Assembly: GCA_026122225.1 (NCBI GenBank)
Contig: JANEZZ010001408.1
Coordinates: forward strand, 62,001 to 126,000
DNA length: 64,000 nt
DNA from: Heloderma charlesbogerti
Lineage: Eukaryota; Chordata; Lepidosauria; Squamata; Helodermatidae
Reading direction: 5' to 3'
Below the pieces are notes generated by a model, which saw only the letters and a program-made list of their open reading frames with translations, was not told where the DNA came from and did no database searches. The position numbers were made by a program, and so were the translations under genes. Position 1 is the first letter of the stretch. Each line of letters begins with the position of its first letter. Positions 1 to 64,000 of this stretch are shown here, piece after piece.

Positions 1-19
1 AGCTCTTGTTGCCTCCTGC

Positions 20-28
20 ATAAATATC
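20..28 (+). promoter_or_regulatory. TATA-like box of secretoglobin gene A
   Basis: An AT-rich ATAAATAT motif lies about 75 bases before the first ATG of gene A. That spacing suits a TATA box, a short 5' UTR and then the start codon. The - strand paralogues have a comparable TATA-like motif at a similar distance from their ATGs, which supports the call. The transcription start is inferred, not seen. Confidence 0.5.
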
Positions 29-100
29 TGCGCTGTGAAGTTCAGGATCCCAAACACTTTTGCTGTATATCGTAACTCATTCCGAACATTCTTCTGCACC

Positions 101-155
101 ATGAAGCTAATGCTTGTCCTTCTGCTCATCACCCTGGCATGTTGCTGCTCCTCCG
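101..155 (+). CDS. Gene A exon 1 (signal peptide)
   Basis: Starts at the ATG in CACC-ATG context and encodes 18 codons plus one base, ending at the GTAAG donor at 156. The hydrophobic leader is rich in Leu and Cys. Confidence 0.8.
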
Positions 156-3100
156 GTAAGTATCACTAATGCCAATTATGGCTCTTTGCCAAAACACGCT
201 GAAGAAGCAAAAATAAACTTATTCAGTGTAGTGTCTTCAGAGAGGGCATTTGTGCATTAAATGCAGTCAAATCTCCGTGAAATAAACTGCCACACGAGGA
301 CAATCCAATGCAGGTTTTACTCAGATGTGCTCAATGGCGTTTACTTCCTAAGTGTGTTCAGGATTGTAGCCTTAGGTATGTTACCTGAGGATGCAGCTGT
401 CAGGAGCCCCCTAGCTGCCTCTTTAAGTCCCCTCCAATAGCCAACTCATGACACAGACGAAAGGAATTCTTTCCCAGGCTTTATTCCTTTACAACTTAAT
501 GACTCTTTCAGATGCTAATCACCAGCGACTAAGCAAGGAAACACACTGGGGTAGTTAGCAGAGTAGCCTAAGCTCCGGGTAAGGTAGTTGGTCCCTGTTT
601 GAAGGGGAAGAGCGGGAAAACTCTGAACTTATGGGCTATGGAGAGGTCCTCCCTCTTACCCGGGGATTCTCGGGACGTGACTGTTGTTTTAGCGCCAAGT
701 GGGCAGAGCGCTGCCTCTTGGCGCCCTCCATCAGGCACCGCTCCCTCTGTCTCTGCCGAGTGTCCAGCAAGATCCCATCCCCTGCTCTCTCACTGCTAGG
801 GTCACTATCTCTCTCAGGAATGCAGGCAGGAGGAATCTCTCCCTGCCACTGTGCCTGTGAGAGATGAGCGAGCTCCTCTCCCACAGGTGGTTGGTCCTCC
901 TCAGAATCAGAACTACTCTGGGGCTCTATGGGCTCGTTATCCACCCTGACATCAGCAGTCTATGTTTGCTCTATAGTGGTTGTTGTCAGGGTAGACACTG
1001 AGCCCATAGAATCCCAGAGTAGTTCTGATTCTGAGGAAGAGGAGTCGCTCCTGGGAGAGGAACGCGCTCCTCTTTCCCAGGGCCAACAGCTGACGGAGAT
1101 TCCTCCCACCAGCATTCCTAGCTTAGATAGCAGTCCTGGGAGTGACAGAGCGCAGGAAGCAGACTGGATAGACGTGCGACGCAGACGCAGAGAGCGGCGC
1201 CAAATAGAGGGCGCAGAAAGGAGGCGTAGTGCCCGGTTGGCGCGCAAACAACGGCTGCGCCCAGAGGATCCAAGGGAAAAGGGGAGGGATTCTCCCTAGT
1301 CCTTAAGTTCAGAGGTCTGCCAGTAATTCCCTTTCAAACGGGGACCAACTGTTCCAACTTAAAGCATAGGTACTCTGCTGCTCATATCTAGTTGCTAACA
1401 ATAGAGTTGTTAAGTTATAAAAAAGGAATAAAACTTTGAAAAGAATCCCTTTGTCTGTGTCTGGACTTGGCTACTGGATTAGACTGAGAGAGGCCTCCAA
1501 GGAGCCCTTGACACTTGTAATGTTCCGGGGTTCCTCAGCATGCCTCTGGCCCTTAACAGTGAGTGGATCAATCTTCTAGCCTTTCCCCTGAGTCCAGACT
1601 TCCCCAAAACAATTCATTCCAAATAAAGTGCTGCTGCCATCTTCTGAGCCAAGGAGAACAGTCAGCGTCTCAGTTTATGTACTTGATCGTGTAATATCAA
1701 AGACAGCATCTGGGCTGAGGTATATTATACTAGAATTCACTAGGGGTGTACGAAACCCCACTTACCTGGCTCCACCGGGTTCTGCAGGTGGGGGGAGGCG
1801 ATCTGTTCCTCCCCCCGGAATCCTGCCTGGCTGGGCCTGCTCCGCGGCCAGGCTGCGGAGCCACCGGCCGGGCCAACCTGCAGCAGGGCCTCCAGCTGCT
1901 GCCGGGCTGGTGCGGACGCAAATGGCGTCCTGAGTAGGGGACACCATTTGCGTCCCTATGGTAGCCCGTGATAGTCTATGTAAATATTTACGTAGGCTAT
2001 CACGGCTAAAGCAGGGATGCAAATGGCGTCCCCTACGCCATTTGCATTCCCGCTTTAGCCATGATAAGCTACGTAAATATTTACGTAGCCTATCACGGCT
2101 AAAACGGGAATGCAAATGGTGCCTGCTTTAGCCATGATAGGCTATGTAAATATATACGTAGCCTATCATGGGGCCAGCGTAGGGACGCAAATGGTGGCCG
2201 CTACGATGGCCGCCATTTGTGGCCGCAGCAGCTCAGCAGCAGCCGGAGCTGCTGCTGCCGCCGGCAGAGCTGAAGCCGGAGCCGCAGCTAGGTAGGCTCC
2301 GTTTCATAGGGCTTTCACAGGGTGGAGGGGCGGGGGGCTCCGTTCCGCCACGGATTTCGGGGGGCCGAATGCGCTGGCATTCAGACTCACTGAGATCCGT
2401 GGCGGAATTCTCCGCCATGCCTAGAATTCACCCAGAGTGGAATACATTCAGGAATTTAAATTAGTAAATATATTTATTTATGGAACAGCTAAAACATGTA
2501 ATAATTTGATAAGAAATAATGGTTTAACTAATAACTTAACCAAAGATAACTGACCCCTCTCTTCAATGGATATCTTGACCCGCAGCTTTTTTACTAGTCT
2601 TTCTTCCTTATCCCTCTCAACCCTCTCTTTTAATTGGCCTTCTCTGTTGGCACTCCCCACCTCTCTCTGACTCCACCCACCCTTTCATCTCACTCTCCTG
2701 CTGTCAGTAATTCTTCCACTCATCCTTCAGTTGTACATGCAAAGACTTCCCCCTGCAGATGACCTTGCCCTACTCATGGATGCTGAGGGTGGAGCATGCA
2801 TGGTGTGGGGTACAGGGCTACATAAAACAGCCCTGTCCCTGCCCGCATATCGGGTTACCCACTTTTTGATAATGCCTACATAGGACTAGGGTCTATCTGG
2901 ATTCTGTGCTAAATTCAGGCAGCTTAGATATTACTCAACCCATGTGGAGACAGCAAGAAAGGTGTCAGGGATTCCAAGCCCTCTTGCTGAGTAGTGAGGC
3001 AACAAAGACTAGGGATGGACGAAAGTCCCTTACCTTGTCCCACCGCTTTTTTCGGGGTGGGAGGGAGGCACTTTGTTTCTCCCCCCGAAAATTCTTGGCG

Positions 3101-6100
3101 GGTGGGGAGGCGCCCTGCCCCTCCCCGCTGAAATTCAGGCCGTGGGGGAGGCGCCCCATCCCTCCCTGCCAAAGTTCTGGCCGGGGGGAAGTGCCCCGTC
3201 TCCCCGGCCGCGAAAGAAAACAATAAAGTGTAAAAAAAAGAGAGAAAAAAGTGATAGGCTATGTAAAGATTTACGTAGCCTATCATGGCTAGATTTTCAA
3301 AGTCAGCCGTGATAGGCTACGTAAATTTTTATGTAGCCTATCACGGCTGACTTTGGGGGAAAAAAAAAGTGCATACGCAAATGGCGGCTCCCGTGGGCAC
3401 CACCATTTGCGTACGCACTTTTTCCCCCCCCCAAAGTCAGCCGTGATAGGCTACGTAAATCTTTATGTAGCCTATCACGGCTGACTTTGAAAATCTAGCC
3501 GTGATAGGCTACGTAAATCGTTACGTAGCCTATCACGTGTGTGTGGTTTTTTTAATACTTTACGGGGAAATGGCGACGGCGGCAGCCGGTCAGAAGACCG
3601 GCCGCCGCCGCCGCCCCTGCCGAAACGCCCGCCGAAACACCGCCAGGACCCGACGCCGAGAGGGACATCCGACAGAGGTAAGTCCCATCCCCGGGGGGGG
3701 GCGGGGGGAGGGCGGAGAATTTCACCGCCAATTTCAGGGAGGCCAAATGCGTTGGCATTCAGCCTCCTGGAGATTCTTGGAGAAATTCTCCACCATCCCT
3801 AACAAAGACTCCCTGTGCAATCCACACTCTTTTATTCAATTAATAGCACCTCTTCACACCTGAAGTGACCACAAAGGCTGGGAGCTGTCCTCTGGGTCTA
3901 ATTAGCTAAATAGCGCTTTTGCTAAGAGAGCTACTGAAAGCAGGGCTGTTGCCTTTCAACTAATGGACGGGTTTCCCGCTGTGTTTGGCAGGCTTTTTCT
4001 GGGCTCCTCCCTTCAGCGAGGATCCTCCCAACCCAACTTCTGATACACAGTCAGTCTGGTGGGACACCTACCACGTCCTCTCAGCTCTGCCCACTTAACT
4101 TGGCAGCGAGCTCTGGCATCTGACAATTCTGCTGCTCCCTCCCTCTCAAACAGAGGCCTAGAGGCCTAGGGATGTACGAAACACCTACCTGGCTCCGCGC
4201 TGGGCAATCCGCAGTGCGGGGCAGGCGCTCTGTCCCCCCCCCCGGAATCCTTGATGGGGGGGGAGGCGATCTGGTCCTCCCCCCTGGAATCCTGCCCAGC
4301 CAGCTCTGCTCCGCGGCCAAGCCGCGGAGCCGCTGGCCGGCTCCTGCCACCCGCAGCCGGACATCTGGCCACTGGGCAGCCCTACAGGGACGTAAACGGC
4401 GGCTGTCGTAGCCGCTGTCATTTGCGTCCCTGTATTGAGCTGTGATAGGCTACGTAAATATTTACGTAGCCTATCACGGCAGGGGGGAAAAACCCAGCAT
4501 ACGCAAATGGCGTCCCTGCATTAGCCGTGATAGGCTACGTAAGTATTTACATAGCCTATCACAGCTATGAAGATGAAGCGAATGGGAGCAGGTAAGTGCT
4601 CCGTTTTGCGCGCCTTTTGTGGGTTGGAGGCGGCGGGGACTTTCGTCCTGCGCACCTTTCGTGGGTTGGGGGAGCGGGGGCTTCGTTCCACAACGGATTT
4701 CAGGGGGCCGAATGCACTGGCATTCGGCCTCACTGAGATCCGTCGCGGAATTCTCTGACATCCCTACTGGTTCCCATGGGGAAGGGGGAAGATGGTCTCT
4801 GAGCCTGGCTGTCCTGTTTGATAAGCTGCTGGGAAAGTTCTTCACTGCCTTCTGGACAGTCTTGGGGAATTTCCTGTCTTGGCTGGGCTTCTTCTAGCTC
4901 CATCTCCAAATCTGAATTAGTCAGAAACCAAACTAGGGAGCTTGGGCCCAATCCTGACACCAGGCCTTTTTAAACCAGTGTTACACAGAAGAAGCATAAT
5001 ATTTGAAGTTGTTTACTACATGCATAAACCCCCAGCAAGTGTAGCACCCTCTTATCAGGGGTGCATGTCCCTGGCATGCAAGCTTGGAAGGGAACATTTA
5101 AACATCACACCCTAAACAGACCATGGGTTACGTGAGGGTTGTTTAACTGTCAAATAACTCCTGCCAGCCAGGTTCACAGGACAGTGTAAACTATGGCAAC
5201 CCCCTGGCAGGGTTGCATATTCATAATGGTGGCTGGAACACACGACAGATCCTCAAGGGTAAATTAACCCATGATGGGCTGTCATGCAGTGCAAACCGAG
5301 CATCTGTAGAGTCAGCATGAGAACATCATTCCTTGCAGCCTTCTAGTGGAATAAGTGACATCCGAATTGGACCAAAGCTAGAGCATTCTTAGGTGAGCAA
5401 TATTGCCTCCAGCCAATATTCATGTATTTATCTAAAAAGGAGAAGACAATGGCAGTAAAAAGTTGAAGTAAAATCTGTTTACAGTATTAATTTTGTTTTA
5501 AAAACAAATAAATACCATATTTGGGTTTTTGTTTTGTTTCTTCCTAGTTTCTGCTCTGTGTGATTCTGTTAAAAGTGTTATGTCTCTGACGTTTTATGGA
5601 TCACAATCTGATTTGGAGAGTGAACTTAAAAAACATGCAGTTTCAAAGTCTGGAGTATCTGCTGCAAAGGCGGTAAAAGATTGTGTCGACCAGTTTTCAC
5701 AGAAGGAAAAAGATGGTATAGCTAAATTGACGGTAATTATACATTCTGTAATTTTTCTTGCTTGTCTTTTGCAACTGAAGACTCCATCTAGATTCAAGAT
5801 TTATATCTTTTCCCCAAAAACTTTTTTTACAGTCTATTGGTTTAGAAATATTTTAACATATTGATCAAAGATTGAAAAAATAAGATAACTTAAATATGAT
5901 CCAAATACATTGTCCAACCCTCTACACCAAGGGTCCCCAACCACCGAGCCGCAGACTGGTACTGGTCCGTGGCCTGTTAGGTCCGCAGGGTCCGCGGGGG
6001 GGGGAGGCGATCCATCCCTCCCCCTGCCCCGGAATCCTTGCCGGCCCTGGCTGGCTCCGCTCCGTGGTGAGTCCACAGAGCTGCCGGTCGACTCCAGCCC

Positions 6101-7569
6101 TGTTCTTTGCAGTAATAGCCTATTACTACAAAGAACAGGGCCGCAAATGGTGTCTGCATCCAGCGGCCAGAAGTTCTCCCCCGGCTGGAGCTGGCTGGTA
6201 GCTCTGCGGCAAGTCCAGGGCTGACAAGGATTCTGGGGGGGGGGCAGGATCGCCCCCTCCATGGACCCAAGGTAAGGGGGGTTCCCACACCCCTACTGTG
6301 GCCCGGTCCCACCCCACCCCCAGTCAGTGGAAAAATTGTCTTCCACGGACCGGTTCCTGATCCCAAAAAGGTTGGGGACCGCTGCTCTACACCACCACAG
6401 TCTTCTCCATATGCTAATTCACATCCACAGCACATATCAGCTAGGGATAAGTGATGATTTTGTTTCAGTCTGGATTTGGTAAGAATCTACCAAAATTTGC
6501 AAAGTTCTCCATATTCAAGACAAAAAAAAAAAACTTGAGTTAAAAATTTCAAATGTGGGAGAAACAAAAACTGACAGGCCCAGGCTTTGCACTTAAAAGT
6601 CTGGGTTTGAATCCGCGTGTATTCAACCATGTTAGTGTTTTTTTTCGGGCTGCCACCTCTCTTTTTTGACAGGCTCCTCATCTTTAACAGCTCTATGGCA
6701 GGCAGCTACATCATGTCCTCACCATGCTGGGAATAGCTGTACCTGTTGAATTTGGGTGATGCAGATGGGTGAGAATTTTGTGTCAGTTGATCTTTGATAA
6801 GAATTTACCCACATTTGCAAAATTCTTCATATCTGGGAGAGAAAGAACTTCAGATTTAAAAAATGTGAATGTGGAAGTAAATGAAACTAACAGATATGCC
6901 CATTCCTAGATCAGAATCCCCTCCAGGTTAACGTTTATACAGTATGCCCATGCCATCATAAGAAAAGCCCATATTTGCCCACACTAAAGCTGCCTGTCTA
7001 TTCCAGTGGTTCAGACAAGTGAGCCAAGCCAAAGAGAGAGGGCAAATATACCCTTTATTTTCACTCATCAACCATGACTCACTCTTATACTGTTAGGAAA
7101 ACAGGCTGCTGATTGATACTCTTGTTTGCCAAAATGTACTCTCTACCAAGTACAGTGATTTAGGCTGCAATGCTACACACACCTACCTGGGAGTAAGTCC
7201 TTCTGAATAATATGGGAGTAATCAGTGTGGTATAGTACTTGGTAGTAGTAGGTATAAACTGTGTTGGACTGGGATTTGTGAGACCTGGGATCTAGTCCCC
7301 ACATGGCTGTGAAGTTCACTGGGTTACTGTCAACCCAACCTACCTCACAGGGTTGTTGTGAGGATAAAATGGGGGGGAGGAGGGCCATGTAAGCTGCCTT
7401 GGGTTTTTTGGAGGAGGAAAAAAGATGGGATATAAAGGAAATAACATTAATATTAACATTAATAATAAACATGCATAGGATTCCTCTGTTAATCTCTTGC
7501 TTCCTTTCCCTTCAGCACCCTCTACTGACCTTCATTTCATTTCAGGAAGAAATACTGAAACAATGCTGA
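101..7569 (+). CDS. Secretoglobin-like secreted protein, gene A (three exons)
   Basis: Spliced gene with exons 101-155, 5548-5732 and 7546-7569, giving 87 residues. Residues 1-18 form a signal peptide (MKLMLVLLLITLACCCSS). The mature part has Cys23, Cys64 (in KDCVD) and a C-terminal Cys87, with a 64-residue spacing between the outer cysteines, close to uteroglobin. Introns fall in phase 1 after the signal peptide and phase 0 before the last short exon, which is the standard secretoglobin layout. All splice sites are GT-AG. Family members are small four-helix proteins that pair head to tail by disulfides and bind small hydrophobic ligands in secretions. Intron 1 (5.4 kb) is filled by hAT-type elements and an inverted LTR-like pair. 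The subfamily cannot be fixed by eye. The central KxCVD motif recalls the lipophilin and Fel d 1-like groups. It is on the opposite strand to the other copies and quite diverged from them. Confidence 0.8.
389..1521. repeat. Inverted pair of LTR-like units
   Basis: Two units of about 560 bases lie head to head. The left unit reads on the - strand and the right on the + strand, joined by a short centre near 950-970. Each runs from TGTCAGG to ...TTGACA, so it has TG...CA ends like an LTR. The right unit carries AATAAA near 1427. Both arms show related Arg-rich, Ser/Glu-rich open frames (for example SSSDSEE), which may be chance or a small element gene. A single related unit occurs at 52677-53219. 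Two opposed solo LTRs or a fold-back element would both fit. Confidence 0.5.
1741..2423. mobile_element. hAT-like non-autonomous element with palindromic core, copy 1
   Basis: Flanked by an exact 8-bp duplication GAATTCAC (1733-1740 and 2424-2431). The ends are TAGGGGTG and CATGCCTA (inverted TAGGSATG), typical of the hAT superfamily. GC-rich arms surround three near-perfect palindromes built on TACGTAAATATTTACGTA, separated by CGCAAATGG motifs in both orientations. It has no transposase. Open frames here are by-products of the palindromes. Confidence 0.75.
2432..3001. other. Intron 1 spacer, nothing recognised
   Basis: AT-rich and then mixed unique-looking sequence between hAT copies 1 and 2. 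No exon, RNA gene or clear repeat was seen. Confidence 0.5.
3010..3801. mobile_element. hAT-like non-autonomous element with palindromic core, copy 2
   Basis: Exact 8-bp duplication ACAAAGAC (3002-3009 and 3802-3809). The ends are TAGGGATG and CATCCCTA. It contains four 38-base palindromes (from about 3250 to 3540) arranged inside a larger palindrome whose centre is near 3395, flanked by inverted CGCAAATGGCG motifs. This is the best copy for defining the family. Confidence 0.8.
4167..4766. mobile_element. hAT-like non-autonomous element with palindromic core, copy 3
   Basis: Ends TAGGGATG and CATCCCTA as in copy 2, GC-rich arms, and two TACGTAAATATTTACGTA-type palindromes at 4440-4478 and 4524-4566. 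No target duplication is visible at these ends, so one flank may have changed. Confidence 0.7.
4767..5547. other. Rest of intron 1, nothing recognised
   Basis: Mixed-composition intronic sequence up to the exon 2 acceptor of gene A. No second-strand gene or clear repeat was seen. Confidence 0.5.
5548..5732 (+). CDS. Gene A exon 2 (helical core)
   Basis: Preceded by a pyrimidine-rich tract and the acceptor TTCCTAG, and followed by the donor GTAATT. It is 185 bases long, enters in phase 1 and leaves in phase 0. It encodes the N-terminal Cys and the central KDCVD motif of a secretoglobin. Confidence 0.8.
5928..6384. mobile_element. hAT (Charlie-like) non-autonomous element
   Basis: Starts CAAGGGTCCCCAACC and ends GGTTGGGGACCGCTG, a 15-base inverted terminal repeat with one mismatch-rich end. 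It is flanked by an exact 8-bp duplication CTCTACAC (5920-5927 and 6385-6392). The centre has a hairpin made from TTCTTTGCAGTAATAG and its inverse. It lies in intron 2 of gene A and has no transposase. Confidence 0.8.
6393..7222. repeat. Intron 2 stretch with a diverged direct repeat
   Basis: Two related segments at about 6445-6590 and 6755-6905 share the pattern TTTGTxTCAGT...AAGAATxTACC...TTTGCAAA. They may be the halves of one old element running from TAGGGATA to CCATTCCTA. No gene was seen. Confidence 0.35.
7223..7471 (+). mobile_element. tRNA-headed SINE with LINE-type tail
   Basis: A tRNA-like head (TATAGTACTTGG...GACCTGGGATC) is followed by the body motif CCTACCTCACAGGGTTGTTG, known from reptile SINEs, and an A/T-rich tail. 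An inverse copy of the same family is at 24868-25080. Confidence 0.55.
7546..7569 (+). CDS. Gene A exon 3 (C-terminal EEILKQC)
   Basis: Acceptor TTTCAG, then seven codons ending in Cys and the stop TGA. The terminal Cys one residue before the stop is typical of the family and pairs with the N-terminal Cys of the partner chain. Confidence 0.75.
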   Translation, partial: EEILKQC

Positions 7570-7809
7570 GCTGCTCAGGAATTCTGGTTTTTCGATTAAA
7601 CCAAGCCCATGCTAATCCAACATGCTGACTACCAACATCAGTTTCTGAAAAAATAATGCTCATTGATCTGTTCTTCCCGCTGTCAGCTCTTTTATACTGT
7701 CATTGATCAAGAAGCTTTATCCGATCTGTGAGGCAAAATAATCATTATGCTTCAGAAAACTTCGAGAAATCTCCTGCACTCTTCTAGAATCCTTCATGCT
7801 TCATGTTTT

Positions 7810-7815
7810 ATTAAA
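7810..7815 (+). promoter_or_regulatory. Candidate poly(A) signal ATTAAA of gene A
   Basis: ATTAAA lies about 240 bases after the gene A stop codon. It is the first good poly(A) signal variant downstream. Confidence 0.4.
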
Positions 7816-8174
7816 CTCACAATCTGCATTTCTTTGTTCAAGCTTCATTTATGAATACATGATCGATGTACTTTGTCACAGTTAATCCAGTGACTCCTCT
7901 TGAGTCGGTCTCAAGACTGACTCAAAACAACATTAGCACTGCTGTATCAAATAACATGATCTTTAGAAAAAGCCTAGGTCTCAATTTTGGGGGACCCTGC
8001 TGGCAGGTCATTCTCCTGGGGCTCCCTTGATGCTGGCCACCATTCTCAGCCCCCCTGTATTGCTCCTGCAGTAGGCTTCGAACTCTTAATTTAGAGGTGC
8101 CAAGACAGTGATAAATCAGATCCAGGTTTACTTACAAGGAGATACTTCACTGAGTACAAACAGCGCACAAGCAT

Positions 8175-8656
8175 ATGGTGCCGCCATTTGCGTTCCTTAT
8201 TTGGTCCCGGTAGTCTACGTAAAGAGTTACGTAGACTACGGCGAAAATAAGGGCAACGCCATTTGCGTACACGCTTTTTTTTTCCCCCAAAAAAGTCACC
8301 CGTGATAGGCTATGTAACGATTTACGTAGCCTATCACGGCTGACTTTGGAAATCTAGCCGTGATAGGCTACGTTAATCATTACGTAGCCTATCACGGGTG
8401 TGTGTTGTTGTTGTTTTACTTTATTTTGTAATGGCAGCGGCAGCAGCCGGTCGGACGACCGGCCGCCGCCCCCGCCCCCGACGAAACGCCGCCGAACTCC
8501 CGCCAGGACCCGCCGCTGAGAGGGACATTCGAGGGAGGTAAGTCCCATCCCGGGGGGGGCACGGGGGGCGGAGAATTTCACCAACAATTTCAGGGGGCCG
8601 AATGTGCTGGCATTCGGCCTCCCCGAGATTCGTGGAGAAATTCTCCGCCATCCCTA
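8175..8656. mobile_element. hAT-like element with palindromic core, copy 4 (left end missing)
   Basis: Three palindromes of the TACGTAAA...TTTACGTA type (8206-8242, 8302-8339, 8358-8396), a GC-rich right arm and the CATCCCTA right end match copy 2. The left arm and its TAGGGATG end are absent, so this copy is truncated. Confidence 0.7.
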
Positions 8657-8871
8657 GCACGACTGGGGAAGGCAATGGCAAACCACCCTGCTACAGTCTG
8701 CCATGAAAATGCCAGTGAAAGCGGCGTCCCTCTAGGGGTCAGCAATGACTTGGTGCTTGCACAGGAGGAACCTTTCTTTTTTCCATAATCAGCTGAACTG
8801 AAGATGTCTCATTGCCATCTCACTTTCCAACCCCTGTAATTACCTACTGCAGGGCTCTTCAAGGTATTCAC

Positions 8872-9858
8872 AAACCTATAGGGACCCACAGCAGTCCCAG
8901 GGAGCATCTTCCAATCCACCCCGGGGGCAACCACGGCCACACTTTTTCTCCACAGATCCAGTAACTACCATTAGGGGCGGCCCAGTTAATGCCAGGGCGC
9001 TCTTTCCAATTTGTGCACACCCATCCTTGGGCATTATCACCAGGGCATGCATGTATGGTCTGGCACCCCCTACTGAACCCCACTTGTCTTTGAAAGCGTG
9101 GTGCTACTTTGTTGTGTCTCACTTGTTCCCAACACACTAATGGCCGTGGTGGGGCATACACCTTTAAGGGGGTAAGCCATCCTATCCCATCGTGTAATTA
9201 CTCAAACCCCTCTCTGATCCTCACGGATTTGTTTGCCTTCTGCGTGATAACTCTGAAGGCTCTGTCCCGGGTGGCACTGACATCAAACCTTTGGGAGCCA
9301 CACTCAGTGTCATTCGGAGTTGCAACTGACAATAAAGATGTTTGCAAATATCGCGTAGTATTGAAGAAATCATAAAATGCAGACAACAAACTTTCATTAA
9401 AATCTAACACCATAGGCAGGAAACCCCCCACATGGTGAGGCATGATGGAGCAAATCCAGCAATCGTATTGTTTCTCCAGCTGGGCCAGACGATGTTCACA
9501 TAAGTGTTGTCCTCGCCTGTGGTCCAGACTGGTAGCAGGCTCACCAATATCCACCAACTCATTTTGACACTAGAAAGCTTTGCCATGACTGCAAAGGAAA
9601 AAAAAGGAATCAACATAGGAAACAGTCTGGACAAATAGCATGGGCTTTGGCTCTATGCATAGCCTGTCCCCACGGGGCTGGGCCTCCTTTGAGGGGGGTT
9701 AAATGTCCCCTGGGGGAAGAAGGCATCACCCACACCCCTGCTAGGGGTCTAAGTCCTCTAAATTGGATATTAAGAATCACTTTAACCTCATCAAAAACAG
9801 TTGAGCAACGGAGCAATTCAATCTGAGCTTCAGGAAACCAATCAGTGTAGTAGTTCAC
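8872..9858 (-). pseudogene. env: ERV-A env (surface subunit, truncated)
   Basis: Pieces in different frames show a hydrophobic leader near 9570-9634, a CWIC-type motif near 9450 and a cysteine- and tryptophan-rich segment at 8870-9161 (WICGEKVWPWLPPGW). These resemble the surface subunit of gamma-like and other simple retroviral envelopes. The transmembrane subunit is missing, so no complete product is possible. The family placement is inferred from short motifs. Confidence 0.6.
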
Positions 9859-10208
9859 ACTCCAGTGAGGGCACCAGAGCCTATGGGCACATGGTAGGAC
9901 AGGGGAACTCTAAGATTGAACAACTGCTTGAGAAAGGAAAAAAGATCATACCGGCTGGGGGGATATTCTTCAGCTGAAGAGCTTTGGCTAGTGGGCGGTA
10001 TAGAAATGAAATGAAATGAAAAAACAAATAAACTGACCTGTTGGCCTGGGAGGCCATTTACAGTTCTAGGTACCCAAAGACAAGAGATAGAAGGAACACC
10101 ATCAGCATGCTTGTGATGGCTACTAAATCATCTCTACTCAGTGCAGCACTGGCCATTATCTGCAAAACAAAAAGTGTGCAGGGAGCGCTCGGGGCAGGTC
10201 TTCCCCTC

Positions 10209-10703
10209 TCAGCAGGACTGTGTATGTATTCCCTGGGCCTTGATGCAGTACCTCTCCTTCAGTTGGGTCTGTGCTCCCAGGCAATTGCACCCACACCCGC
10301 CCACCAGCCGATCCAAAGCCACCACTGTGTCTGCAGGCGGCTCCCCCTCCGTCACATGCGGGGTGAGAAGGGCCTTCACCAACACCAGCTGCGCTATGCG
10401 TTCTCCCTGCTCAAAAGAATAAGAATTTGGGGATAGGTTGTGCAAAACAATCTTCAATTCCCCCTGATAGTCTGGATCAACAACCCCTCCCAATAAGGCA
10501 ATGCCCTTGGTGGCCAGGCTTGACCTGGCTGCTAGACGCCCATATGTGCCAGGGGGTGTGTGGATTCCAATCCCCAACGCCCTAGTGGCAGTTTCCCCTG
10601 CATCCAGCTTGAACACACAGGGAGTGCGTATGTCTAGGCCCGCTGCCCCGGGAGAGCTTTGAACAGGAATGCAAGCTTCAGGCAGCAATTTCCAGACTTT
10701 CAA
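10209..10703 (-). pseudogene. ERV-A dUTPase domain
   Basis: An open frame of about 160 codons holds four of the five trimeric dUTPase motifs: AGLDIRTP, ARSSLATKG, GVVDPDYQGELK and GERIAQLVL. The Gly-rich fifth motif is only weakly present. The enzyme hydrolyses dUTP to dUMP and limits uracil in viral DNA. It lies directly after the integrase fragment, the position seen in ERV-L pol. The frame is still open, although the rest of the element is broken. Confidence 0.85.
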
Positions 10704-11475
10704 TCCACCACCTTTTGGGGGAGGGGGGGATTTACCTGTCTGCCCATGGGCGAGCTCCCCCCTGGAAGCCCCCTTTGGTTGTGTAGGCAGACAGCTTCAT
10801 CTAAATGTCTGCGCCACTGCTTTAAACCAGGTCTCCCAGTCAACAGTTTTATTTGCTCTTTCAACAGGCCATTAACCCTTTCCACCAAACCTGCAGCTTG
10901 AGGATGGTATGGTATATGGTAAATCCAAGTCACTCCGTTATCCTCTACCCATGTTAAGATGGCTTTTCCCTTGAAGTGGCTGCCATTGTCACTTGGAATT
11001 TCTTGGGGCATGCCATACATCTTCCCCAAGGCCCCCTATTCCTCTTAGGGTGTTCTGCTGCGTTGCATGGGCATATGGGAAAGCTGAGGACACTCCACTG
11101 ACAGTGTCCACACACACGAAGGTGTAGCAGGCACCTTGGTCTTTAGGCATGGGGCCAATGTAGTCAATTTGCCAGATTTGCCCGGGCTTGGCTCCCCGAG
11201 CTATGTGCCCCCAATTTTTCTGGCCAGCTATTTTATGCTGCTTGACTTTGCTACAGACAGGGCAGTTTTGGTCGGACAACTTCTTCAATGTCTTTTTTGG
11301 TTAGGGGTAGGCCTCTCTGTTTGGCCCATTCCCAGGTAGAGTCCACCCCCTGGTGCCCACCGTGTGTGTGAGCCCAGTCAGCAAGGGCTGCTTCTGCTCC
11401 TCTAATTTTCACAAGATCGTCAGCTTCTATGTTGCCCAGTGGGGATGTCCCAGCATTGGAGTCCACGTGCCCCAT
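10700..11475 (-). pseudogene. pol: ERV-A integrase (broken)
   Basis: Three frames give, in order, an HHCC-type zinc region (including CPVC), the first catalytic Asp (WQIDYIGP), the second Asp (SDNGSHFKG) and the catalytic Glu (GLVERVNG). Frame changes near 11250 and 11020 break it. Its upstream RNase H part is at 18505-18885, on the other side of provirus 1. Confidence 0.8.
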
Positions 11476-11490
11476 GTGCCCCTTGGCGTG

Positions 11491-11851
11491 TGTTAGATAA
11501 AAAGTCCTTGCTTTCGGTTTAGACGAAAAGAATGCCAGGCAGGCAGCAGTGGATCCAACACTATTTTATTGAACGTTTTGCAAAACGGGTGCAGAGCAGT
11601 CTGGACCCCGAGACACGTGTGCAAAAGCCCTTTATATCATATTGCTTCTATTGTTCTTACCAGTAACCAATGAAACAGTTAGTACATCGGCTCACTAAGT
11701 TAATAGCCAATAAACAGTCAGTATCAGCTTACCAAACTGTTAGTCATGAGCACGTCAGTATGATTTTCTTTTTGCTCTGCCTACATTTTTCGCCACTCGG
11801 GCTTTTATGTAACTTGAGACGCCAACAGTTACAGAGTCTCTTTTTCTAACA
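11491..11851 (-). repeat. Provirus 1 3' LTR
   Basis: Begins TGTTAGA and ends TCTAACA, a 7-base inverted repeat. On the - strand it has a TATA-like ATATAAAG (about 11630-11638) and AATAAA (11565-11570). It has the same length as the other LTR. Confidence 0.92.
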
Positions 11852-11868
11852 ATTCCCTCCTTTAAGTC
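11852..11868 (-). promoter_or_regulatory. Polypurine tract of provirus 1
   Basis: On the - strand the purine-rich AAAGGAGGGAA lies directly before the 3' LTR, where plus-strand DNA synthesis is primed in retroviruses. The same tract precedes the 3' LTR of provirus 2. Confidence 0.8.
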
Positions 11869-11889
11869 TTTATTCATGTCTTAAAGCGT

Positions 11890-12756
11890 TTAAAACGGAG
11901 CCTCTTTATTGGTACAATAAAGCAAGAGCATCTGTTTTGACAGAGCGGTTTTTATCAATCGCTGGGATAAGCCTTTAACACAGGGGATAATGCAACAACC
12001 AAATAACACTATAACTCTTATCATCACTACAAGTGAAATAAGGATTGAGGCTGCTAGGTGTTTCTATTTTTTAAACTATCTCTCTAACCAGGCAGTCACG
12101 GGGTTGTTAATCTCTGAATTCTTGGCTAATTCTTCAGACAAGGCAGTGAGGCTCTGCAAAGCCCTTGTTACTGTGCCATCTGGGGCAGTGTTGTTAGGGA
12201 TGAAGGTGCAACACCGTCCACCTAGCATGACACAAACCCCTCCTTTTTCTGCTAACATATCAAGAACACGCCGATTTTCCCAAGCCATTTGGCTGGTGGC
12301 ATTTAGTTGCTCAGCCAATCTCTTTATAGCATCACGGGTATAGTTTATTGAGAGTCTGGCACTTTTTTCTCCCCATGCGTTAGGGTGCTGGAACAAACGG
12401 ATCACAAAGGTGAGGAGGGAAGGAGTGTCCCATCTTAGTGGAAAGGGCAGCACCTTTGCTACAGATCTCCCTGTGGCACAAACAAAACAGTCAGACTTAT
12501 TTAGAGACTTGGCTGTATACTTTATTCACTCTAACCACACATTATCAGTTTCCTCTGTTATTGGGATCCCTAACCTGGTTCTCCAGGGACGCCTCTGTTT
12601 CTCAGGGATCTGTACCAGAAGTGGTCTGAGGGGTGTTGGTGTGACATTTCGGGGTTTTATCTTAAAGCTGTCAAGCCCAAGTCCTTGAGGTATCACCATC
12701 TACGTTAATATTTCTTTAACCAACATTACCAACACCACCCACAATACTTGCTTCAT
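11890..12756 (-). pseudogene. env: Provirus 1 env, most of the surface subunit missing
   Basis: From the - strand start near 12756 there is a hydrophobic leader with an early stop, a short surface segment with a CFVC-type motif near 12480, and then the transmembrane subunit. That subunit has heptad-like helices and a gamma-type CX6CC motif (CVMLGGRCC), a membrane anchor near 11980-12050 and a short tail. The distance is too small for a full surface subunit, so a large deletion is inferred. A stop at 12076 separates the ectodomain from the anchor. Confidence 0.75.
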
Positions 12757-12914
12757 ATTACAAGTTTTTTGTAATTCGAACCCGAGCTTTTCCCAGATGT
12801 TGTGACTTGTATATTACAGGCGATTGTGGCTCCTGGATGGCTTCTTCGCCTGTGTCCTTGGCAGCTTCCAGAGGGGTGCCAGGGAGCAAAGGACCGTTGC
12901 CTGTGTCCTCCTGT

Positions 12915-14243
12915 TTTTTTCTAAGTGACAGAAGGAAGCGAGGGTCGCTTAAATGGCTTTATCCGGCTGCAATGTGTCCATTTATTAGAACCCACAAGCT
13001 TTATACATGAGTGGCTGGTTGGTCCCACCAAATAAGGCCCCTCCCACCCTTCTTTTAAAGCTTCTTTATTTCACTTTTTCAGCAACACCTCGTCTCTCGT
13101 CTGGAAGAGATGGATAGGTGCATCTAACGGCAGTCTCTGAAACGGAACGGAATAAGCTCGTAGCTGTGAAAGAACAGACTGTAGAGAAGTCAACTGATCC
13201 CTTAGCATCTGATCACCCACCTCTCACTTGACTTCCTCCCTCCTTCCGCAGTGTACCCGAGGCGGGAACCTAAACATCAGTTCAAAGGGGGACAATTTTA
13301 TGTCCTTTCTTGGCATCCTTCGAAGCTTCGTTAAAGCTATTGGCAGAGCCTCAACCCAAGTGAGCTTCACCCCTCGTTGGAGTTTGGTTAAAGTCTCCTT
13401 GAGGCTCCGATTGATTCTTTCAACCTGTCCACTTGCCTGGGGCCTCCAGGGGCAATGTAAATGCCACTCTACTCTCAGAGCTTGTGCTAGCCCCCGTGTA
13501 ATAACTGAGGTGAAATGTGAGCCCTGATCGGACTCTATAACTTCGGGCAGGGAGAACCGGGGCACCACCTCCTGTAACAATTTAGCAACAACAGTTTTAG
13601 CTTGGCAGTTCCTACATGGAAACGCCTCTACCCACCCTGTCATTTGACATACTATTACAAGCAAATACCTGTAACCCCTACATGGTGGCATCTCAGCAAA
13701 ATCAATCTGCGCCCTCTGGAAAGGATAGTAGGCCCATGGTCGCCCTCCTTTTGGAGGAGGGGGTGCCCTGGGAGGGTTGGTTTTCTGGCAGACTTTACAG
13801 GTTGCGGCTAGTCGGTGGGCGCATACAGTTAAGCCAGGGGAGACAAACAGCCTCTTGCAATAGTCGATCATGGCTGATGCTCCAGGGTGTCTAAGAGAAT
13901 GGTGAACTTGCTCTAGAACAACCCTCTGCAAGGTCTGTGGAAGAAGCAGTCTTCCATCTGTCATCTGGATCCATCCGTCATCGCAGGGACTTATTCCGTG
14001 TTCTTGTGCCATCCGTAACTCAGCAGGGGAGTATGTGGGGCGCTCTTTTCTTTTGGGTAGAATGAGGAATGTTCCTTGGATTCCCTCTCTGGCTGCTCTT
14101 TTTGCGGCCTCATCTGCCTTCTGGTTTCCCTGTCTCCATTTTTCCTCTTTTTCTTTCCCATGGGCTCGGACGTGGACAACAGCTACTTGTGAGGGTAGCT
14201 GGAGGGCATCCAGAAGATCCACTATTAGGCCGCCATTAGCCAC
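12915..14243 (-). pseudogene. pol: Provirus 1 integrase
   Basis: The open frame 14243-13224 carries the HHCC zinc region (HHSLRHPG...CKVCQK), the first catalytic Asp (QIDFAEMP), the second Asp (ESDQGSHF) and the catalytic Glu (SGQVERIN). The C-terminal GPY/F-type domain (EGPYLVGP) continues in another frame at 13050-12915, so a frameshift near 13224 breaks the protein. This enzyme joins viral DNA to the host genome. Confidence 0.85.
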
Positions 14244-15582
14244 TGGAGATCCGTTTGCTGTAAGGAATCCCCTCTCTTTCTACAGTTGCCCATGAGCATG
14301 CACAACGGCGAAGGCATTTTTGCTATCGGTATAAATGTTTATTCGCTTTCCCTTGCTGGCTTGCAGGGCTCTTGTCAGGGCTACCAGTTCAGCAGATTGG
14401 GCGGAAAAAATGAGGAGGCAGCCTTTCCTCACGCACACTCTCCTCTAGAGTAACGACAGCCACGCCTGTGTAGCGCCTTCCATCTAGCATATAGCTAGAT
14501 CCATCTACAAACAGATCTCTGGCTCCCTCTATTGGTTCATTCTCAAGGTCCGGTCGGCCTTTGGTGTCTAGGTCTAATACTTCAAGGCAGTCATGATCTG
14601 GGAGTCCTGATCCGTTTGTGTCCAGTAATGTTGGCAGTAGTGTGGCGATATTAAAGCTGGAGCAAGCCTTAAAAGTGAGGTTTTCGTTTGTTAGTAAACC
14701 TATTTTATATCGGGAATGCCGGGCTGGGTTGAGAAATTTGCTTCCTCCTCCTGATCTCAAAATCTGTGGCACTCCATGCGGCACCCAAACTCCAATGGGT
14801 CCTCCCATTGTAATTTTTTCCGCTTCAACGCAAACTAGAGCCGTCGCTGCTACTGCCCTTAGGCAACTTGGCCACCCTCGTGCTACGACATCTAGGACCT
14901 TGGAGTAATATCCCACTGGTCTCCAAGAGGGCCCTTTTTGCTGGCAAAGCACTCCCGAAGCTATGCCCTTATTTTCATGCACATAAAGTCTAAATGGCCG
15001 GCTGGGATTTGGTATGGCTAGAGCAGGTGGTGACACAAGAGCAGCTTTAAGACTGAGAAAAGACTTATTTATTTCCTTAGTCCATTTCCATTTATCTAGT
15101 CTATCTTTCTGCAGCGCCTCATACAGCGGCCGCGCTGTCTCCCCATAGTTTGCTATCCATAGTCGGCAGAATCCGGTCAGCCCCAGGTAGGCCCTCAATT
15201 CGCGGGGGGACTTAGGGACAGGAGTGTCACGGATGACTTCAACTCTTTCTTGCCTTAGGCTCCGAGTCCCTCTAGTTATGTGGTAGCCTAGGAATTTTAC
15301 AGTTGGTTGGGCCAACTGTACTTTTTCTTTTGACACTTTATACCCCCCCCCTGCTAGATAGTTGAGGAGGGAAACCGTCCCACTCAGGCACGCGTTCTTG
15401 GCCTTGGCTGAAATCAGGAGGTCGTCACAGTATTGGAGGAGATGCACCTCTGAGTGCTGCTGGACCCAGGGTTCGAGATCCTTTTGGAGCTGCTGGCCAA
15501 AGACCACCGGTGAGAGATTCAGCCCCTGAGGGATGACTGTCCATGCTAATTGAACTTTTGAACCCCCCCTGGGCTTTCCCAT
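14244..15582 (-). pseudogene. pol: Provirus 1 reverse transcriptase (3' part) and RNase H
   Basis: The open frame 15582-14389 holds the PQGLNLSP and YCDD active-site regions of reverse transcriptase, the connection region, and the start of RNase H (FVDGSS). The rest of RNase H (YTDSKNA) lies in another frame between 14380 and 14250. Frame breaks near 15560 and 14390 separate it from its neighbours. Confidence 0.85.
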
Positions 15583-16427
15583 TCAAAGGCGAACAAAGGC
15601 CTTGAATCAGGGTGGAGGGGGATGCTGAAAAAGGCGTCTTTTAGGTCTATGACAGTGAACCAGGCGTGCTCTTCCGGAATTCCTACAAGGAGGGTGTGTG
15701 GGTTGGGGACCACAGGATGGGGGGCCTCGATCTGCTGATTAATGAGCTGGAGGTCTTGCACTAAGCGGTAGCCCTTGCCCCCCCCTCCTCTTTTTGGCAC
15801 AGCGATGATGGGCGTGTTATAGGGGGACATTATCTCAATGAGCCGGCCTTCTTCTAGGAGCTTTGTTATTACTGGTTGTAGGCCCTCCTTTCCTTGGCGG
15901 GAAAGGGGATACTGTTTCACATGAACAGGCCTTGCTCCCTCCTTGAGGGGAATTTTGTATGGTGCTGCCGACTTGGCACGAGAGGCCCCTCCAATCCCGG
16001 CCCAAGCTAGAGGGTTGACTCTGTTTTCTATTAAGCTCCAGTCCTCCGTGGCCTCTGGGGTGGATTCTTCTGCAACCTTCAAAAGGGCCATTTGGTAGTT
16101 ACTACTCTGTTGTTTAGGGAGCCGTAACTCCATCCTTCCCTCAGGAGTAAAAGCAATCTCAATTTGGAGTTTAGTCAATAAGTCCCTCCCTAGCAATGCC
16201 ACCGGACAGGAGGGGGTACAGACAAATGCATGTTCTAGGTGTGTTTTCCCAACCTTGGTGAACAGGGGACGAGAGAGGGGCACTTGGGTTGCCCTTCCCT
16301 CGACCCCCATTATGGTGGTGAACCCCCCACCTCCCGTTGGGGGCTCACTGAGGGGGAGGACGGACAGGGCGGCCCCTGTGTCCACAAGGGCTTTGTAGGA
16401 GCGGCCCCCAACCTTTATTTTGACCAT
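15546..16427 (-). pseudogene. pro-pol: Provirus 1 protease and N-terminal reverse transcriptase
   Basis: The frame starts with an aspartic protease carrying ALVDTGAALSVLPL and a later GRDLL motif. It runs on into the fingers and palm of reverse transcriptase (RLVQDLQLIN and VIDLKDAFFSIPL). It breaks near 15560 before the YCDD box. About 815 bases of the corresponding region are absent from provirus 2, where host sequence lies instead. Confidence 0.85.
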
Positions 16428-16485
16428 GGGGTCCCGTCTTGCCTCAGAGACGGCTAAGAGGGGGCTGGGCCCCGGTCTGTCTTAA

Positions 16486-17746
16486 TCTCTTTCCTGTTCA
16501 TACAGAACTCTCTGCGCTCCTCTCACAGTCACGCTTCCAGTGCCCCATTTTCTTACAAAAGGCACATTGATCTTTCCCCAGGGGAGATCCTTTCCTTCCC
16601 CCTTTCCTCCCCTTCCTAGCTCCCTCCTTGTCAGGTTTAAGAACCGCAGCAAGGAGCTTGGCCTGCCTCTTGTCTTTTTCTTTTCCTTCTTCTTCTTCTC
16701 GCCTCTCATAAACCTTTTGAGCTACTTCAACTAAAACTCCTAGGTCAGCTGCCAAGCCTCCTTCAACTTTTTGCAACTTCTTTTTGATGTCTTGGCAGCT
16801 ATTTCCCACGAACTGAGTCGTGAGGATCCTTAAATTTTTTGGATCATTCAAGTCAATGTCAGTATATTTGGTGAAGGCTTCCCTTAGCCTTCGGAGGAAC
16901 ACGGCAGGAGGCTCATTTTTGTCTTGTTTTAAAGTCAAAACTTTTTGCAAATTGGGGGCCCTCTGCGCAGCTTGTCTCATGCCTGCTAAAATGAGCCGAA
17001 AATACAGCATGCCTCTGCCTTTGTGCAGCGGTGGCTAGTCTCCGATCCGGCTGTCTTAAAGGCAACACTGCTGCTATCTGATCTTCGGTCACAAGGGGGA
17101 GCTCCTCCCTAAGCTTGGCGCGCGCCGGCAAGAATAGTCGGTTTCTGACTAAGGAAACAAGTGTTTAATAACATCTGTGTGTCGTCCCAGGTAGGATTGT
17201 GTGTGAGCCTCACATTTTCTATTAAGGACAACAATGGACTGGGGTCCTCCTCAAAGGAGGGGTTAAATTGTTTCCAATTATACAAGTCAGATGTCGTGAA
17301 TGGGACATAAACAAACAACGTCTCTTGAGGATATTGGGCGGTAGAGTCGGGGACCTCTCTAATAGGGAAGGTCAATTTTTCTTAATTATCACAGGGAGGG
17401 CCAAGGATATACATTTAATTACCCATGGGGTGGGCCTGCCGCCGAGGGGTACACAAGTTGCCCACGAATCAATATAAGGGAACTGGTCCCAACTTCCCCT
17501 CTGTGCTACTGTTGTTCGCACATCAGATACCAAGGTTGGGTCAAAAGACCCCTCGGGTGGCCATTTGGGTTCTAATACTGGCCATTCCCGAGTGCAAAAA
17601 AAGACAAGACGATCCTTTGTCATCTTAGTTCTATAATCCTGCTTAAAATGTGACCAATTGCGCAAACAACACTCCAAGGGCGTATGGGACTTCTTCGCAG
17701 ACTTAGATTGGGACCCGCCCATGACGGTGGGAATTTCAGTCAGCAA
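16486..17746 (-). pseudogene. gag: Provirus 1 gag
   Basis: The matrix start carries a myristoylation-type MGGSQSKS (about 17723). Capsid pieces at 17375-17109 and 17131-16913 lie in different frames. The nucleocapsid end has one zinc knuckle (CAFCKKMGHWKRDC) near 16540. Frame changes near 17373, 17110 and 16950 show that no full polyprotein is made. Confidence 0.8.
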
Positions 17747-18122
17747 TTCTTGCGCTTCGCCCTCCTCTGACCTAGCCCGTCTCCGGGGTAAGGAAATGCA
17801 GATCGGGGCTCCCCACTCGCTTCGCCCGTAGGCGTCTCACACAATCACAAACACACCACCATCCCGCGTTTATCCCCTAATGTAAGCTGTTTCACTTACC
17901 CCAAAAGCCTCTTCTGTCCCGCCCGCAGCTGCGTCCAGCTGCTTATTGATCCACTGCCGGTGCCTAAAAGGAGTGATCACGTCTCCCTCTTCCTCTGGCG
18001 TTGGTCCCCGAGCGCCTCTGCCGCCGCCATCGTGAGGAGAAGGCAGTGTAAACAACCGCCTGTGGCCACTTCTCCTCCGTGGCCCCTCGGCTCAGCGCGA
18101 AGGGGACGCGCCCCGAAGCAGG

Positions 18123-18140
18123 ATCCGAGTCACGGCACCA
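18123..18140 (-). promoter_or_regulatory. Primer binding site (tRNA-His) of provirus 1
   Basis: On the - strand TGGTGCCGTGACTCGGAT lies three bases after the 5' LTR. It is complementary to the 3' end of tRNA-His, the primer class that names HERV-H-type elements. Confidence 0.85.
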
Positions 18141-18143
18141 AAT

Positions 18144-18504
18144 TGTTAGATAAAAAGTCCTTGCTTTCGGTTTAGAAGAAAAGAATGCCAGGCAGGCAGC
18201 AGTGGATCCAACACTATTTTATTGAACGTTTTGCAAAACGGGTGCAGAGCAGTCTGGACCCCGAGACACGTGTGCAAAAGCCCTTTATATCATATTGCTT
18301 CTATTGTTCTTACCAGTAACCAATGAAACAGTTAGTACATCGGCTCACTAAGTTAATAGCCAATAAACAGTCAGTATCAGCTTACCAAACTGTTAGTCAT
18401 GAGCACGTCAGTATGATTTTCTTTTTGCTCTGCCTACATTTTTCGCCACTCGGGCTTTTATGTAACTTGAGACGCCAACAGTTACAGAGTCTCTTTTTCT
18501 AACA
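18144..18504 (-). repeat. Provirus 1 5' LTR
   Basis: 361 bases with TGTTAGA...TCTAACA ends. It differs from the 3' LTR at one position by eye (an A/C change near its left end, about base 34). Confidence 0.92.
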
Positions 18505-18885
18505 CGTGCTATGCTGTGTATCTTCTGCCACATATCTGACCCCCAAACTTGCTGGCCATGGGGGCCCCAGTCTTGGGCTAACCACCGGGTGGCTCCTTGG
18601 GTTCCAGTCTTGGGTTCTCCACCGGGTGGCTCCTTGGAACACTGCCCATGAGTCTGTGTATATGTACAGGGGCCTCCGTGCTTCCCTTGTAATCGCCATC
18701 CAGACGGCTCGCAACTCAGCCCAGTGACTGGTCTGGCCTAGTCCTTCATCCCAATACAGGGTTTGATCTTCTGGCTGGTATGCAACTGCTGCCCATCAGC
18801 ATGCCCCACTCGAGCCACTAGCCGACCCGTCAGTGAACCAGACTCGCTGATGCTCTTCAGGTGGAAGTTGGTACGGGGGGGGGGG
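18505..18885 (-). pseudogene. pol: ERV-A RNase H fragment
   Basis: Two frames carry the RNase H start motif VWFTDGSASG (near 18840) and YIYTDSWAVFQGA (near 18650). It continues logically into the ERV-A integrase at 11475 on the far side of provirus 1. It is cut at about 18885 by a MITE fragment. Confidence 0.75.
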
Positions 18886-19027
18886 GCTCTTTAATCTCTT
18901 TAATCTCGCTTTGGATCTGAATCCGAAGTGAAGCAGATTGGGTCCAAATTGGTCCAAAGCGAAGCGGAGCTGATTCGGATGGTCCAAATCGGTATCCAAA
19001 GCAAAACTGGGGGTCCGTGCACAGCTA
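18886..19027. mobile_element. hAT-like MITE fragment (TAGCTGTGCAC end)
   Basis: Repeats of CGAAGTGAAGC and GGTCCAAA-type motifs lead to an end that reads TAGCTGTGCACGGACCCCC on the - strand. A related end is at 47872 (TAGGGCTATGCAC). Confidence 0.45.
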
Positions 19028-19139
19028 TTAATAATAATTTGTGCTGTTTAAAGCTTTACCCACTGATTTCTGGAGATCAAGGTTATGAGCTGGACTGGCT
19101 ATTGTTTCTGATCATTTAAGAACTGTAAATGATAAACTT

Positions 19140-19560
19140 GGTAAAGCCTAGTTTGACCAGACAGACACCGGGGGCCACAATGACGGCTTTCCTACTGTCT
19201 ATGAGTATATTGTGTGGATAGGGGTTTGTTTCAGTTGCATGTGAGCGGTAGGGTTAAGCCTCAGATTAGGGTTAGGACCTTGGTAATGCCTAGTTTGGCT
19301 AGACAGACTGAGTGGGCCAACAGGATGGCTTGCCTACTGCATTGGAGTATTCTGTGTGTGTGTGGGGGGGATGTTTCAGTTGCATATGAGGGTGAGGGTT
19401 AAGCCCCAGGTTAGGGAGACCCAGCTCTCCGGGCAGGAACCAGGGTTAGGGTTCCGGAGACCTGGCTCCCTGGGCAGTTCCCGGGCCTCGGTTAAGCCTA
19501 GCTCAGCCAGACAGACTGAGTGGCCCACCAGGAGAGATTCTTAGGATGCTTGGGGTGCTA
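19140..19560. repeat. Diverged tandem repeat with GGGTTAAGCC units
   Basis: Three units share the order AAGCCTAG...CCAGACAGAC...GGGCCAACAGGA...TTGCCTACTG...GTTTCAGTTGCAT...GGGTTAAGCC. Period is about 150 bases. No gene was seen. Confidence 0.5.
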
Positions 19561-20260
19561 ACCCTTTCACTTCTTGTCAGTTTGGGGGTTCCTGCTCTGC
19601 ATTTTCGGCTGCTGATCTCAGTCCAGTGCATTTCTATGGCCATTCAAAAGGACACCTGATGATTATTCCCATGCAGAAACAGAGGCCTTTCTTATGGAGC
19701 ATGGATCAAATAGAGACTCTTAAGGTTCTTGGAGTGCTAACTCAGTTGCCCCTGAGTAGTTTGGGGGTTCCTGCTCTTTTCTGTGGGTCTCCTTGTCTCA
19801 GTCCAAGGCATTCCTATGGCCATTTGGTAGAATATCTGAATGTTACAGCCATGCGTAAGGAGGGGGCATTGTAATGGAGGGAGAACATGACTCTTGAGGC
19901 CTTTAGGGATACCCCCTCTGTCACCCTTAGTACTATTGAGGCACCTGCTTCCACCTGTGAGGCTGTTTTTCTCAGTCCAATGCATTCCTTTGGTCATTCT
20001 GAAGGACACCATGATATTATGGCCATGCTGAAGGAGGGGCCATTCCTATGGAGCATGCATCACATTGGGAAGCATGCTCCATAGATGCTTCAGGTTTTAC
20101 CTCTGTTATCTGTGAGCAGTTTGGGGGCTCTCTTTGTTTCCTGAGGGGCTTGTGGTATCATTCTAATGTATTCCTATGGCCATTCAGAAATATAGGCCTG
20201 CTGGAAGAAGAGGTTGCCAAGGAAGGGTGGGGTGGGGGGCATATGTAAGCATGGAAATAA
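19561..20260. repeat. Four diverged tandem units of about 175 bases
   Basis: Each unit contains TTTGGGGGTTCCTGCTCT-like, CTCAGTCCAATGCATTCC and TATGGCCATTC blocks, near 19600, 19770, 19950 and 20130. This is satellite-like sequence with no coding signal. Confidence 0.6.
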
Positions 20261-20701
20261 CATTTGGCAGTTTGGGGAAACAGCCCCCCCCACACACATA
20301 TATCTAGGCCATTTGAAACTGTTGGTAATAGATCAGGATGTAAGACTGCAGTGCCCTTCTGTTTATTGCATTCTGATTTCTTTTTGTATTTGGAGATGAT
20401 CCCTAGAAACTGCTGTGTTGGAGATCATAGGAGTTGTTCCCTAAAACTGTTCTGTTTGTATTTTGATTCTGACTTGTTTTCTATGAAAAATAAACGTTTA
20501 TCTCTTTTAGGTGTTTTGATTTGAAGATGATCTGTAAAATCTTCCAATGATTTCCCACGGCCATTTGGAATGAACCAATGCATTTCAATGGCCATTTGGT
20601 GTCCTTCTTTTTAATATTTCCCCCCCTAACCTGAGGTGTAACCTTAACCCTCACCCTAACTGAAACATTCCTATCCTCCAAGACAGCACTGTTTGCTTTC
20701 A

Positions 20702-20707
20702 TTTATT
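20702..20707 (-). promoter_or_regulatory. Poly(A) signal of broken gene B
   Basis: AATAAA on the - strand, about 175 bases after the exon 3 stop. Gene C has AATAAA in a homologous 3' UTR at 45988-45993. Confidence 0.6.
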
Positions 20708-20879
20708 AAGAAAGTAGTAAGTGAACTGGAAGAAGCATTTGAAGATTCCAGATCTTGAAGAACAGGATCATTTTAAAAGTGATTGTCCTTGAAGTAAATG
20801 ATTTGTATTTCTGCAGCATAATGGTCAGGTAATGGGAATCACAGCCAATCAACAGCTTAAACAATAATAATTTAATTCT

Positions 20880-20930
20880 TTAAAGTGGAAGAGGTGCTAG
20901 CCCCGTTGCACACTTTAGGAGTATCTTTGT
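20880..20930 (-). pseudogene. Gene B exon 3
   Basis: Acceptor CTTCCAG, then 16 codons including LLKCA and a TAA stop. Length (51 bases) and phase equal exon 3 of gene C. Confidence 0.7.
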
Positions 20931-21209
20931 CTGGAAGAGAGACTGCTGACAAATAAGACTGAGTTGCATTATCTCAGTAAATATACAGGGCTAGTTAAAA
21001 ACATAGTAATGAATAAATTTGTCATATGTCACAGGGAACAAACATGGGAGTCTGTAAACTGTGTGCATAGGTCATGTATAGATCAGTTTCATCTCAGGAA
21101 CTGGACGTGTGAGGGATGCTTCACCCTACATTGTTGTTATGGTCCACCCCACCCCACACAATGGTCCATGTAGGTGAACATTGACTTTCCCCCTCAAATC
21201 TCAAATTTT

Positions 21210-21410
21210 CAGCAGCCTTGGAAAAGTGCAGCTTTTTGATGGTGGTATTCTGGTTTTTTGATGGTGGTACATTGGTTTTTTCAGCAGCCTTGGAAAAGTG
21301 CAGCTTTTTGATTGTGGTACCCTGGTTTTTTGATGGTGGTACCCTGGTTTTTTCAGCAGCCTTGGAAAAGTGCAGCTTTTTGATGGTGGTACCTTGGTTC
21401 ACCCCAAAAG
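21210..21410. repeat. 72-base minisatellite, nearly three units
   Basis: CAGCAGCCTTGGAAAAGTGC starts units at 21210, 21282 and 21354. Within each unit TTTTTGATGGTGGTACC repeats twice. The short open frames on both strands simply follow the repeat. Confidence 0.85.
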
Positions 21411-21794
21411 ACACTCTGCTGGTGCCTATTATTTTGTAAGGTTTTAGGCAACAGTGAATATAGTTTTAGTCTCCTGAGCTTTTAATTGGTGGTTGTTATT
21501 CTTGCTATTTCTCTTTTTTGTTGCTGCCTTTGCTGTTGTCTTATTAGTCTGTGATTTAAAAGAAGTTATTTTAATATTTTAATTTAATGTTCATTACTGG
21601 ATTTTAAATTTTACTTGGCGGCCTTGGAATTAGTGTAATTCACGCATGCCTTCCACCAGCTTGTGTTGATGTCATGAAGCGATGAACGGACATGTCTGAA
21701 CCAGTCCTCCATGTCTGGCAGAGGAATGTGCGTCCTGCCTTGAGCTGTCATGGCTAATTAAGACCTGCAAGTCTGAAAACAAGTCCTCCAAGGA

Positions 21795-21940
21795 ACAGTT
21801 TGTTTGTTTGTTTATTTATTAGATTTGTATGATGTCCAACTGGAAAGAGCCCTTGGGGCAGTTTACAATCATAAAACCAAACAACGACAACAACATGTCT
21901 CAAAATAATACAATATTGAACAGTACAAACATTAAGGGTA
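21795..21940 (-). mobile_element. LINE 3' tail fragment (CR1/L2 type)
   Basis: On the - strand TTGTAAACTGCCCCAAGGGC is followed by a tail of AAACA and AATAAA repeats, as at the 3' ends of reptile LINEs. Confidence 0.45.
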
Positions 21941-22399
21941 CAATCCTGTGGGTTGCTCCCTTGATGATTGAAAGCCCCCAAACTTGGAAACTTATGATCA
22001 TCCAAAGCAGGGTGGGAGGAGCAGCAGAGGCTATCTGCACCACCCTGTCCTGTCACCCTGCATTTTTCAACAGAGGGGCTTTTTTGCCCATCTAGCTGGG
22101 GCACTTCAGAGAGGGTGGGAAGGAGGCTGGAGAGGCCTCAGGATAACTCATATCCTGGACTCTCCAGTCTCCTCCCCGCCCACTGGAATGCCCCCCTCTT
22201 TGAGGTTGAGTTCCTGACCTCAGAGAACAGCCGGCACTGTTCTTTCCACACCAGCTGTGAGGGGGAAGGGGGTCAGAGCTCCAATTCCCCCCTCTGAGGT
22301 CAGAGTGCTGTCTCTGACCTCAGATTGGGGAATCCGAAATATCCGATGGCCCCTCAGATGCTGTGCAGGGGCCATAGGATTGCTTCCTAAAAAATGTAT

Positions 22400-23610
22400 T
22401 TAAAACAGTTGAAAGAGCTAAGTATGCTTAGGCTGCAGAAGAGAAGATTAAAGGGAGACATGATAGCTGTCTTCAAATATCTGAAGGACTCACATGCAGA
22501 AGAAGGAACAGAGGAGTTTCCTGTTGCTCTGGAGAGTGGGATGAGAACTAATGAATAGAAGCTGCAAGGAAGCAGATTTTGGCTAGATATTAGCCAAATG
22601 TGGAACAGAGTGACCCTTTTCAGATGCAAATTGGGGAAGGGTGGTTAGGTGGTTAGGTTAGTGCTAACCATGCTGCAGCATGGTTAGCACTAACCCTTGC
22701 AAGAGCTCCTGCCACACATTCAGCTAACCATGGCCCACAGCATGGTTAGCCTAAGCACTCTCTAACTACCTACTGTCCTGCAGTCCTCCAACCACTCCAT
22801 CACGCATCCCAACAGCCTCTGCGGCTCAGGTGGCCATTAGAGGAGCAGGGCTGCTGATGGCCATTGGTGGCCACTTTGGTCTGATTCCGTTAAGCAATAA
22901 ATAAATAAAAATGGCAGAAAAATGCGCAAAATTGCCATATCATGAAAACATACATTTGTGCAAATGTGTGTTTTGGCGATTTTGCAAATTTTTCTGCTGT
23001 TTTTCTTTATTTTTTGCTTATTTTTGTAACTGAATCAGAAAGAAAGAAGAAAATGGCCACCAACAGCCATCAGCAGCCCTGCTCCTGTAATGGTCATTTT
23101 TGGCCACTGTTGCACGGAGCTCTGTGGTAGTACTCCATTAACCACAGGAGCTTGTTCAGACATCACGCTAAACTGCAGTGGAGCCCATTAACCATGTTGC
23201 AGCAGGTGGTTAGTGAGTGTGGTTTGTGCCTGATTAATAAACCACCATGGTTGGGTCTGACCCCCATTCAGATGTCACGCTAAGCCACCATGGTTAGCTC
23301 AAAAATGCTAACCTTCATGGTTTAGCATGATGTCTGAACAGGGTCACTGTGTCAGGAGGTGGTGGGTTCTCCTTTCCTGGAGGTGGCTTTTCCCCTGTTT
23401 CCTGGAGGTGTTGTCCTGGAGAAACCTTCCCTGGAGGTGATTTTTCCTTCACTGGATGAGTTTTTTCCCCCTTTCCTGGAGATGTTTAAGTAGACTCTGG
23501 ACAGCCATGTGTCAGGGATGCTGTTTTGCAACAGTCCTGCCCTGCGTAGGAGATTGGACTAGATGACCTTTAGAGCATCTTCCAACTATAACATTATATC
23601 ATTCTAAATC
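22400..23610 (+). mobile_element. CR1 LINE 3' fragment, split by a MITE
   Basis: The + strand shows the CR1 ORF2 C-terminus (AGGCTGCAGAAGAGAAGATT, then GACATGATAGCTGTCTTCAA). After the MITE at 22610-23347 it resumes with the CR1 3' end (TTGGACTAGATGACC and TTCCAACTATAAC). Short TTTCCTGGAGGTG repeats have expanded at 23360-23490. Confidence 0.7.
22610..23347. mobile_element. MITE with GTGACCCTKTTCAGA inverted ends
   Basis: The left end GTGACCCTTTTCAGAT and right end GTCTGAACAGGGTCAC are inverted copies. Inside are several inverted copies of GGTTAGCACTAACC and ACCATGGTTAGC, with a perfect hairpin at about 22650-22695. It interrupts a CR1 fragment. No transposase is present. Confidence 0.65.
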
Positions 23611-23693
23611 CTCAAACTATGAATATCCACATGTGAATGTGATCCCCAAGCTGTGACCTAAGTGCTGAGTAGTATTTGTGTAAAAATTATTAC

Positions 23694-23883
23694 CATCATT
23701 TTGACTTTTGCCATTAAATGTGGTTTGGGAAGTTGACCTATGCATTTCTTCAGATGAGAAGCAGTGTCTTTCAGAAGAGGAGTAGTTGTAAAAGGACCCA
23801 CCATCTTCATGAACTCATCAGGTGAGCCCAAAAAGAACTTGTTGAGAATATCAGGGATAGCAGCACAAGTATCAGAGGGGTAA
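23694..23883 (-). pseudogene. Gene B exon 2
   Basis: 190 bases against 191 in gene C, ending at a good GTAATA donor. The expected acceptor is CCAA instead of CCAG. The rest of the reading frame is still open. Confidence 0.75.
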
Positions 23884-24867
23884 TTGGAATGCAAATCTTT
23901 GAAATAAGAGGTCAGCAGTGGTACATCCATAACTGGCAATGGCTACACACTTCTTTTTCTTGCTGAGATTTTGAGTGAGAAAGCCTGAAGCGCAGTCATA
24001 TTCAAAGCAGGCTTTGAATATGGTAAACACGTGGCAAAACAGGGGTCGCCTCAGGGGGTTGCAATCCATGCTCCTGCACTACATTCGTAAACCCTTATCG
24101 TCTTTCCGCACCCCAAATGTTATACACCCTCTTAGAAAAAAACACGAAAACAAGAAAATCATGGATGTGAAAGAACGCATAGGGAGATGCAAGTAGGGTA
24201 AAATGAGTAGTTCTACCTGGTGAGAGAAATACCAGACAGATCAAAGTAATAATTTAGTGGGTTGGATCCAACATCGCTGTTCCACCAGCAGACAGATACC
24301 ATTGGTGGAATGGGATTTCATCATCCTCCCTCCCAGCAGCTCCCTGTGTGCTCTCCACATCTGCTCTGGAGGGATGGGGGACCCACCAGAGATTTTAGGG
24401 GCTGCAGTGGGGAGGAGAGGAGGGGGAAGTCCTGTTCTACCAATGGTATCTGTCCACTGGTAGAACAATGATGTTGGATCCAACCCAATGAGTTTCAGCC
24501 AGGAGAATTCCACCCTCCCCTTCTCTATGCTATTCCTTCACACACATGCAAGCACACACAGAGACACCCACCCACACCCACACACATCTCGTTGCTGCTT
24601 GCAATTCCCACTGCCACCACTGGGAGTCTGATGGGAACCATTTGGTTAAGCACACAACCAGCACAATCCCCTGCATATAACCCGGGACCTCCCACAGACC
24701 CGCATATGTGCAAATGCACGAGGTTCTCAATGATTTGCTCTACTTTATGCAAGTGTAAAAAGCTGTGTCGCAGTACATCTTAAATAGCACATTTACTTGC
24801 ATTTATCAGCCAAAATGTATGCTATTGTTTGAATGTAATCTCTGATTCACTGATATTAAATAAGTAT

Positions 24868-25080
24868 TCCTTTTTATTCTACCCTTCCTCCAAGGAACTC
24901 AGGGTGCTGTACATGTTCCCCCCTCCTCTTATCCTCACAACAATCCTGCTGAGGTAGGCTAATCCAAGACACTGTGACTGGCGGAAGTGCACCAGGCAAG
25001 CTTCAAAGCAGAGCCCAGATTTGAACCTGCATTTTCCTGTTCCTAGTCCAGCATTTTATCAACTAGGCTATACTGGTGGT
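24868..25080 (-). mobile_element. tRNA-headed SINE
   Basis: On the - strand TAGCCTAGTTGATAAAATGC (A-box region) and GGTTCAAATC (B-box region) are followed by the body motif CCTACCTCAGCAGGATTGTTG-like and a LINE-type tail. Same family as 7223-7471. The CA-rich stretch at 24540-24590 is a separate microsatellite. Confidence 0.65.
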
Positions 25081-25497
25081 AGCAGTGACTAGTTATAGTT
25101 ATTCTACCCATCCTGACTTGAAAACCTATATTTTGCCACCAAAATGAATTTTCTACATGCATTTTTTCGTGAGTTGCTGCACATTCCCATTTGCACATCA
25201 GCCGTCTTGGAAAACGGCAGGTTCAGAATTCATACACCAGAATGGGCTTACCTACACAAGTTAAATGTGTCCTACATGGTTGTGAAACACATACAAATGT
25301 CAAGATTCTCTGCACATCTATTTTTTACTGGAGTCTGTGGCAGGCCCTGGACTAATATTTACTCGGAAGGAAATCCCATTGAGTTCAAAGGGGATAACTC
25401 CCAAGTAAATGTGCATAGGATTGTAACTCTAATCTTTTCACCATCCTTTCCCCCCAGGGCACCCTCTGGTTTTCTCTCATAATGTACTTAATAGGGC

Positions 25498-27449
25498 TAG
25501 GAAAGGATGGACTTACCTCCATCCGCGCCGTTGGTTGCCCGCCTAGCTGCTGACCACACCTGCTCGCCGCGCGAGCCCCTCAACAGCTCAGCAAGCGACC
25601 GAAAAGTGCCATGGGCCTGCCCACTCCTCCCCGAAGCCACCATTTTGCACAACAATGGCAGGTCGGTCATCTGGGAAGGGAATGTTGCATAGATTGTGGC
25701 CGTGAAAGGCAATCAACATTACAGGCGTGAATTATTCATTATTTATTACATTTTTATACCTCCCCAGAGCCAAAGCTCTCTGGGTGGTTACAGAGATGAA
25801 AACATTAAAAATATAGTAAAGAGAGGTTAAAATCCATTTACATAAAACACATGAACATATGATATACACAAAGACAACGTATTTCTTCAAACGACTTCAA
25901 GCAATCCACAATAGCCATAAGACAAATCCAGGATTGATTAAAACTCATCACATGCTGCCAAATGCTTGGGAGAAGAGAAAGGTCTTGACCCAGCACCGAA
26001 AGGATAACAATGTTGGCACCAGGCGGGCCTCATCAGGGAGATCATTCTGCAATTGGGGGGCCACCACTGAGAAGACCCTCTCCCTTGTTGCTGTCTTCCA
26101 AGCTTCCCTCAGACTAAGCAGCTGGAGGAGGACCTTAGATGTTCAGCGTAGGATAGGGGTAGGTTTGTGTCAAGTACTGTGGTTCCAAGCCATGTAAGGC
26201 TTTATAGGTTAAAGCCAGCACCCTGAATCAGGCTCAGAAACATACAGGCAGCCAGTGCAAGCGGGCTAGAGTCAGTCTTATATGTTCAGGCCTTTTGGCC
26301 CCCGTTATCAATATGACTGCTGCATTTTGCATGAGCTGCACCTTCTGATCCATCTTCAAAGACAGCCCCACATAGAGTACATTGCAGTAATCTAATATGG
26401 AGATTACCAGAGCATAGGTAACTGAAGCCAGGTTATCCCTGTCAGATAGGGGCGTAGCTGGGCCATCAACCGAAGTGTAGATGGGACTCCGTGGCACTGC
26501 GGCCACCTCAAGTAACAAAGATGGCTCCAGGAGAACCCGCAAGCTACAAACCCGCAAGCTACAAACCCACAAGCTACAAATCCAGAGCAGGTTGAGCACC
26601 CTCCATCCGGTGAGAAGAACCACCCACCAACAGCATCTCAGTCTTGTCTGGATTGAGTTTCAGTTTATTAGCTCTCATCCAGTCCATTGTTGCAGCCAAG
26701 CACTGATTTAGCACATCCACAGCCTCACCTGAAGAAGATGAAAAGGAGCAATTGAGCTGCGTGTCATCGGCATACTGATGACAATGCACTCCAAAACTCT
26801 GGATGACCGCGCTCAACAGTTACATGTGATGTTAAATAGCATGGGGACAAAACTGATCCCTGTGGAACCCCATACTGGAGAATCCACGGCACTGAGCAAT
26901 ATTCCCCAAGCACCACCTTCTTGAGCCAACCACCCAAGTAGGAGTGGAACCACTGCAGTGCAGTGCCTCCCACTCCCAGCTCAGACAATTGTCCCAGAAG
27001 GATACCATGGTTGATGGTATCGAAAACCGCTGAGAGATCAAGGAGAGTCCACAAGGTCACACTTCCCCTGTCTCTCTCCCGATATAGGTCATCATACAGG
27101 GTGACGAAGACTGTTTCTGTGCCAATACCCAGCCTGAACTCCAACTGAAATGGTTCTAGATAATTGGTCTCATCCAAGAACGGCCCATTCATGCCTGTAA
27201 TGTTGCATAGATGGCCCTTTACGGCTGCAATCTATGCAACATTCTCTTCCCAGAAATGCCCGAGCAGCCACTGTTGTGCAAAATGGTGGCTTGGGGAAGG
27301 AGCGGGCAGGGTGCCGGATGATTGTGGACCATGCAGCACTTGCAGACAGGTCCGGTGAGTGCTGTGCAGTCCACACACAGGGGTCCAGGGGGCTGAGTGT
27401 GTGTGTGGGTGGGACTCCACCCCTGAATCAGCAGCCCGCAACATCCCTA
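25498..27449. mobile_element. hAT-like palindromic MITE split by an L2 LINE
   Basis: The ends are TAGGAAAGGATG and CATCCCTA, with flanks AATAGGGC and ACTAGGGC that match at seven of eight bases. Two GC-rich arms (25500-25690 and 27240-27440) share an inverted TTGTGCAAAATGG-type segment. The innermost parts, about 25690-25735 and 27185-27240, are inverted copies of each other, so the L2 insertion sits at the palindrome centre. Confidence 0.6.
25735..27185 (-). mobile_element. L2-type LINE, 5' truncated
   Basis: On the - strand a reverse transcriptase fragment at 27192-26764 shows LLDLSAVFDTINHGILL and YGVPQGSVLSP, followed by a second piece with the YADDTQL box near 26770 and C-terminal pieces to 26234. 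It ends in a 3' UTR with AGGTATAAAAATGTAATAAA and a short ATAAT-type tail. The motifs match the L2 clade. Several frameshifts are present. Confidence 0.75.
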
Positions 27450-27805
27450 ACTAGGGCTTTGCTTTGGATTCAGTTGAATCCTGACTCAAATCAAGGTGAT
27501 TCAGACAGATTCAGGAGCTGTCCAACTCAAAGCAGGGCTCCTTTGAAGTGAAACAAATCTGAACACTCTGGAAGATCTGCGATTCACACAGGTCTTGCTA
27601 AGCAAGCACTCTGTAAGGGAAACACCAAGGTTGTAAGAAGGGTGAGAGAGAGGAGGGGTGATGTTTTGTGACTGGCAGCTCTAGCTTCTAATCACAGTGA
27701 ATGGTTTTATCAGGCTTTCCAATCCCAGTGCTTTGTGGGAAGGATGCTGAAGTAATATATCTCAGGACTGATCCAGAGTTCAGTGCTCTTTGCTAGTTCT
27801 CTCTC

Positions 27806-28360
27806 TCAGGAGCAGGAACATTGAAAGAGGTTTGCTGGAGTCCGTGGGACCTGGGAAGATGTAGCATTGGGTGCTTGCTTGGAAAATGCTGGATGGTCAA
27901 GTCCTTCTGCCACTGCTACTGTATGCTCCACATCCATCATCCACCCCTGTCCTCTTCTACTTCCTGGGACTTTGGAGCCAACTGAGCAGAAAATAAACAA
28001 AAAGCCTTAAACTATTTTTCATTCAACATAACTCCCTAGCTCCTGCAGCTATATTTCTGAAATTGTTCACATTTCTTGCCTTGGTTCACCTCTGTGACAT
28101 ATGCCATTTTCATACAAATTGCCAAAAGAAAAAAGAAAAACCATTGGGAAGCATGCATTTTTACTTTGATCTATAATACCCATTCTAATTTTGGATACTA
28201 TGCATATTTATTCATCAATACACCCAACCATTAAAACATTTGTCAAATGTAACTTTGGCTGGAGTGAACCCAATTGTGGCATTAGTTTTCTATTTGTATT
28301 AATTGTTGTTAGCTATTTTGGGTGTGATACAAACTTAACATATAAATGAATGAATAAAGA
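27806..28360. repeat. Duplicated non-coding flank
   Basis: 28020-28360 resembles 50380-50645 (for example ACAxTTGxCAAATGTAACTTTGG and AATAAxGATGTCAAGTG). 27925-27990 resembles 44405-44480 in inverse orientation. These are parts of the tandem duplication of the - strand genes, or older repeats within it. Confidence 0.45.
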
Positions 28361-28384
28361 TGTCAAGTGCTTTGAGATTTGCTA

Positions 28385-28560
28385 CTAGGGAAAGACTGTA
28401 GCTCAGTGGAAGGGTACATATGTTGCCTGCAAAAGGTCCCAGATTCAGTCTCCAACATCTTGAATTAAAAAGGTCAGGTGGCAGATGATAGTATAGCCTC
28501 TTCCAGTCAAAATAGTTATGGATGGGCAAGTAGGACAAATGGCCTTGGAACTTTTCTAGA
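28385..28560 (+). mobile_element. tRNA-headed SINE fragment
   Basis: TGTAGCTCAGTGGAAGGG is a good tRNA-like A box and CAGATTCAGTCTCC a degenerate B box. The same type occurs at 45613-45790 and 50675-50860. Confidence 0.5.
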
Positions 28561-29149
28561 TGAGGCTTTTATTGTGTGCTCACCATTCCTTACTTGCGGT
28601 AGTTTACAGGTGCTTCAGACAACATCAGCACCCTCCACTGTCTCTCTCATGCTTTCCAACCATTTTTCCCATTTGTTTTTTGAGTGGAGAAAATGGAATA
28701 TTTTTTGGAATCGCAGAACAAAACCACCACCATCCACCACCGTAGTTGCATCCTTTTGGTTTCTTCCACTATGGCATTTCCTAGAGAGGCCTCCGCATAA
28801 TAGCACAGAAAATCAAAAAGCAATGCAATTTGATCTCTGTAGTGAAAGAGAAAAACTAGTCTTGTTCAGGCTGCAGCCGAAAAGATAGGCCTCCCTCTGA
28901 GTGTTCTAAAATGTTGTCACAGGTGGGAATGTGGAAATGCATTGTAAGCAGATAAAGAGGATGTGGTGGAATGTTGTAAAAGCTGGAATGTTGTAAGTAG
29001 ATAAGAAAACTGTGCTGGAAGGTTTTGTTCCCTGTATGTACGTGCTTTAACTGCAGTAGCCCCCACTAGCATGTTAGTATCTGATTGGCTGAGCGCTGTG
29101 GCACAGCAAGAAACTGCAAAGTATATAAGTTACTGGATGAAAATTGCAG
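28561..29149. other. Unassigned stretch
   Basis: Unique-looking sequence in the long intron 1 of broken gene B. No exon or repeat was recognised. Confidence 0.4.
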
Positions 29150-29470
29150 CGATAGTTGCCCCTTGTTAGAAGATCAAGCCTGCAAAATTTTAGAATGATA
29201 TCCACAGGGGATTTTGTGCAAGAGCAAATTTTGAGGGTCTCCAAAAGAGGATTTGTTTATCCTCCTATGTTCCTTGTGGACCACTGTTCTGAAAATGACG
29301 GGCAGACTAGAGGTGTCTTAAGTAAGGAACCTGGAAAGTTTCAGAAGGATAGATGCAGCGGTTTATGTAGAAGGAGAATTCTCCTGTTTGGGAGGGAAGT
29401 GACTCGCTTCCACTTAGGGATTCTGGAGAAATTCGAGACGAACTAAAATGAGCTTGGATTTCTAAGAATC
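29150..29470. repeat. Duplicated flank shared with 51295-51600
   Basis: Blocks such as ACAGGGGATTTTGTGCAAGA and TTTTGAGGGTCTCCAAAA occur in both places, in the same order and strand. This supports tandem duplication of genes B and C. Confidence 0.7.
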
Positions 29471-29805
29471 TGACCTACAAAATCTGCTGCAGAGCGACTC
29501 CCTCAGGCTGTGGGGAGTCCATGGACTTTCAGATGTGTTTTTTTTTTACTTTCCCGCAATTTATGCATATTTATTCATAGCAAAAGACGCTAAATGTTAT
29601 GTACTGAGGTAAATTATGTAAATTCTTATGAAACCTCTTACATAATTGTTTTTCCGCATGATGAAAACAAAATATTCGCATCCGTCTGTGAACAGACAAT
29701 GGAACAAAAGACATCAGACAATTCGCAGAACACAGATGGAGCAGATTTTACACAGTCTGTACATCCCTACTTCCACTACCCTTCTCTTCCCCGCCCCCCG
29801 CCCCA

Positions 29806-32626
29806 TAAGAATATAAGAAGAGCCATGCTGGATCAGACCAAGGGTAGTCCAGAATTCTGTTCACACAGTGGCCAATCAGCTGTTGACCAGGAACCCACAA
29901 GCAGGGCATGAGCTCAACAGCACCCTCCCACCCATGTTCCCCAGCAACTGGTGTACATAGGCTCACTGCCTCTGGTACTGGAGGGAGCACATAGCCATCA
30001 AGACTAGTAGCCATTGGTAGCCTTTTCCTCCAGGAACTTGTCTAACCCCCTTTTAAAGCCATCCAAAGTGGTGGCCATCACTACTTCCTGTGGTAGCAAA
30101 TTCCATAGTTTAACTATGTGCTGTGTGAAGAAGTACTTCCTTTTATCTGTCCTGAATCTTCCACCAATCAGCTTCATGGGATGACCCTGGGTTCTAGTAT
30201 TTTGAGAGAGGGAGAAAAATGTCTCCATATCCACATTCTCCACACCATGCATAATTTTGTAGATCTCTATCATGTCTCCCTTTACCCTCCTTTTTTCCAG
30301 GCTAAACAATCCCAGTGTAACCTTCTCTCATAGGGGAGATGCTCAGCCCCTTGATCATTTTAGTTGCCCTTTTCTGCACTTTTTCCAGCTCTACAATATC
30401 CTTTTTTAGGTGTGGTGACCAGAACTGTACACAGTATTCCAAGTGTGGTCACACCATAGATTTGTATAAGGGCAGTATGATGTTCCCCTTCATGGATCAC
30501 TGCCTTGTTGTGGCGAAGGGGCTTGCGTAACTCAGTGAAGCCATAAGCTATGCCGTGCAGGGCCACCCAAGACGGACAGGTCATGGCAGAGAGTTCTGAC
30601 AAAATGTGGTCCACTGGAGAAGGAAATGGCAACCCACTCCAGTATTCTTGCCAAGAAAACCCCATGGAACGTAGAGATGGCTAGATAGCATCACGGATGC
30701 AATGAATATGAACTTGAGCACGCTCCGGGAGAGAGCGCAGGACAGGAAGGCCTGGCGTGCTATGGTCCATGGGGTCACGAAGAGTCGGACACGACTAACG
30801 ACTGAACAACAACAACAACAAAGTATGATGTTGGCAGTTTTATTCTCAGTTCCTTTTCTAATTATGCCTAACATGGAGTTTGCCTTTTTTAAAAGAAGCT
30901 GCACACTGGGTTGACATCTTCATTGAGCTGTCCACAACCCCAAGATCTCTTTCCTGGTCAGTCACCACTAGCTTAGATCCCATCAGGGATCAGGCTATAT
31001 TTGAAGTTTGGATTTGTTTGCCCCAACGTGCATCACTTTACACTTGCTTACATTGAACTGCATTTGCCATTTGGATGCCCATTCTCCCAGTTTGGAGAGA
31101 TCCTTTTGGAGCTCTTCACAATCCCTTTTTGTTTTAACCACCCGAAATAATTTGGTGTCATCCGCAAACTTGACCACTTGACAGCTCACTCCTAATTCCA
31201 GATCATTTATGCACAGGTTGAAAAGCATTGGTCCTAATACAGATCCCTGTGGGACCCTACTATTGACTTCCCTCCATTGGGAGAATTTACTATTTATTCC
31301 TACTCTCTGCTTTCTGTTCTTTAACCAGTTACTGATGCATAAGAGGACCTGTCCTCTTATTCCATGACTGCTAAGTTTACTCAGGAATCTTTGGTGAGGG
31401 ACTTTGTCAAAAGCCTTTTGGAAGTCCAAGTAAACAATGTCTACTGGATCACCCCTGTCTACATGTTTATTGACACTCTCTAAAAACTCCAAAGGGTTCG
31501 TGAGACAGGACTTGCCTTTGCAAAAGCCGTGTTGATTCTTTTTCAGCAGGGCTTTTCCTTCTATATGCTTACTAATTTTATCTTTAATAATGCCTTCAAT
31601 CAATTTACCCAGAACAGACATTAAGCTAACCAGCCTGTAATTTCCCGGAATCCCCCTGGATCCCTTTTTGAAAATTGGTGTTACTTTGGCCTACTTCCAG
31701 TCCTCTGGTATAGAGGCTGATCTTAGGGACATGTTGCATATTTTGGTTAGAAGATCAGCAGTTTCATATTTGAGTTCTTTGAGAACTCTAGGATGGATAC
31801 TATATGGGCCTGGTGATTTGTTTGCTTTCAATGTATCAATAAGGTTGAGAACTTCATCTTTTGTCACCACTGTTTGCCTCAGTTCCTCAGACTCCCTTCC
31901 TGAAAACATCAGTTCAAGCATAGGTACAGTATCTGTCCTATATCTTCTGCAGTGGAGATGGATGAAAAGAATTCATTCAGCTTCTTTGCAACCTCCTTGT
32001 CCTCCTTTATTACTCCTTTAACTCTATTGTCATCCAATGGTCCAACTGCCTCCCTAGCTGGTTTTCTGCTTCTGAGATATTTAAAGAATTCTTTATTGTT
32101 GGCCATGATGTTGTTAGTGATATGCTCTTCAAAATGCTTTTTTTGTATCTCTTATTGTCTGCTTATATCACCTTTGTGCAAGCTTGTGCTCCCTCTGGTT
32201 TTCCTTACTTGGGCAAAACTTCCATTTTCTGAAAGAAGCTCTCTTTTCTCTAATAGCTCCCTTAACCCTGCTAGTTAATCTTGCCGGCGACCTCTTGGAC
32301 TTGGTGCTACCTTTCCTAGCCTATGGTATACATTTTAGCTGGGCTTCTATTATTGTGGTTTTGAGTAATCCCCAAGCATTTTGAAGGGATTTAAACCTTT
32401 TGACTCCCCCTTTTAGCTTCTGTTTCACCAGTTTCCTCATTTTAGAGAAGTTTCCTCTTTTGAAGGCAAATGTGACTGTACTGGACTTCCTGGGCAATTT
32501 TCAACTTAAATTTATATGAAATCTGATAGCATTGTGATCACTGTTTCCAAGTGGTTCAACAACATTTACATCTCGTACTAGGTCCTGGGCAACACCATTT
32601 AGGATTAAATCCAGGGTTGCCTCCCC
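29806..32626 (-). mobile_element. CR1 LINE inserted in exon 1 of gene B
   Basis: On the - strand it starts inside the endonuclease (LDLILNG...GNSDHNAIRF). It runs through reverse transcriptase (31621-30995 with FADDTKLF) and the ORF2 C-terminus (30309-30004, RRVKGDMIEIYKI), and ends in a CR1 3' UTR. A BovB derivative interrupts it at 30485-30821. The element is 5' truncated and has frameshifts. Confidence 0.85.
30485..30821 (+). mobile_element. Internally deleted BovB (5' end joined to 3' end)
   Basis: Exact 11-bp target duplication AGTATGATGTT (30474-30484 and 30822-30832). The first about 180 bases match BovB 5' sequence (as at 35095-34930 and 60840-60650 inverse). The last about 150 bases match the BovB 3' end (GATGGCTAGATAGCATCAC...GAACAACAAC). 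All coding sequence between is missing, so this is a short non-autonomous derivative. Confidence 0.85.
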
Positions 32627-32641
32627 AGTTGTCAGTTTCAT
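32627..32641 (-). pseudogene. Gene B exon 1 remnant
   Basis: The - strand reads MKLTT and then passes straight into the CR1 endonuclease. The 5' flank with a TATATATTTAAA box (32715-32727) and TTTCCACC-ATG is homologous to the flanks of exon 1 at 43077 and 52343. Confidence 0.8.
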
Positions 32642-33000
32642 GGTGGAAATGGATGTTTATTGCATACCAGATGGTAACAGGCACTAGACTCACTTTGGAA
32701 CCTGAAGGACCAAGTTTAAATATATATGGGAGGCTACTGGTTGTGATCCACCCAATTGAGTCTCTGCCAGATTACATAATTTCTTCAGAAATTCAATCTA
32801 AAACCATTTGCCTGTGAAGTGGATTCCAAGTGGAGGAAGGAAACAAGGACAACTATAGCTCTTTGTTGTTGTTCCTTGAGAATGGAGTGGCCCAAATAAT
32901 TTAGACATATGAGTTCCTGTTCCGCACAAACATAAGATAATGAGAAATAATATTTTGCATACTGGCTAAATAATATGTATTCACGTGAATTGATCCATAG

Positions 33001-34510
33001 AGAGTGAAGTCAAGTGGGCCTTAGGAAGCATTAGTAACAACAAAGCTAGCGGAGATGACAGTCTTCCAGCTGAGCTATTTAAAATCCTAAAAGATTATGC
33101 TGTTAAAGTGCTGCACTCAATATGCCAACAAATTTGGAACACTCAACAATGGCTGCAAGACTGGAAAAGGTCAGTTTACATTCCAATTCCAAAGAAGGGC
33201 AATGCCAAAGAGTGCTCAAACTACTGCACAATAGCGCTCATTTCACATGCCAGCAAGGTTATGCTCAAAATCCTACAAGCTAGGCTTCAGCAGCATGTGA
33301 ACCGAGAACTACTGGAAGTAGAAGCTGGGTTTCAAAGAGGCAGAGGAACTAGAGATCAAATCGCCAACATTCGCTGGATCATGGAGAAAGCAAGAGAATT
33401 CCAGAAAAACATCTATTTCTGCTTCATTGACTATGCTAAAGGCTTTGATTGTGTGGATCACAACAAACTGTGGCAAATTCTTAAAGTGATGGGAGTACCA
33501 GACCACCTTACCTGTCTCCTGAGAAACCTGTATGAGGGTCAAGAAGCAACAGTAAGAACCAGACATGGAACAACCGAGTGGTTCAAAACTGGGAAAGGAG
33601 TACAACAATGCTGCATATTGTCACCCTGCTTATTTAACTTATATGCAGAGTACATCATGAGAAACGCCGGGTTGGATGAATCACAGGTCGGAATTAAGAT
33701 TGCTGGGAGGATTATCAACAAACTCCGATATGCAGACAATACCACCCTAATGGCAGAAAGTGAAGAGGATCTCAAGAGCCTCTTGTTGAGGGTGAAAGAG
33801 GAGAGTGCAAAAGCTGGTTTGAAACTCAACATTAAAAAAACGAAGAGCATGGCATCTGGCCCCATCACTTCCTGGCATATAGAAGGGGAAGAAATGGAAG
33901 CAGTGACAGATTTTACTTTCTTGGGCTCCAAGATCACCGCAGACGGTGACTGTAGCCATGAAATTAAAAGATGCTTGCTCCTGGGGAGGAAAGCTATGGC
34001 AAACCTAGACGGCATAGTAAGAAGCAGAGACATCACCTTGCCGACAAAGGTCCGTCTAGTCAAAGCTATGGTTTTCCCAGTAGTAATGTATGGCTGTGAG
34101 AGCTGGACTATAAGGAAGGCTGAGTGCCGAAGAATTGATGCTTTCGAACTGTGGTGCTGGAGAAGACTCTTACGAGTCCCCTGGACTGCAAGGAGGTCCA
34201 GTCAGTCAATCCTAAAGGAAATCAACCCTGAGTGCTCATTGGAAGGACAGATCCTGAAGCTGAAGCTGAAATATTTTGGCCACCTAATGCGAAGAGAAAA
34301 CTCCCTGGAAAAGACCCTGATGCTGGGAAAGACCGAAGGCAAAAGGAGAAGGGGATGGCAGAGGATGAGATGGCTAGATAGCATCACCAATGCAATGAAT
34401 ATGAACTTGAGCACACTCCGGGAGAGAGTGCAGGACAGGAAGGCGTGGCGTGCTATGGTCCATGGGGTCACTAAGAGTTGGACACGACTGAACGACTGAA
34501 CAACAACAAC
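33001..34510 (+). mobile_element. BovB (RTE clade) LINE, 3' part
   Basis: The + strand frame 33108-34499 (463 codons) is BovB reverse transcriptase from the fingers to the C-terminal tail (MRWLDSITNAMNMNLST and WRAMVHGVTKSWTRLND). The active site reads YADN instead of YADD, so the enzyme would be dead. It starts inside the ORF (5' truncated) and ends with ACAACAAC. It meets the - strand BovB piece tail to tail. Confidence 0.9.
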
Positions 34511-35104
34511 TGCTTTCCCCACCCTTTTATTGACTAAGAGTGCTACTCCATTTCTTCTAAGGGATTCTTGCCCACAGTAGTAGATATAATGGTCACCTGA
34601 ATTAAATTCGCTCATGCTGGTCCATTTTAGTTCGCTGATTCCCAAGATGTCGATGTTCAATCTTGCCATCTCATGTTTGACCACCTCCAGCTTACCTTGA
34701 TTCATTGATCTGACATTCCAGGTTCCTAAACAATATTGTTCTTTACAGCATTGGATTTTCTTTTCACCACCAGACACATCCACAGCTGAGTGTCCTTTCG
34801 GCTTTGGCCCAGCCACTTCACTCTTTCTGGCGCTTCTTGGAAATTCCCTCTGCTCTTCCTCAGTAGTATATTGGACACCTTCCGACCTGAGGGGCTCATC
34901 TTCCGGCATCATATCTTTTAGCCTTGTGATACGTTCCATGGGGTTTTCTTGGCAAGAATCCTGGAGTGGGTTGCCATTTCCTTCTCCAGTGGACCACATT
35001 TTGTCAGAACTCTCCACCATGACCTGTCCGTCTTGGATGGCCCTGCACGGCATAGCTTATGGCTTCACTGAGTTACGCAAGCCCCTTCGCCAGAACAAGG
35101 CAGT
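34511..35104 (-). mobile_element. BovB 5' part, - strand (left of provirus 2)
   Basis: On the - strand it has the BovB 5' region (ERITRLKDM, QYCLGTWNVRSMNQGK) and the start of the AP-type endonuclease (ARLNIDILGISELKW), stopping at NKRVGKAV. The last 15 or so bases of its 5' end lie beyond provirus 2 at 40375-40390. Confidence 0.85.
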
Positions 35105-35516
35105 TGTTAGATAAAAAGTTCTTGCTTCTGGTTGAAAGAAAGGATGCCAGACAGGCAGCAGTGGATCCAACACTATTTTATTGAACGTTTTGCAAAACGG
35201 GTGCAGAGCAGCCAGCAGTCTGGACCCCGAGCTAAGCAAGCATAAGTCTTTTTATACCCCCTCCCCTTTACAATTTTCTGTTAGCCACAAGACATGTCAA
35301 CTGACTGAGCCGTTAGCTGACTCATTAGAGCACGACTGTGTCAACATGTTTATTTCTGATTATGCTTATGTGACTGTCTCACCAGACTTCCCCTTTTTAA
35401 CAGATGTACACTGCCACTGGACATGTGTCCGGTGGGCTCAATAATTATGACTAATAGCTCAAAGGTCTAGCAAAGAGCTGACAGCCAAAGAAAAAGAGGA
35501 CAGTCTTTTTCTAACA
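35105..35516 (-). repeat. Provirus 2 3' LTR
   Basis: TGTTAGA...TCTAACA ends as in provirus 1, but longer and different inside. A TATA-like GTATAAAAAG lies near 35250 on the - strand, and AATAAA lies in the U3/R part near 35178. Confidence 0.92.
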
Positions 35517-35555
35517 ATTCCCTCCTTTAAGTCTTTACTCATGTCTTAAAGCGTT

Positions 35556-36950
35556 TTAAAACAGGGTTTCTGTATCAGCACAATAAAGCAAGAGCATTTG
35601 TTTTGACAGAGCAGTTTCAATTAACTGCTGGGATTTATAAACAAGAGGTGATTGTGGCTTTTGGATGGTTTCTTCGCCTGTGTCCCTGGCAGCTTCTGGT
35701 GGGGTGCCAGGGAGCAGAGGACCGTTGCCCGTGTCCTCCTGTTCTTTCCAGGTGACAGAAGGAAGCAAGGGTCGCCTAAATGGCTTTATCCGGCTGCAAT
35801 GTGTCCATTTGCTAGAACCCACAAGCTTTATACATGAGTGGCTGGTTGGTCCCACCAAATAAGGCCCCTCCCACCCTTCCTTTAAAGCTTCTTTATTCTA
35901 CTTTTTCAGCAGCACCTCGTCTTTTGTCTGGAAGAGATGGATAGGTGCATCTAACGGCGATCTCTGGAACGGAATGGAATAAACTCATAGCTGTGAAAGG
36001 ACAGACTGTAGAGAAGTCAACTGATCTCTTAGCATCTGATCACCCATCTCCCACTTGACGTCCTCCCTCCTTCTGCAGTGTACCCGAGGCGGGAACCTAA
36101 ACATTAGCTCAAAGGGGGACAGCTTTATGTCTTTTCTTGGCATTTTTCGAAGCTTTGTCAAAGCTATTGGCAGAGCCTCTACCCAAGTGAGTCTTACCCC
36201 TTGCTGGAGCTTGGTTAGAGTCTCCTTGAGACTCCGATTGGTTCTTTCAACCTGCCTACTCGCCTGGGGTCTCTAAGGGCAGTGTGAGTGCCACTCTACC
36301 CCCAGAGCTTGTGCCAAACCTTGCGTAACAGCTGAGGTGAAATGTGAGCCCTGGTCGGACTCTACAACCTCAGGCAGGGAGAACCGGGGCACCACCTCCT
36401 GTAACAACTTAGCAACTACCGTTTTTGCTTGACAGTTTCTGCATGGGAATGCTTTTACTCACCCTGTCATTTGACACACTATTACAAGCAAGTATCTGCA
36501 ACCCCTACACGGTGGCATTTCAGCAAAATCAATCTGCACCCTCTGGAAGGGATAATACGCCCATGGTTGCCCTCCCTTTGGTGGAGGGGGTGCCCTGGGG
36601 GAATTAATTTTCTGGCAAACTTCACATGTTGCTGCTAATCGATGGGCACATACAGTTAGGCCAGGAGAGACGAACAGCCTCTTGCAATAGTCAATCATAG
36701 CTGATGCCCCAGGATGTCCAAGAGAGTGATGCACTTGTTCTAAGACAGCTCCCTGCAGGGTCTGCGGTAGGAGCAGTCTCCCATCTGTCATCTGGAACCA
36801 TCCGTCGCCACGGGGACTTACTCTGTGTTCTTGCGCCATCTGTAACTCGGAAGGGGAGTATGTGGGGGCTCCTCTCTTCTGGGTAAGACAAGAAATGTCT
36901 CTTGGATTCTTCCTTTGGCTGCCCTCTTTGCGGCCTCATTTGCCCTTAAG
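35556..36950 (-). pseudogene. pol: Provirus 2 integrase, fused to the env tail
   Basis: The open frame 36839-36459 carries the HHCC region (CEVCQK) and QIDFAEMP. The catalytic core continues in other frames to about 36060. The C-terminal domain (VGPTSHSCIKLV) lies in the frame 35858-35556, which passes without a stop into the env cytoplasmic-tail sequence because env has been deleted between them. Frame breaks make it non-functional. Confidence 0.8.
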
Positions 36951-37233
36951 CAACTCGGCCAGCCTCTTGCCACGACATCAAGGACCTTGGAGTAATATCC
37001 CACCGGCCTCCAGGAGGGGCCCTTTCGCTGGCAAAGTACTCTCGAGGCTACGCCTTTATTTTTATGCACATAGAGTCTAAATGGTCGACTGGGATTTGGT
37101 ATGGCTAGGGCAGGTGGCGACACAAGGGCAGCTTTGAGACTGAGGAAAGACTTATTTATCTTTTTAGTCCATTTCCATTTATCTAATTTATCTTTTTGCA
37201 GTGCCCCATACAGCGGTCGCGCCGTCTCCCCAT
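36951..37233 (-). pseudogene. pol: Provirus 2 pol connection fragment
   Basis: Resumes at GETARPLYGAL right after the SNX17 segment and matches provirus 1 at about 15140-14860. It then jumps at about 36951 to sequence just before integrase, so RNase H is deleted. Confidence 0.8.
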
Positions 37234-38000
37234 CTATGTAGACAAGAGGATGGGCAGCTGGCTGGGGTTGAGGCACATGGAGATCTACCCAGGAGGAGAT
37301 TTTATATCCCACAGAGTTGCGTCAGGGCAGGGCCCCTAGAGGTCTTTATCACCAATGCCCTCAAAGGTGTAGTTGGCCCCAATGTCAGCAGAAGAGCTGG
37401 AACGGCTAATGGCATGCAGACGGAGCCCAATTTGCTTGAGACTTTTGCAATAGACTCCCTGCTTGCATCAGGAGAATCCAAAAGAGGGGGAGCCTTTACT
37501 GCTTGCTGGCTGCCTGGCTGCTGCAGGGCTCCATTGACTCGCCTGCGGAACATCTTGCGGATGCTGCCTCTTGATTTTTTTCATCATCAGTTTATCCACC
37601 ATAGACTGCAGGCAGATGCTCAGCATTATGGCCTGCAGGCTGGTGATTGTGACCCACTGTAGGCAGTCTTTATTTATCAGGTACTTAAAGGCAAGTTCTA
37701 GCTTCACCTCTGACTTGCCAGCGGTAGGGCCTGATATCTCGTTGTGCACGGGGACCGAGGAAGTGACCCGCCAGCAGCACATTCGGGTCACCTTGAAACT
37801 TCCCTCCTTGATCTGGTCATTGGGCAGCTTGACCTGGAAGTTCAGCTTACTATTCTCAGCCCCCACAATGACGTGGCAGCCCTTCTCGGGGAAGTCTGTG
37901 ATGCAGGGGTCAAATTTGAGATAGCTGTAATACTTGAGGGTCTGTGCCAAGCGGATGAACTCCTTCTTGGAGACCTTATCTTGTAGGGACTTCAGCTGAT
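37234..38000 (-). pseudogene. SNX17: Captured host SNX17 cDNA segment (C-terminal part plus 3' UTR)
   Basis: Intronless host sequence in viral sense orientation. The - strand translation follows the C-terminal part of sorting nexin 17, from HQLKSLQDKVSKKEF through FRVTR-like and CWRVTSSVP blocks, WVTITSLQAIMLSICLQSM and QQAVKAPPLLDSPDASRES, to FEGIGDKDL and the native stop (37336-37338). About 100 bases of 3' UTR follow. From known SNX17 this covers the later FERM modules and the tail, without the PX domain. SNX17 sorts NPxY cargo such as LDL-receptor family proteins and integrins on endosomes with the Retriever complex. One extra A in an A7 run (37575-37581) and a second frame change near 37425 break the frame. 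It does not join the viral frame: protease runs into a stop at 37976-37978. Confidence 0.92.
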
Positions 38001-38525
38001 GGTGTTGCCAACTTGGCACGAGAGGCCCTTCCGACCCCGGCCCAAACTAGGGGATTGACTCTGTTTTCTATTAAGCACCAGTCCTCGTCTGCCTCTGGGG
38101 CGGGCTCCTCTGCAACCTTTGAAAGGGCCATTTGATAGTTACTGCTCTGTTGCTTGGGGAGCTGTACTTCTATCCTTCCGTCAGAAGTGAAAGCAATCTC
38201 AATTTGGAGCTTAGTCAATAAGTCCCTTCTTAACAATGCCACCGGACAGGAGGGGGTACAGACAAATGCATGTGCTAGGTGTGTTTTCCCAACCTTGGTG
38301 AGCAAGGGACGAGAAAGGGGCACTCGGGTTGCCCTTCCCTCGACCCCCATTATGGTGGTAGATCCCCCACTTCCCGTTGGTGGTTGGCTAAGGGGGGAGG
38401 ATGGACAGGGCGGCCCCTGTATCTACAAGGGCATTGTAGGAACAGCCCCCAACTTTAATTTTGACTATGGGGTCCCGTCTTGCCTCAGAGACGGCTCAGA
38501 GGGGGCTGGGCCCCGGTCTGTCTTA
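38001..38525 (-). pseudogene. pro: Provirus 2 protease
   Basis: Aligns with the protease of provirus 1 (GRATRVPLSRPL, CPVALLRRDLLTKLQ). The Asp-Thr-Gly region near 38430 is out of frame with the main open frame 38350-37976. It ends by running into the SNX17 segment. Confidence 0.75.
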
Positions 38526-38538
38526 GTCTCTTTCTTGT

Positions 38539-39564
38539 TCATGCAAAATCCTTTCTGCCCTCCCCCTCCACACCCTCCTCTCTCTCTTTTTGCTTCAAGG
38601 CTTCACAGTCACGCTTCCAGTGCCTAATTTTCTTACAGAAGGCACACTGGTCTCTTCTCAGGGAGGACCCCTTCCTCCCTCCTTTTCCTCTCTTCTTAGC
38701 TCCTCCTTTGTTGGGTCTGAGAACCGCAGCGAGGAGCTTCGCTTGCCTCTTGTCTTTCATAAACTTTCTGAGCTCTACTAAAACACTTAGGTCAGCCACC
38801 AATCTTCTCTCAACTTTCTGCAACTTCTTTCTGATGTCTTGGCAACTATTTCCCACAAACTGAGTCGTGAGAATCCTTAAATTATTTGGGTCCTTCAAGT
38901 CAATATCAGTATACTTGGCGAAGGCTTCCCTTAGCCTTTGGAGGAACACGGCAGGAGGTTCATTTTTGTCTTGTTTTAAAGTCAGGACTTTTTGCAAATT
39001 GGGGGCCCCCCGCGCGGCTTGCTTCATGCCCGTTAAAACGAACCAAAAATACTCAGCATGTAGCTGTCTCTGTGCCGCCATGGCTACCCCCCAATCGGGC
39101 CGTCCTGTGGGCAGAGCTGCTGCCGTCTCATCCTCAGTTGCCTGGGGGTGTTCCTCTCTAAACCTGGCCCATGCCCCCACAAGGATGGTTGGTTTCTTAT
39201 TGACCATCACAGGAGGGGCCAGAGACATGCATATGACAACCCACAGAGCGGGCTTGCCGCCAAGGGGTATGCAGGTCGCCCATGAATCGATATAGGGGAA
39301 CTGGTCTCAACTTCCCCTCTGTGTTACTATTATACGCACAGCAGATACCAGGGTTGGGTCAAAAGACCCCTCGGGTGGCCATTTGGGTTCTACTACCAGC
39401 CATTCCCGGGCACAAAGAAGGACAAGGCGATCCTTTGTCATCTTAGTTCTATAATCTTGCTTAAAATGTGACCAGTTGCGCAAACAACACTCCAAGGGCA
39501 TATGGGACTCTCCTGTAGGCCTGGATTGGGACCCGCCCATGACGGTGGGGATTTCAATCAACAA
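38539..39564 (-). pseudogene. gag: Provirus 2 gag
   Basis: Matrix start with MGGSQSRPTG near 39540 in the frame 39564-39307. A longer frame 39228-38539 carries capsid and one zinc knuckle (CAFCKKIRHWKRDC). It is shorter than in provirus 1 owing to a deletion between these frames. Confidence 0.8.
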
Positions 39565-39941
39565 TTCTCGCGCTTCGCCCTCCTCTGACCCAGCCCGTCT
39601 CCGGGGTAGGGAAATGCAGATCGGGGCTCCTCACTCTCTTCACCCGTAGGCGTCTCACACAATCACAAACACACCACCGTCCCGCGTTTATCCCCTAATG
39701 TAAACTGTTTCACTTACCCCAAAAGCCTCTTCTGTCCCGCCCGCAGCTGCATCCAGCTGCTTTATTGATCCACTGCCGGTGCCTAAAAGGAGTGATCACG
39801 TCTCCCTCTTCCTCTGGCGTTGGTCCCCAAGTGCTTTCGCCGCCGCCGTCATGAGGAGAAGGCAGTGTAAACAACCGCCTGTGGCCACTTCTCCTCCGCG
39901 GCCCCTCGGTTCAGTGCAAAGGGGACGCACCCCGAAGCAGG

Positions 39942-39959
39942 ATCTGAGTCACGGCACCA
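39942..39959 (-). promoter_or_regulatory. Primer binding site (tRNA-His, one mismatch) of provirus 2
   Basis: On the - strand TGGTGCCGTGACTCAGAT, three bases after the 5' LTR. It differs from the provirus 1 site at one base. Confidence 0.8.
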
Positions 39960-39962
39960 AAT

Positions 39963-40374
39963 TGTTAGATAAAAAGTTCTTGCTTCTGGTTGAAAGAAAG
40001 GATGCCAGACAGGCAGCAGTGGATCCAACACTATTTTATTGAACGTTTTGCAAAACGGGTGCAGAGCAGTCAGCAGTCTGGACCCCGAGCTAAGCAAGCA
40101 TAAGTCTTTTTATACCCCCTCCCCTTTACAATTTTCTGTTAGCCACAAGACATGTCAACTGACTGAGCTGTTAGCTGACTCATTAGAGCACGACTGTGTC
40201 AACATGTTTATTTCTGATTATGCTTATGTGACTATCTCACCAGACTTCCCCTTTTTAACAGATGTACACTGCCACTGGACATGTGTCCGGTGGGCTCAAT
40301 AATTATGACTAATAGCTCAAAGGTCTAGCAAAGAGCTGACAGCCAAAGAATAAGAGGACAGTCTTTTTCTAACA
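39963..40374 (-). repeat. Provirus 2 5' LTR
   Basis: 412 bases, same ends as the 3' LTR, with four substitutions by eye. Confidence 0.92.
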
Positions 40375-40390
40375 CAGTGATCCATGAAGG

Positions 40391-41218
40391 GGAAAGTCCA
40401 GGTAGGGAAAATTAATCCAGGCAGAGAGTGAAGACAATATTTTAAATTGAAAAGTGTTGTGAAGCCCATGCTTCACCAGTGAGCGAAATAAAATAGCAGG
40501 CAAAAACTACACTGAGCTGCTCAGGCGCCAGGAGAAACTGGCTTGGGGAAAGATAGCCCAAAATAGTCTTAAAGCCAAGAGAAAACATGTTCAAAAAGCT
40601 CTCAAAACAAATCAAAATGTGCTGCTAAAGTTCAGACTTAAGCAAAAGGTAAAAATCAAGCAAATGAGGTTGGAACATATGTGGTTCTTGTCTTTTTCAC
40701 AGGGTGCTGTTGCTTTCTTTAATCCCCTGACAGCCCTCACTTTTCTGCTTTTTGATTGGCTTTTTTCTGTAGTTGCAAACTGGAGAATTTGGTTCTGAAT
40801 TGGTTCTGAATGACATATTGGGGCGGCGGGGGAGCGGGGAGAAACCTGCAGGGACAGTTTCTCATTGTTTTAGGCATCTTATCTTCCTCTAGGCCTTCTC
40901 AGGGAACACTCTGGACCATGGAGCTGCTAAAGTGCAGGGAGTAACAAACGTAATCTTTTCTCATACTGCTCCATTGTTCCATGGCTTGACCACAGCTTTG
41001 TCAGCACGACTGCTTGCTTCTTAAACTCCAGGCAGCAAAACTTTCTACCCTCAAGGAAAAACAGGCCTGCTTATGAAGCAAAGTTTCACTCCTATTCCAT
41101 TCCATAGCCTCCTTCTAAGCCCTCTATTTCCAGCACTTGAATCCAAAAGAGCAGCTAGTAATACAAATGATTAAGGGGAAAGGGGGGGGGGAGCAGAGGA
41201 AGAAGGGGAATGGCTGGG
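40391..41218. other. Spacer, nothing recognised
   Basis: Sequence between the BovB 5' end and the next CR1. No exon, RNA gene or clear repeat was seen. Confidence 0.4.
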
Positions 41219-42166
41219 AGTCATAGAATGAATCATAGAATAGTAGGGTTGGAAGGGGCCTATAAGGCCATCGAGTCCAACCCCCTGCTCAATGCAGGAA
41301 TCCAGGTCAGAGGCAGAGCATCCCTGACAGATAGCTGTCCAGCCTCATCTTGAATGCCTCCAGTGTGGGAGAGCCCACAACCTCCCTAGGTAATTGGTTC
41401 CACTGTCGTATTGCTCTAACAGTCAGGAAATTTTTCCTGATGTTCAGCCAGAATCTGGCTTCCTCTAACGTGAGCCCATTCTTCCTTGTCCTGCACTCTG
41501 AGATGATTGAGAAGAGATGCTGGCCTTCCTCTCTGTGATAACCTTTCAAATACTTGAAGAGCGCTATCATACCTCAGTCTTCTCTTCTCAAGGCTAAACA
41601 TGCCCAGGTCTTTTAGTATCTCTTCATAGGGCTTTGTTTCTAGTCCCCTGATCATCTTTGTTGCCCTCCTCTGAATCCTCTCCAGTTTGTCTGCATCCTT
41701 CTCAAAATGTGGTGCCCAGAACTGGACACAGTACTCCAGATGAGGCCTGATCAGTGCTGAGTAGAGGGGAATTAGTACTTCCCGAGATTTGGAAGCTATG
41801 CTTCTATTAATGCAGCCCAAAATAGCATTTGCCTTTTTTGCAGCCACATCACGTTGTTGGCTCATATTCAGCTTGTGATCGACAACAATTCCAAGATCCT
41901 TCTCGCTTGTAGTGTTGTTGAGCCACGTATCCCCCATCTTGTAACTGTGCGTTTGGTTTCTTTTTCCTAGGTGCAGAATTTGGCATTTATCCTTATTAAA
42001 TGTCGTTCTGTTGTTTTCTGCCCAGCACTCCAGTCTATCAAGATCACTTTGATTTTTGTTTCTGTCTTCCAAAGTATTAGCTATCCCGCCCAATTTTGTG
42101 TCATCTGCAAATTTGATCAGCGTTCCCTGTACCTCCTCCTCCAAGTCATTCATAAAAAATGTTGAA
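41219..42166 (-). mobile_element. CR1 LINE, 5' truncated
   Basis: On the - strand the frame 42237-41416 has the FADDTKLGG box, CQILHLGKRNQTHSYKMGD and the ORF2 C-terminus. It is followed by a classic CR1 3' end (GGACTCGATGGCC) and terminal ATTCTATGATTCATTCTATG repeats. Its reverse transcriptase is cut just before the active site at about 42166. Confidence 0.85.
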
Positions 42167-42239
42167 GAGCAGACCAGTAAATAGGTGCAGTGGGTCCACT
42201 CATGCTGAGGGGATTGCTTGTCTGCGTATGCACACACAG

Positions 42240-43020
42240 AGGTCCCAGAAACGTAGTTAGCTGCTGCTGGTGGTGGTGCTTTTTCTCCACACAGCAGTTA
42301 TTCCCCCCCTCCCCCAACATTCCAGGTGCTGAGTTATGAAATCTCATAGGGATTCATTATACAAATAAAAATTATTTTGAAAATAAGTAAACTGATTTTT
42401 TTTTAAAAGAAATTCCATTCCACCAACTACAATAGAAAGGGAATAGGAAAACATATATGGTTTTCATATATAGCCTCCAGCTTTTTGGCAAATGATGGGC
42501 ACAAATGGTTGCCAAAACATGTTTTCAGTGCCAACACTGCATGACTGAGTATTTATTTTATTTTTTCTGTTAACTGCCCTTTCTCCCTCAGTTTCTGTTA
42601 ACTGCCCTCCCTTTAACCAATCTTCCTGAAATTTTCAGGTTATGTAAAATAAACATTTCTGTCTCTCACCTGTGATTTTCAGGAAGATTGCTGAAACCCT
42701 TTCAATTTTATTAAAGTTAGAATAACCCACCCCCCTGATTTTTATTTAACATAGCAGAACCCTTTTTTGACTGGTCACCTTATCTATTGGGGGCACAAAT
42801 GTGCTGCCAATAATGTATTCTGTGGTAGCTTCATCCTATTACTGCAGTTTAATTTAAGCAGCATGATACCTAAGGCTTGCAAATGTTAGGCATTTGGGAA
42901 GAGTGTAGATGTATGAATTGCTCAGTTGTGAAATTATTTTATATGGAGGAATGTATCTTTATCCCAAATGAATCAGTGAAGTCAGAAAGCAACATTTCTT
43001 TGTTTAATATGTAAGAAACT
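42240..43020. other. Spacer, nothing recognised
   Basis: AT-rich sequence downstream of the orphan exon 1, in the position where an intron would lie. No exon 2 was found here. Confidence 0.4.
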
Positions 43021-43023
43021 CAC

Positions 43024-43077
43024 TGAATAGCAGCAAATAATCAGAGTGACTAGCAGAAGGACAGTTGTCAGCTTCAT
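43024..43077 (-). pseudogene. Orphan secretoglobin exon 1
   Basis: The - strand encodes a signal peptide MKLTTVLLLVTLIICCYS, nearly the same as in gene C. The G that closes this exon in genes A and C is missing, so the sequence reads TATTCA-GTGAGT and the phase is changed. The region further along the - strand holds CR1, BovB and provirus 2, and no matching exon 2 or 3 was found. Confidence 0.75.
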
Positions 43078-43152
43078 GGTGGAAGTGGTTGTCTACTGTG
43101 TACCAGAAGGCAAAATGGAATGGACTCTCTTTGGAAACTCATGGACAGAGCG

Positions 43153-43167
43153 TAAATATATATATAT
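43153..43167 (-). promoter_or_regulatory. TATA box region of the orphan exon 1
   Basis: A (TA)n stretch about 80 bases before the ATG on the - strand. It aligns with TATA-like motifs at 32715-32727 and 52428-52434. Confidence 0.5.
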
Positions 43168-44260
43168 GGGTGGTTGCTGGTTATGGTGCCAGCAACTGAG
43201 TCAATGCCAGGAGACAAATTCTTTAGAAATGCAGTCCAAGCTATGTTTGGCCATGAAGTGAATCCCAAGATGAGGAAGAAAATGATTACAAGTATATCAC
43301 TTTGTTCTTGTTTCCTTGGTAATGGAGTCACCCAAATGTTTTAGATTCACTTATTTGTGTAATCCGCAAACACGAGATAATGAGAAAAGATATTTTGTAG
43401 ACAAATAATATGTACTTAACTAAATTGATCCAGGAAATTGTAGGAAAACCCTTATGAAATACGTCCACCTGGCATTCACTTGTCACTTGTCATCTGGCTG
43501 TTGAATCTTAAGTTTCTTTGTAAGAAACTTGTGGGTAACATTGTACTCAGATGATTTATGGTAGAGCAGATGAAGGATCAAGTCCCAAGGCAAAAGCACA
43601 AATTGTGCCCAACATGGGGCGAATGCCACGAATAGCATCTCCATAGCAAGTTTTCCACTATCAATCATTTTGCTTAATATCATGTATTCCTTCTATTGTC
43701 AATAGGTTGTCCATTTCTCCAGACCTGCTCTGTTGCATTTCTACATCCATGATTGTAACTGTATGTTTGGTGTTTTAAATTCATTTTGTCATTTGTTAGC
43801 TGCTGATAGAGCCTATGCTAAAGGGCAGCGTGTACATTCTATACTCCTATTGATGATGATGATGATGATATAAGAAATATAATAACAATACAACAATAGC
43901 TACACTGGCTCACTACTGACATTAGCAGTTGGTACAACTTATCCCCCATTTCATGGCATGCTTGATCTGCTGTTTTCTGCACAGAAACAGGCCAGGGCAT
44001 GTTTCTCCTGGTGAGTTTGTGACCCTGTCTTGGCTTTGTGTTCCGGCAGTTTGCCTTTATACACTACTTGGCAGATGGAACTTTATATCTAATACTATTT
44101 GCATTTTCCCAGCCTTACTTGCTGCATTTATATATTCATTTATATATTCATGCTGGTAACTGGCATATGTCAAAGAGGTGTCCCTAAGCAGGAAACCTGC
44201 ACAATTTCAGAAGGATAGGTGCAGGGGCTATGGAGATGTAATCAACCAAAAAACAGTTTA

Positions 44261-44390
44261 GGGTGCAATGCTGTGCATATTTAGACAGAAGAAAGCCCTA
44301 CAGTTCTCAGCATTCCCCAGCCATGCTGGCTGGCTGGGGAATGCTGAAAGTTGTAGGACTTTTATCTGTCTAAACATGCATAGGATTGAA
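44261..44390. mobile_element. Palindromic MITE (GGGTGCAATCC family), copy 1
   Basis: The two halves are inverted copies built on GGGTGCAATCCTATGCATG and TTTAGACAG. A (GAT)n microsatellite is nearby at 43850-43870. Confidence 0.7.
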
Positions 44391-45033
44391 TTCTTATGGC
44401 ATTTTTTGTTTTCAGTTCAGTTGGTCCCAAAGTCACAAGAGGACAGGAGTGGATGATGAACGTGGAATGTGGTTTAGCTTCTCTGGAGATGCCAGATGAG
44501 TCTGGGGTAGCGCTGGAGTCAGGGGACCCCAAAGGTTCTTCAGACGTCGTGACATCAAAGTCTTCATCTAAGGACCCTGGGTCAGGCATGGACAGGGAGA
44601 CACCTCCTGTGTTCTGTTTGTAATGCTATTCAATGTAATATCTCAGGAAATTTGGGGGCATGGTGAGGGAAGTGTAGGGATCAAGGCCTCACACAACCTG
44701 TCTGAAAGTAGAAACACAGTATGGGGGCCTTGGTAGCTATGCTTAATCCTGCACCTTAGATGGGGAAGGAAATGAAAACATGGATTGGGGCCTCGCATTG
44801 CCTTGTAGAAAGGCCCTGCTGTTCCTCTCTGTGCAGCAAGAAAAGAATGCACAGGGATTGAGGTCTTGCATTGACATTCTGCTTTCAGAACAGGAGTGCT
44901 GGTGGGATAGGGGGAAAGCCTGCAAAGCATGTGCCTGGAGAGGCAGGTGAGTCGCTGCCTGCTCCAGCTTGCCCCTCTTGACATGTGCCTGGAGTGCCAT
45001 AATTGAAAGTCTGCTATTGGAGATAAGTGATTT

Positions 45034-45170
45034 GGGGTGCAATCCTATGCATGTTTAGACAGAAAAAAAGCCCCATACTTCCCAGCATGCCTCAGCCAGC
45101 AAGTATGGCTGGCTGGGGCATGCTGGGATTTGGACTTTGTTCTGTCTAAACATGCATAGGATTGCACCCT
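45034..45170. mobile_element. Palindromic MITE (GGGTGCAATCC family), copy 2
   Basis: The best copy: GGGTGCAATCCTATGCATG at the left and its inverse at the right, with an inner CAGCATGCC...GGCATGCTG hairpin. Confidence 0.75.
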
Positions 45171-45194
45171 TAGAGGAGGAAAAAGAACTGACAG

Positions 45195-45440
45195 AGTGAA
45201 GTAAGCAAAAAGAGGGCAGCAGAAAGTCTGAAGAGAATTATGGGAGAGCAATAGGGAGGATAGACTAGACAAAATGCCCAGTCCAGGGCTCATCTTGGTG
45301 GGCCTTGCATACATGCATGAGCCCCAAGCAAGGGCCCGATCTTGCCGGGTGCTGGTGCTGGCCATGAGTTAAACAAGAGGTAAAACGAGAGCCACCTTAA
45401 TCTGTGTGCCTGTCTTCTGTCACTTCGAGGTGTATACTTT
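45195..45440. repeat. Duplicated segment shared with 53459-53507 and 55769-55990
   Basis: Blocks such as CAGAGTGAAGTAAGCAAAAA and GCCCAGTCCAGGGCTCATC recur with few changes. In the second place about 2.2 kb separates the two parts. This shows tandem duplication of the DNA upstream of the - strand first exons. Confidence 0.75.
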
Positions 45441-45612
45441 TCCTCTGTTTGCTTTGGTTTGTCATCCGATAAATTGTCACACTTACTCTGTGTGTGTGTG
45501 TGTGGGGGGGAGGAATATAGAACAGTTGTCCAACAATTAGATCCTCTGCTTTCCCTTCCTGCTGAAATCTTGTATGGCCGTACATGCTTGAACACTGAGG
45601 CGTCCTTGGGGG

Positions 45613-45800
45613 GACAGGCGGCAGCTCAGTGGGAGGGCACATGCCCTGCATGCCGAAGGTCCCAGCTTCCATCGCTGGCCCTGCCAGGTAGGGCTGGAAA
45701 AAAGCTCCTGCCTAAAACTCTGCAGAGGCCCTGCCAGTCAGTCCTGCCAGTACAGGGCGAGATGGTCTGACTCCATATAAGGCTCCTTCCTTCCTTCCTT
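45613..45800 (+). mobile_element. tRNA-headed SINE with (TTCC)n tail
   Basis: GGCAGCTCAGTGGGAGGGC (A box), then GGTAGGGCTGGAAAAAAGC and GATGGTCTGACTCCATATAA, the known order of a common squamate SINE, ending in TTCC repeats. A (TG)n run lies at 45486-45504. Confidence 0.65.
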
Positions 45801-45987
45801 CCTTCTTTGGCTGGCAGAATTCTCTTACTCTCTAGTTTGGTGCTTTATTGCACACGTGGGCAACCTGTGGCATGCACAGGTACCCCACCCACTTTTCCCA
45901 GCTTGGGCGGGGGGGTGCGAGGTGGATCACTGTTTCCCCACTGCTAAATCCACTGGGAACCATAAAAAGCCATTGATTTGCTTTTTC

Positions 45988-45993
45988 TTTATT
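45988..45993 (-). promoter_or_regulatory. Poly(A) signal of gene C
   Basis: AATAAA on the - strand, about 200 bases after the stop codon, in a 3' UTR homologous to that of gene B. Confidence 0.65.
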
Positions 45994-46189
45994 AAGAAAA
46001 CAGGAAGTGAATTTAAAGAAGCATCTGAAGATTTGAGATCTTGAAGAAGAGCATCATTTTTAAAAGCGGCGACTCAGCAACGACTCTTGACGCAAATGAT
46101 CAGACATATTTCTGCAGAACGAAGATCAGCGAAAGGCAACCGCAAGGAGCCAACAGCTTAGATGATCACCTTGGATGATTTCTCAAGCT

Positions 46190-46240
46190 TCAGGCTATCT
46201 GAACTTGTGGTTCCTCTGCACACTTTGCCAGGATATTTTT
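46190..46240 (-). CDS. Gene C exon 3
   Basis: Acceptor GTTCTAG, then 16 codons with ILAKC and a short tail, and TGA. Confidence 0.75.
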   Translation of the reverse strand, partial: KNILAKCAEEPQVQIA

Positions 46241-49200
46241 CTAGAACAGAGATTCCCAGTATACAAGTATGAGTTGTATTATCTCAGTAAATATACAGGG
46301 CTGGATGCAAACCTAAATGGTATGCGTATGTCAAGCCTTGCCCTGTCAGGGACTGGATGGGTTTCTTCAGCTCTAGCATAGAAGATGGTTCACTCTACGC
46401 TGCCCCCCCCCCGCCATGCCCAGTGGTCCAAATGGGTCAGGGGGGCAGAACCTCTTTCAGCCCAAGGGCCAAATTCCATTTCAGACAAGCTGTCGGGGGC
46501 CACATTCCAGGGTGGGGGGCGGCCAAAGGTATAAGGGGTGAGGCCAGAAATACAAAAAATATCAGCATTTCCTAGCTTAAAGCTCCTTCTGCTGGTAACT
46601 GAGCCTTGGGAGAGGCATTTCAAGCTTTTAAAATGGGAGAGGAGAAAAAACTGCGCAAATGGTGGGAAACCTCCAAATGATAGGGGGGAAGGGGGTGGAG
46701 CCAGGGAAGGGAGTGGGGGTGGGGCCATCTAGGGAACCCTGGAGGGCCAGATTGGGGCACCAGGTGGACTGGATTCAGCCCCAGGGCTTGTTCTCTGTAG
46801 CTCCAGAGGGCAGCACTGGAAGTAGTGTGTGGAAACGGCAAGGAAGCAGATTTCAGGTAATGGTTAGGAGGACCTTCCTAACGGTAAGAGCTCTACAACC
46901 CCAGGAGGTAGCGGGCGCTCCTTTGTTGGACTAGTGGGCCACCAAAGTCCCACCCACTTCCTAAATTCTGTGATCCTATTCTTTTAAGTCCTCAAGCCAT
47001 GGAAATGCAGGTGTGATCTAACTGCTGGGGGGTGTGGATGGGAAAGGAATTACCATCACTTCAGAGTTTCCTGTCATATACTCATCGGGAAGACCATCTG
47101 CGCATTGCTTCAGCTGGGCAGCAGATTCTTTCATTAGAGCGGTGGGTACAAAGGGATCGATCTTCATCATGAAGTAGTCAAGTGGGGCACCAAGGAATGC
47201 AATGATAATATCAATTAAAGGAGAGCAAACCTCAGCAGCGGTAGCTGGAATGCAATGGTTTGAAACAAGAGGTGAGCAGCAGCAGCACGTCCATATCCAT
47301 CACTGCCTGTGACTAAACATATTTCCTTTTCCTGAGATTTGGAGCGAGAAAATCTGAAATGTCATGAGTTTGTCAGGCTCTGAATGTCCAGCCCTGTCCC
47401 CCAAGTAGAACCACTTAAATTTTTAAGAAAGACTGAAACTGTTTACGTGTCTGTGGACATTCCCTCTGCTTTGCCTGAGATGGTCTCTCCAAAGCAAATC
47501 CAGTAGAGCTGCTTTAGGCTAGCCTCTAAGCACAGAGAGACCTGGTTTGTACATCACAGCAGCAATTCCTGGGTTGTTAAATTGTGGGAGCAAGAGTACA
47601 TTTTTGCTTGTTGTTTCTCCTTTTAATTAACAACCCAGAAATGCCCCATTCCTGTTAAAGAACCCAGAGTTTCTGGGTTCACACGTCATGAAACAACCAG
47701 GAACAAAGCATATGTGGCTTGTGCGCTCTGCTCATCTTCAATTCCTGTGTTAAACAACCCAGGAATTGCAGCCACAATGTGTGAACTCGTTACCTAGTGT
47801 AAAACAAAATGTTGCTAATAACAACAATAAGAAACGTCTCAGATTTACCGTGGAGTGAAATATATTTCACTAGGGCTATGCACAAACCCCCTGATCTGCT
47901 TCGGATGCCGCTTCGGATCATCCGAAGTGATCCTGATCCACCTCGGACCGATTCGGACCCCCTGTGCTCCAACTTGGATCTGAATCCAAAGCTAGATTTG
48001 GATAGCTGGATTATGCAGTTTTGGCATTTTCCCATTGACTTGCATGGGAAAACACAAATGTTCATAACTTTTCCAGTTTTTAGGATACAGGAATGAAAAT
48101 TGGGGACCTCTCCTCACCCCTGCAGAGGAGGCCACTTGCAAAATTTAAGACACTTTGGCCTAGTGGTTTTTTTTGTTAGGTGGTAGGGATGGTGGAGAAT
48201 TCCGCCACGGATTCCAGTGAAGCCGGATATCCGGCCCCCCGGAATCCGTGGCAGAACGCCCTTTGACCCACTGGCTTGTGTGCAAGGCAAAGGTGAAATT
48301 TGAGGTTTTCCAGGAAAACTCCCAAAGCCAAGAGCTGTGACTTCTCCCCACCTCTGCCCAGCCAACACCCCGAAGATGCCTCATATTGCACTGGGTTGCT
48401 TTGGCACACAGTGGACTGTTATTGGAATAAGAAGGTAATTTATGGAAATACTGTGTGTCTCATGCTTTTTCAACACTGCCTTGAAATTTGGAGATATAGT
48501 GTTGGTGGAACTACAGCCTCGTGCACACACACACACATGGACTCAGACACACAAGAGCTAAAGAAAAGCAGAACTACCGAAGCAAATGACGGGTGACTTT
48601 AGTTGATTGTTTTATTTTTCACGTTCTTTTATAAAAGACAGGGTAACTGCAAGAAATACAGGGTGGTAGCTCAGGCGATTAGATAACAGCCAAATCACAT
48701 TCTAATTAAAAAAACACCCTTCTTTAATTTCTGTTTGGGGAGGATCTACACAGAGAAGACACAGACAGTTCACTTCAGTGGAGGCGGTGGAGACAAACAC
48801 TACACACATAGGCTGCTATAATATGTCTTTCTTTTTTTTAAGGATTTAGAAAGAAAGAAAAAACCCAATGCTTGAATATGACTTAAAAGTGGGGGGAGAG
48901 GGACATGCCCAGGAGTCAATGATTTATTTTTATTTTATCTATTTATTTATTTCATTTCTATACCGCCCAATAGCTGAAGCTCAATGATTGTTTTTAAAAA
49001 TCGAAATAAGACTAGGTTTGCAAAAATCTAAAAGAGACAGAGTTGACTGACAAAAATGACAAGGAAATAGAACAGAGAAAGCAGAAGTGAGGGTTGACCT
49101 TAAACAACAAACACAGCCTTTTCCAGAGTCCAAAATCGAGATAAACAAACATACACAGGAATGGTGGGAGTGGGGGAGCATGGCAGCAATTTGCATGGAA

Positions 49201-52200
49201 AAGCTATATTAGTTTGAAAAAATATGGAAAGGAGAGATTAATCTAATCAAATACAAATAAGAAACGAGTTGGAGGTACAAAGATGTAGGAGAAAGCAGCT
49301 GGACAAGGTGCTGCAAAAGACACCATCCCAATGGGGATGGACGATCAAGGAGCGAGAGAAGGGAACGCTCCCAGTACAACCAAGCTGTTTCCTTTTAATT
49401 TAAATTCTGAGGAAAGCCTAATGGCTATCAAAATTGAATAAGTTGAAGGAACAACTCCTAGGAATGCATGCGCATGCTCACACACACGCACAAAACAATC
49501 ATCTACCCACACCAGCCCTCTCTCCCAAAGACAAAGCTAGTGCAATGGCCGAAAGCAGCCTTTCGCCGAAGTATATACCCCCCCCCAACGCTTTCTCTGA
49601 TTGGAGACTGCTAGCGTCGGTTCTGGCTGAGGGTTCCTATTCGCCAAAGCACAATCCCTCCGCCTCCTGCTCTCGCCTTCCCGCCTCCCGCCACCTTCCT
49701 GCCTCCCCCTGCCTTCCCGCATCTGCTCGCCTTCCTCCTCCCTCCCTCCTCCTCCTCCTCCCCCTCCTCATGCCCCTCCGCGTGAGCATTGAGAAGTTGA
49801 TACATTTTGGAGACAGCCTGTCTGGACTGCTGAGGCATCCAGTAGAGCTCCGAATATACGAAGCAGAGGAGGCGCTTCGTGGAGGGGGGTGCTTTGGCCC
49901 GGGGCTCCTCGGTACTGCTCTGACCTGCCTCGTATCACAAGGCTTTTGCTCCGAAACAGCTCACTTCGCCTCATTATTTGGGCTCCGTAACGAGGCGGTG
50001 AACAGCCCTACATTTCACCAATGCAAGTATAGAGAGAAAAATCAACAGTAGGTGCAGAAATGAACACCTAGGTGCAAATTCACACATGGACCATACCGAC
50101 AAATTAGAAGGAGCAAAAGGAGATGAGATTTCATCCCCACTGTTCCAAAGAGGTAATTAAAGGTGCAATCCTAGTCATGTTTAGACAGAAAATGGTCCTA
50201 CACCTCTCAGCATGCCTGACTGGGGCATGCTGGGAATTGTAGGGCTTTTTTCTGTCTAAACATGCCTAGGATTGTGCCCCAAAGATGTTGAATTAGATCT
50301 GTTCTTCATTGCACAACATATGGTCCCAATCCAACTGAGACAGCTGGGTATGCAACCTAAGGGGATGGATGCAAGATCTTACAAGTGATATCTATATATC
50401 ATTATCATAATGCCCTGCCTAATTTTGGAAATTCCATGCCACAGATATACCACTATACCCAACAATTAAAAATATCAAATATGAAAAATTTCAAATGTAA
50501 CTTTGGCAGGATTGTAATCAATGTAATTTCATGGTGCTATCTGTGTATTATATTTGTAGTTTTGTCATTAGCTGCCATGAGCACATTTGGTGGAAAGGCG
50601 GGATACAATTTCACCAATAAATCAATGAATACATAAATAAGGATGTCAAGTGTCTTGATATTTCCTATTTGGGGAGGGTCCACAGTTCAATCGTAGAGCA
50701 CATACAGTGCCTGCTGAAGGTACTGGATTTGATGCCCAGCAAATCTATTAAGAAGGGTTGTGTGGCAGCTCGTGGGAAAGACCTCTGCCTTGGGACCCTG
50801 AAGACCCTCTGCCAGTCAAGGTAGGCAGGAATGGGCAAAATGAAGAAGTAGCCGTACCTGGAATGAGGCAACATCCTCCCTTCCTACTTGTTCAAATCCA
50901 CTTGTCTTATCATCAGGAAACATCTCAAATGAAAAGAATAACATTTGAAGGTCAAGTATATGCCTAGATTCTATGGGGCTCAAGGCAGTATCTATTGTTA
51001 CACGTACACAGCCAATTTTATCATCTCAATAGCCTCGTGTGGGATGTTCAGCTGAGAGATATTGTTCACCACGGTCACCCAAATAGCTTCATGGGTGAGT
51101 AGGGATTTCAAGACGTGTCTCTCCACTTCTAGTCTGACAGTTTATGCCCTACTTAAAGTGGCTCAGTGAATTATATTGGGAAGTCAACTGATGATGATGA
51201 TCTGTCTCTCGAGCTAAACACATCTTAACCTACATCCTAATATTTTAATTTATTTTTAAAGAGACCTGCCAATTTTTTTTTAATTTCCTGGCAGAATTGC
51301 ATGAAAATTGCAGTAATAGTTGCCTCTTGGTAGAGGATCATGCCTCCAAAATTTTAGAATCATATCTACAGGGGATTTTGTGCAAGAACAACCAGTACAT
51401 TTTGAGGGTCTCCAAAAAAGGACTTGCTTATCATCCTATGTTCCTTGTTCTGAAAATTATGGACAGCCTAGAGGAATCCTAAGAAAGAAACCTGGAAAGT
51501 TTCAGAAGGATAGATGCAGCAGTTCATATAGAAGGAGAATTCTCCTATTTTGCAGGGGAAGTAATTCACTTCCACTACCATTCCCACCCCCAGCCCCTCG
51601 TGATTGTTTTGGTCAATTTATATGAAAATGGCACACATCCTAGAGGTATCCCAAAGCAATACACCTGCACTGTTTCAGAAGGATGGGTACAGAGGCTAGG
51701 GTATTATGATGCTTGAAAACCATGGCTTTTTCATAGGGAAGCATGGTGGCATTAGAAGAATGGCCATCTCACGGTTCCATCCTTGCCCTCCTGCAAAGCA
51801 CCGTGATTGCAGCCCATGCTAAAATGTGCTCTAGGAGTAGAAAGTGGACCTGTAAATCAGTCAACCCCATTCCCTCCTTCCTCTCCCTTCATCAGCACTT
51901 AAAGAAAGCAAAAGGCACTGCTTGGAGACATACAGTCTGTGGGTGTGCATCGTATCTGAAACACGGGTCACCAACACAGCTGGATTCTGGAGCAGCTTCA
52001 CTTGTGTTTGCTTTGAAGGGAAGCCTAATTTTGCCTTGTCACCTAACAGAACCAGAGTGAAGTGACCGGATTCTCCTTGGGCTTTGGACGTTGTAGGAAT
52101 CCAGTACACAGACCTTATTATATTACTAGCTAATTTGAGCAGCAATTGAGAGTTACAAATGTAGGTATTCAAAGACAGTGTTGAATACTAAATTCTCTGG

Positions 52201-52343
52201 CTGTGGAGCTCCATTATATGGAGGAGCATATGCTTACCCACAGATGATCCAGTGACTTCAGAAAGTAACGTTCCTTCAAGCGACTCACCTGAATAGCAGC
52301 CAAGCATCAGAGTGACTAGCAGAAGGACAGTTGTCGGTTTCAT
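46190..52343 (-). CDS. Secretoglobin-like secreted protein, gene C (three exons)
   Basis: Spliced - strand gene with exons 52343-52289, 47244-47054 and 46240-46190, giving 98 residues. Residues 1-18 are a signal peptide. The mature chain has Cys25 (AAEVCSPL), Cys66 (LKQCADGLP) and Cys89 (ILAKCAEE). The 64-residue spacing of the outer cysteines equals that of gene A, and the AQLK-x-x-x-D-x-LP pattern recalls uteroglobin (SCGB1 group). Intron phases 1 and 0 and all GT-AG sites are intact. A TATA-like motif lies at 52428-52434 and AATAAA at 45988-45993. It is a probable small secreted dimeric ligand-binding protein. Expression site is unknown. It is the only unbroken member among the - strand copies. 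Confidence 0.82.
46430..46830. mobile_element. DNA-transposon-like fragment in intron 2 of gene C
   Basis: AACCTCTTTCAGCCCAAGGG at the left and GGTGGACTGGATTCAGCCCC at the right are motifs of a widespread hAT-type MITE. The ends are not clear here. Confidence 0.35.
46835..46985 (+). mobile_element. Short CR1 3' fragment
   Basis: The + strand shows GGACCTTCCTAACGGTAAGAGC, the conserved ORF2 C-terminus in degraded form, ending near TTCTGTGATCCTATTC. Confidence 0.5.
47054..47244 (-). CDS. Gene C exon 2 (helical core)
   Basis: Acceptor GCATTCCAG and donor GTAATT. 191 bases that keep phase 1 in and phase 0 out. It carries two of the three cysteines. Confidence 0.82.
47872..48260. mobile_element. 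hAT-like MITE fragments in intron 1 of gene C
   Basis: A TAGGGCTATGCACAAACCCC end starts at 47872. A second piece at 48187-48260 starts TAGGGATGGTGGAGAATTCC, the end of the palindromic hAT family in inverse orientation. Confidence 0.5.
48905..48992 (-). mobile_element. LINE 3' tail fragment
   Basis: On the - strand CAGCTATTGGGCGGTATAGAA followed by ATGAAATAAATAAATAG. The same tail occurs at 9975-10030 inside ERV-A. Confidence 0.5.
49540..50009. mobile_element. GC-rich hAT-like element, ends uncertain
   Basis: A CCTCC-rich, CpG-rich block ending GGTGAACAGCCCTA, which inverts to TAGGGCTGTTCACC, a hAT-type end. The 205-codon open frame across it looks like a by-product of composition. Confidence 0.35.
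50161..50280. mobile_element. Palindromic MITE (GGGTGCAATCC family), copy 3
   Basis: Inverted halves GGTGCAATCCTAGTCATG and CATGCCTAGGATTGTGCC. Confidence 0.7.
50675..50860 (+). mobile_element. tRNA-headed SINE, degraded
   Basis: CCACAGTTCAATCGTAGAGC replaces the A box, and CTCTGCCAGTCAAGGTAGGC is from the SINE body. Its position matches the SINE at 28385 in the duplicated gene B region. Confidence 0.45.
51295..51600. repeat. Duplicated flank shared with 29150-29470
   Basis: Long blocks match 29150-29470 in the same strand and order. The open frames here are incidental. Confidence 0.7.
52289..52343 (-). CDS. Gene C exon 1 (signal peptide)
   Basis: ATG in CCACC-ATG context, 18 codons plus G, followed by the strong donor GTGAGT. 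Confidence 0.82.
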
Positions 52344-52427
52344 GGTGGAAATGGATGTCAATGAACATCCACTGAGTTCCAGATGGAAACAGGCAATGGA
52401 CTCACTTTGGAACATCATGGACCAAGT

Positions 52428-52434
52428 TTAAATA
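52428..52434 (-). promoter_or_regulatory. TATA-like box of gene C
   Basis: TATTTAA on the - strand about 90 bases before the ATG, aligned with the same motif in the two broken copies. Confidence 0.6.
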
Positions 52435-52676
52435 TGTGTAAGCTACAGGTTGTGATCCACCCAATTGGGTCTCTGCCAGATTATGTAATTTCTTCAGAAA
52501 TCCAGTGTAAGCCGTTTTTGCCCATGAAGTGGATTCCAAGTGGAGGAAGGAAACAAGGACAACTATAGCTCTTTGTTGCTTTTCCTTGAGAATGGAGTGG
52601 CCCAAAGAATTTAGACATACCAGTTCCTGTTCTGCACAAACATAAGGTAATGAGAAATAATATTTTGCAAACAAGG

Positions 52677-53219
52677 GGTGTTTCTGAGTGCAGGGAGTGG
52701 GATAGCAGTTCAGTTTCTGAAGGAGAACCATCATACATGGGGGAGGTGTTTTCCCAGGCTAGTCCAGATATGAGTAGGCCTGCTTCTCAGGTTACAAACA
52801 TCCAGATGGCTGAGAATGGGGGTCCCTCCCCACCTCCCCACCCCATGAAAGGCAGTGAACAGGAGGATGACCTAATAGATGCCAGGTGCAGGTGCAGAGC
52901 AAAGAGAGAGAAGGTGGGGGCGGAACTTAGACGGTCTACCTGATTGGCATTGCGTGAAAAGCTGCACATAGAGGCCTTACGACAAGAGAGGGACCTCTGC
53001 CCCTTAAGTTAGGCTAGCCAGACTGCCTCCCTCTTCAAACGGTGGGCAACTCTTGTAAATCCCATTTGAATCACCTGAAGGCATTCCTTGTAGATGGAGG
53101 GTCTCTGAGAATTTGCATCTGTATGACCCTGTGAAGTAATGGATTAAAAGCTGTAGACTGAAGCTTCTCATCTGTGTATGTTTGGGTGTGAAGTGAAGTG
53201 GGGGCTAAGGGAATCTTGA
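52677..53219 (+). repeat. Solo LTR-like unit
   Basis: TGTTTCTGAG...ATCTTGACC, with an Arg- and Ser-rich open frame, CCCCTTAAGTT, CTTCAAACGG and a poly(A)-type ATTAAA near 53144. It matches the order of blocks in the right arm of the inverted pair at 960-1521. Confidence 0.5.
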
Positions 53220-53302
53220 CCGTAAATGAGATGTACTCAGGTGAATTGATCCGAACAATTATAGGAAGACATAGTTATTTCAAAATACACTACACTTTTA
53301 AT

Positions 53303-53391
53303 CAGTGGAGGCTGGTGGTTCCAAAGTTAGTGGGGTTGTAAATCCAGTACGGTTTTCAGTCAGAACTCTAAAGGACCTATCAAAGGTATGA
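53303..53391. mobile_element. Truncated CAGTGGAGGCTGGTG MITE
   Basis: Starts CAGTGGAGGCTGGTGG and keeps the inner TTTCAGTCAGAACTCTAAAG block of the copy at 54153-54361. It is then joined to half of a GGGTGCAATCC MITE (53388-53441). Confidence 0.55.
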
Positions 53392-53519
53392 TGGGAATTG
53401 GACTTTTTTCTGTCCAAACATACATAGTATTGCACTTTTAGAGAAAGCAAAAGAACAAGCAGAGTGAAGTAAGCAAAAAGAGGGCAGCAGAAATTCAGAA
53501 GAGAATTGGAGAATATCTG

Positions 53520-54150
53520 TGTTTCCAGTGCCTTTACAATTGATGGTGGTGCCAGTAATGAAAACTGTTAAATCAGATATTGAAAATACTCTTTTGTATT
53601 TTAAACAAACCATCAGGATCACTATAACTAGCACAGGAGCTTCCCTATTGTAAAAATCAGGGCCTCTTTTGTTGAGACTTCGTAGTTAGGAGCGAGAAGT
53701 GAGAGAGCTGGGAATGGTTGGATAAATTGGGCATTATGAATAGCCAGTAAATAGGCTGACAGTACCCTGCAATACATGTCTTCTCAGAAGTAATCCTCAG
53801 TGAATTCAGTGGGGCTTCTTCCCAGGTACATGGGCATAGGACTGCAGCATAAAGTCACTGAGATTAGCTCAGGTTTGTTGATGTTGTTGTTGTTGATGAT
53901 GATGTTGTTAAGTGGCCCGGTCCATTCAGATCAATGGGATCTTATTACATAAGTCAAGCATGCCCAGTGCAATTCTCCTTTCAATGTTCTGAGAATGGGA
54001 GAGGGGTTGCAGGAAACTCTCGACCGGGACCTGAGTGAGTAGATTTTGAGGGCGCCACCTTGCCTGTCTCCTTTCCATCAATGATGAAGAGAGGCTTGGG
54101 AGGGAAAAGAAAGGGATATGCTGCAATCATGTACAGCTTACTCAGAAGTA
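53520..54150. other. Spacer, nothing recognised
   Basis: Part of a 2.2-kb stretch present here but absent from the duplicate at 45.2 kb. A (GTT/GAT)n run lies at 53880-53910. Confidence 0.4.
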
Positions 54151-54152
54151 AG

Positions 54153-54361
54153 CAGTGGAGGCTGGTGCTCTGATGGCAGTGGGGCAGTGAATCCGCTCTG
54201 GGTTTCAGTCAGAAACAATCAGTATGCTAAAGGAGCTATCCAAGGTACTGAACCCAATTTTGGGGTTGAGTTCAGCACCCCGGAAGGCTACTTCAGAGTT
54301 CTGACTGAAACCCAGAGTGGATATACAGCCCCACTGACATCGGAGCCCTCAGCCTCCACTG
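54153..54361. mobile_element. CAGTGGAGGCTGGTG palindromic MITE
   Basis: CAGTGGAGGCTGGTGCTC at the left and GAGCCCTCAGCCTCCACTG at the right are inverted. Inner arms GGGTTTCAGTCAGAA and TTCTGACTGAAACCC are also inverted. Confidence 0.75.
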
Positions 54362-55766
54362 GGAGTGGGACTTTTTAACAGAGAGGGACATGTTTGTTTA
54401 TTTGCATGCATCTACTGAGCTAATGACTTGTTAGGGTTTTGTTCAGTCTTTTTTCAGAATCGTTCCATCAACTGGAAATATTGCAGGACAACTGTACCAG
54501 AACTCTGCCACAGCTGTTACTAGTAAGGATCCTGAGCACCAGCTAGTGCTGTGGGTGGCTGTGTTAGCACAGAGGTGGCATCCTGCATCTTTAACACCCC
54601 CACACATGCGCTGTGATTCCTCTCTCCCGCCCCCCCAATCAATCCTGGAAATTTTTTTCTAAGCTACATTTTCACATGGGGGACCATTTTCAAGAGGGAT
54701 AGCAGCTGAGGTGGGGAGAGTTAATCCTCTCTCTTCTCCCCCCCGCCCCGCATGCTGTAACCCGACCTCAGAAGTTGGCTCTCTTGCATGGCAATTAGAC
54801 TTGGGGGAAGCTTCATTTTGTGAGCCTAATTGCATTTGGTGGGGTGATTTTCCTCTGGGAGAGAGGGAGAGAGAGAACCGGGGAGAGGGACACAGAGAAA
54901 TATGAGAGGGAGAGAGAAGTGAGGAGAGGGACACAAAGGGCTTGGGAGGGAGAACGAACCAATGAACTTGGGGAGAAAGTGTGTTTATTGCTTTCCTAAA
55001 AGGCTATATGATCTGGGCAGAAGGTCCAACTGTAGGAACCCCAGGTGTGTGTTAGATCCTGGCTGTGTGTGTGTGTGTGTGTGTGTGTGGTCAGCTTGCT
55101 CCTCTTGATCATTATGGCTTTCTTCACACAGAGCTTTTATCCTGTGATTGAGATTGCTCCTTCACGGACGTTTGTGGGCTCTTTACATGACGCCGTGACC
55201 CTCCAAGGCGTCTCCTGCACTAAATGCCCTTTGTTCCGTTTTTAAATAGATCACAGATAATGAGCTATCAAATTACCCCGTTCTGTTCCGCTTGAGTTCC
55301 TTCCATGAAAACAGGAAAAGTGACAAGAAGAGGAGCCAGATCAATGAAAGATAATGGAAGTCTCAGATACGGGGAGAAGGACGGGGGGGGGGAGTAAGCA
55401 TGTGAAAAGGGGAGTCGTTGTGATCCTGCATTTAAAATGGAAGCAGAAAGCCCTGTTTTAAATGTGGGATTTTAGGATGATGTGGAGATGACCTATGTCT
55501 CTTCCTGCCCTGCATTGTGGTGCATGGGGAGGTGGCTGGTCTGCTTGCACCTTCCTCTGTCTGTGTGTGTGTTGGCCGAAGACATGTTGTTGCCTGACAC
55601 ATGGTTCTGTCTCTTCTTGCATGCCACTTCCCCCCGGCTCCCCACCTCCGAGCTAGGCTGAACACTTTGAAAAGCCTTGCTGTACCAACGAGACACCTGT
55701 TGATTTCTGGAGATGAAGTGCCATTAGGACATGAGCTATTTTTTCTCATGATTTGACAACTTTATG
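54362..55766. other. Intergenic sequence with microsatellites
   Basis: No gene recognised. GAGA-rich purine stretch at 54855-54925 and a (TG)n run at 55061-55090. Confidence 0.45.
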
Positions 55767-55768
55767 GG

Positions 55769-55990
55769 AGAGCTCTGGGGAGGATAGACTAGACACAATG
55801 CCCAGTCCAAGGCTCATCTTGGTGGGCCTTGCATACATGCATGAGCCCCAAGCAAGGGCCCGATCTTGCCGGGTGCTGGTGCTGGCCATGCATCAAACAA
55901 GAGGTAAAATGAGAGCCACCTTAACCTGTGTGCCTGTCTTCTGTCACTTCTTGGTGCATACCTTTCCTCTGTTTGCCCCCTTGCCATACC
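55769..55990. repeat. Duplicated segment shared with 45248-45440
   Basis: GGATAGACTAGACACAATGC to CTTTCCTCTGTTTGC matches the 45-kb copy with few changes in the same orientation. Confidence 0.75.
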
Positions 55991-56197
55991 CAATGGTCCA
56001 AATGGGTCAGGGGAGCAGAAGTGGTGAAAATGGGTACTTGCATCAAACTCTAAACCATGCCCCTTGACAGGTGCCTTGCCCCTTTGAAGACCAGATGTTC
56101 TGCCCTAGCCAGACGTCCCACCTCCAAAAGTCCTGCCCCAGAAGGAGCAATCAGCTGGTTGGGACATGTGACCATCAGGATCACCTGACATGGGTCA

Positions 56198-56637
56198 TGT
56201 GACCACTCTATGAACTCATCATGCTACTGTGGACCCATAGGAAGAGTTTTTAGAGCCCTAACAGATGTGGGGGCGGAAACGGCCTTATAGGGGCAATTTC
56301 CAAATCCTCCCTGGATTGGCCTAACGGAGTCATGTGACCCCTCTAGGGACTCAACATGCTGCCATGGACCAATGGGAAGAGGTTTCAGAGCCCTAACAAG
56401 TGCAGGAATGGAAATGACACCCCCCTGGGTCATTTCCAATGCCTCTCTAGATTGGCCCAGCAGGGTCATGTGACCCCTCTAGGAACTTGCCCCATCACAA
56501 TGGACCAATAGGAAGAGGTTTTAGCCTTCTGACATGTGCAGGAAACCCGGATTGGCCTGGCAGGGCCCACGTGACCCTGTAAGGCCACGCCCCAACTCAC
56601 TGACCAATAGGGAGAGTTTTACCCCCAGAAAACAACC
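56198..56637. repeat. Four-unit minisatellite of about 135 bases
   Basis: Units share GGGTCATGTGACCCCTCTAG, GGACCAATGGGAAGAGGTTT and GATTGGCC. Later units are shortened. Confidence 0.65.
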
Positions 56638-56639
56638 TT

Positions 56640-57434
56640 CCCTGCCAGCCAACCAGAAGCAGGGAAGCAGATCTGACTGAGGCAGGCTTTTTTATTTTCC
56701 TTGCCCAGACACATTTTCTGCACAGAGAACGTGGAGCTGCTAGGACTGCCCCAGGGACCTGTGGGTTTCTCTTATTCCCTGGTACCCTTGGACATTAAGC
56801 CCAGAAAGATGGAAACTGCCCAGATGATACCGACAGGCATAAAAATTGCACTGAGGAAGGGAGCTGGTGTCACAGTGACACAGTGTGATTTTATTTTTCC
56901 TATTTTTTCATGTTGTCTTCCCTATATTTCCTTATATCCACATATATTTCCTGTAAATAGTTAAGTTTATATCTTACTTTTAATATCTTATCACTCTTAT
57001 TAATTTCTCTCATTTCTTAAATCCACTTTTACTTGATTTTTGTCAAAAAAAGGATGCTTCCTTCTATAACTTCTCTCCCTGCTCCTAGTAGATAACTTTG
57101 TAAACTTCAGATGCCACAATGAACTCTTGTCCTCTTGTAACAAATGCGGTGGGAAACTAAACAGATGTGCAGTATGCAAAGCTTGACCCTGAATGGAACT
57201 TGAATTGTAAACATCCTGAGTGTACCCTGTCCCTGTTACCCAAAACATTTCAATGCCAAAGAAGAACATCATGAAATGTGAAAAGGTTAACGTGTCAACA
57301 ATTCTGTGTTATATCCATATGAAACATTGTAGCCCAGGTCAGGAAAGGGGGGAGTGTGAATGGAGAATGAATGGTTTCATTGCAGGAAGGCCAAATAGGG
57401 GTGTTCTGGAGCAACAGCAAGATGAGGCAGAAGT
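56640..57434 (+). other. Intergenic sequence, possibly the 5' end of the CR1 at right
   Basis: No gene recognised. The last part carries the duplication GGGAAATG at 57435, so it may be 5' sequence of the CR1 that resumes after the BovB. That continuity is inferred. Confidence 0.35.
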
Positions 57435-57454
57435 GGGAAATGATTTGTTGTTGT

Positions 57455-59098
57455 TCAGTCGTTCAGTCGTGTCTGACTCTTCGTGACCCCATGGACCATA
57501 GCACGCCAGGCCTTCCTGTCCTGCGCTCTCTCCCGGAGTGTGCTCAAGTTCATATTCATTGCATCGGTGATGCTATCTAGCCATCTCATCCTCTGCTGTC
57601 CCCTTCTCCTTTTGCCTTCAGTCTTTCCCAGCATCAGGGTCTTTTCCAGAGAGTTTTCTCTTCGCATTAGGTGGCCAAAATATTTCAGCTTCAGTATCTG
57701 TCCTTCCAATGAGCAGTCAGGGATGATTTCCTTTAGGATGGACTGATTTGACCTCCTTGCAGTCCAGGGGACTCGTAAGAGTCTTCTCCAGCACCACAGT
57801 TCGAAAGCATCAATTCTTCGGCGCTCAGTCTTCCTTATAGTCCAGCTCTCACAGCCATACATTACTACTGGGAAAACCATAGCTTTGACTAGACGGACCT
57901 TTGTCGGCAAGGTGATGTCTCTGCTTCTTACTATGCTGTCTAGGTTTGCCATAGCTTTCCTCCCCAGGAGCAAGCATCTTTTAATTTCATGGCTACAGTC
58001 ACCGTCTGCGGTGATCTTGGAGCCCAAGAAAGTAAAATCTGTCACTGCTTCCATTTCTTCCCCTTCTATATGCCAGGAAGTGATGGGGCCAGATGCCATG
58101 ATCTTCGTTTTTTTAATGTTGAGTTTCAAACCAGCTTTTGCACTCTCCTCTTTCACCCTCAACAAGAGGCTCTTGAGATCCTCTTCACTTTCTGCCATTA
58201 GGGTGGTATCATCTGCATATCGGAGGTTGTTGATAATTCTCCCGGCAATCTTAATTCCAACCTCTGATTCATCCAACCCAGCATTTCTCATGATGTACTC
58301 TGCATATAAGTTAAATAAGCAGGGTGACAATATGCAGCCTTGTCGTACTCCTTTCCCAATTTTGAACCACTCAGTTGTTCCATGTCTGGTTCTTACTGTT
58401 GCTTCTTGACCCTCATACAGGTTTCTCAAGAGACAGGTAAGGTGGTCTGGTACTCCCATCACTTTAAGAATTTGCCACAGTTTGTTGTGATCCACACAAT
58501 CAAAGGCTTTAGCGTAGTCAATGAAGCAGAAATAGATGTTTTTCTGGAATTCTCTTGCTTTCTCCATGATCCAGCGAATGTTGGCGATTTGATCTCTAGT
58601 TCCTCTGCCTCTTCGAAACCCAGCTTGTACTTCCAGTAGTTCTCGGTTCGCATACTGCTGAAGCCTAGCTTGTAGGATTTTGACCATCACCTTGCTGGCA
58701 TGTGAAATGAGCACAATTGTGCGGTAGTTTGAACACTCTTTGGCGTTGCCCTTCTTTGGAATTGGAATGTAAACTGACCTTTTCCAGTCTTGCGGCCATT
58801 GTTGAGTGTTCCAAATTTGTTGGCATATTGAATGCAGCACTTTAACAGCATCATCTTTTAGGATTTTAAATAGCTCAGCTGGAATACTGTCATCTCTGCT
58901 AGCTTTGTTGTTACTAATGCTTCCTAAGGCCCACTTGACTTCACTTTCTAGGAAGTCCGGCTCAAGTTCAGTGACTGCACTATCATGGCTATCAGGGACA
59001 TTAAGATCTTTCCTGTATAGTTCTTCTGTGTATTCTTTCCACCTCTTCTTAATCTCATCTGCTTCTGTTAGGTCCCTGCCTTCATTGTCCTTTATCAT
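57455..59098 (-). pseudogene. BovB reverse transcriptase frame
   Basis: 547 codons open on the - strand. It carries FIDYAKAFDCVDHNKLW, GVRQGCILSPCLFNLY and the active site YADDTTLMAE, and the C-terminal MRWLDSITDAMNMNLST. The domain looks intact, but the upstream endonuclease frame is broken and the linker has an extra duplicated block, so the whole polyprotein is not made. Confidence 0.88.
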
Positions 59099-59382
59099 GC
59101 CCCTCTTTGCACAAAAGCTGGTTTGTTGATAATTCTCCCAGCAATCTTAATTCCAACCTCTGATTCATCCAACCCGGCGTTTCTCATGATGTACTCTGCA
59201 TATAAGTTAAATAAGCAGGGTGACAATATGCAGCCTTGTCATACTCCTTTCCCAATTTTGAACCACTCAGTTGTTCCATGTCTGGTTCTTACTGTTGCTT
59301 CTTGACCCTCTTCAATTTTCTTGAAGAGATCTCTAGTCTTTCCCATTCTGTTGTTTTCCTCGATTTCTTTGCATTGTTCGTT

Positions 59383-60807
59383 TTAGAAGGCCTTCTTGTC
59401 TCTCCTTGCTATTCTCTGGAACTCTGCATTCACTTGGATATCTCTTCCCCTTTCTCCCTTGCTTTGCGCTTCCCTTCTTTCGTCAGCTACTTGTAAAGCC
59501 TCATCAGACAGCCACTTGGCTTTCTGGCATTTCTTTTTCTTTGGGATGGATTGAGTTGCTGCCTCCTGAACAATGTTACGGACCTCCGTCCATAGTTCCT
59601 CAGGCACTCTGTCTATCAGGTCTAATCCCTGAAATCTATTCCTCACCTCCACTGTATATTCATAAGGGATATGATTTAGGTCATACCTGAATGGTTTAGT
59701 GGTTTTCCCTACGTTCTTCAATTTAAGCCAAAATTTTGCAACAAGAAGCTCACGATCTGAGCCACAGTCAGCTCCAGGTCTTGTTTTTACTGACTGTATA
59801 GAGCTTCTCCATCTTTGACTGCAAAGGACATAATCAATCTGATTTCAATATTGACCATCTGGTGATGTCCATGTGTAGAGTCATCTCTTGTGCTGTTGGA
59901 AAAGAGTGTTTGCTATGATCAGCGTGTTCTCTTGGCAAAACTCTATTAGCTTTTGTCCTGCTTCATTTTGTACACCAAGGCCATGCTTGCCTGTTATCCC
60001 GGTGATTTCTTGACTTCCTACTTTAGCATTCCAATCCCCTATGATGAAGAGGACATCTTGTTTTGGTGTTAGTTCTAGAAGGTGTTGTAGGTCTTCACAG
60101 AACCGATCAACCTCAGCTTCTTCGGCCTCAGTGGTTGGGGCATAGACTTGAATTACTGTGATGTTGAATGGTTTGCCTTGGATTCGTACTGAGATCATTG
60201 TGTCGTTTTTGAGATTGTACCCCAGTACTGCTTTTCCCACCTTTTTGTTGACTATGAGTGCTACTCCATTTCTTCTAAGGGATTCTTGCCCACAGTAGTA
60301 GATATGATGGTCACCTGAATTAAATTTGCCCATGACTGTCCATTTTCATTCGCTGATTCCCAAGATGTCGATGTTCAATCTTGCCATCTCATGTTTGACC
60401 ACCTCCAGCTTACCTTGATTCATTGATCTGACATTCCAGGTTCCTAAACAATATTGTTCTTTACAGCATCGGATTTTCTTTTCACCACCAGACACATCCA
60501 CAGCTGAGTGTCCTTTCGGCTTTGGCCCAGCCACTTCGCTCTTTCTGGCGCTACTTGGAAATACCCTCTGCTCTTCCCCAGTAGTATATTGGACACCTTC
60601 CGACCTGAGGGGCTCATCATCCGGCGTCATATCTTTTAGCCTTGTGATACGTTCCATGGGGTTTTCTTGGCAAGAATCCTGGAGTGGGTTGCCATTTATG
60701 AGTGCAGGTAACCTTTCAGTCACGTCTCTAATCCACATTTTGTCAGAACGCTCTGCCATGACCTGTCCATCTTGGGTGGCCCTGCACAGCATAGCTGATG
60801 GACGCAA
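59383..60807 (-). pseudogene. BovB 5' region, endonuclease and linker, broken
   Basis: The frame 60807-60346 has ERITRLKDM, CLGTWNVRSMNQGK and LNIDILGISE. The frame 60333-59881 has the endonuclease core (VIQVYAPT and FIIGDWNAKVG). 59721-59383 is the linker. A stop near 60345 and frame changes near 59870 separate them. Confidence 0.85.
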
Positions 60808-61029
60808 GCCCCTTCACCACAACAAGGTAGTGATCCATGAAGGGGAAATGCTAAGGTAAAGAAAAATGGAGTAGAAGATTCTTCTTGGAAAAGGGTGACA
60901 GTTAGGAGAAGAAGAACTAGACACCACTCTGCACCAGTGGAAGCAGTGGAGCTGTGGAACTGATTCCAGGTACTTGCGGATGAGACTGGAGGACAGCCTG
61001 CAGAGGAAGAATCACAGGGGAACCTACAG

Positions 61030-61464
61030 GTGAGTGAGCAAGAGGCTGAAGGTCAGTCAAATAGAGGCAATGAAAGCCAGGCCTACAACAAGAAGAAGAG
61101 AAGAGTAGTAGTAGTGGGAGACTCCTTGCTGCGTGGGATCGAGACCCAAGTATGTCGTGAAGACCCGTGGACTCACGAGGTATGTTGTCTCCCAGGAGGA
61201 CAGATTAGAGACGTGACTGAAAGGTTACCTGCACTCATAAAGCCCACTGACAGGTATCCCTTTCTTCTCATCCATGTGGGAACAAATGATACCGCCAAGT
61301 GGAGCTACAAAGAGATCATGTCAGACTTTGAAGCTCTGGGAAGGAAACTCAAGAACTTTGGGGCCCAGATAGTTTTTTCATCCATCCTTCCAGTAGTTAG
61401 AAGAGGGACAGAAAGGGAACGAAAAATACTCGGGGTGAATGACTGGCTACGAAGGTGGTACTGA
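61030..61464 (+). pseudogene. CR1 ORF1 esterase region
   Basis: 144 codons with VVVGDSLLRGIE and LLIHVGTNDTAKW, the Ser and Asn blocks of the SGNH/GDSL-type esterase found in CR1 ORF1. The catalytic Asp-His end would lie after the stop at 61462, where homologous sequence (GLLARDGLHLTKAG) continues in another frame, so ORF1 is broken. Confidence 0.75.
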
Positions 61465-61739
61465 CGAGAGAGATTTGGATTCTGGGACCACGGGCTATAC
61501 TTCCTGGACGATGGGCTGTTGGCAAGGGATGGGTTGCACCTCACAAAGGCTGGGAAGAATGTGTTTGGCCAAAGCATGAAGAACTTCATCAGGAGAGCTT
61601 TAAACTGAATCCTACGGGGAAGGGAGATGTAATGTTGGGGGTAACAATGGACGTAGGCGCATGCACTGCAATGGAGAGAACAGCTCTGATAGTGCCCAGT
61701 AATAGTCTTCACAAACATGTAGGAAGAAAGCCAGACCAT

Positions 61740-62410
61740 GAAGCACGTGGTCTTCAATGTCTATATACTAATGCCCAGAGTATGGGAAACAAACAGAATG
61801 AACTTGAACTCTTAATACAGGAGGGAAATTATGACTTGATAGGTATAACTGAGACTTGGTGGGATGACTCTCATGACTGGAATACAGCAATTGAAGGATA
61901 TAACTTGTTCAAAAAGAACAGGAGGAACAGAAAGGGGGTGGGGTTGCAATGTATGTGAAAAATACATCTCTCTGCACAGAAATACAGGAAGATGAGCTTG
62001 GTAGCCCCATTGAGAGCATCTGGATCAAAATAAATGGAGCAAAGAATAAAAGGAACCTGGTGGTTGGAGTTTACTACTGGCCACCCAATCAAAGAGAAGA
62101 CAAGGATGAAACTTTTGAAAAGCAAATAGCGAATGTTTTAAGGAAGCATGATGTAGTAGTAATGGGGGACTTCAATTTCCCCGATATTTGTTGGGAGACA
62201 AATTCTGCAAAACATGGCCCCTCCAGGAAATTCCTGACTTGTGTGGCAGATATCTTCCTCCTACAGAAAATAGAGGAAGGAACTAGAGGATCGGCTATCC
62301 TTGACTTGATCCTAACCAACAGAGATGACTTAGTGGATAAAGTAGCAGTTACAGGAACTCTGCGGGAAAGTGACCATGTTGTACTTGAGTTCTTGGTTCT
62401 AAGGTTCTAA
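61740..62410 (+). pseudogene. CR1 ORF2 endonuclease
   Basis: LYTNAQSMGNKQNEL, GITETWWDDSHDWN, then a frame change near 61945, then [20 protein letters not shown] and ESDHVVLEF. These are the AP-endonuclease blocks of CR1. The frame shift and stop at 62408 break ORF2. Confidence 0.8.
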
Positions 62411-62484
62411 GGGAAGCAAAAGCCTAGTGTAGCCAAACGCATATCCTGGATTTTAGGAAAGCTGATTTTAATAAACTCAGAACA

Positions 62485-64000
62485 ATGATCAGTAAGGTCC
62501 CATGGCAAGCGATGCTAACAAGAAAAGGAGTCCAAGATGGGTGGGAGCTTTTAAAAAAGGAAATTCTCACGGCACAATTACAAACAATTCCAACAAGAAG
62601 AAAGGGTGGAAGACAACAGAAGAAGCCAATGTGGCTTCACAAAAAGCTTAGGGATGACCTGAAAACAAAAAAGGACACATATAGGAAGTGGAAAGAAGGC
62701 CAAGTAACAAAGGAAGAGTACAGGCACGTAGCACAGAATTGCAGGGATGGTATCAGGAAGGCTAAAGCTGAGAATGAGCTGAGGTTAGCGTGGGATGCTA
62801 AAAACAAAAAGGCTTTCTTCAGCTACGTGCATAGTAAAAGGCAGAGGAAAGAAATGGTGGTTCAGCTATTAAATAAGGATGGCAAAACGATAACAGATGA
62901 CAAAGAAAGGGCAGAGGTGCTCAATTCCTACTTTGGCTCAGTCTTCTCCCAAAAGAGGGTCTATGACCCCCCTGGCAAAGGCAAAGTACAGGCTGAAGGG
63001 GCAGGATTGCAGCTTGAGATCGACAGGCATATGGTCAAGGAACACCTCATTACTTTGAATGAGTTCAAATATCCAGGGCCAGATGAACTGCATCCTAGAG
63101 TCATAAAGGAACTGGCAGAAGAACTCTCAGAACCGCTGTCTATTCTCTTTGAGAAATCATGCAGGACGGGGGAAGTGCCAGATGACTGGAGGAGGGCTAA
63201 CATTGTCCCTATCTTCAAAAAGGGTAAAAAGGAGGAACCTGGGAACTACAGACCAGTCAGTCTGACATCAATCCCTGGGAAAATTCTGGAGCAGATGATA
63301 AAGCAATCCATCTGTAAGCACCTTGAAAACAATGCCGTGATTACTTGAAGCCAACATGGATTTGTCAAAAACAAGTCCTGCCAGACAAATCTGATCTCAT
63401 TTTTTGATCAAGTAACCTCCCTTGTGGGCCATGGGAATGCTGTAGACATCATATACCTCGACTTCAGCAAAGCTTTCGACAAAGTGCCCCATGATACCCT
63501 GATGAGCAAACTAGCTCAAAGTGGGCTAGATGAAACAACAATCTGGTGGATCCACAGTTGGCTACAGAATCGGACTCAAAGAGTGCTTATCAATGATACC
63601 TTCTCAAACTGGGGATTGGAAATGAGTGGGGTACCGCAGGGCTCTGTCCTGGGCCCAGTGCTTTTCAACATTTTTATTAATGACTTGGAGGAGAAGGTGC
63701 AGGGAATGCTGATCAAATTTTCAGATGACACCAAATTGGGCGGGATAGCTAATACTTTGGAAGACAGAAACAAAATTCAAAGCCATCTGGATAGACTGGA
63801 GCGCTGGGCAGAAAACAACAGAGTGACATTTAATAGGGATAAATGCCAAGTTCTGCACCTAGGAAAAAGAAACCAAATGCACAGTTACAAGATGGGGGAT
63901 ACGTGGCTCAACAACACTACAAGCAAGAAGGATCTTGGAATTGTTGTCGATCACAAGCTGAATATGAACCAACAATGTGATGTGGCTGCAAAAAAGGCCA
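62485..64000 (+). pseudogene. CR1 ORF2 reverse transcriptase (partial at window end)
   Basis: Open from 62485 with a single in-frame TGA at 63346-63348, then open to the window edge. Blocks: ANIVPIFKKGKKEEPGNYRP, YLDFSKAFDKVPHD, VPQGSVLGPVLFN and FSDDTKLGG (both catalytic Asp kept). The C-terminus lies beyond the window. Confidence 0.82.

What the first reader, a model, noticed from the sequence alone, without database searches (positions are those of the whole stretch)
37234..38000. An endogenous retrovirus that captured host SNX17 coding sequence
Inside provirus 2, between protease and a pol connection piece, lies about 767 bases of intronless SNX17 (later FERM modules, tail, native stop, 3' UTR) in viral sense orientation. 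SNX17 is a multi-exon host gene, so the source was a spliced RNA. Both LTRs and a CAGT target duplication flank the whole unit, so the chimera itself was reverse transcribed and integrated. Gene capture is well known in transforming exogenous retroviruses but is rarely seen in an endogenous provirus, and I know of no SNX17 case.
Basis: partly seen in the sequence, partly recalled or inferred. Interest (0 to 1): 0.96.

Follow-up and report, generated by a model that had tools for sequence, protein, structure and literature searches.

The report
Endogenous retrovirus family carrying host SNX17
In a genome that is likely a lizard's or snake's, an inherited retrovirus carries an intron-free piece of the host gene SNX17 where its copying enzyme should be, most likely picked up when that enzyme jumped between two RNA templates, and the defective hybrid sits at about 40 places in the genome, probably spread with enzymes from relatives that kept theirs.

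Summary
Confirmed and extended. Window 37234-38000 (-) is intron-free SNX17 (C-terminal codons, native stop, ~100 nt of 3'UTR) inside provirus 35105-40374 (two LTRs, CAGT duplication). It stands in place of the RT polymerase domain that a sister provirus in the window (11491-18504) keeps. The same genome holds the donor gene; six GT-AG introns over the captured part are absent here. Both virus/SNX17 junctions fall on 8-nt identities between donor mRNA and sister virus (GCAGCACC, ATGGGGAG), as expected of template switching. It is not a one-off: 40 loci match, each junction is seen in 37 of 40, and 28 of 33 copies with both LTRs have a 4-bp duplication; LTR divergence is mostly 0-3%. None of the 39 other loci has RT; at least 40 loci, the sister included, carry the RT segment. 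SNX17 drifted and its frame broke while the family spread, so it looks like a passenger. Shared changes are strongly G>A on the viral strand, private ones are not. Host-mRNA capture by endogenous retroviruses is already published (crocodilian KIT-ligand and nectin3; ERV-Hako), so this is a new, unusually well resolved member of a known kind.

The parts
35105..40374 (-). SNX17-carrying defective gamma-like provirus ('provirus 2')
   Evidence: LTR pair, TSD, gag/pro/RNase H-connection/integrase pieces
39963..40374 (-). 5' LTR (viral sense)
   Evidence: 4 mismatches to the other LTR
35105..35516 (-). 3' LTR (viral sense)
35101..35104 (.). target-site duplication CAGT, left
40375..40378 (.). target-site duplication CAGT, right
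39307..39564 (-). gag matrix (MA) piece
   Evidence: Pfam Gag_MA, below its cut-off here; the sister piece 17372-17746 is above it
38539..39228 (-). gag capsid piece (Gag_p30)
   Evidence: Pfam Gag_p30 E 2.7e-22
38001..38350 (-). protease region; its frame (ORF 37976-38350) runs a few codons into SNX17 out of frame and stops
   Evidence: no Pfam hit itself; aligns to provirus 1, whose ORF 15546-16427 has Pfam RVP; frames
37234..38000 (-). captured SNX17 cDNA: C-terminal codons to the stop plus part of the 3'UTR
38001..38008 (-). junction 1, microhomology GCAGCACC shared by donor exon and sister virus (reads GCAACACC here)
37226..37233 (-). junction 2, microhomology ATGGGGAG shared by donor 3'UTR and sister virus
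36945..37233 (-). RT connection / RNase H-like piece resuming after SNX17
   Evidence: Pfam RT_RNaseH_2; blastn to 14854-15146
35517..36944 (-). integrase and 3' region; sister positions 14119-14853 (RNase H part) and about 11969-12817 (env part) have no counterpart
   Evidence: Pfam Integrase_H2C2 in 36459-36839; blastn blocks
11491..18504 (-). sister provirus without SNX17, retaining RT, RNase H, integrase and an env TM piece; TSD CGTG
15147..15958 (-). RT polymerase segment of the sister provirus that SNX17 replaces

Best explanation
A gamma-like endogenous retrovirus of a likely squamate reptile carries spliced host SNX17 sequence in place of its RT polymerase domain, most likely acquired when reverse transcriptase switched from viral RNA to a co-packaged SNX17 mRNA and back at two 8-nt matches. 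Copying viral RNA from its 3' side, the enzyme probably left the virus at ATGGGGAG, entered the SNX17 3'UTR, copied through stop, tail and FERM codons, and returned to viral RNA at GCAGCACC at the protease/RT border (inferred from the junctions). The RT-less hybrid could then move only with proteins supplied in trans, probably by RT-bearing relatives (inferred). It spread to about 40 loci, most copies also lacking RNase H and env pieces, and carried SNX17 as an out-of-frame, decaying passenger (inferred from drift and broken frames).
For: SNX17 identity. Donor gene in the same genome at G000:C1604 minus strand; seven exons and six GT-AG introns over the captured part, all six absent here. Three residues by which the donor differs from nine other lepidosaurs are shared by the window copy. 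8-nt microhomology at both junctions; 170 of 1,000,000 random breakpoint pairs reach 8 nt. RT segment 15147-15958 replaced; RT segment found in 0 of 39 other loci. Junction 1 and junction 2 each in 37 of 40 copies. A 4-bp duplication in 27 of 32 fetched loci with both LTRs, plus the window; 27 near-full LTR pairs, median divergence 0.99%, range 0-2.69%. RT segment at 40 loci, the sister provirus among them, at 96-100% (40 scored of 631 candidates). Shared non-CpG changes G>A 29: C>T 6, changes in 1-2 copies 27: 24. Young-clade pN/pS 0.85.
Against: No transcript or particle data. The order of the two switches, and co-packaging versus a read-through transcript for one junction, cannot be told from DNA. 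The RNase H/env losses do not fit a simple tree: L039 shares the extra A with young copies yet keeps RNase H, while L040 and L041 keep the native A-run yet lack it, so copies recombined or lost it more than once. dN/dS is 0.28-0.48 against the donor (seven copies printed) and 0.51-0.91 against L040 (seven copies printed); the first includes the constrained donor branch, but some early constraint is not excluded. L021 and L030 read SNX17 to the native stop, so translation somewhere is not excluded. Whether any RT-bearing relative can work was not examined.
Confidence: 0.93

Rival explanations
1. A LINE-made SNX17 processed pseudogene landed inside an already integrated provirus; no viral capture occurred.
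For: BovB-like and CR1-like LINE ORFs lie in the window (family names recalled). A sheep SNX17-like protein (P0064) looks like a decayed retrocopy, so such copies may arise elsewhere.
Against: The piece ends inside the 3'UTR, the first AATAAA/ATTAAA of the donor lies about 280 nt beyond its stop, and no poly(A) follows. The insert stands in place of 812 nt of virus; the longest word shared by the flanks of the insert (40 and 44 nt compared) is 4 nt. The two junctions recur in 37 of 40 copies each, and 28 of 33 copies with both LTRs have their own duplication around the whole unit.
Confidence: 0.02
2. Capture went through a chimeric read-through transcript: a provirus sat in or beside SNX17, a virus-SNX17 RNA was made, and one template switch restored the rest of the virus (classical oncogene model).
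For: A model of this kind is given for host-gene incorporation by retroviruses (background passage of PMC4299795). Only one junction need then be a template switch.
Against: Both junctions, not one, show 8-nt homology, and neither is at a splice site: junction 1 is inside an exon, 41 nt from its end, and junction 2 is in the 3'UTR. No provirus was looked for near the donor gene; only 2,461 bases were fetched.
Confidence: 0.08
3. The SNX17 cargo is functional for the element: a truncated FERM/tail protein, or SNX17-derived RNA acting on the host gene, helped the family spread.
For: The captured part holds the whole FERM C-terminal domain and the native C-terminus. dN/dS against the donor is 0.28-0.48. 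L021 and L030 read to the native stop.
Against: The protease frame runs into SNX17 out of frame. Of 37 copies read from the junction, 34 stop before the native end or run into virus. Young-clade pN/pS is 0.85. Three loci that lost the SNX17 3' part each have their own duplication (L042-L044).
Confidence: 0.06

Closest known systems
CrocERV31 (nectin3) and CrocERV29 (KIT-ligand), crocodilian endogenous retroviruses, PMC4299795 (abstract, passages and one discussion section seen)
   Same: Host mRNA captured in endogenous proviruses of reptiles; several insertions; the nectin3 case is at the expense of a viral gene.
   Different: There nectin3 replaces env, and KIT-ligand sits between pol and env without significant loss, with open frames under purifying selection. 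Here SNX17 replaces the RT polymerase domain, is out of frame and decays.
ERV-Hako with SUSD6 or SPHKAP 3'UTR (primates), PMC11905727 (passages and ERV-Hako section seen)
   Same: Host gene sequence inside endogenous proviruses, the SUSD6 insert at more than one locus.
   Different: Group II virus and 3'UTR sequence; here a gamma-like virus with coding sequence plus 3'UTR, and both donor junctions resolved.
LTR-mediated retroposition (Tan et al. 2016, not held; known here through passages of PMC5408686)
   Same: mRNA enters an LTR-element cDNA by template switching at microsimilarities and is integrated between LTRs.
   Different: The passages seen describe retrocopies, not a chimera that became a family at about 40 loci.
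Transforming retroviruses with a captured oncogene (recalled, and passages of PMC13297096)
   Same: Host sequence carried by a retrovirus; defective forms need a helper (recalled).
   Different: No growth-promoting gene, no in-frame fusion, and spread in the germline.

Membership tests
Host-gene-transducing (captured-mRNA) endogenous retrovirus | Spliced host exons in viral sense inside a two-LTR provirus | tested here: met
Host-gene-transducing (captured-mRNA) endogenous retrovirus | Donor gene present with introns in the host | tested here: met
   G000:C1604; six GT-AG introns
Host-gene-transducing (captured-mRNA) endogenous retrovirus | Chimera itself integrated (own target duplications) | tested here: met
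   CAGT here; 27 of 32 other loci with both LTRs
Host-gene-transducing (captured-mRNA) endogenous retrovirus | Loss of viral coding sequence at the capture site | tested here: met
   812 nt of RT replaced relative to the sister provirus
LTR-mediated retroposition by template switching | Microhomology at both junctions | tested here: met
   8 nt each; 170 of 1,000,000 random pairs reach 8 nt
LTR-mediated retroposition by template switching | Switching shown biochemically | not testable with these tools
   DNA only
Class I (gamma-like) endogenous retrovirus | RT and gag closest to gammaretroviruses; 4-bp duplication | tested here: met
   Sister RT best PDB hit 4hkq, RT/RNase H p80 (E 5.9e-89; that it is XMRV is recalled); Gag_p30 and TLV_coat; 4-bp duplications. 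Against: the integrase best hit is PFV, a foamy virus; no retroviral tree was built
LINE processed pseudogene | Poly(A) tail and target duplication around the retrocopy | tested here: not met
   Longest word shared by the flanks (40 and 44 nt) is 4 nt; 3' end lies before the donor's poly(A) signals
Autonomous retrovirus | RT present | tested here: not met
   RT segment absent from the window copy and 0 of 39 other loci

The most novel reading that the evidence does not exclude
SNX17 is more than ballast: the cargo gave an RT-less retroelement an advantage, as a truncated FERM/tail protein or as RNA that diverts or silences host SNX17, and its known parent sequence makes the family a strand-resolved record of deaminase editing of retroviruses in the reptile germline.
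Probability: 0.08. Interest if true: 0.88.

Novelty: new member of a known kind. Interest (0 to 1): 0.68.

Why it matters
I found few published cases of host-mRNA capture by germline retroviruses, and here much of the event can be read: donor gene, both likely switch points, a sister virus without the cargo, copies that keep more of the native sequence, and a young burst of defective copies. Because the cargo's parent sequence is known, it polarises mutations and separates those shared by descent (strongly G>A on the viral strand) from those private to one or two copies (balanced). That makes editing or copying errors of reptile retroviruses measurable. It also shows that an element without its own polymerase can reach dozens of loci with a decaying host gene aboard.

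Tried and rejected
Chimera formed at this insertion: rejected, because the SNX17 piece differs from the donor at 43 of 778 sites while the LTRs differ at 4, and 39 other loci carry it. Assembly error: very unlikely, same junctions at many loci. LINE retrocopy inserted later: rejected. G>A hypermutation of this copy alone against the sister provirus: not supported; the viral flanks are symmetric (G>A 116, A>G 111, C>T 78, T>C 89), though G/A differences are enriched before G (81/310 against 38/271 for the mirror context).

A count had to be corrected. Against squamate-invariant codons I first found 21 of 164 codons replaced; the donor gene, found later, itself carries three of them (E10D, R163Q, S172A), leaving 18. 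Counts include those three; R163Q (at a CpG) and S172A are in the tables, but neither is in the 14: 1 or 8: 9. One search uses the donor. Dropped before counting: one search left out 3 of 40 copies (L045-L047); one search left out 8 of 40 (L028, L041-L047); the young clade is 30 of 40. By summed tblastn score zebra finch and crocodile SNX17, in two pieces each, rank above the squamates; squamates have the best unbroken alignments.

Not resolved: when RNase H and env pieces were lost, since L039, L040 and L041 conflict (see evidence against). The SNX17 tree is unrooted in substance; L041 was an arbitrary root, and many of its nodes are weak.

Searches that found nothing: IMG/VR for SNX17, integrase and junction 1; reptile DNA is hardly expected there. 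Papers on SNX17 with retroviruses: 2 papers, both unrelated; 15 listed of 2,509 holding two of three terms. Subscription journals are mostly not held.

Full report
Observation. The minus-strand ORF at 37468-38019 matches SNX17 structures 4tkn and 4gxb (E about 5e-63) and Pfam SNX17_FERM_C and SNX17-31_F2_FERM. Squamate SNX17s align without a break from 38007 to their last residue at 37339 (Thamnophis 67% over 237 columns, frameshifts included); by summed score zebra finch and crocodile, in two pieces each, rank higher. The FERM part is 82-87% identical to nine squamates, while eight of those are 94-97% identical to the ninth, Thamnophis. The piece stands in viral sense between the protease region and an RT-connection/RNase H-like piece, in a provirus whose LTRs (35105-35516, 39963-40374) differ at 4 sites and are flanked by CAGT. 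The protease frame ends a few codons into SNX17, out of frame.

What it replaced. A second provirus in the window (11491-18504, TSD CGTG, LTRs with 1 difference in 361) is a sister: 80-90% identical in the longer blocks, with protease, RT, RNase H, integrase and an env TM piece, RT closest in the PDB to 4hkq but integrase closest to PFV. Aligned to it, SNX17 stands in place of 15147-15958, the RT polymerase domain; 14119-14853 (RNase H) and about 11969-12817 (env) have no counterpart either.

Donor. In the same assembly (2.30 Gb, 3246 contigs) the N-terminal half of a gecko SNX17 protein has six matches, all on contig C1604 minus strand (14 candidates, all scored). The 3' half of that gene (L048, C1604:4500-6960) covers the captured stretch in seven exons separated by six GT-AG introns of 126, 195, 292, 141, 91 and 98 nt; all six are absent from the window copy. 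Independently, retained-intron and exon-skip isoforms of other vertebrates mark five of these positions. At three sites the donor protein differs from nine other lepidosaurs (LQDK, LQQPG, VKAPP), and the window copy has the donor's residues, so the capture most likely happened in this host lineage. The SNX17 piece of copy L040 groups with squamates (bootstrap 100 for that split), its place inside them being unresolved; this is the basis for calling the host a squamate.

Junctions. Donor exon and sister virus share GCAGCACC at junction 1; donor 3'UTR and sister virus share ATGGGGAG at junction 2. Of 1,000,000 random breakpoint pairs between sister virus 12818-17388 and the spliced donor, 170 show 8 nt or more. 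Over 40 copies, junction 1 is present in 37 (not L045-L047) and junction 2 in 37 (not L042-L044), with point changes only, so one capture most likely founded the family.

A family. The 767-nt piece has matches at 40 loci, the window included (41 rows, two from one locus; 40 of 88 candidates scored, so a lower bound): 34 near full length, three of positions 2-496, three of 488-765. A further, reversed partial piece lies beside the L018 provirus. I fetched the 39 loci other than the window. The RT segment is in 0 of 39; RNase H and env pieces are in 4 of 39 (L039, L045-L047). Both LTRs were matched in 32 of 39; 27 of these show a perfect 4-bp duplication beside TG..CA; of the other 5, 4 have a partial LTR. 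The 27 near-full LTR pairs diverge by 0-2.69%, median 0.99%; of the five shorter ones four lie at 0.9-3.0% and L024, whose 3' LTR is largely deleted, at 7.6%. The RT segment of the sister has 40 scored matches, itself included, of 631 candidates, 96-100% identical. Such relatives are the likely source of enzymes in trans; their coding state was not examined.

History of the cargo. Eight copies (L024, L034, L039-L041, L045-L047) keep 15 nt of native SNX17 that the others covering this stretch lost; L040 and L041 lack the frame-breaking extra A; an A-run grows by up to 11 nt in other copies. The order of the RNase H and env losses is unsettled: L039 has the extra A and RNase H, L040 and L041 have neither, so recombination or repeated loss must have occurred. 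L040 reads native-like SNX17 to its native stop but for one internal stop codon; L021 and L030 also reach the native end. The window copy differs from the donor at 43 of 778 sites, L040 at 30 of 797. From its LTRs only about 1.9 nonsynonymous changes are expected in the window copy since its insertion, against 18 at squamate-invariant codons after removing three parental ones. Within the young clade pN/pS is 0.85 (30 copies, 141 codons); against L040 dN/dS is 0.51-0.91 in the seven copies printed; against the donor 0.28-0.48 in seven copies, a mixture that includes the constrained gene. The best reading is a passenger that drifts; weak early constraint is not excluded.

Strand bias. Against the donor, changes shared by 3 or more of 32 copies are non-CpG G>A 29: C>T 6 (binomial p 6e-5 on 200 G and 202 C sites), those in 1-2 copies 27: 24 (Fisher p 0.0055). 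Protein-level polarisation gave 14: 1 against 8: 9 (37 copies). These tests were devised after seeing the data, changes on the donor branch are included in the first, and shared changes are not independent of the tree. The bias belongs to changes passed on through replication, which fits minus-strand cDNA deamination or polymerase error; APOBEC1 can leave G-to-A changes and is expressed in lizards (passages of PMC5399452), but no context signature was shown here.

Known or new. Capture of host mRNA by endogenous retroviruses is described in crocodilians (KIT-ligand, nectin3: PMC4299795, abstract, passages and one section seen) and primates (ERV-Hako: PMC11905727, passages and one section seen); template switching at microsimilarity is described for LTR elements (PMC5408686, passages seen, citing Tan et al. 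2016, not held). I found no SNX17 case in two searches. What is unusual: cargo in place of the polymerase, about 40 loci without RT, both likely switch points and the donor resolved, and a cargo that records mutations with strand resolution.

Noticed in passing
10209-10703 (-): dUTPase-like ORF of 164 aa (Pfam dUTPase E 2e-25; NCBIfam dut below its cut-off) about 0.8 kb outside provirus 1, possibly from another retroelement.
   Followed up: partly
L042-L044: Three copies share an SNX17 piece cut after position 496 and followed shortly by the connection region; each has its own 4-bp duplication, so this derivative also moved.
   Followed up: partly
L045-L047: Three copies keep RNase H and env pieces but have gag/pro joined directly to the last part of SNX17 (position 488), a separate deletion derivative.
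   Followed up: partly
L039 against L040 and L041: RNase H presence conflicts with the extra-A marker among copies, pointing to recombination or repeated loss.
   Followed up: no
L018: An SNX17-carrying provirus flanked on both sides by pieces of an older, reversed SNX17-carrying provirus, apparently inserted into it.
   Followed up: no
37575-37581 and the copies L013-L038: A homopolymer A-run in the SNX17 piece differs in length among copies (0 to +11 nt, some with interruptions), probably slippage.
   Followed up: partly
35646-39960 against 12818-18140: Sister proviruses differ by 394 transitions and 59 transversions, with G/A differences enriched before G.
   Followed up: partly
39940-39962 (-): Sequence after the 5' LTR, TGGTGCCGTGACTCAGAT, resembles a tRNA-His primer-binding site (identification recalled, not tested).
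   Followed up: no
57455-59098 (-): A BovB-like LINE ORF of 547 aa (family name recalled); its stretch is 96% identical to the copy at 32998-34519, suggesting recent LINE activity.
   Followed up: no
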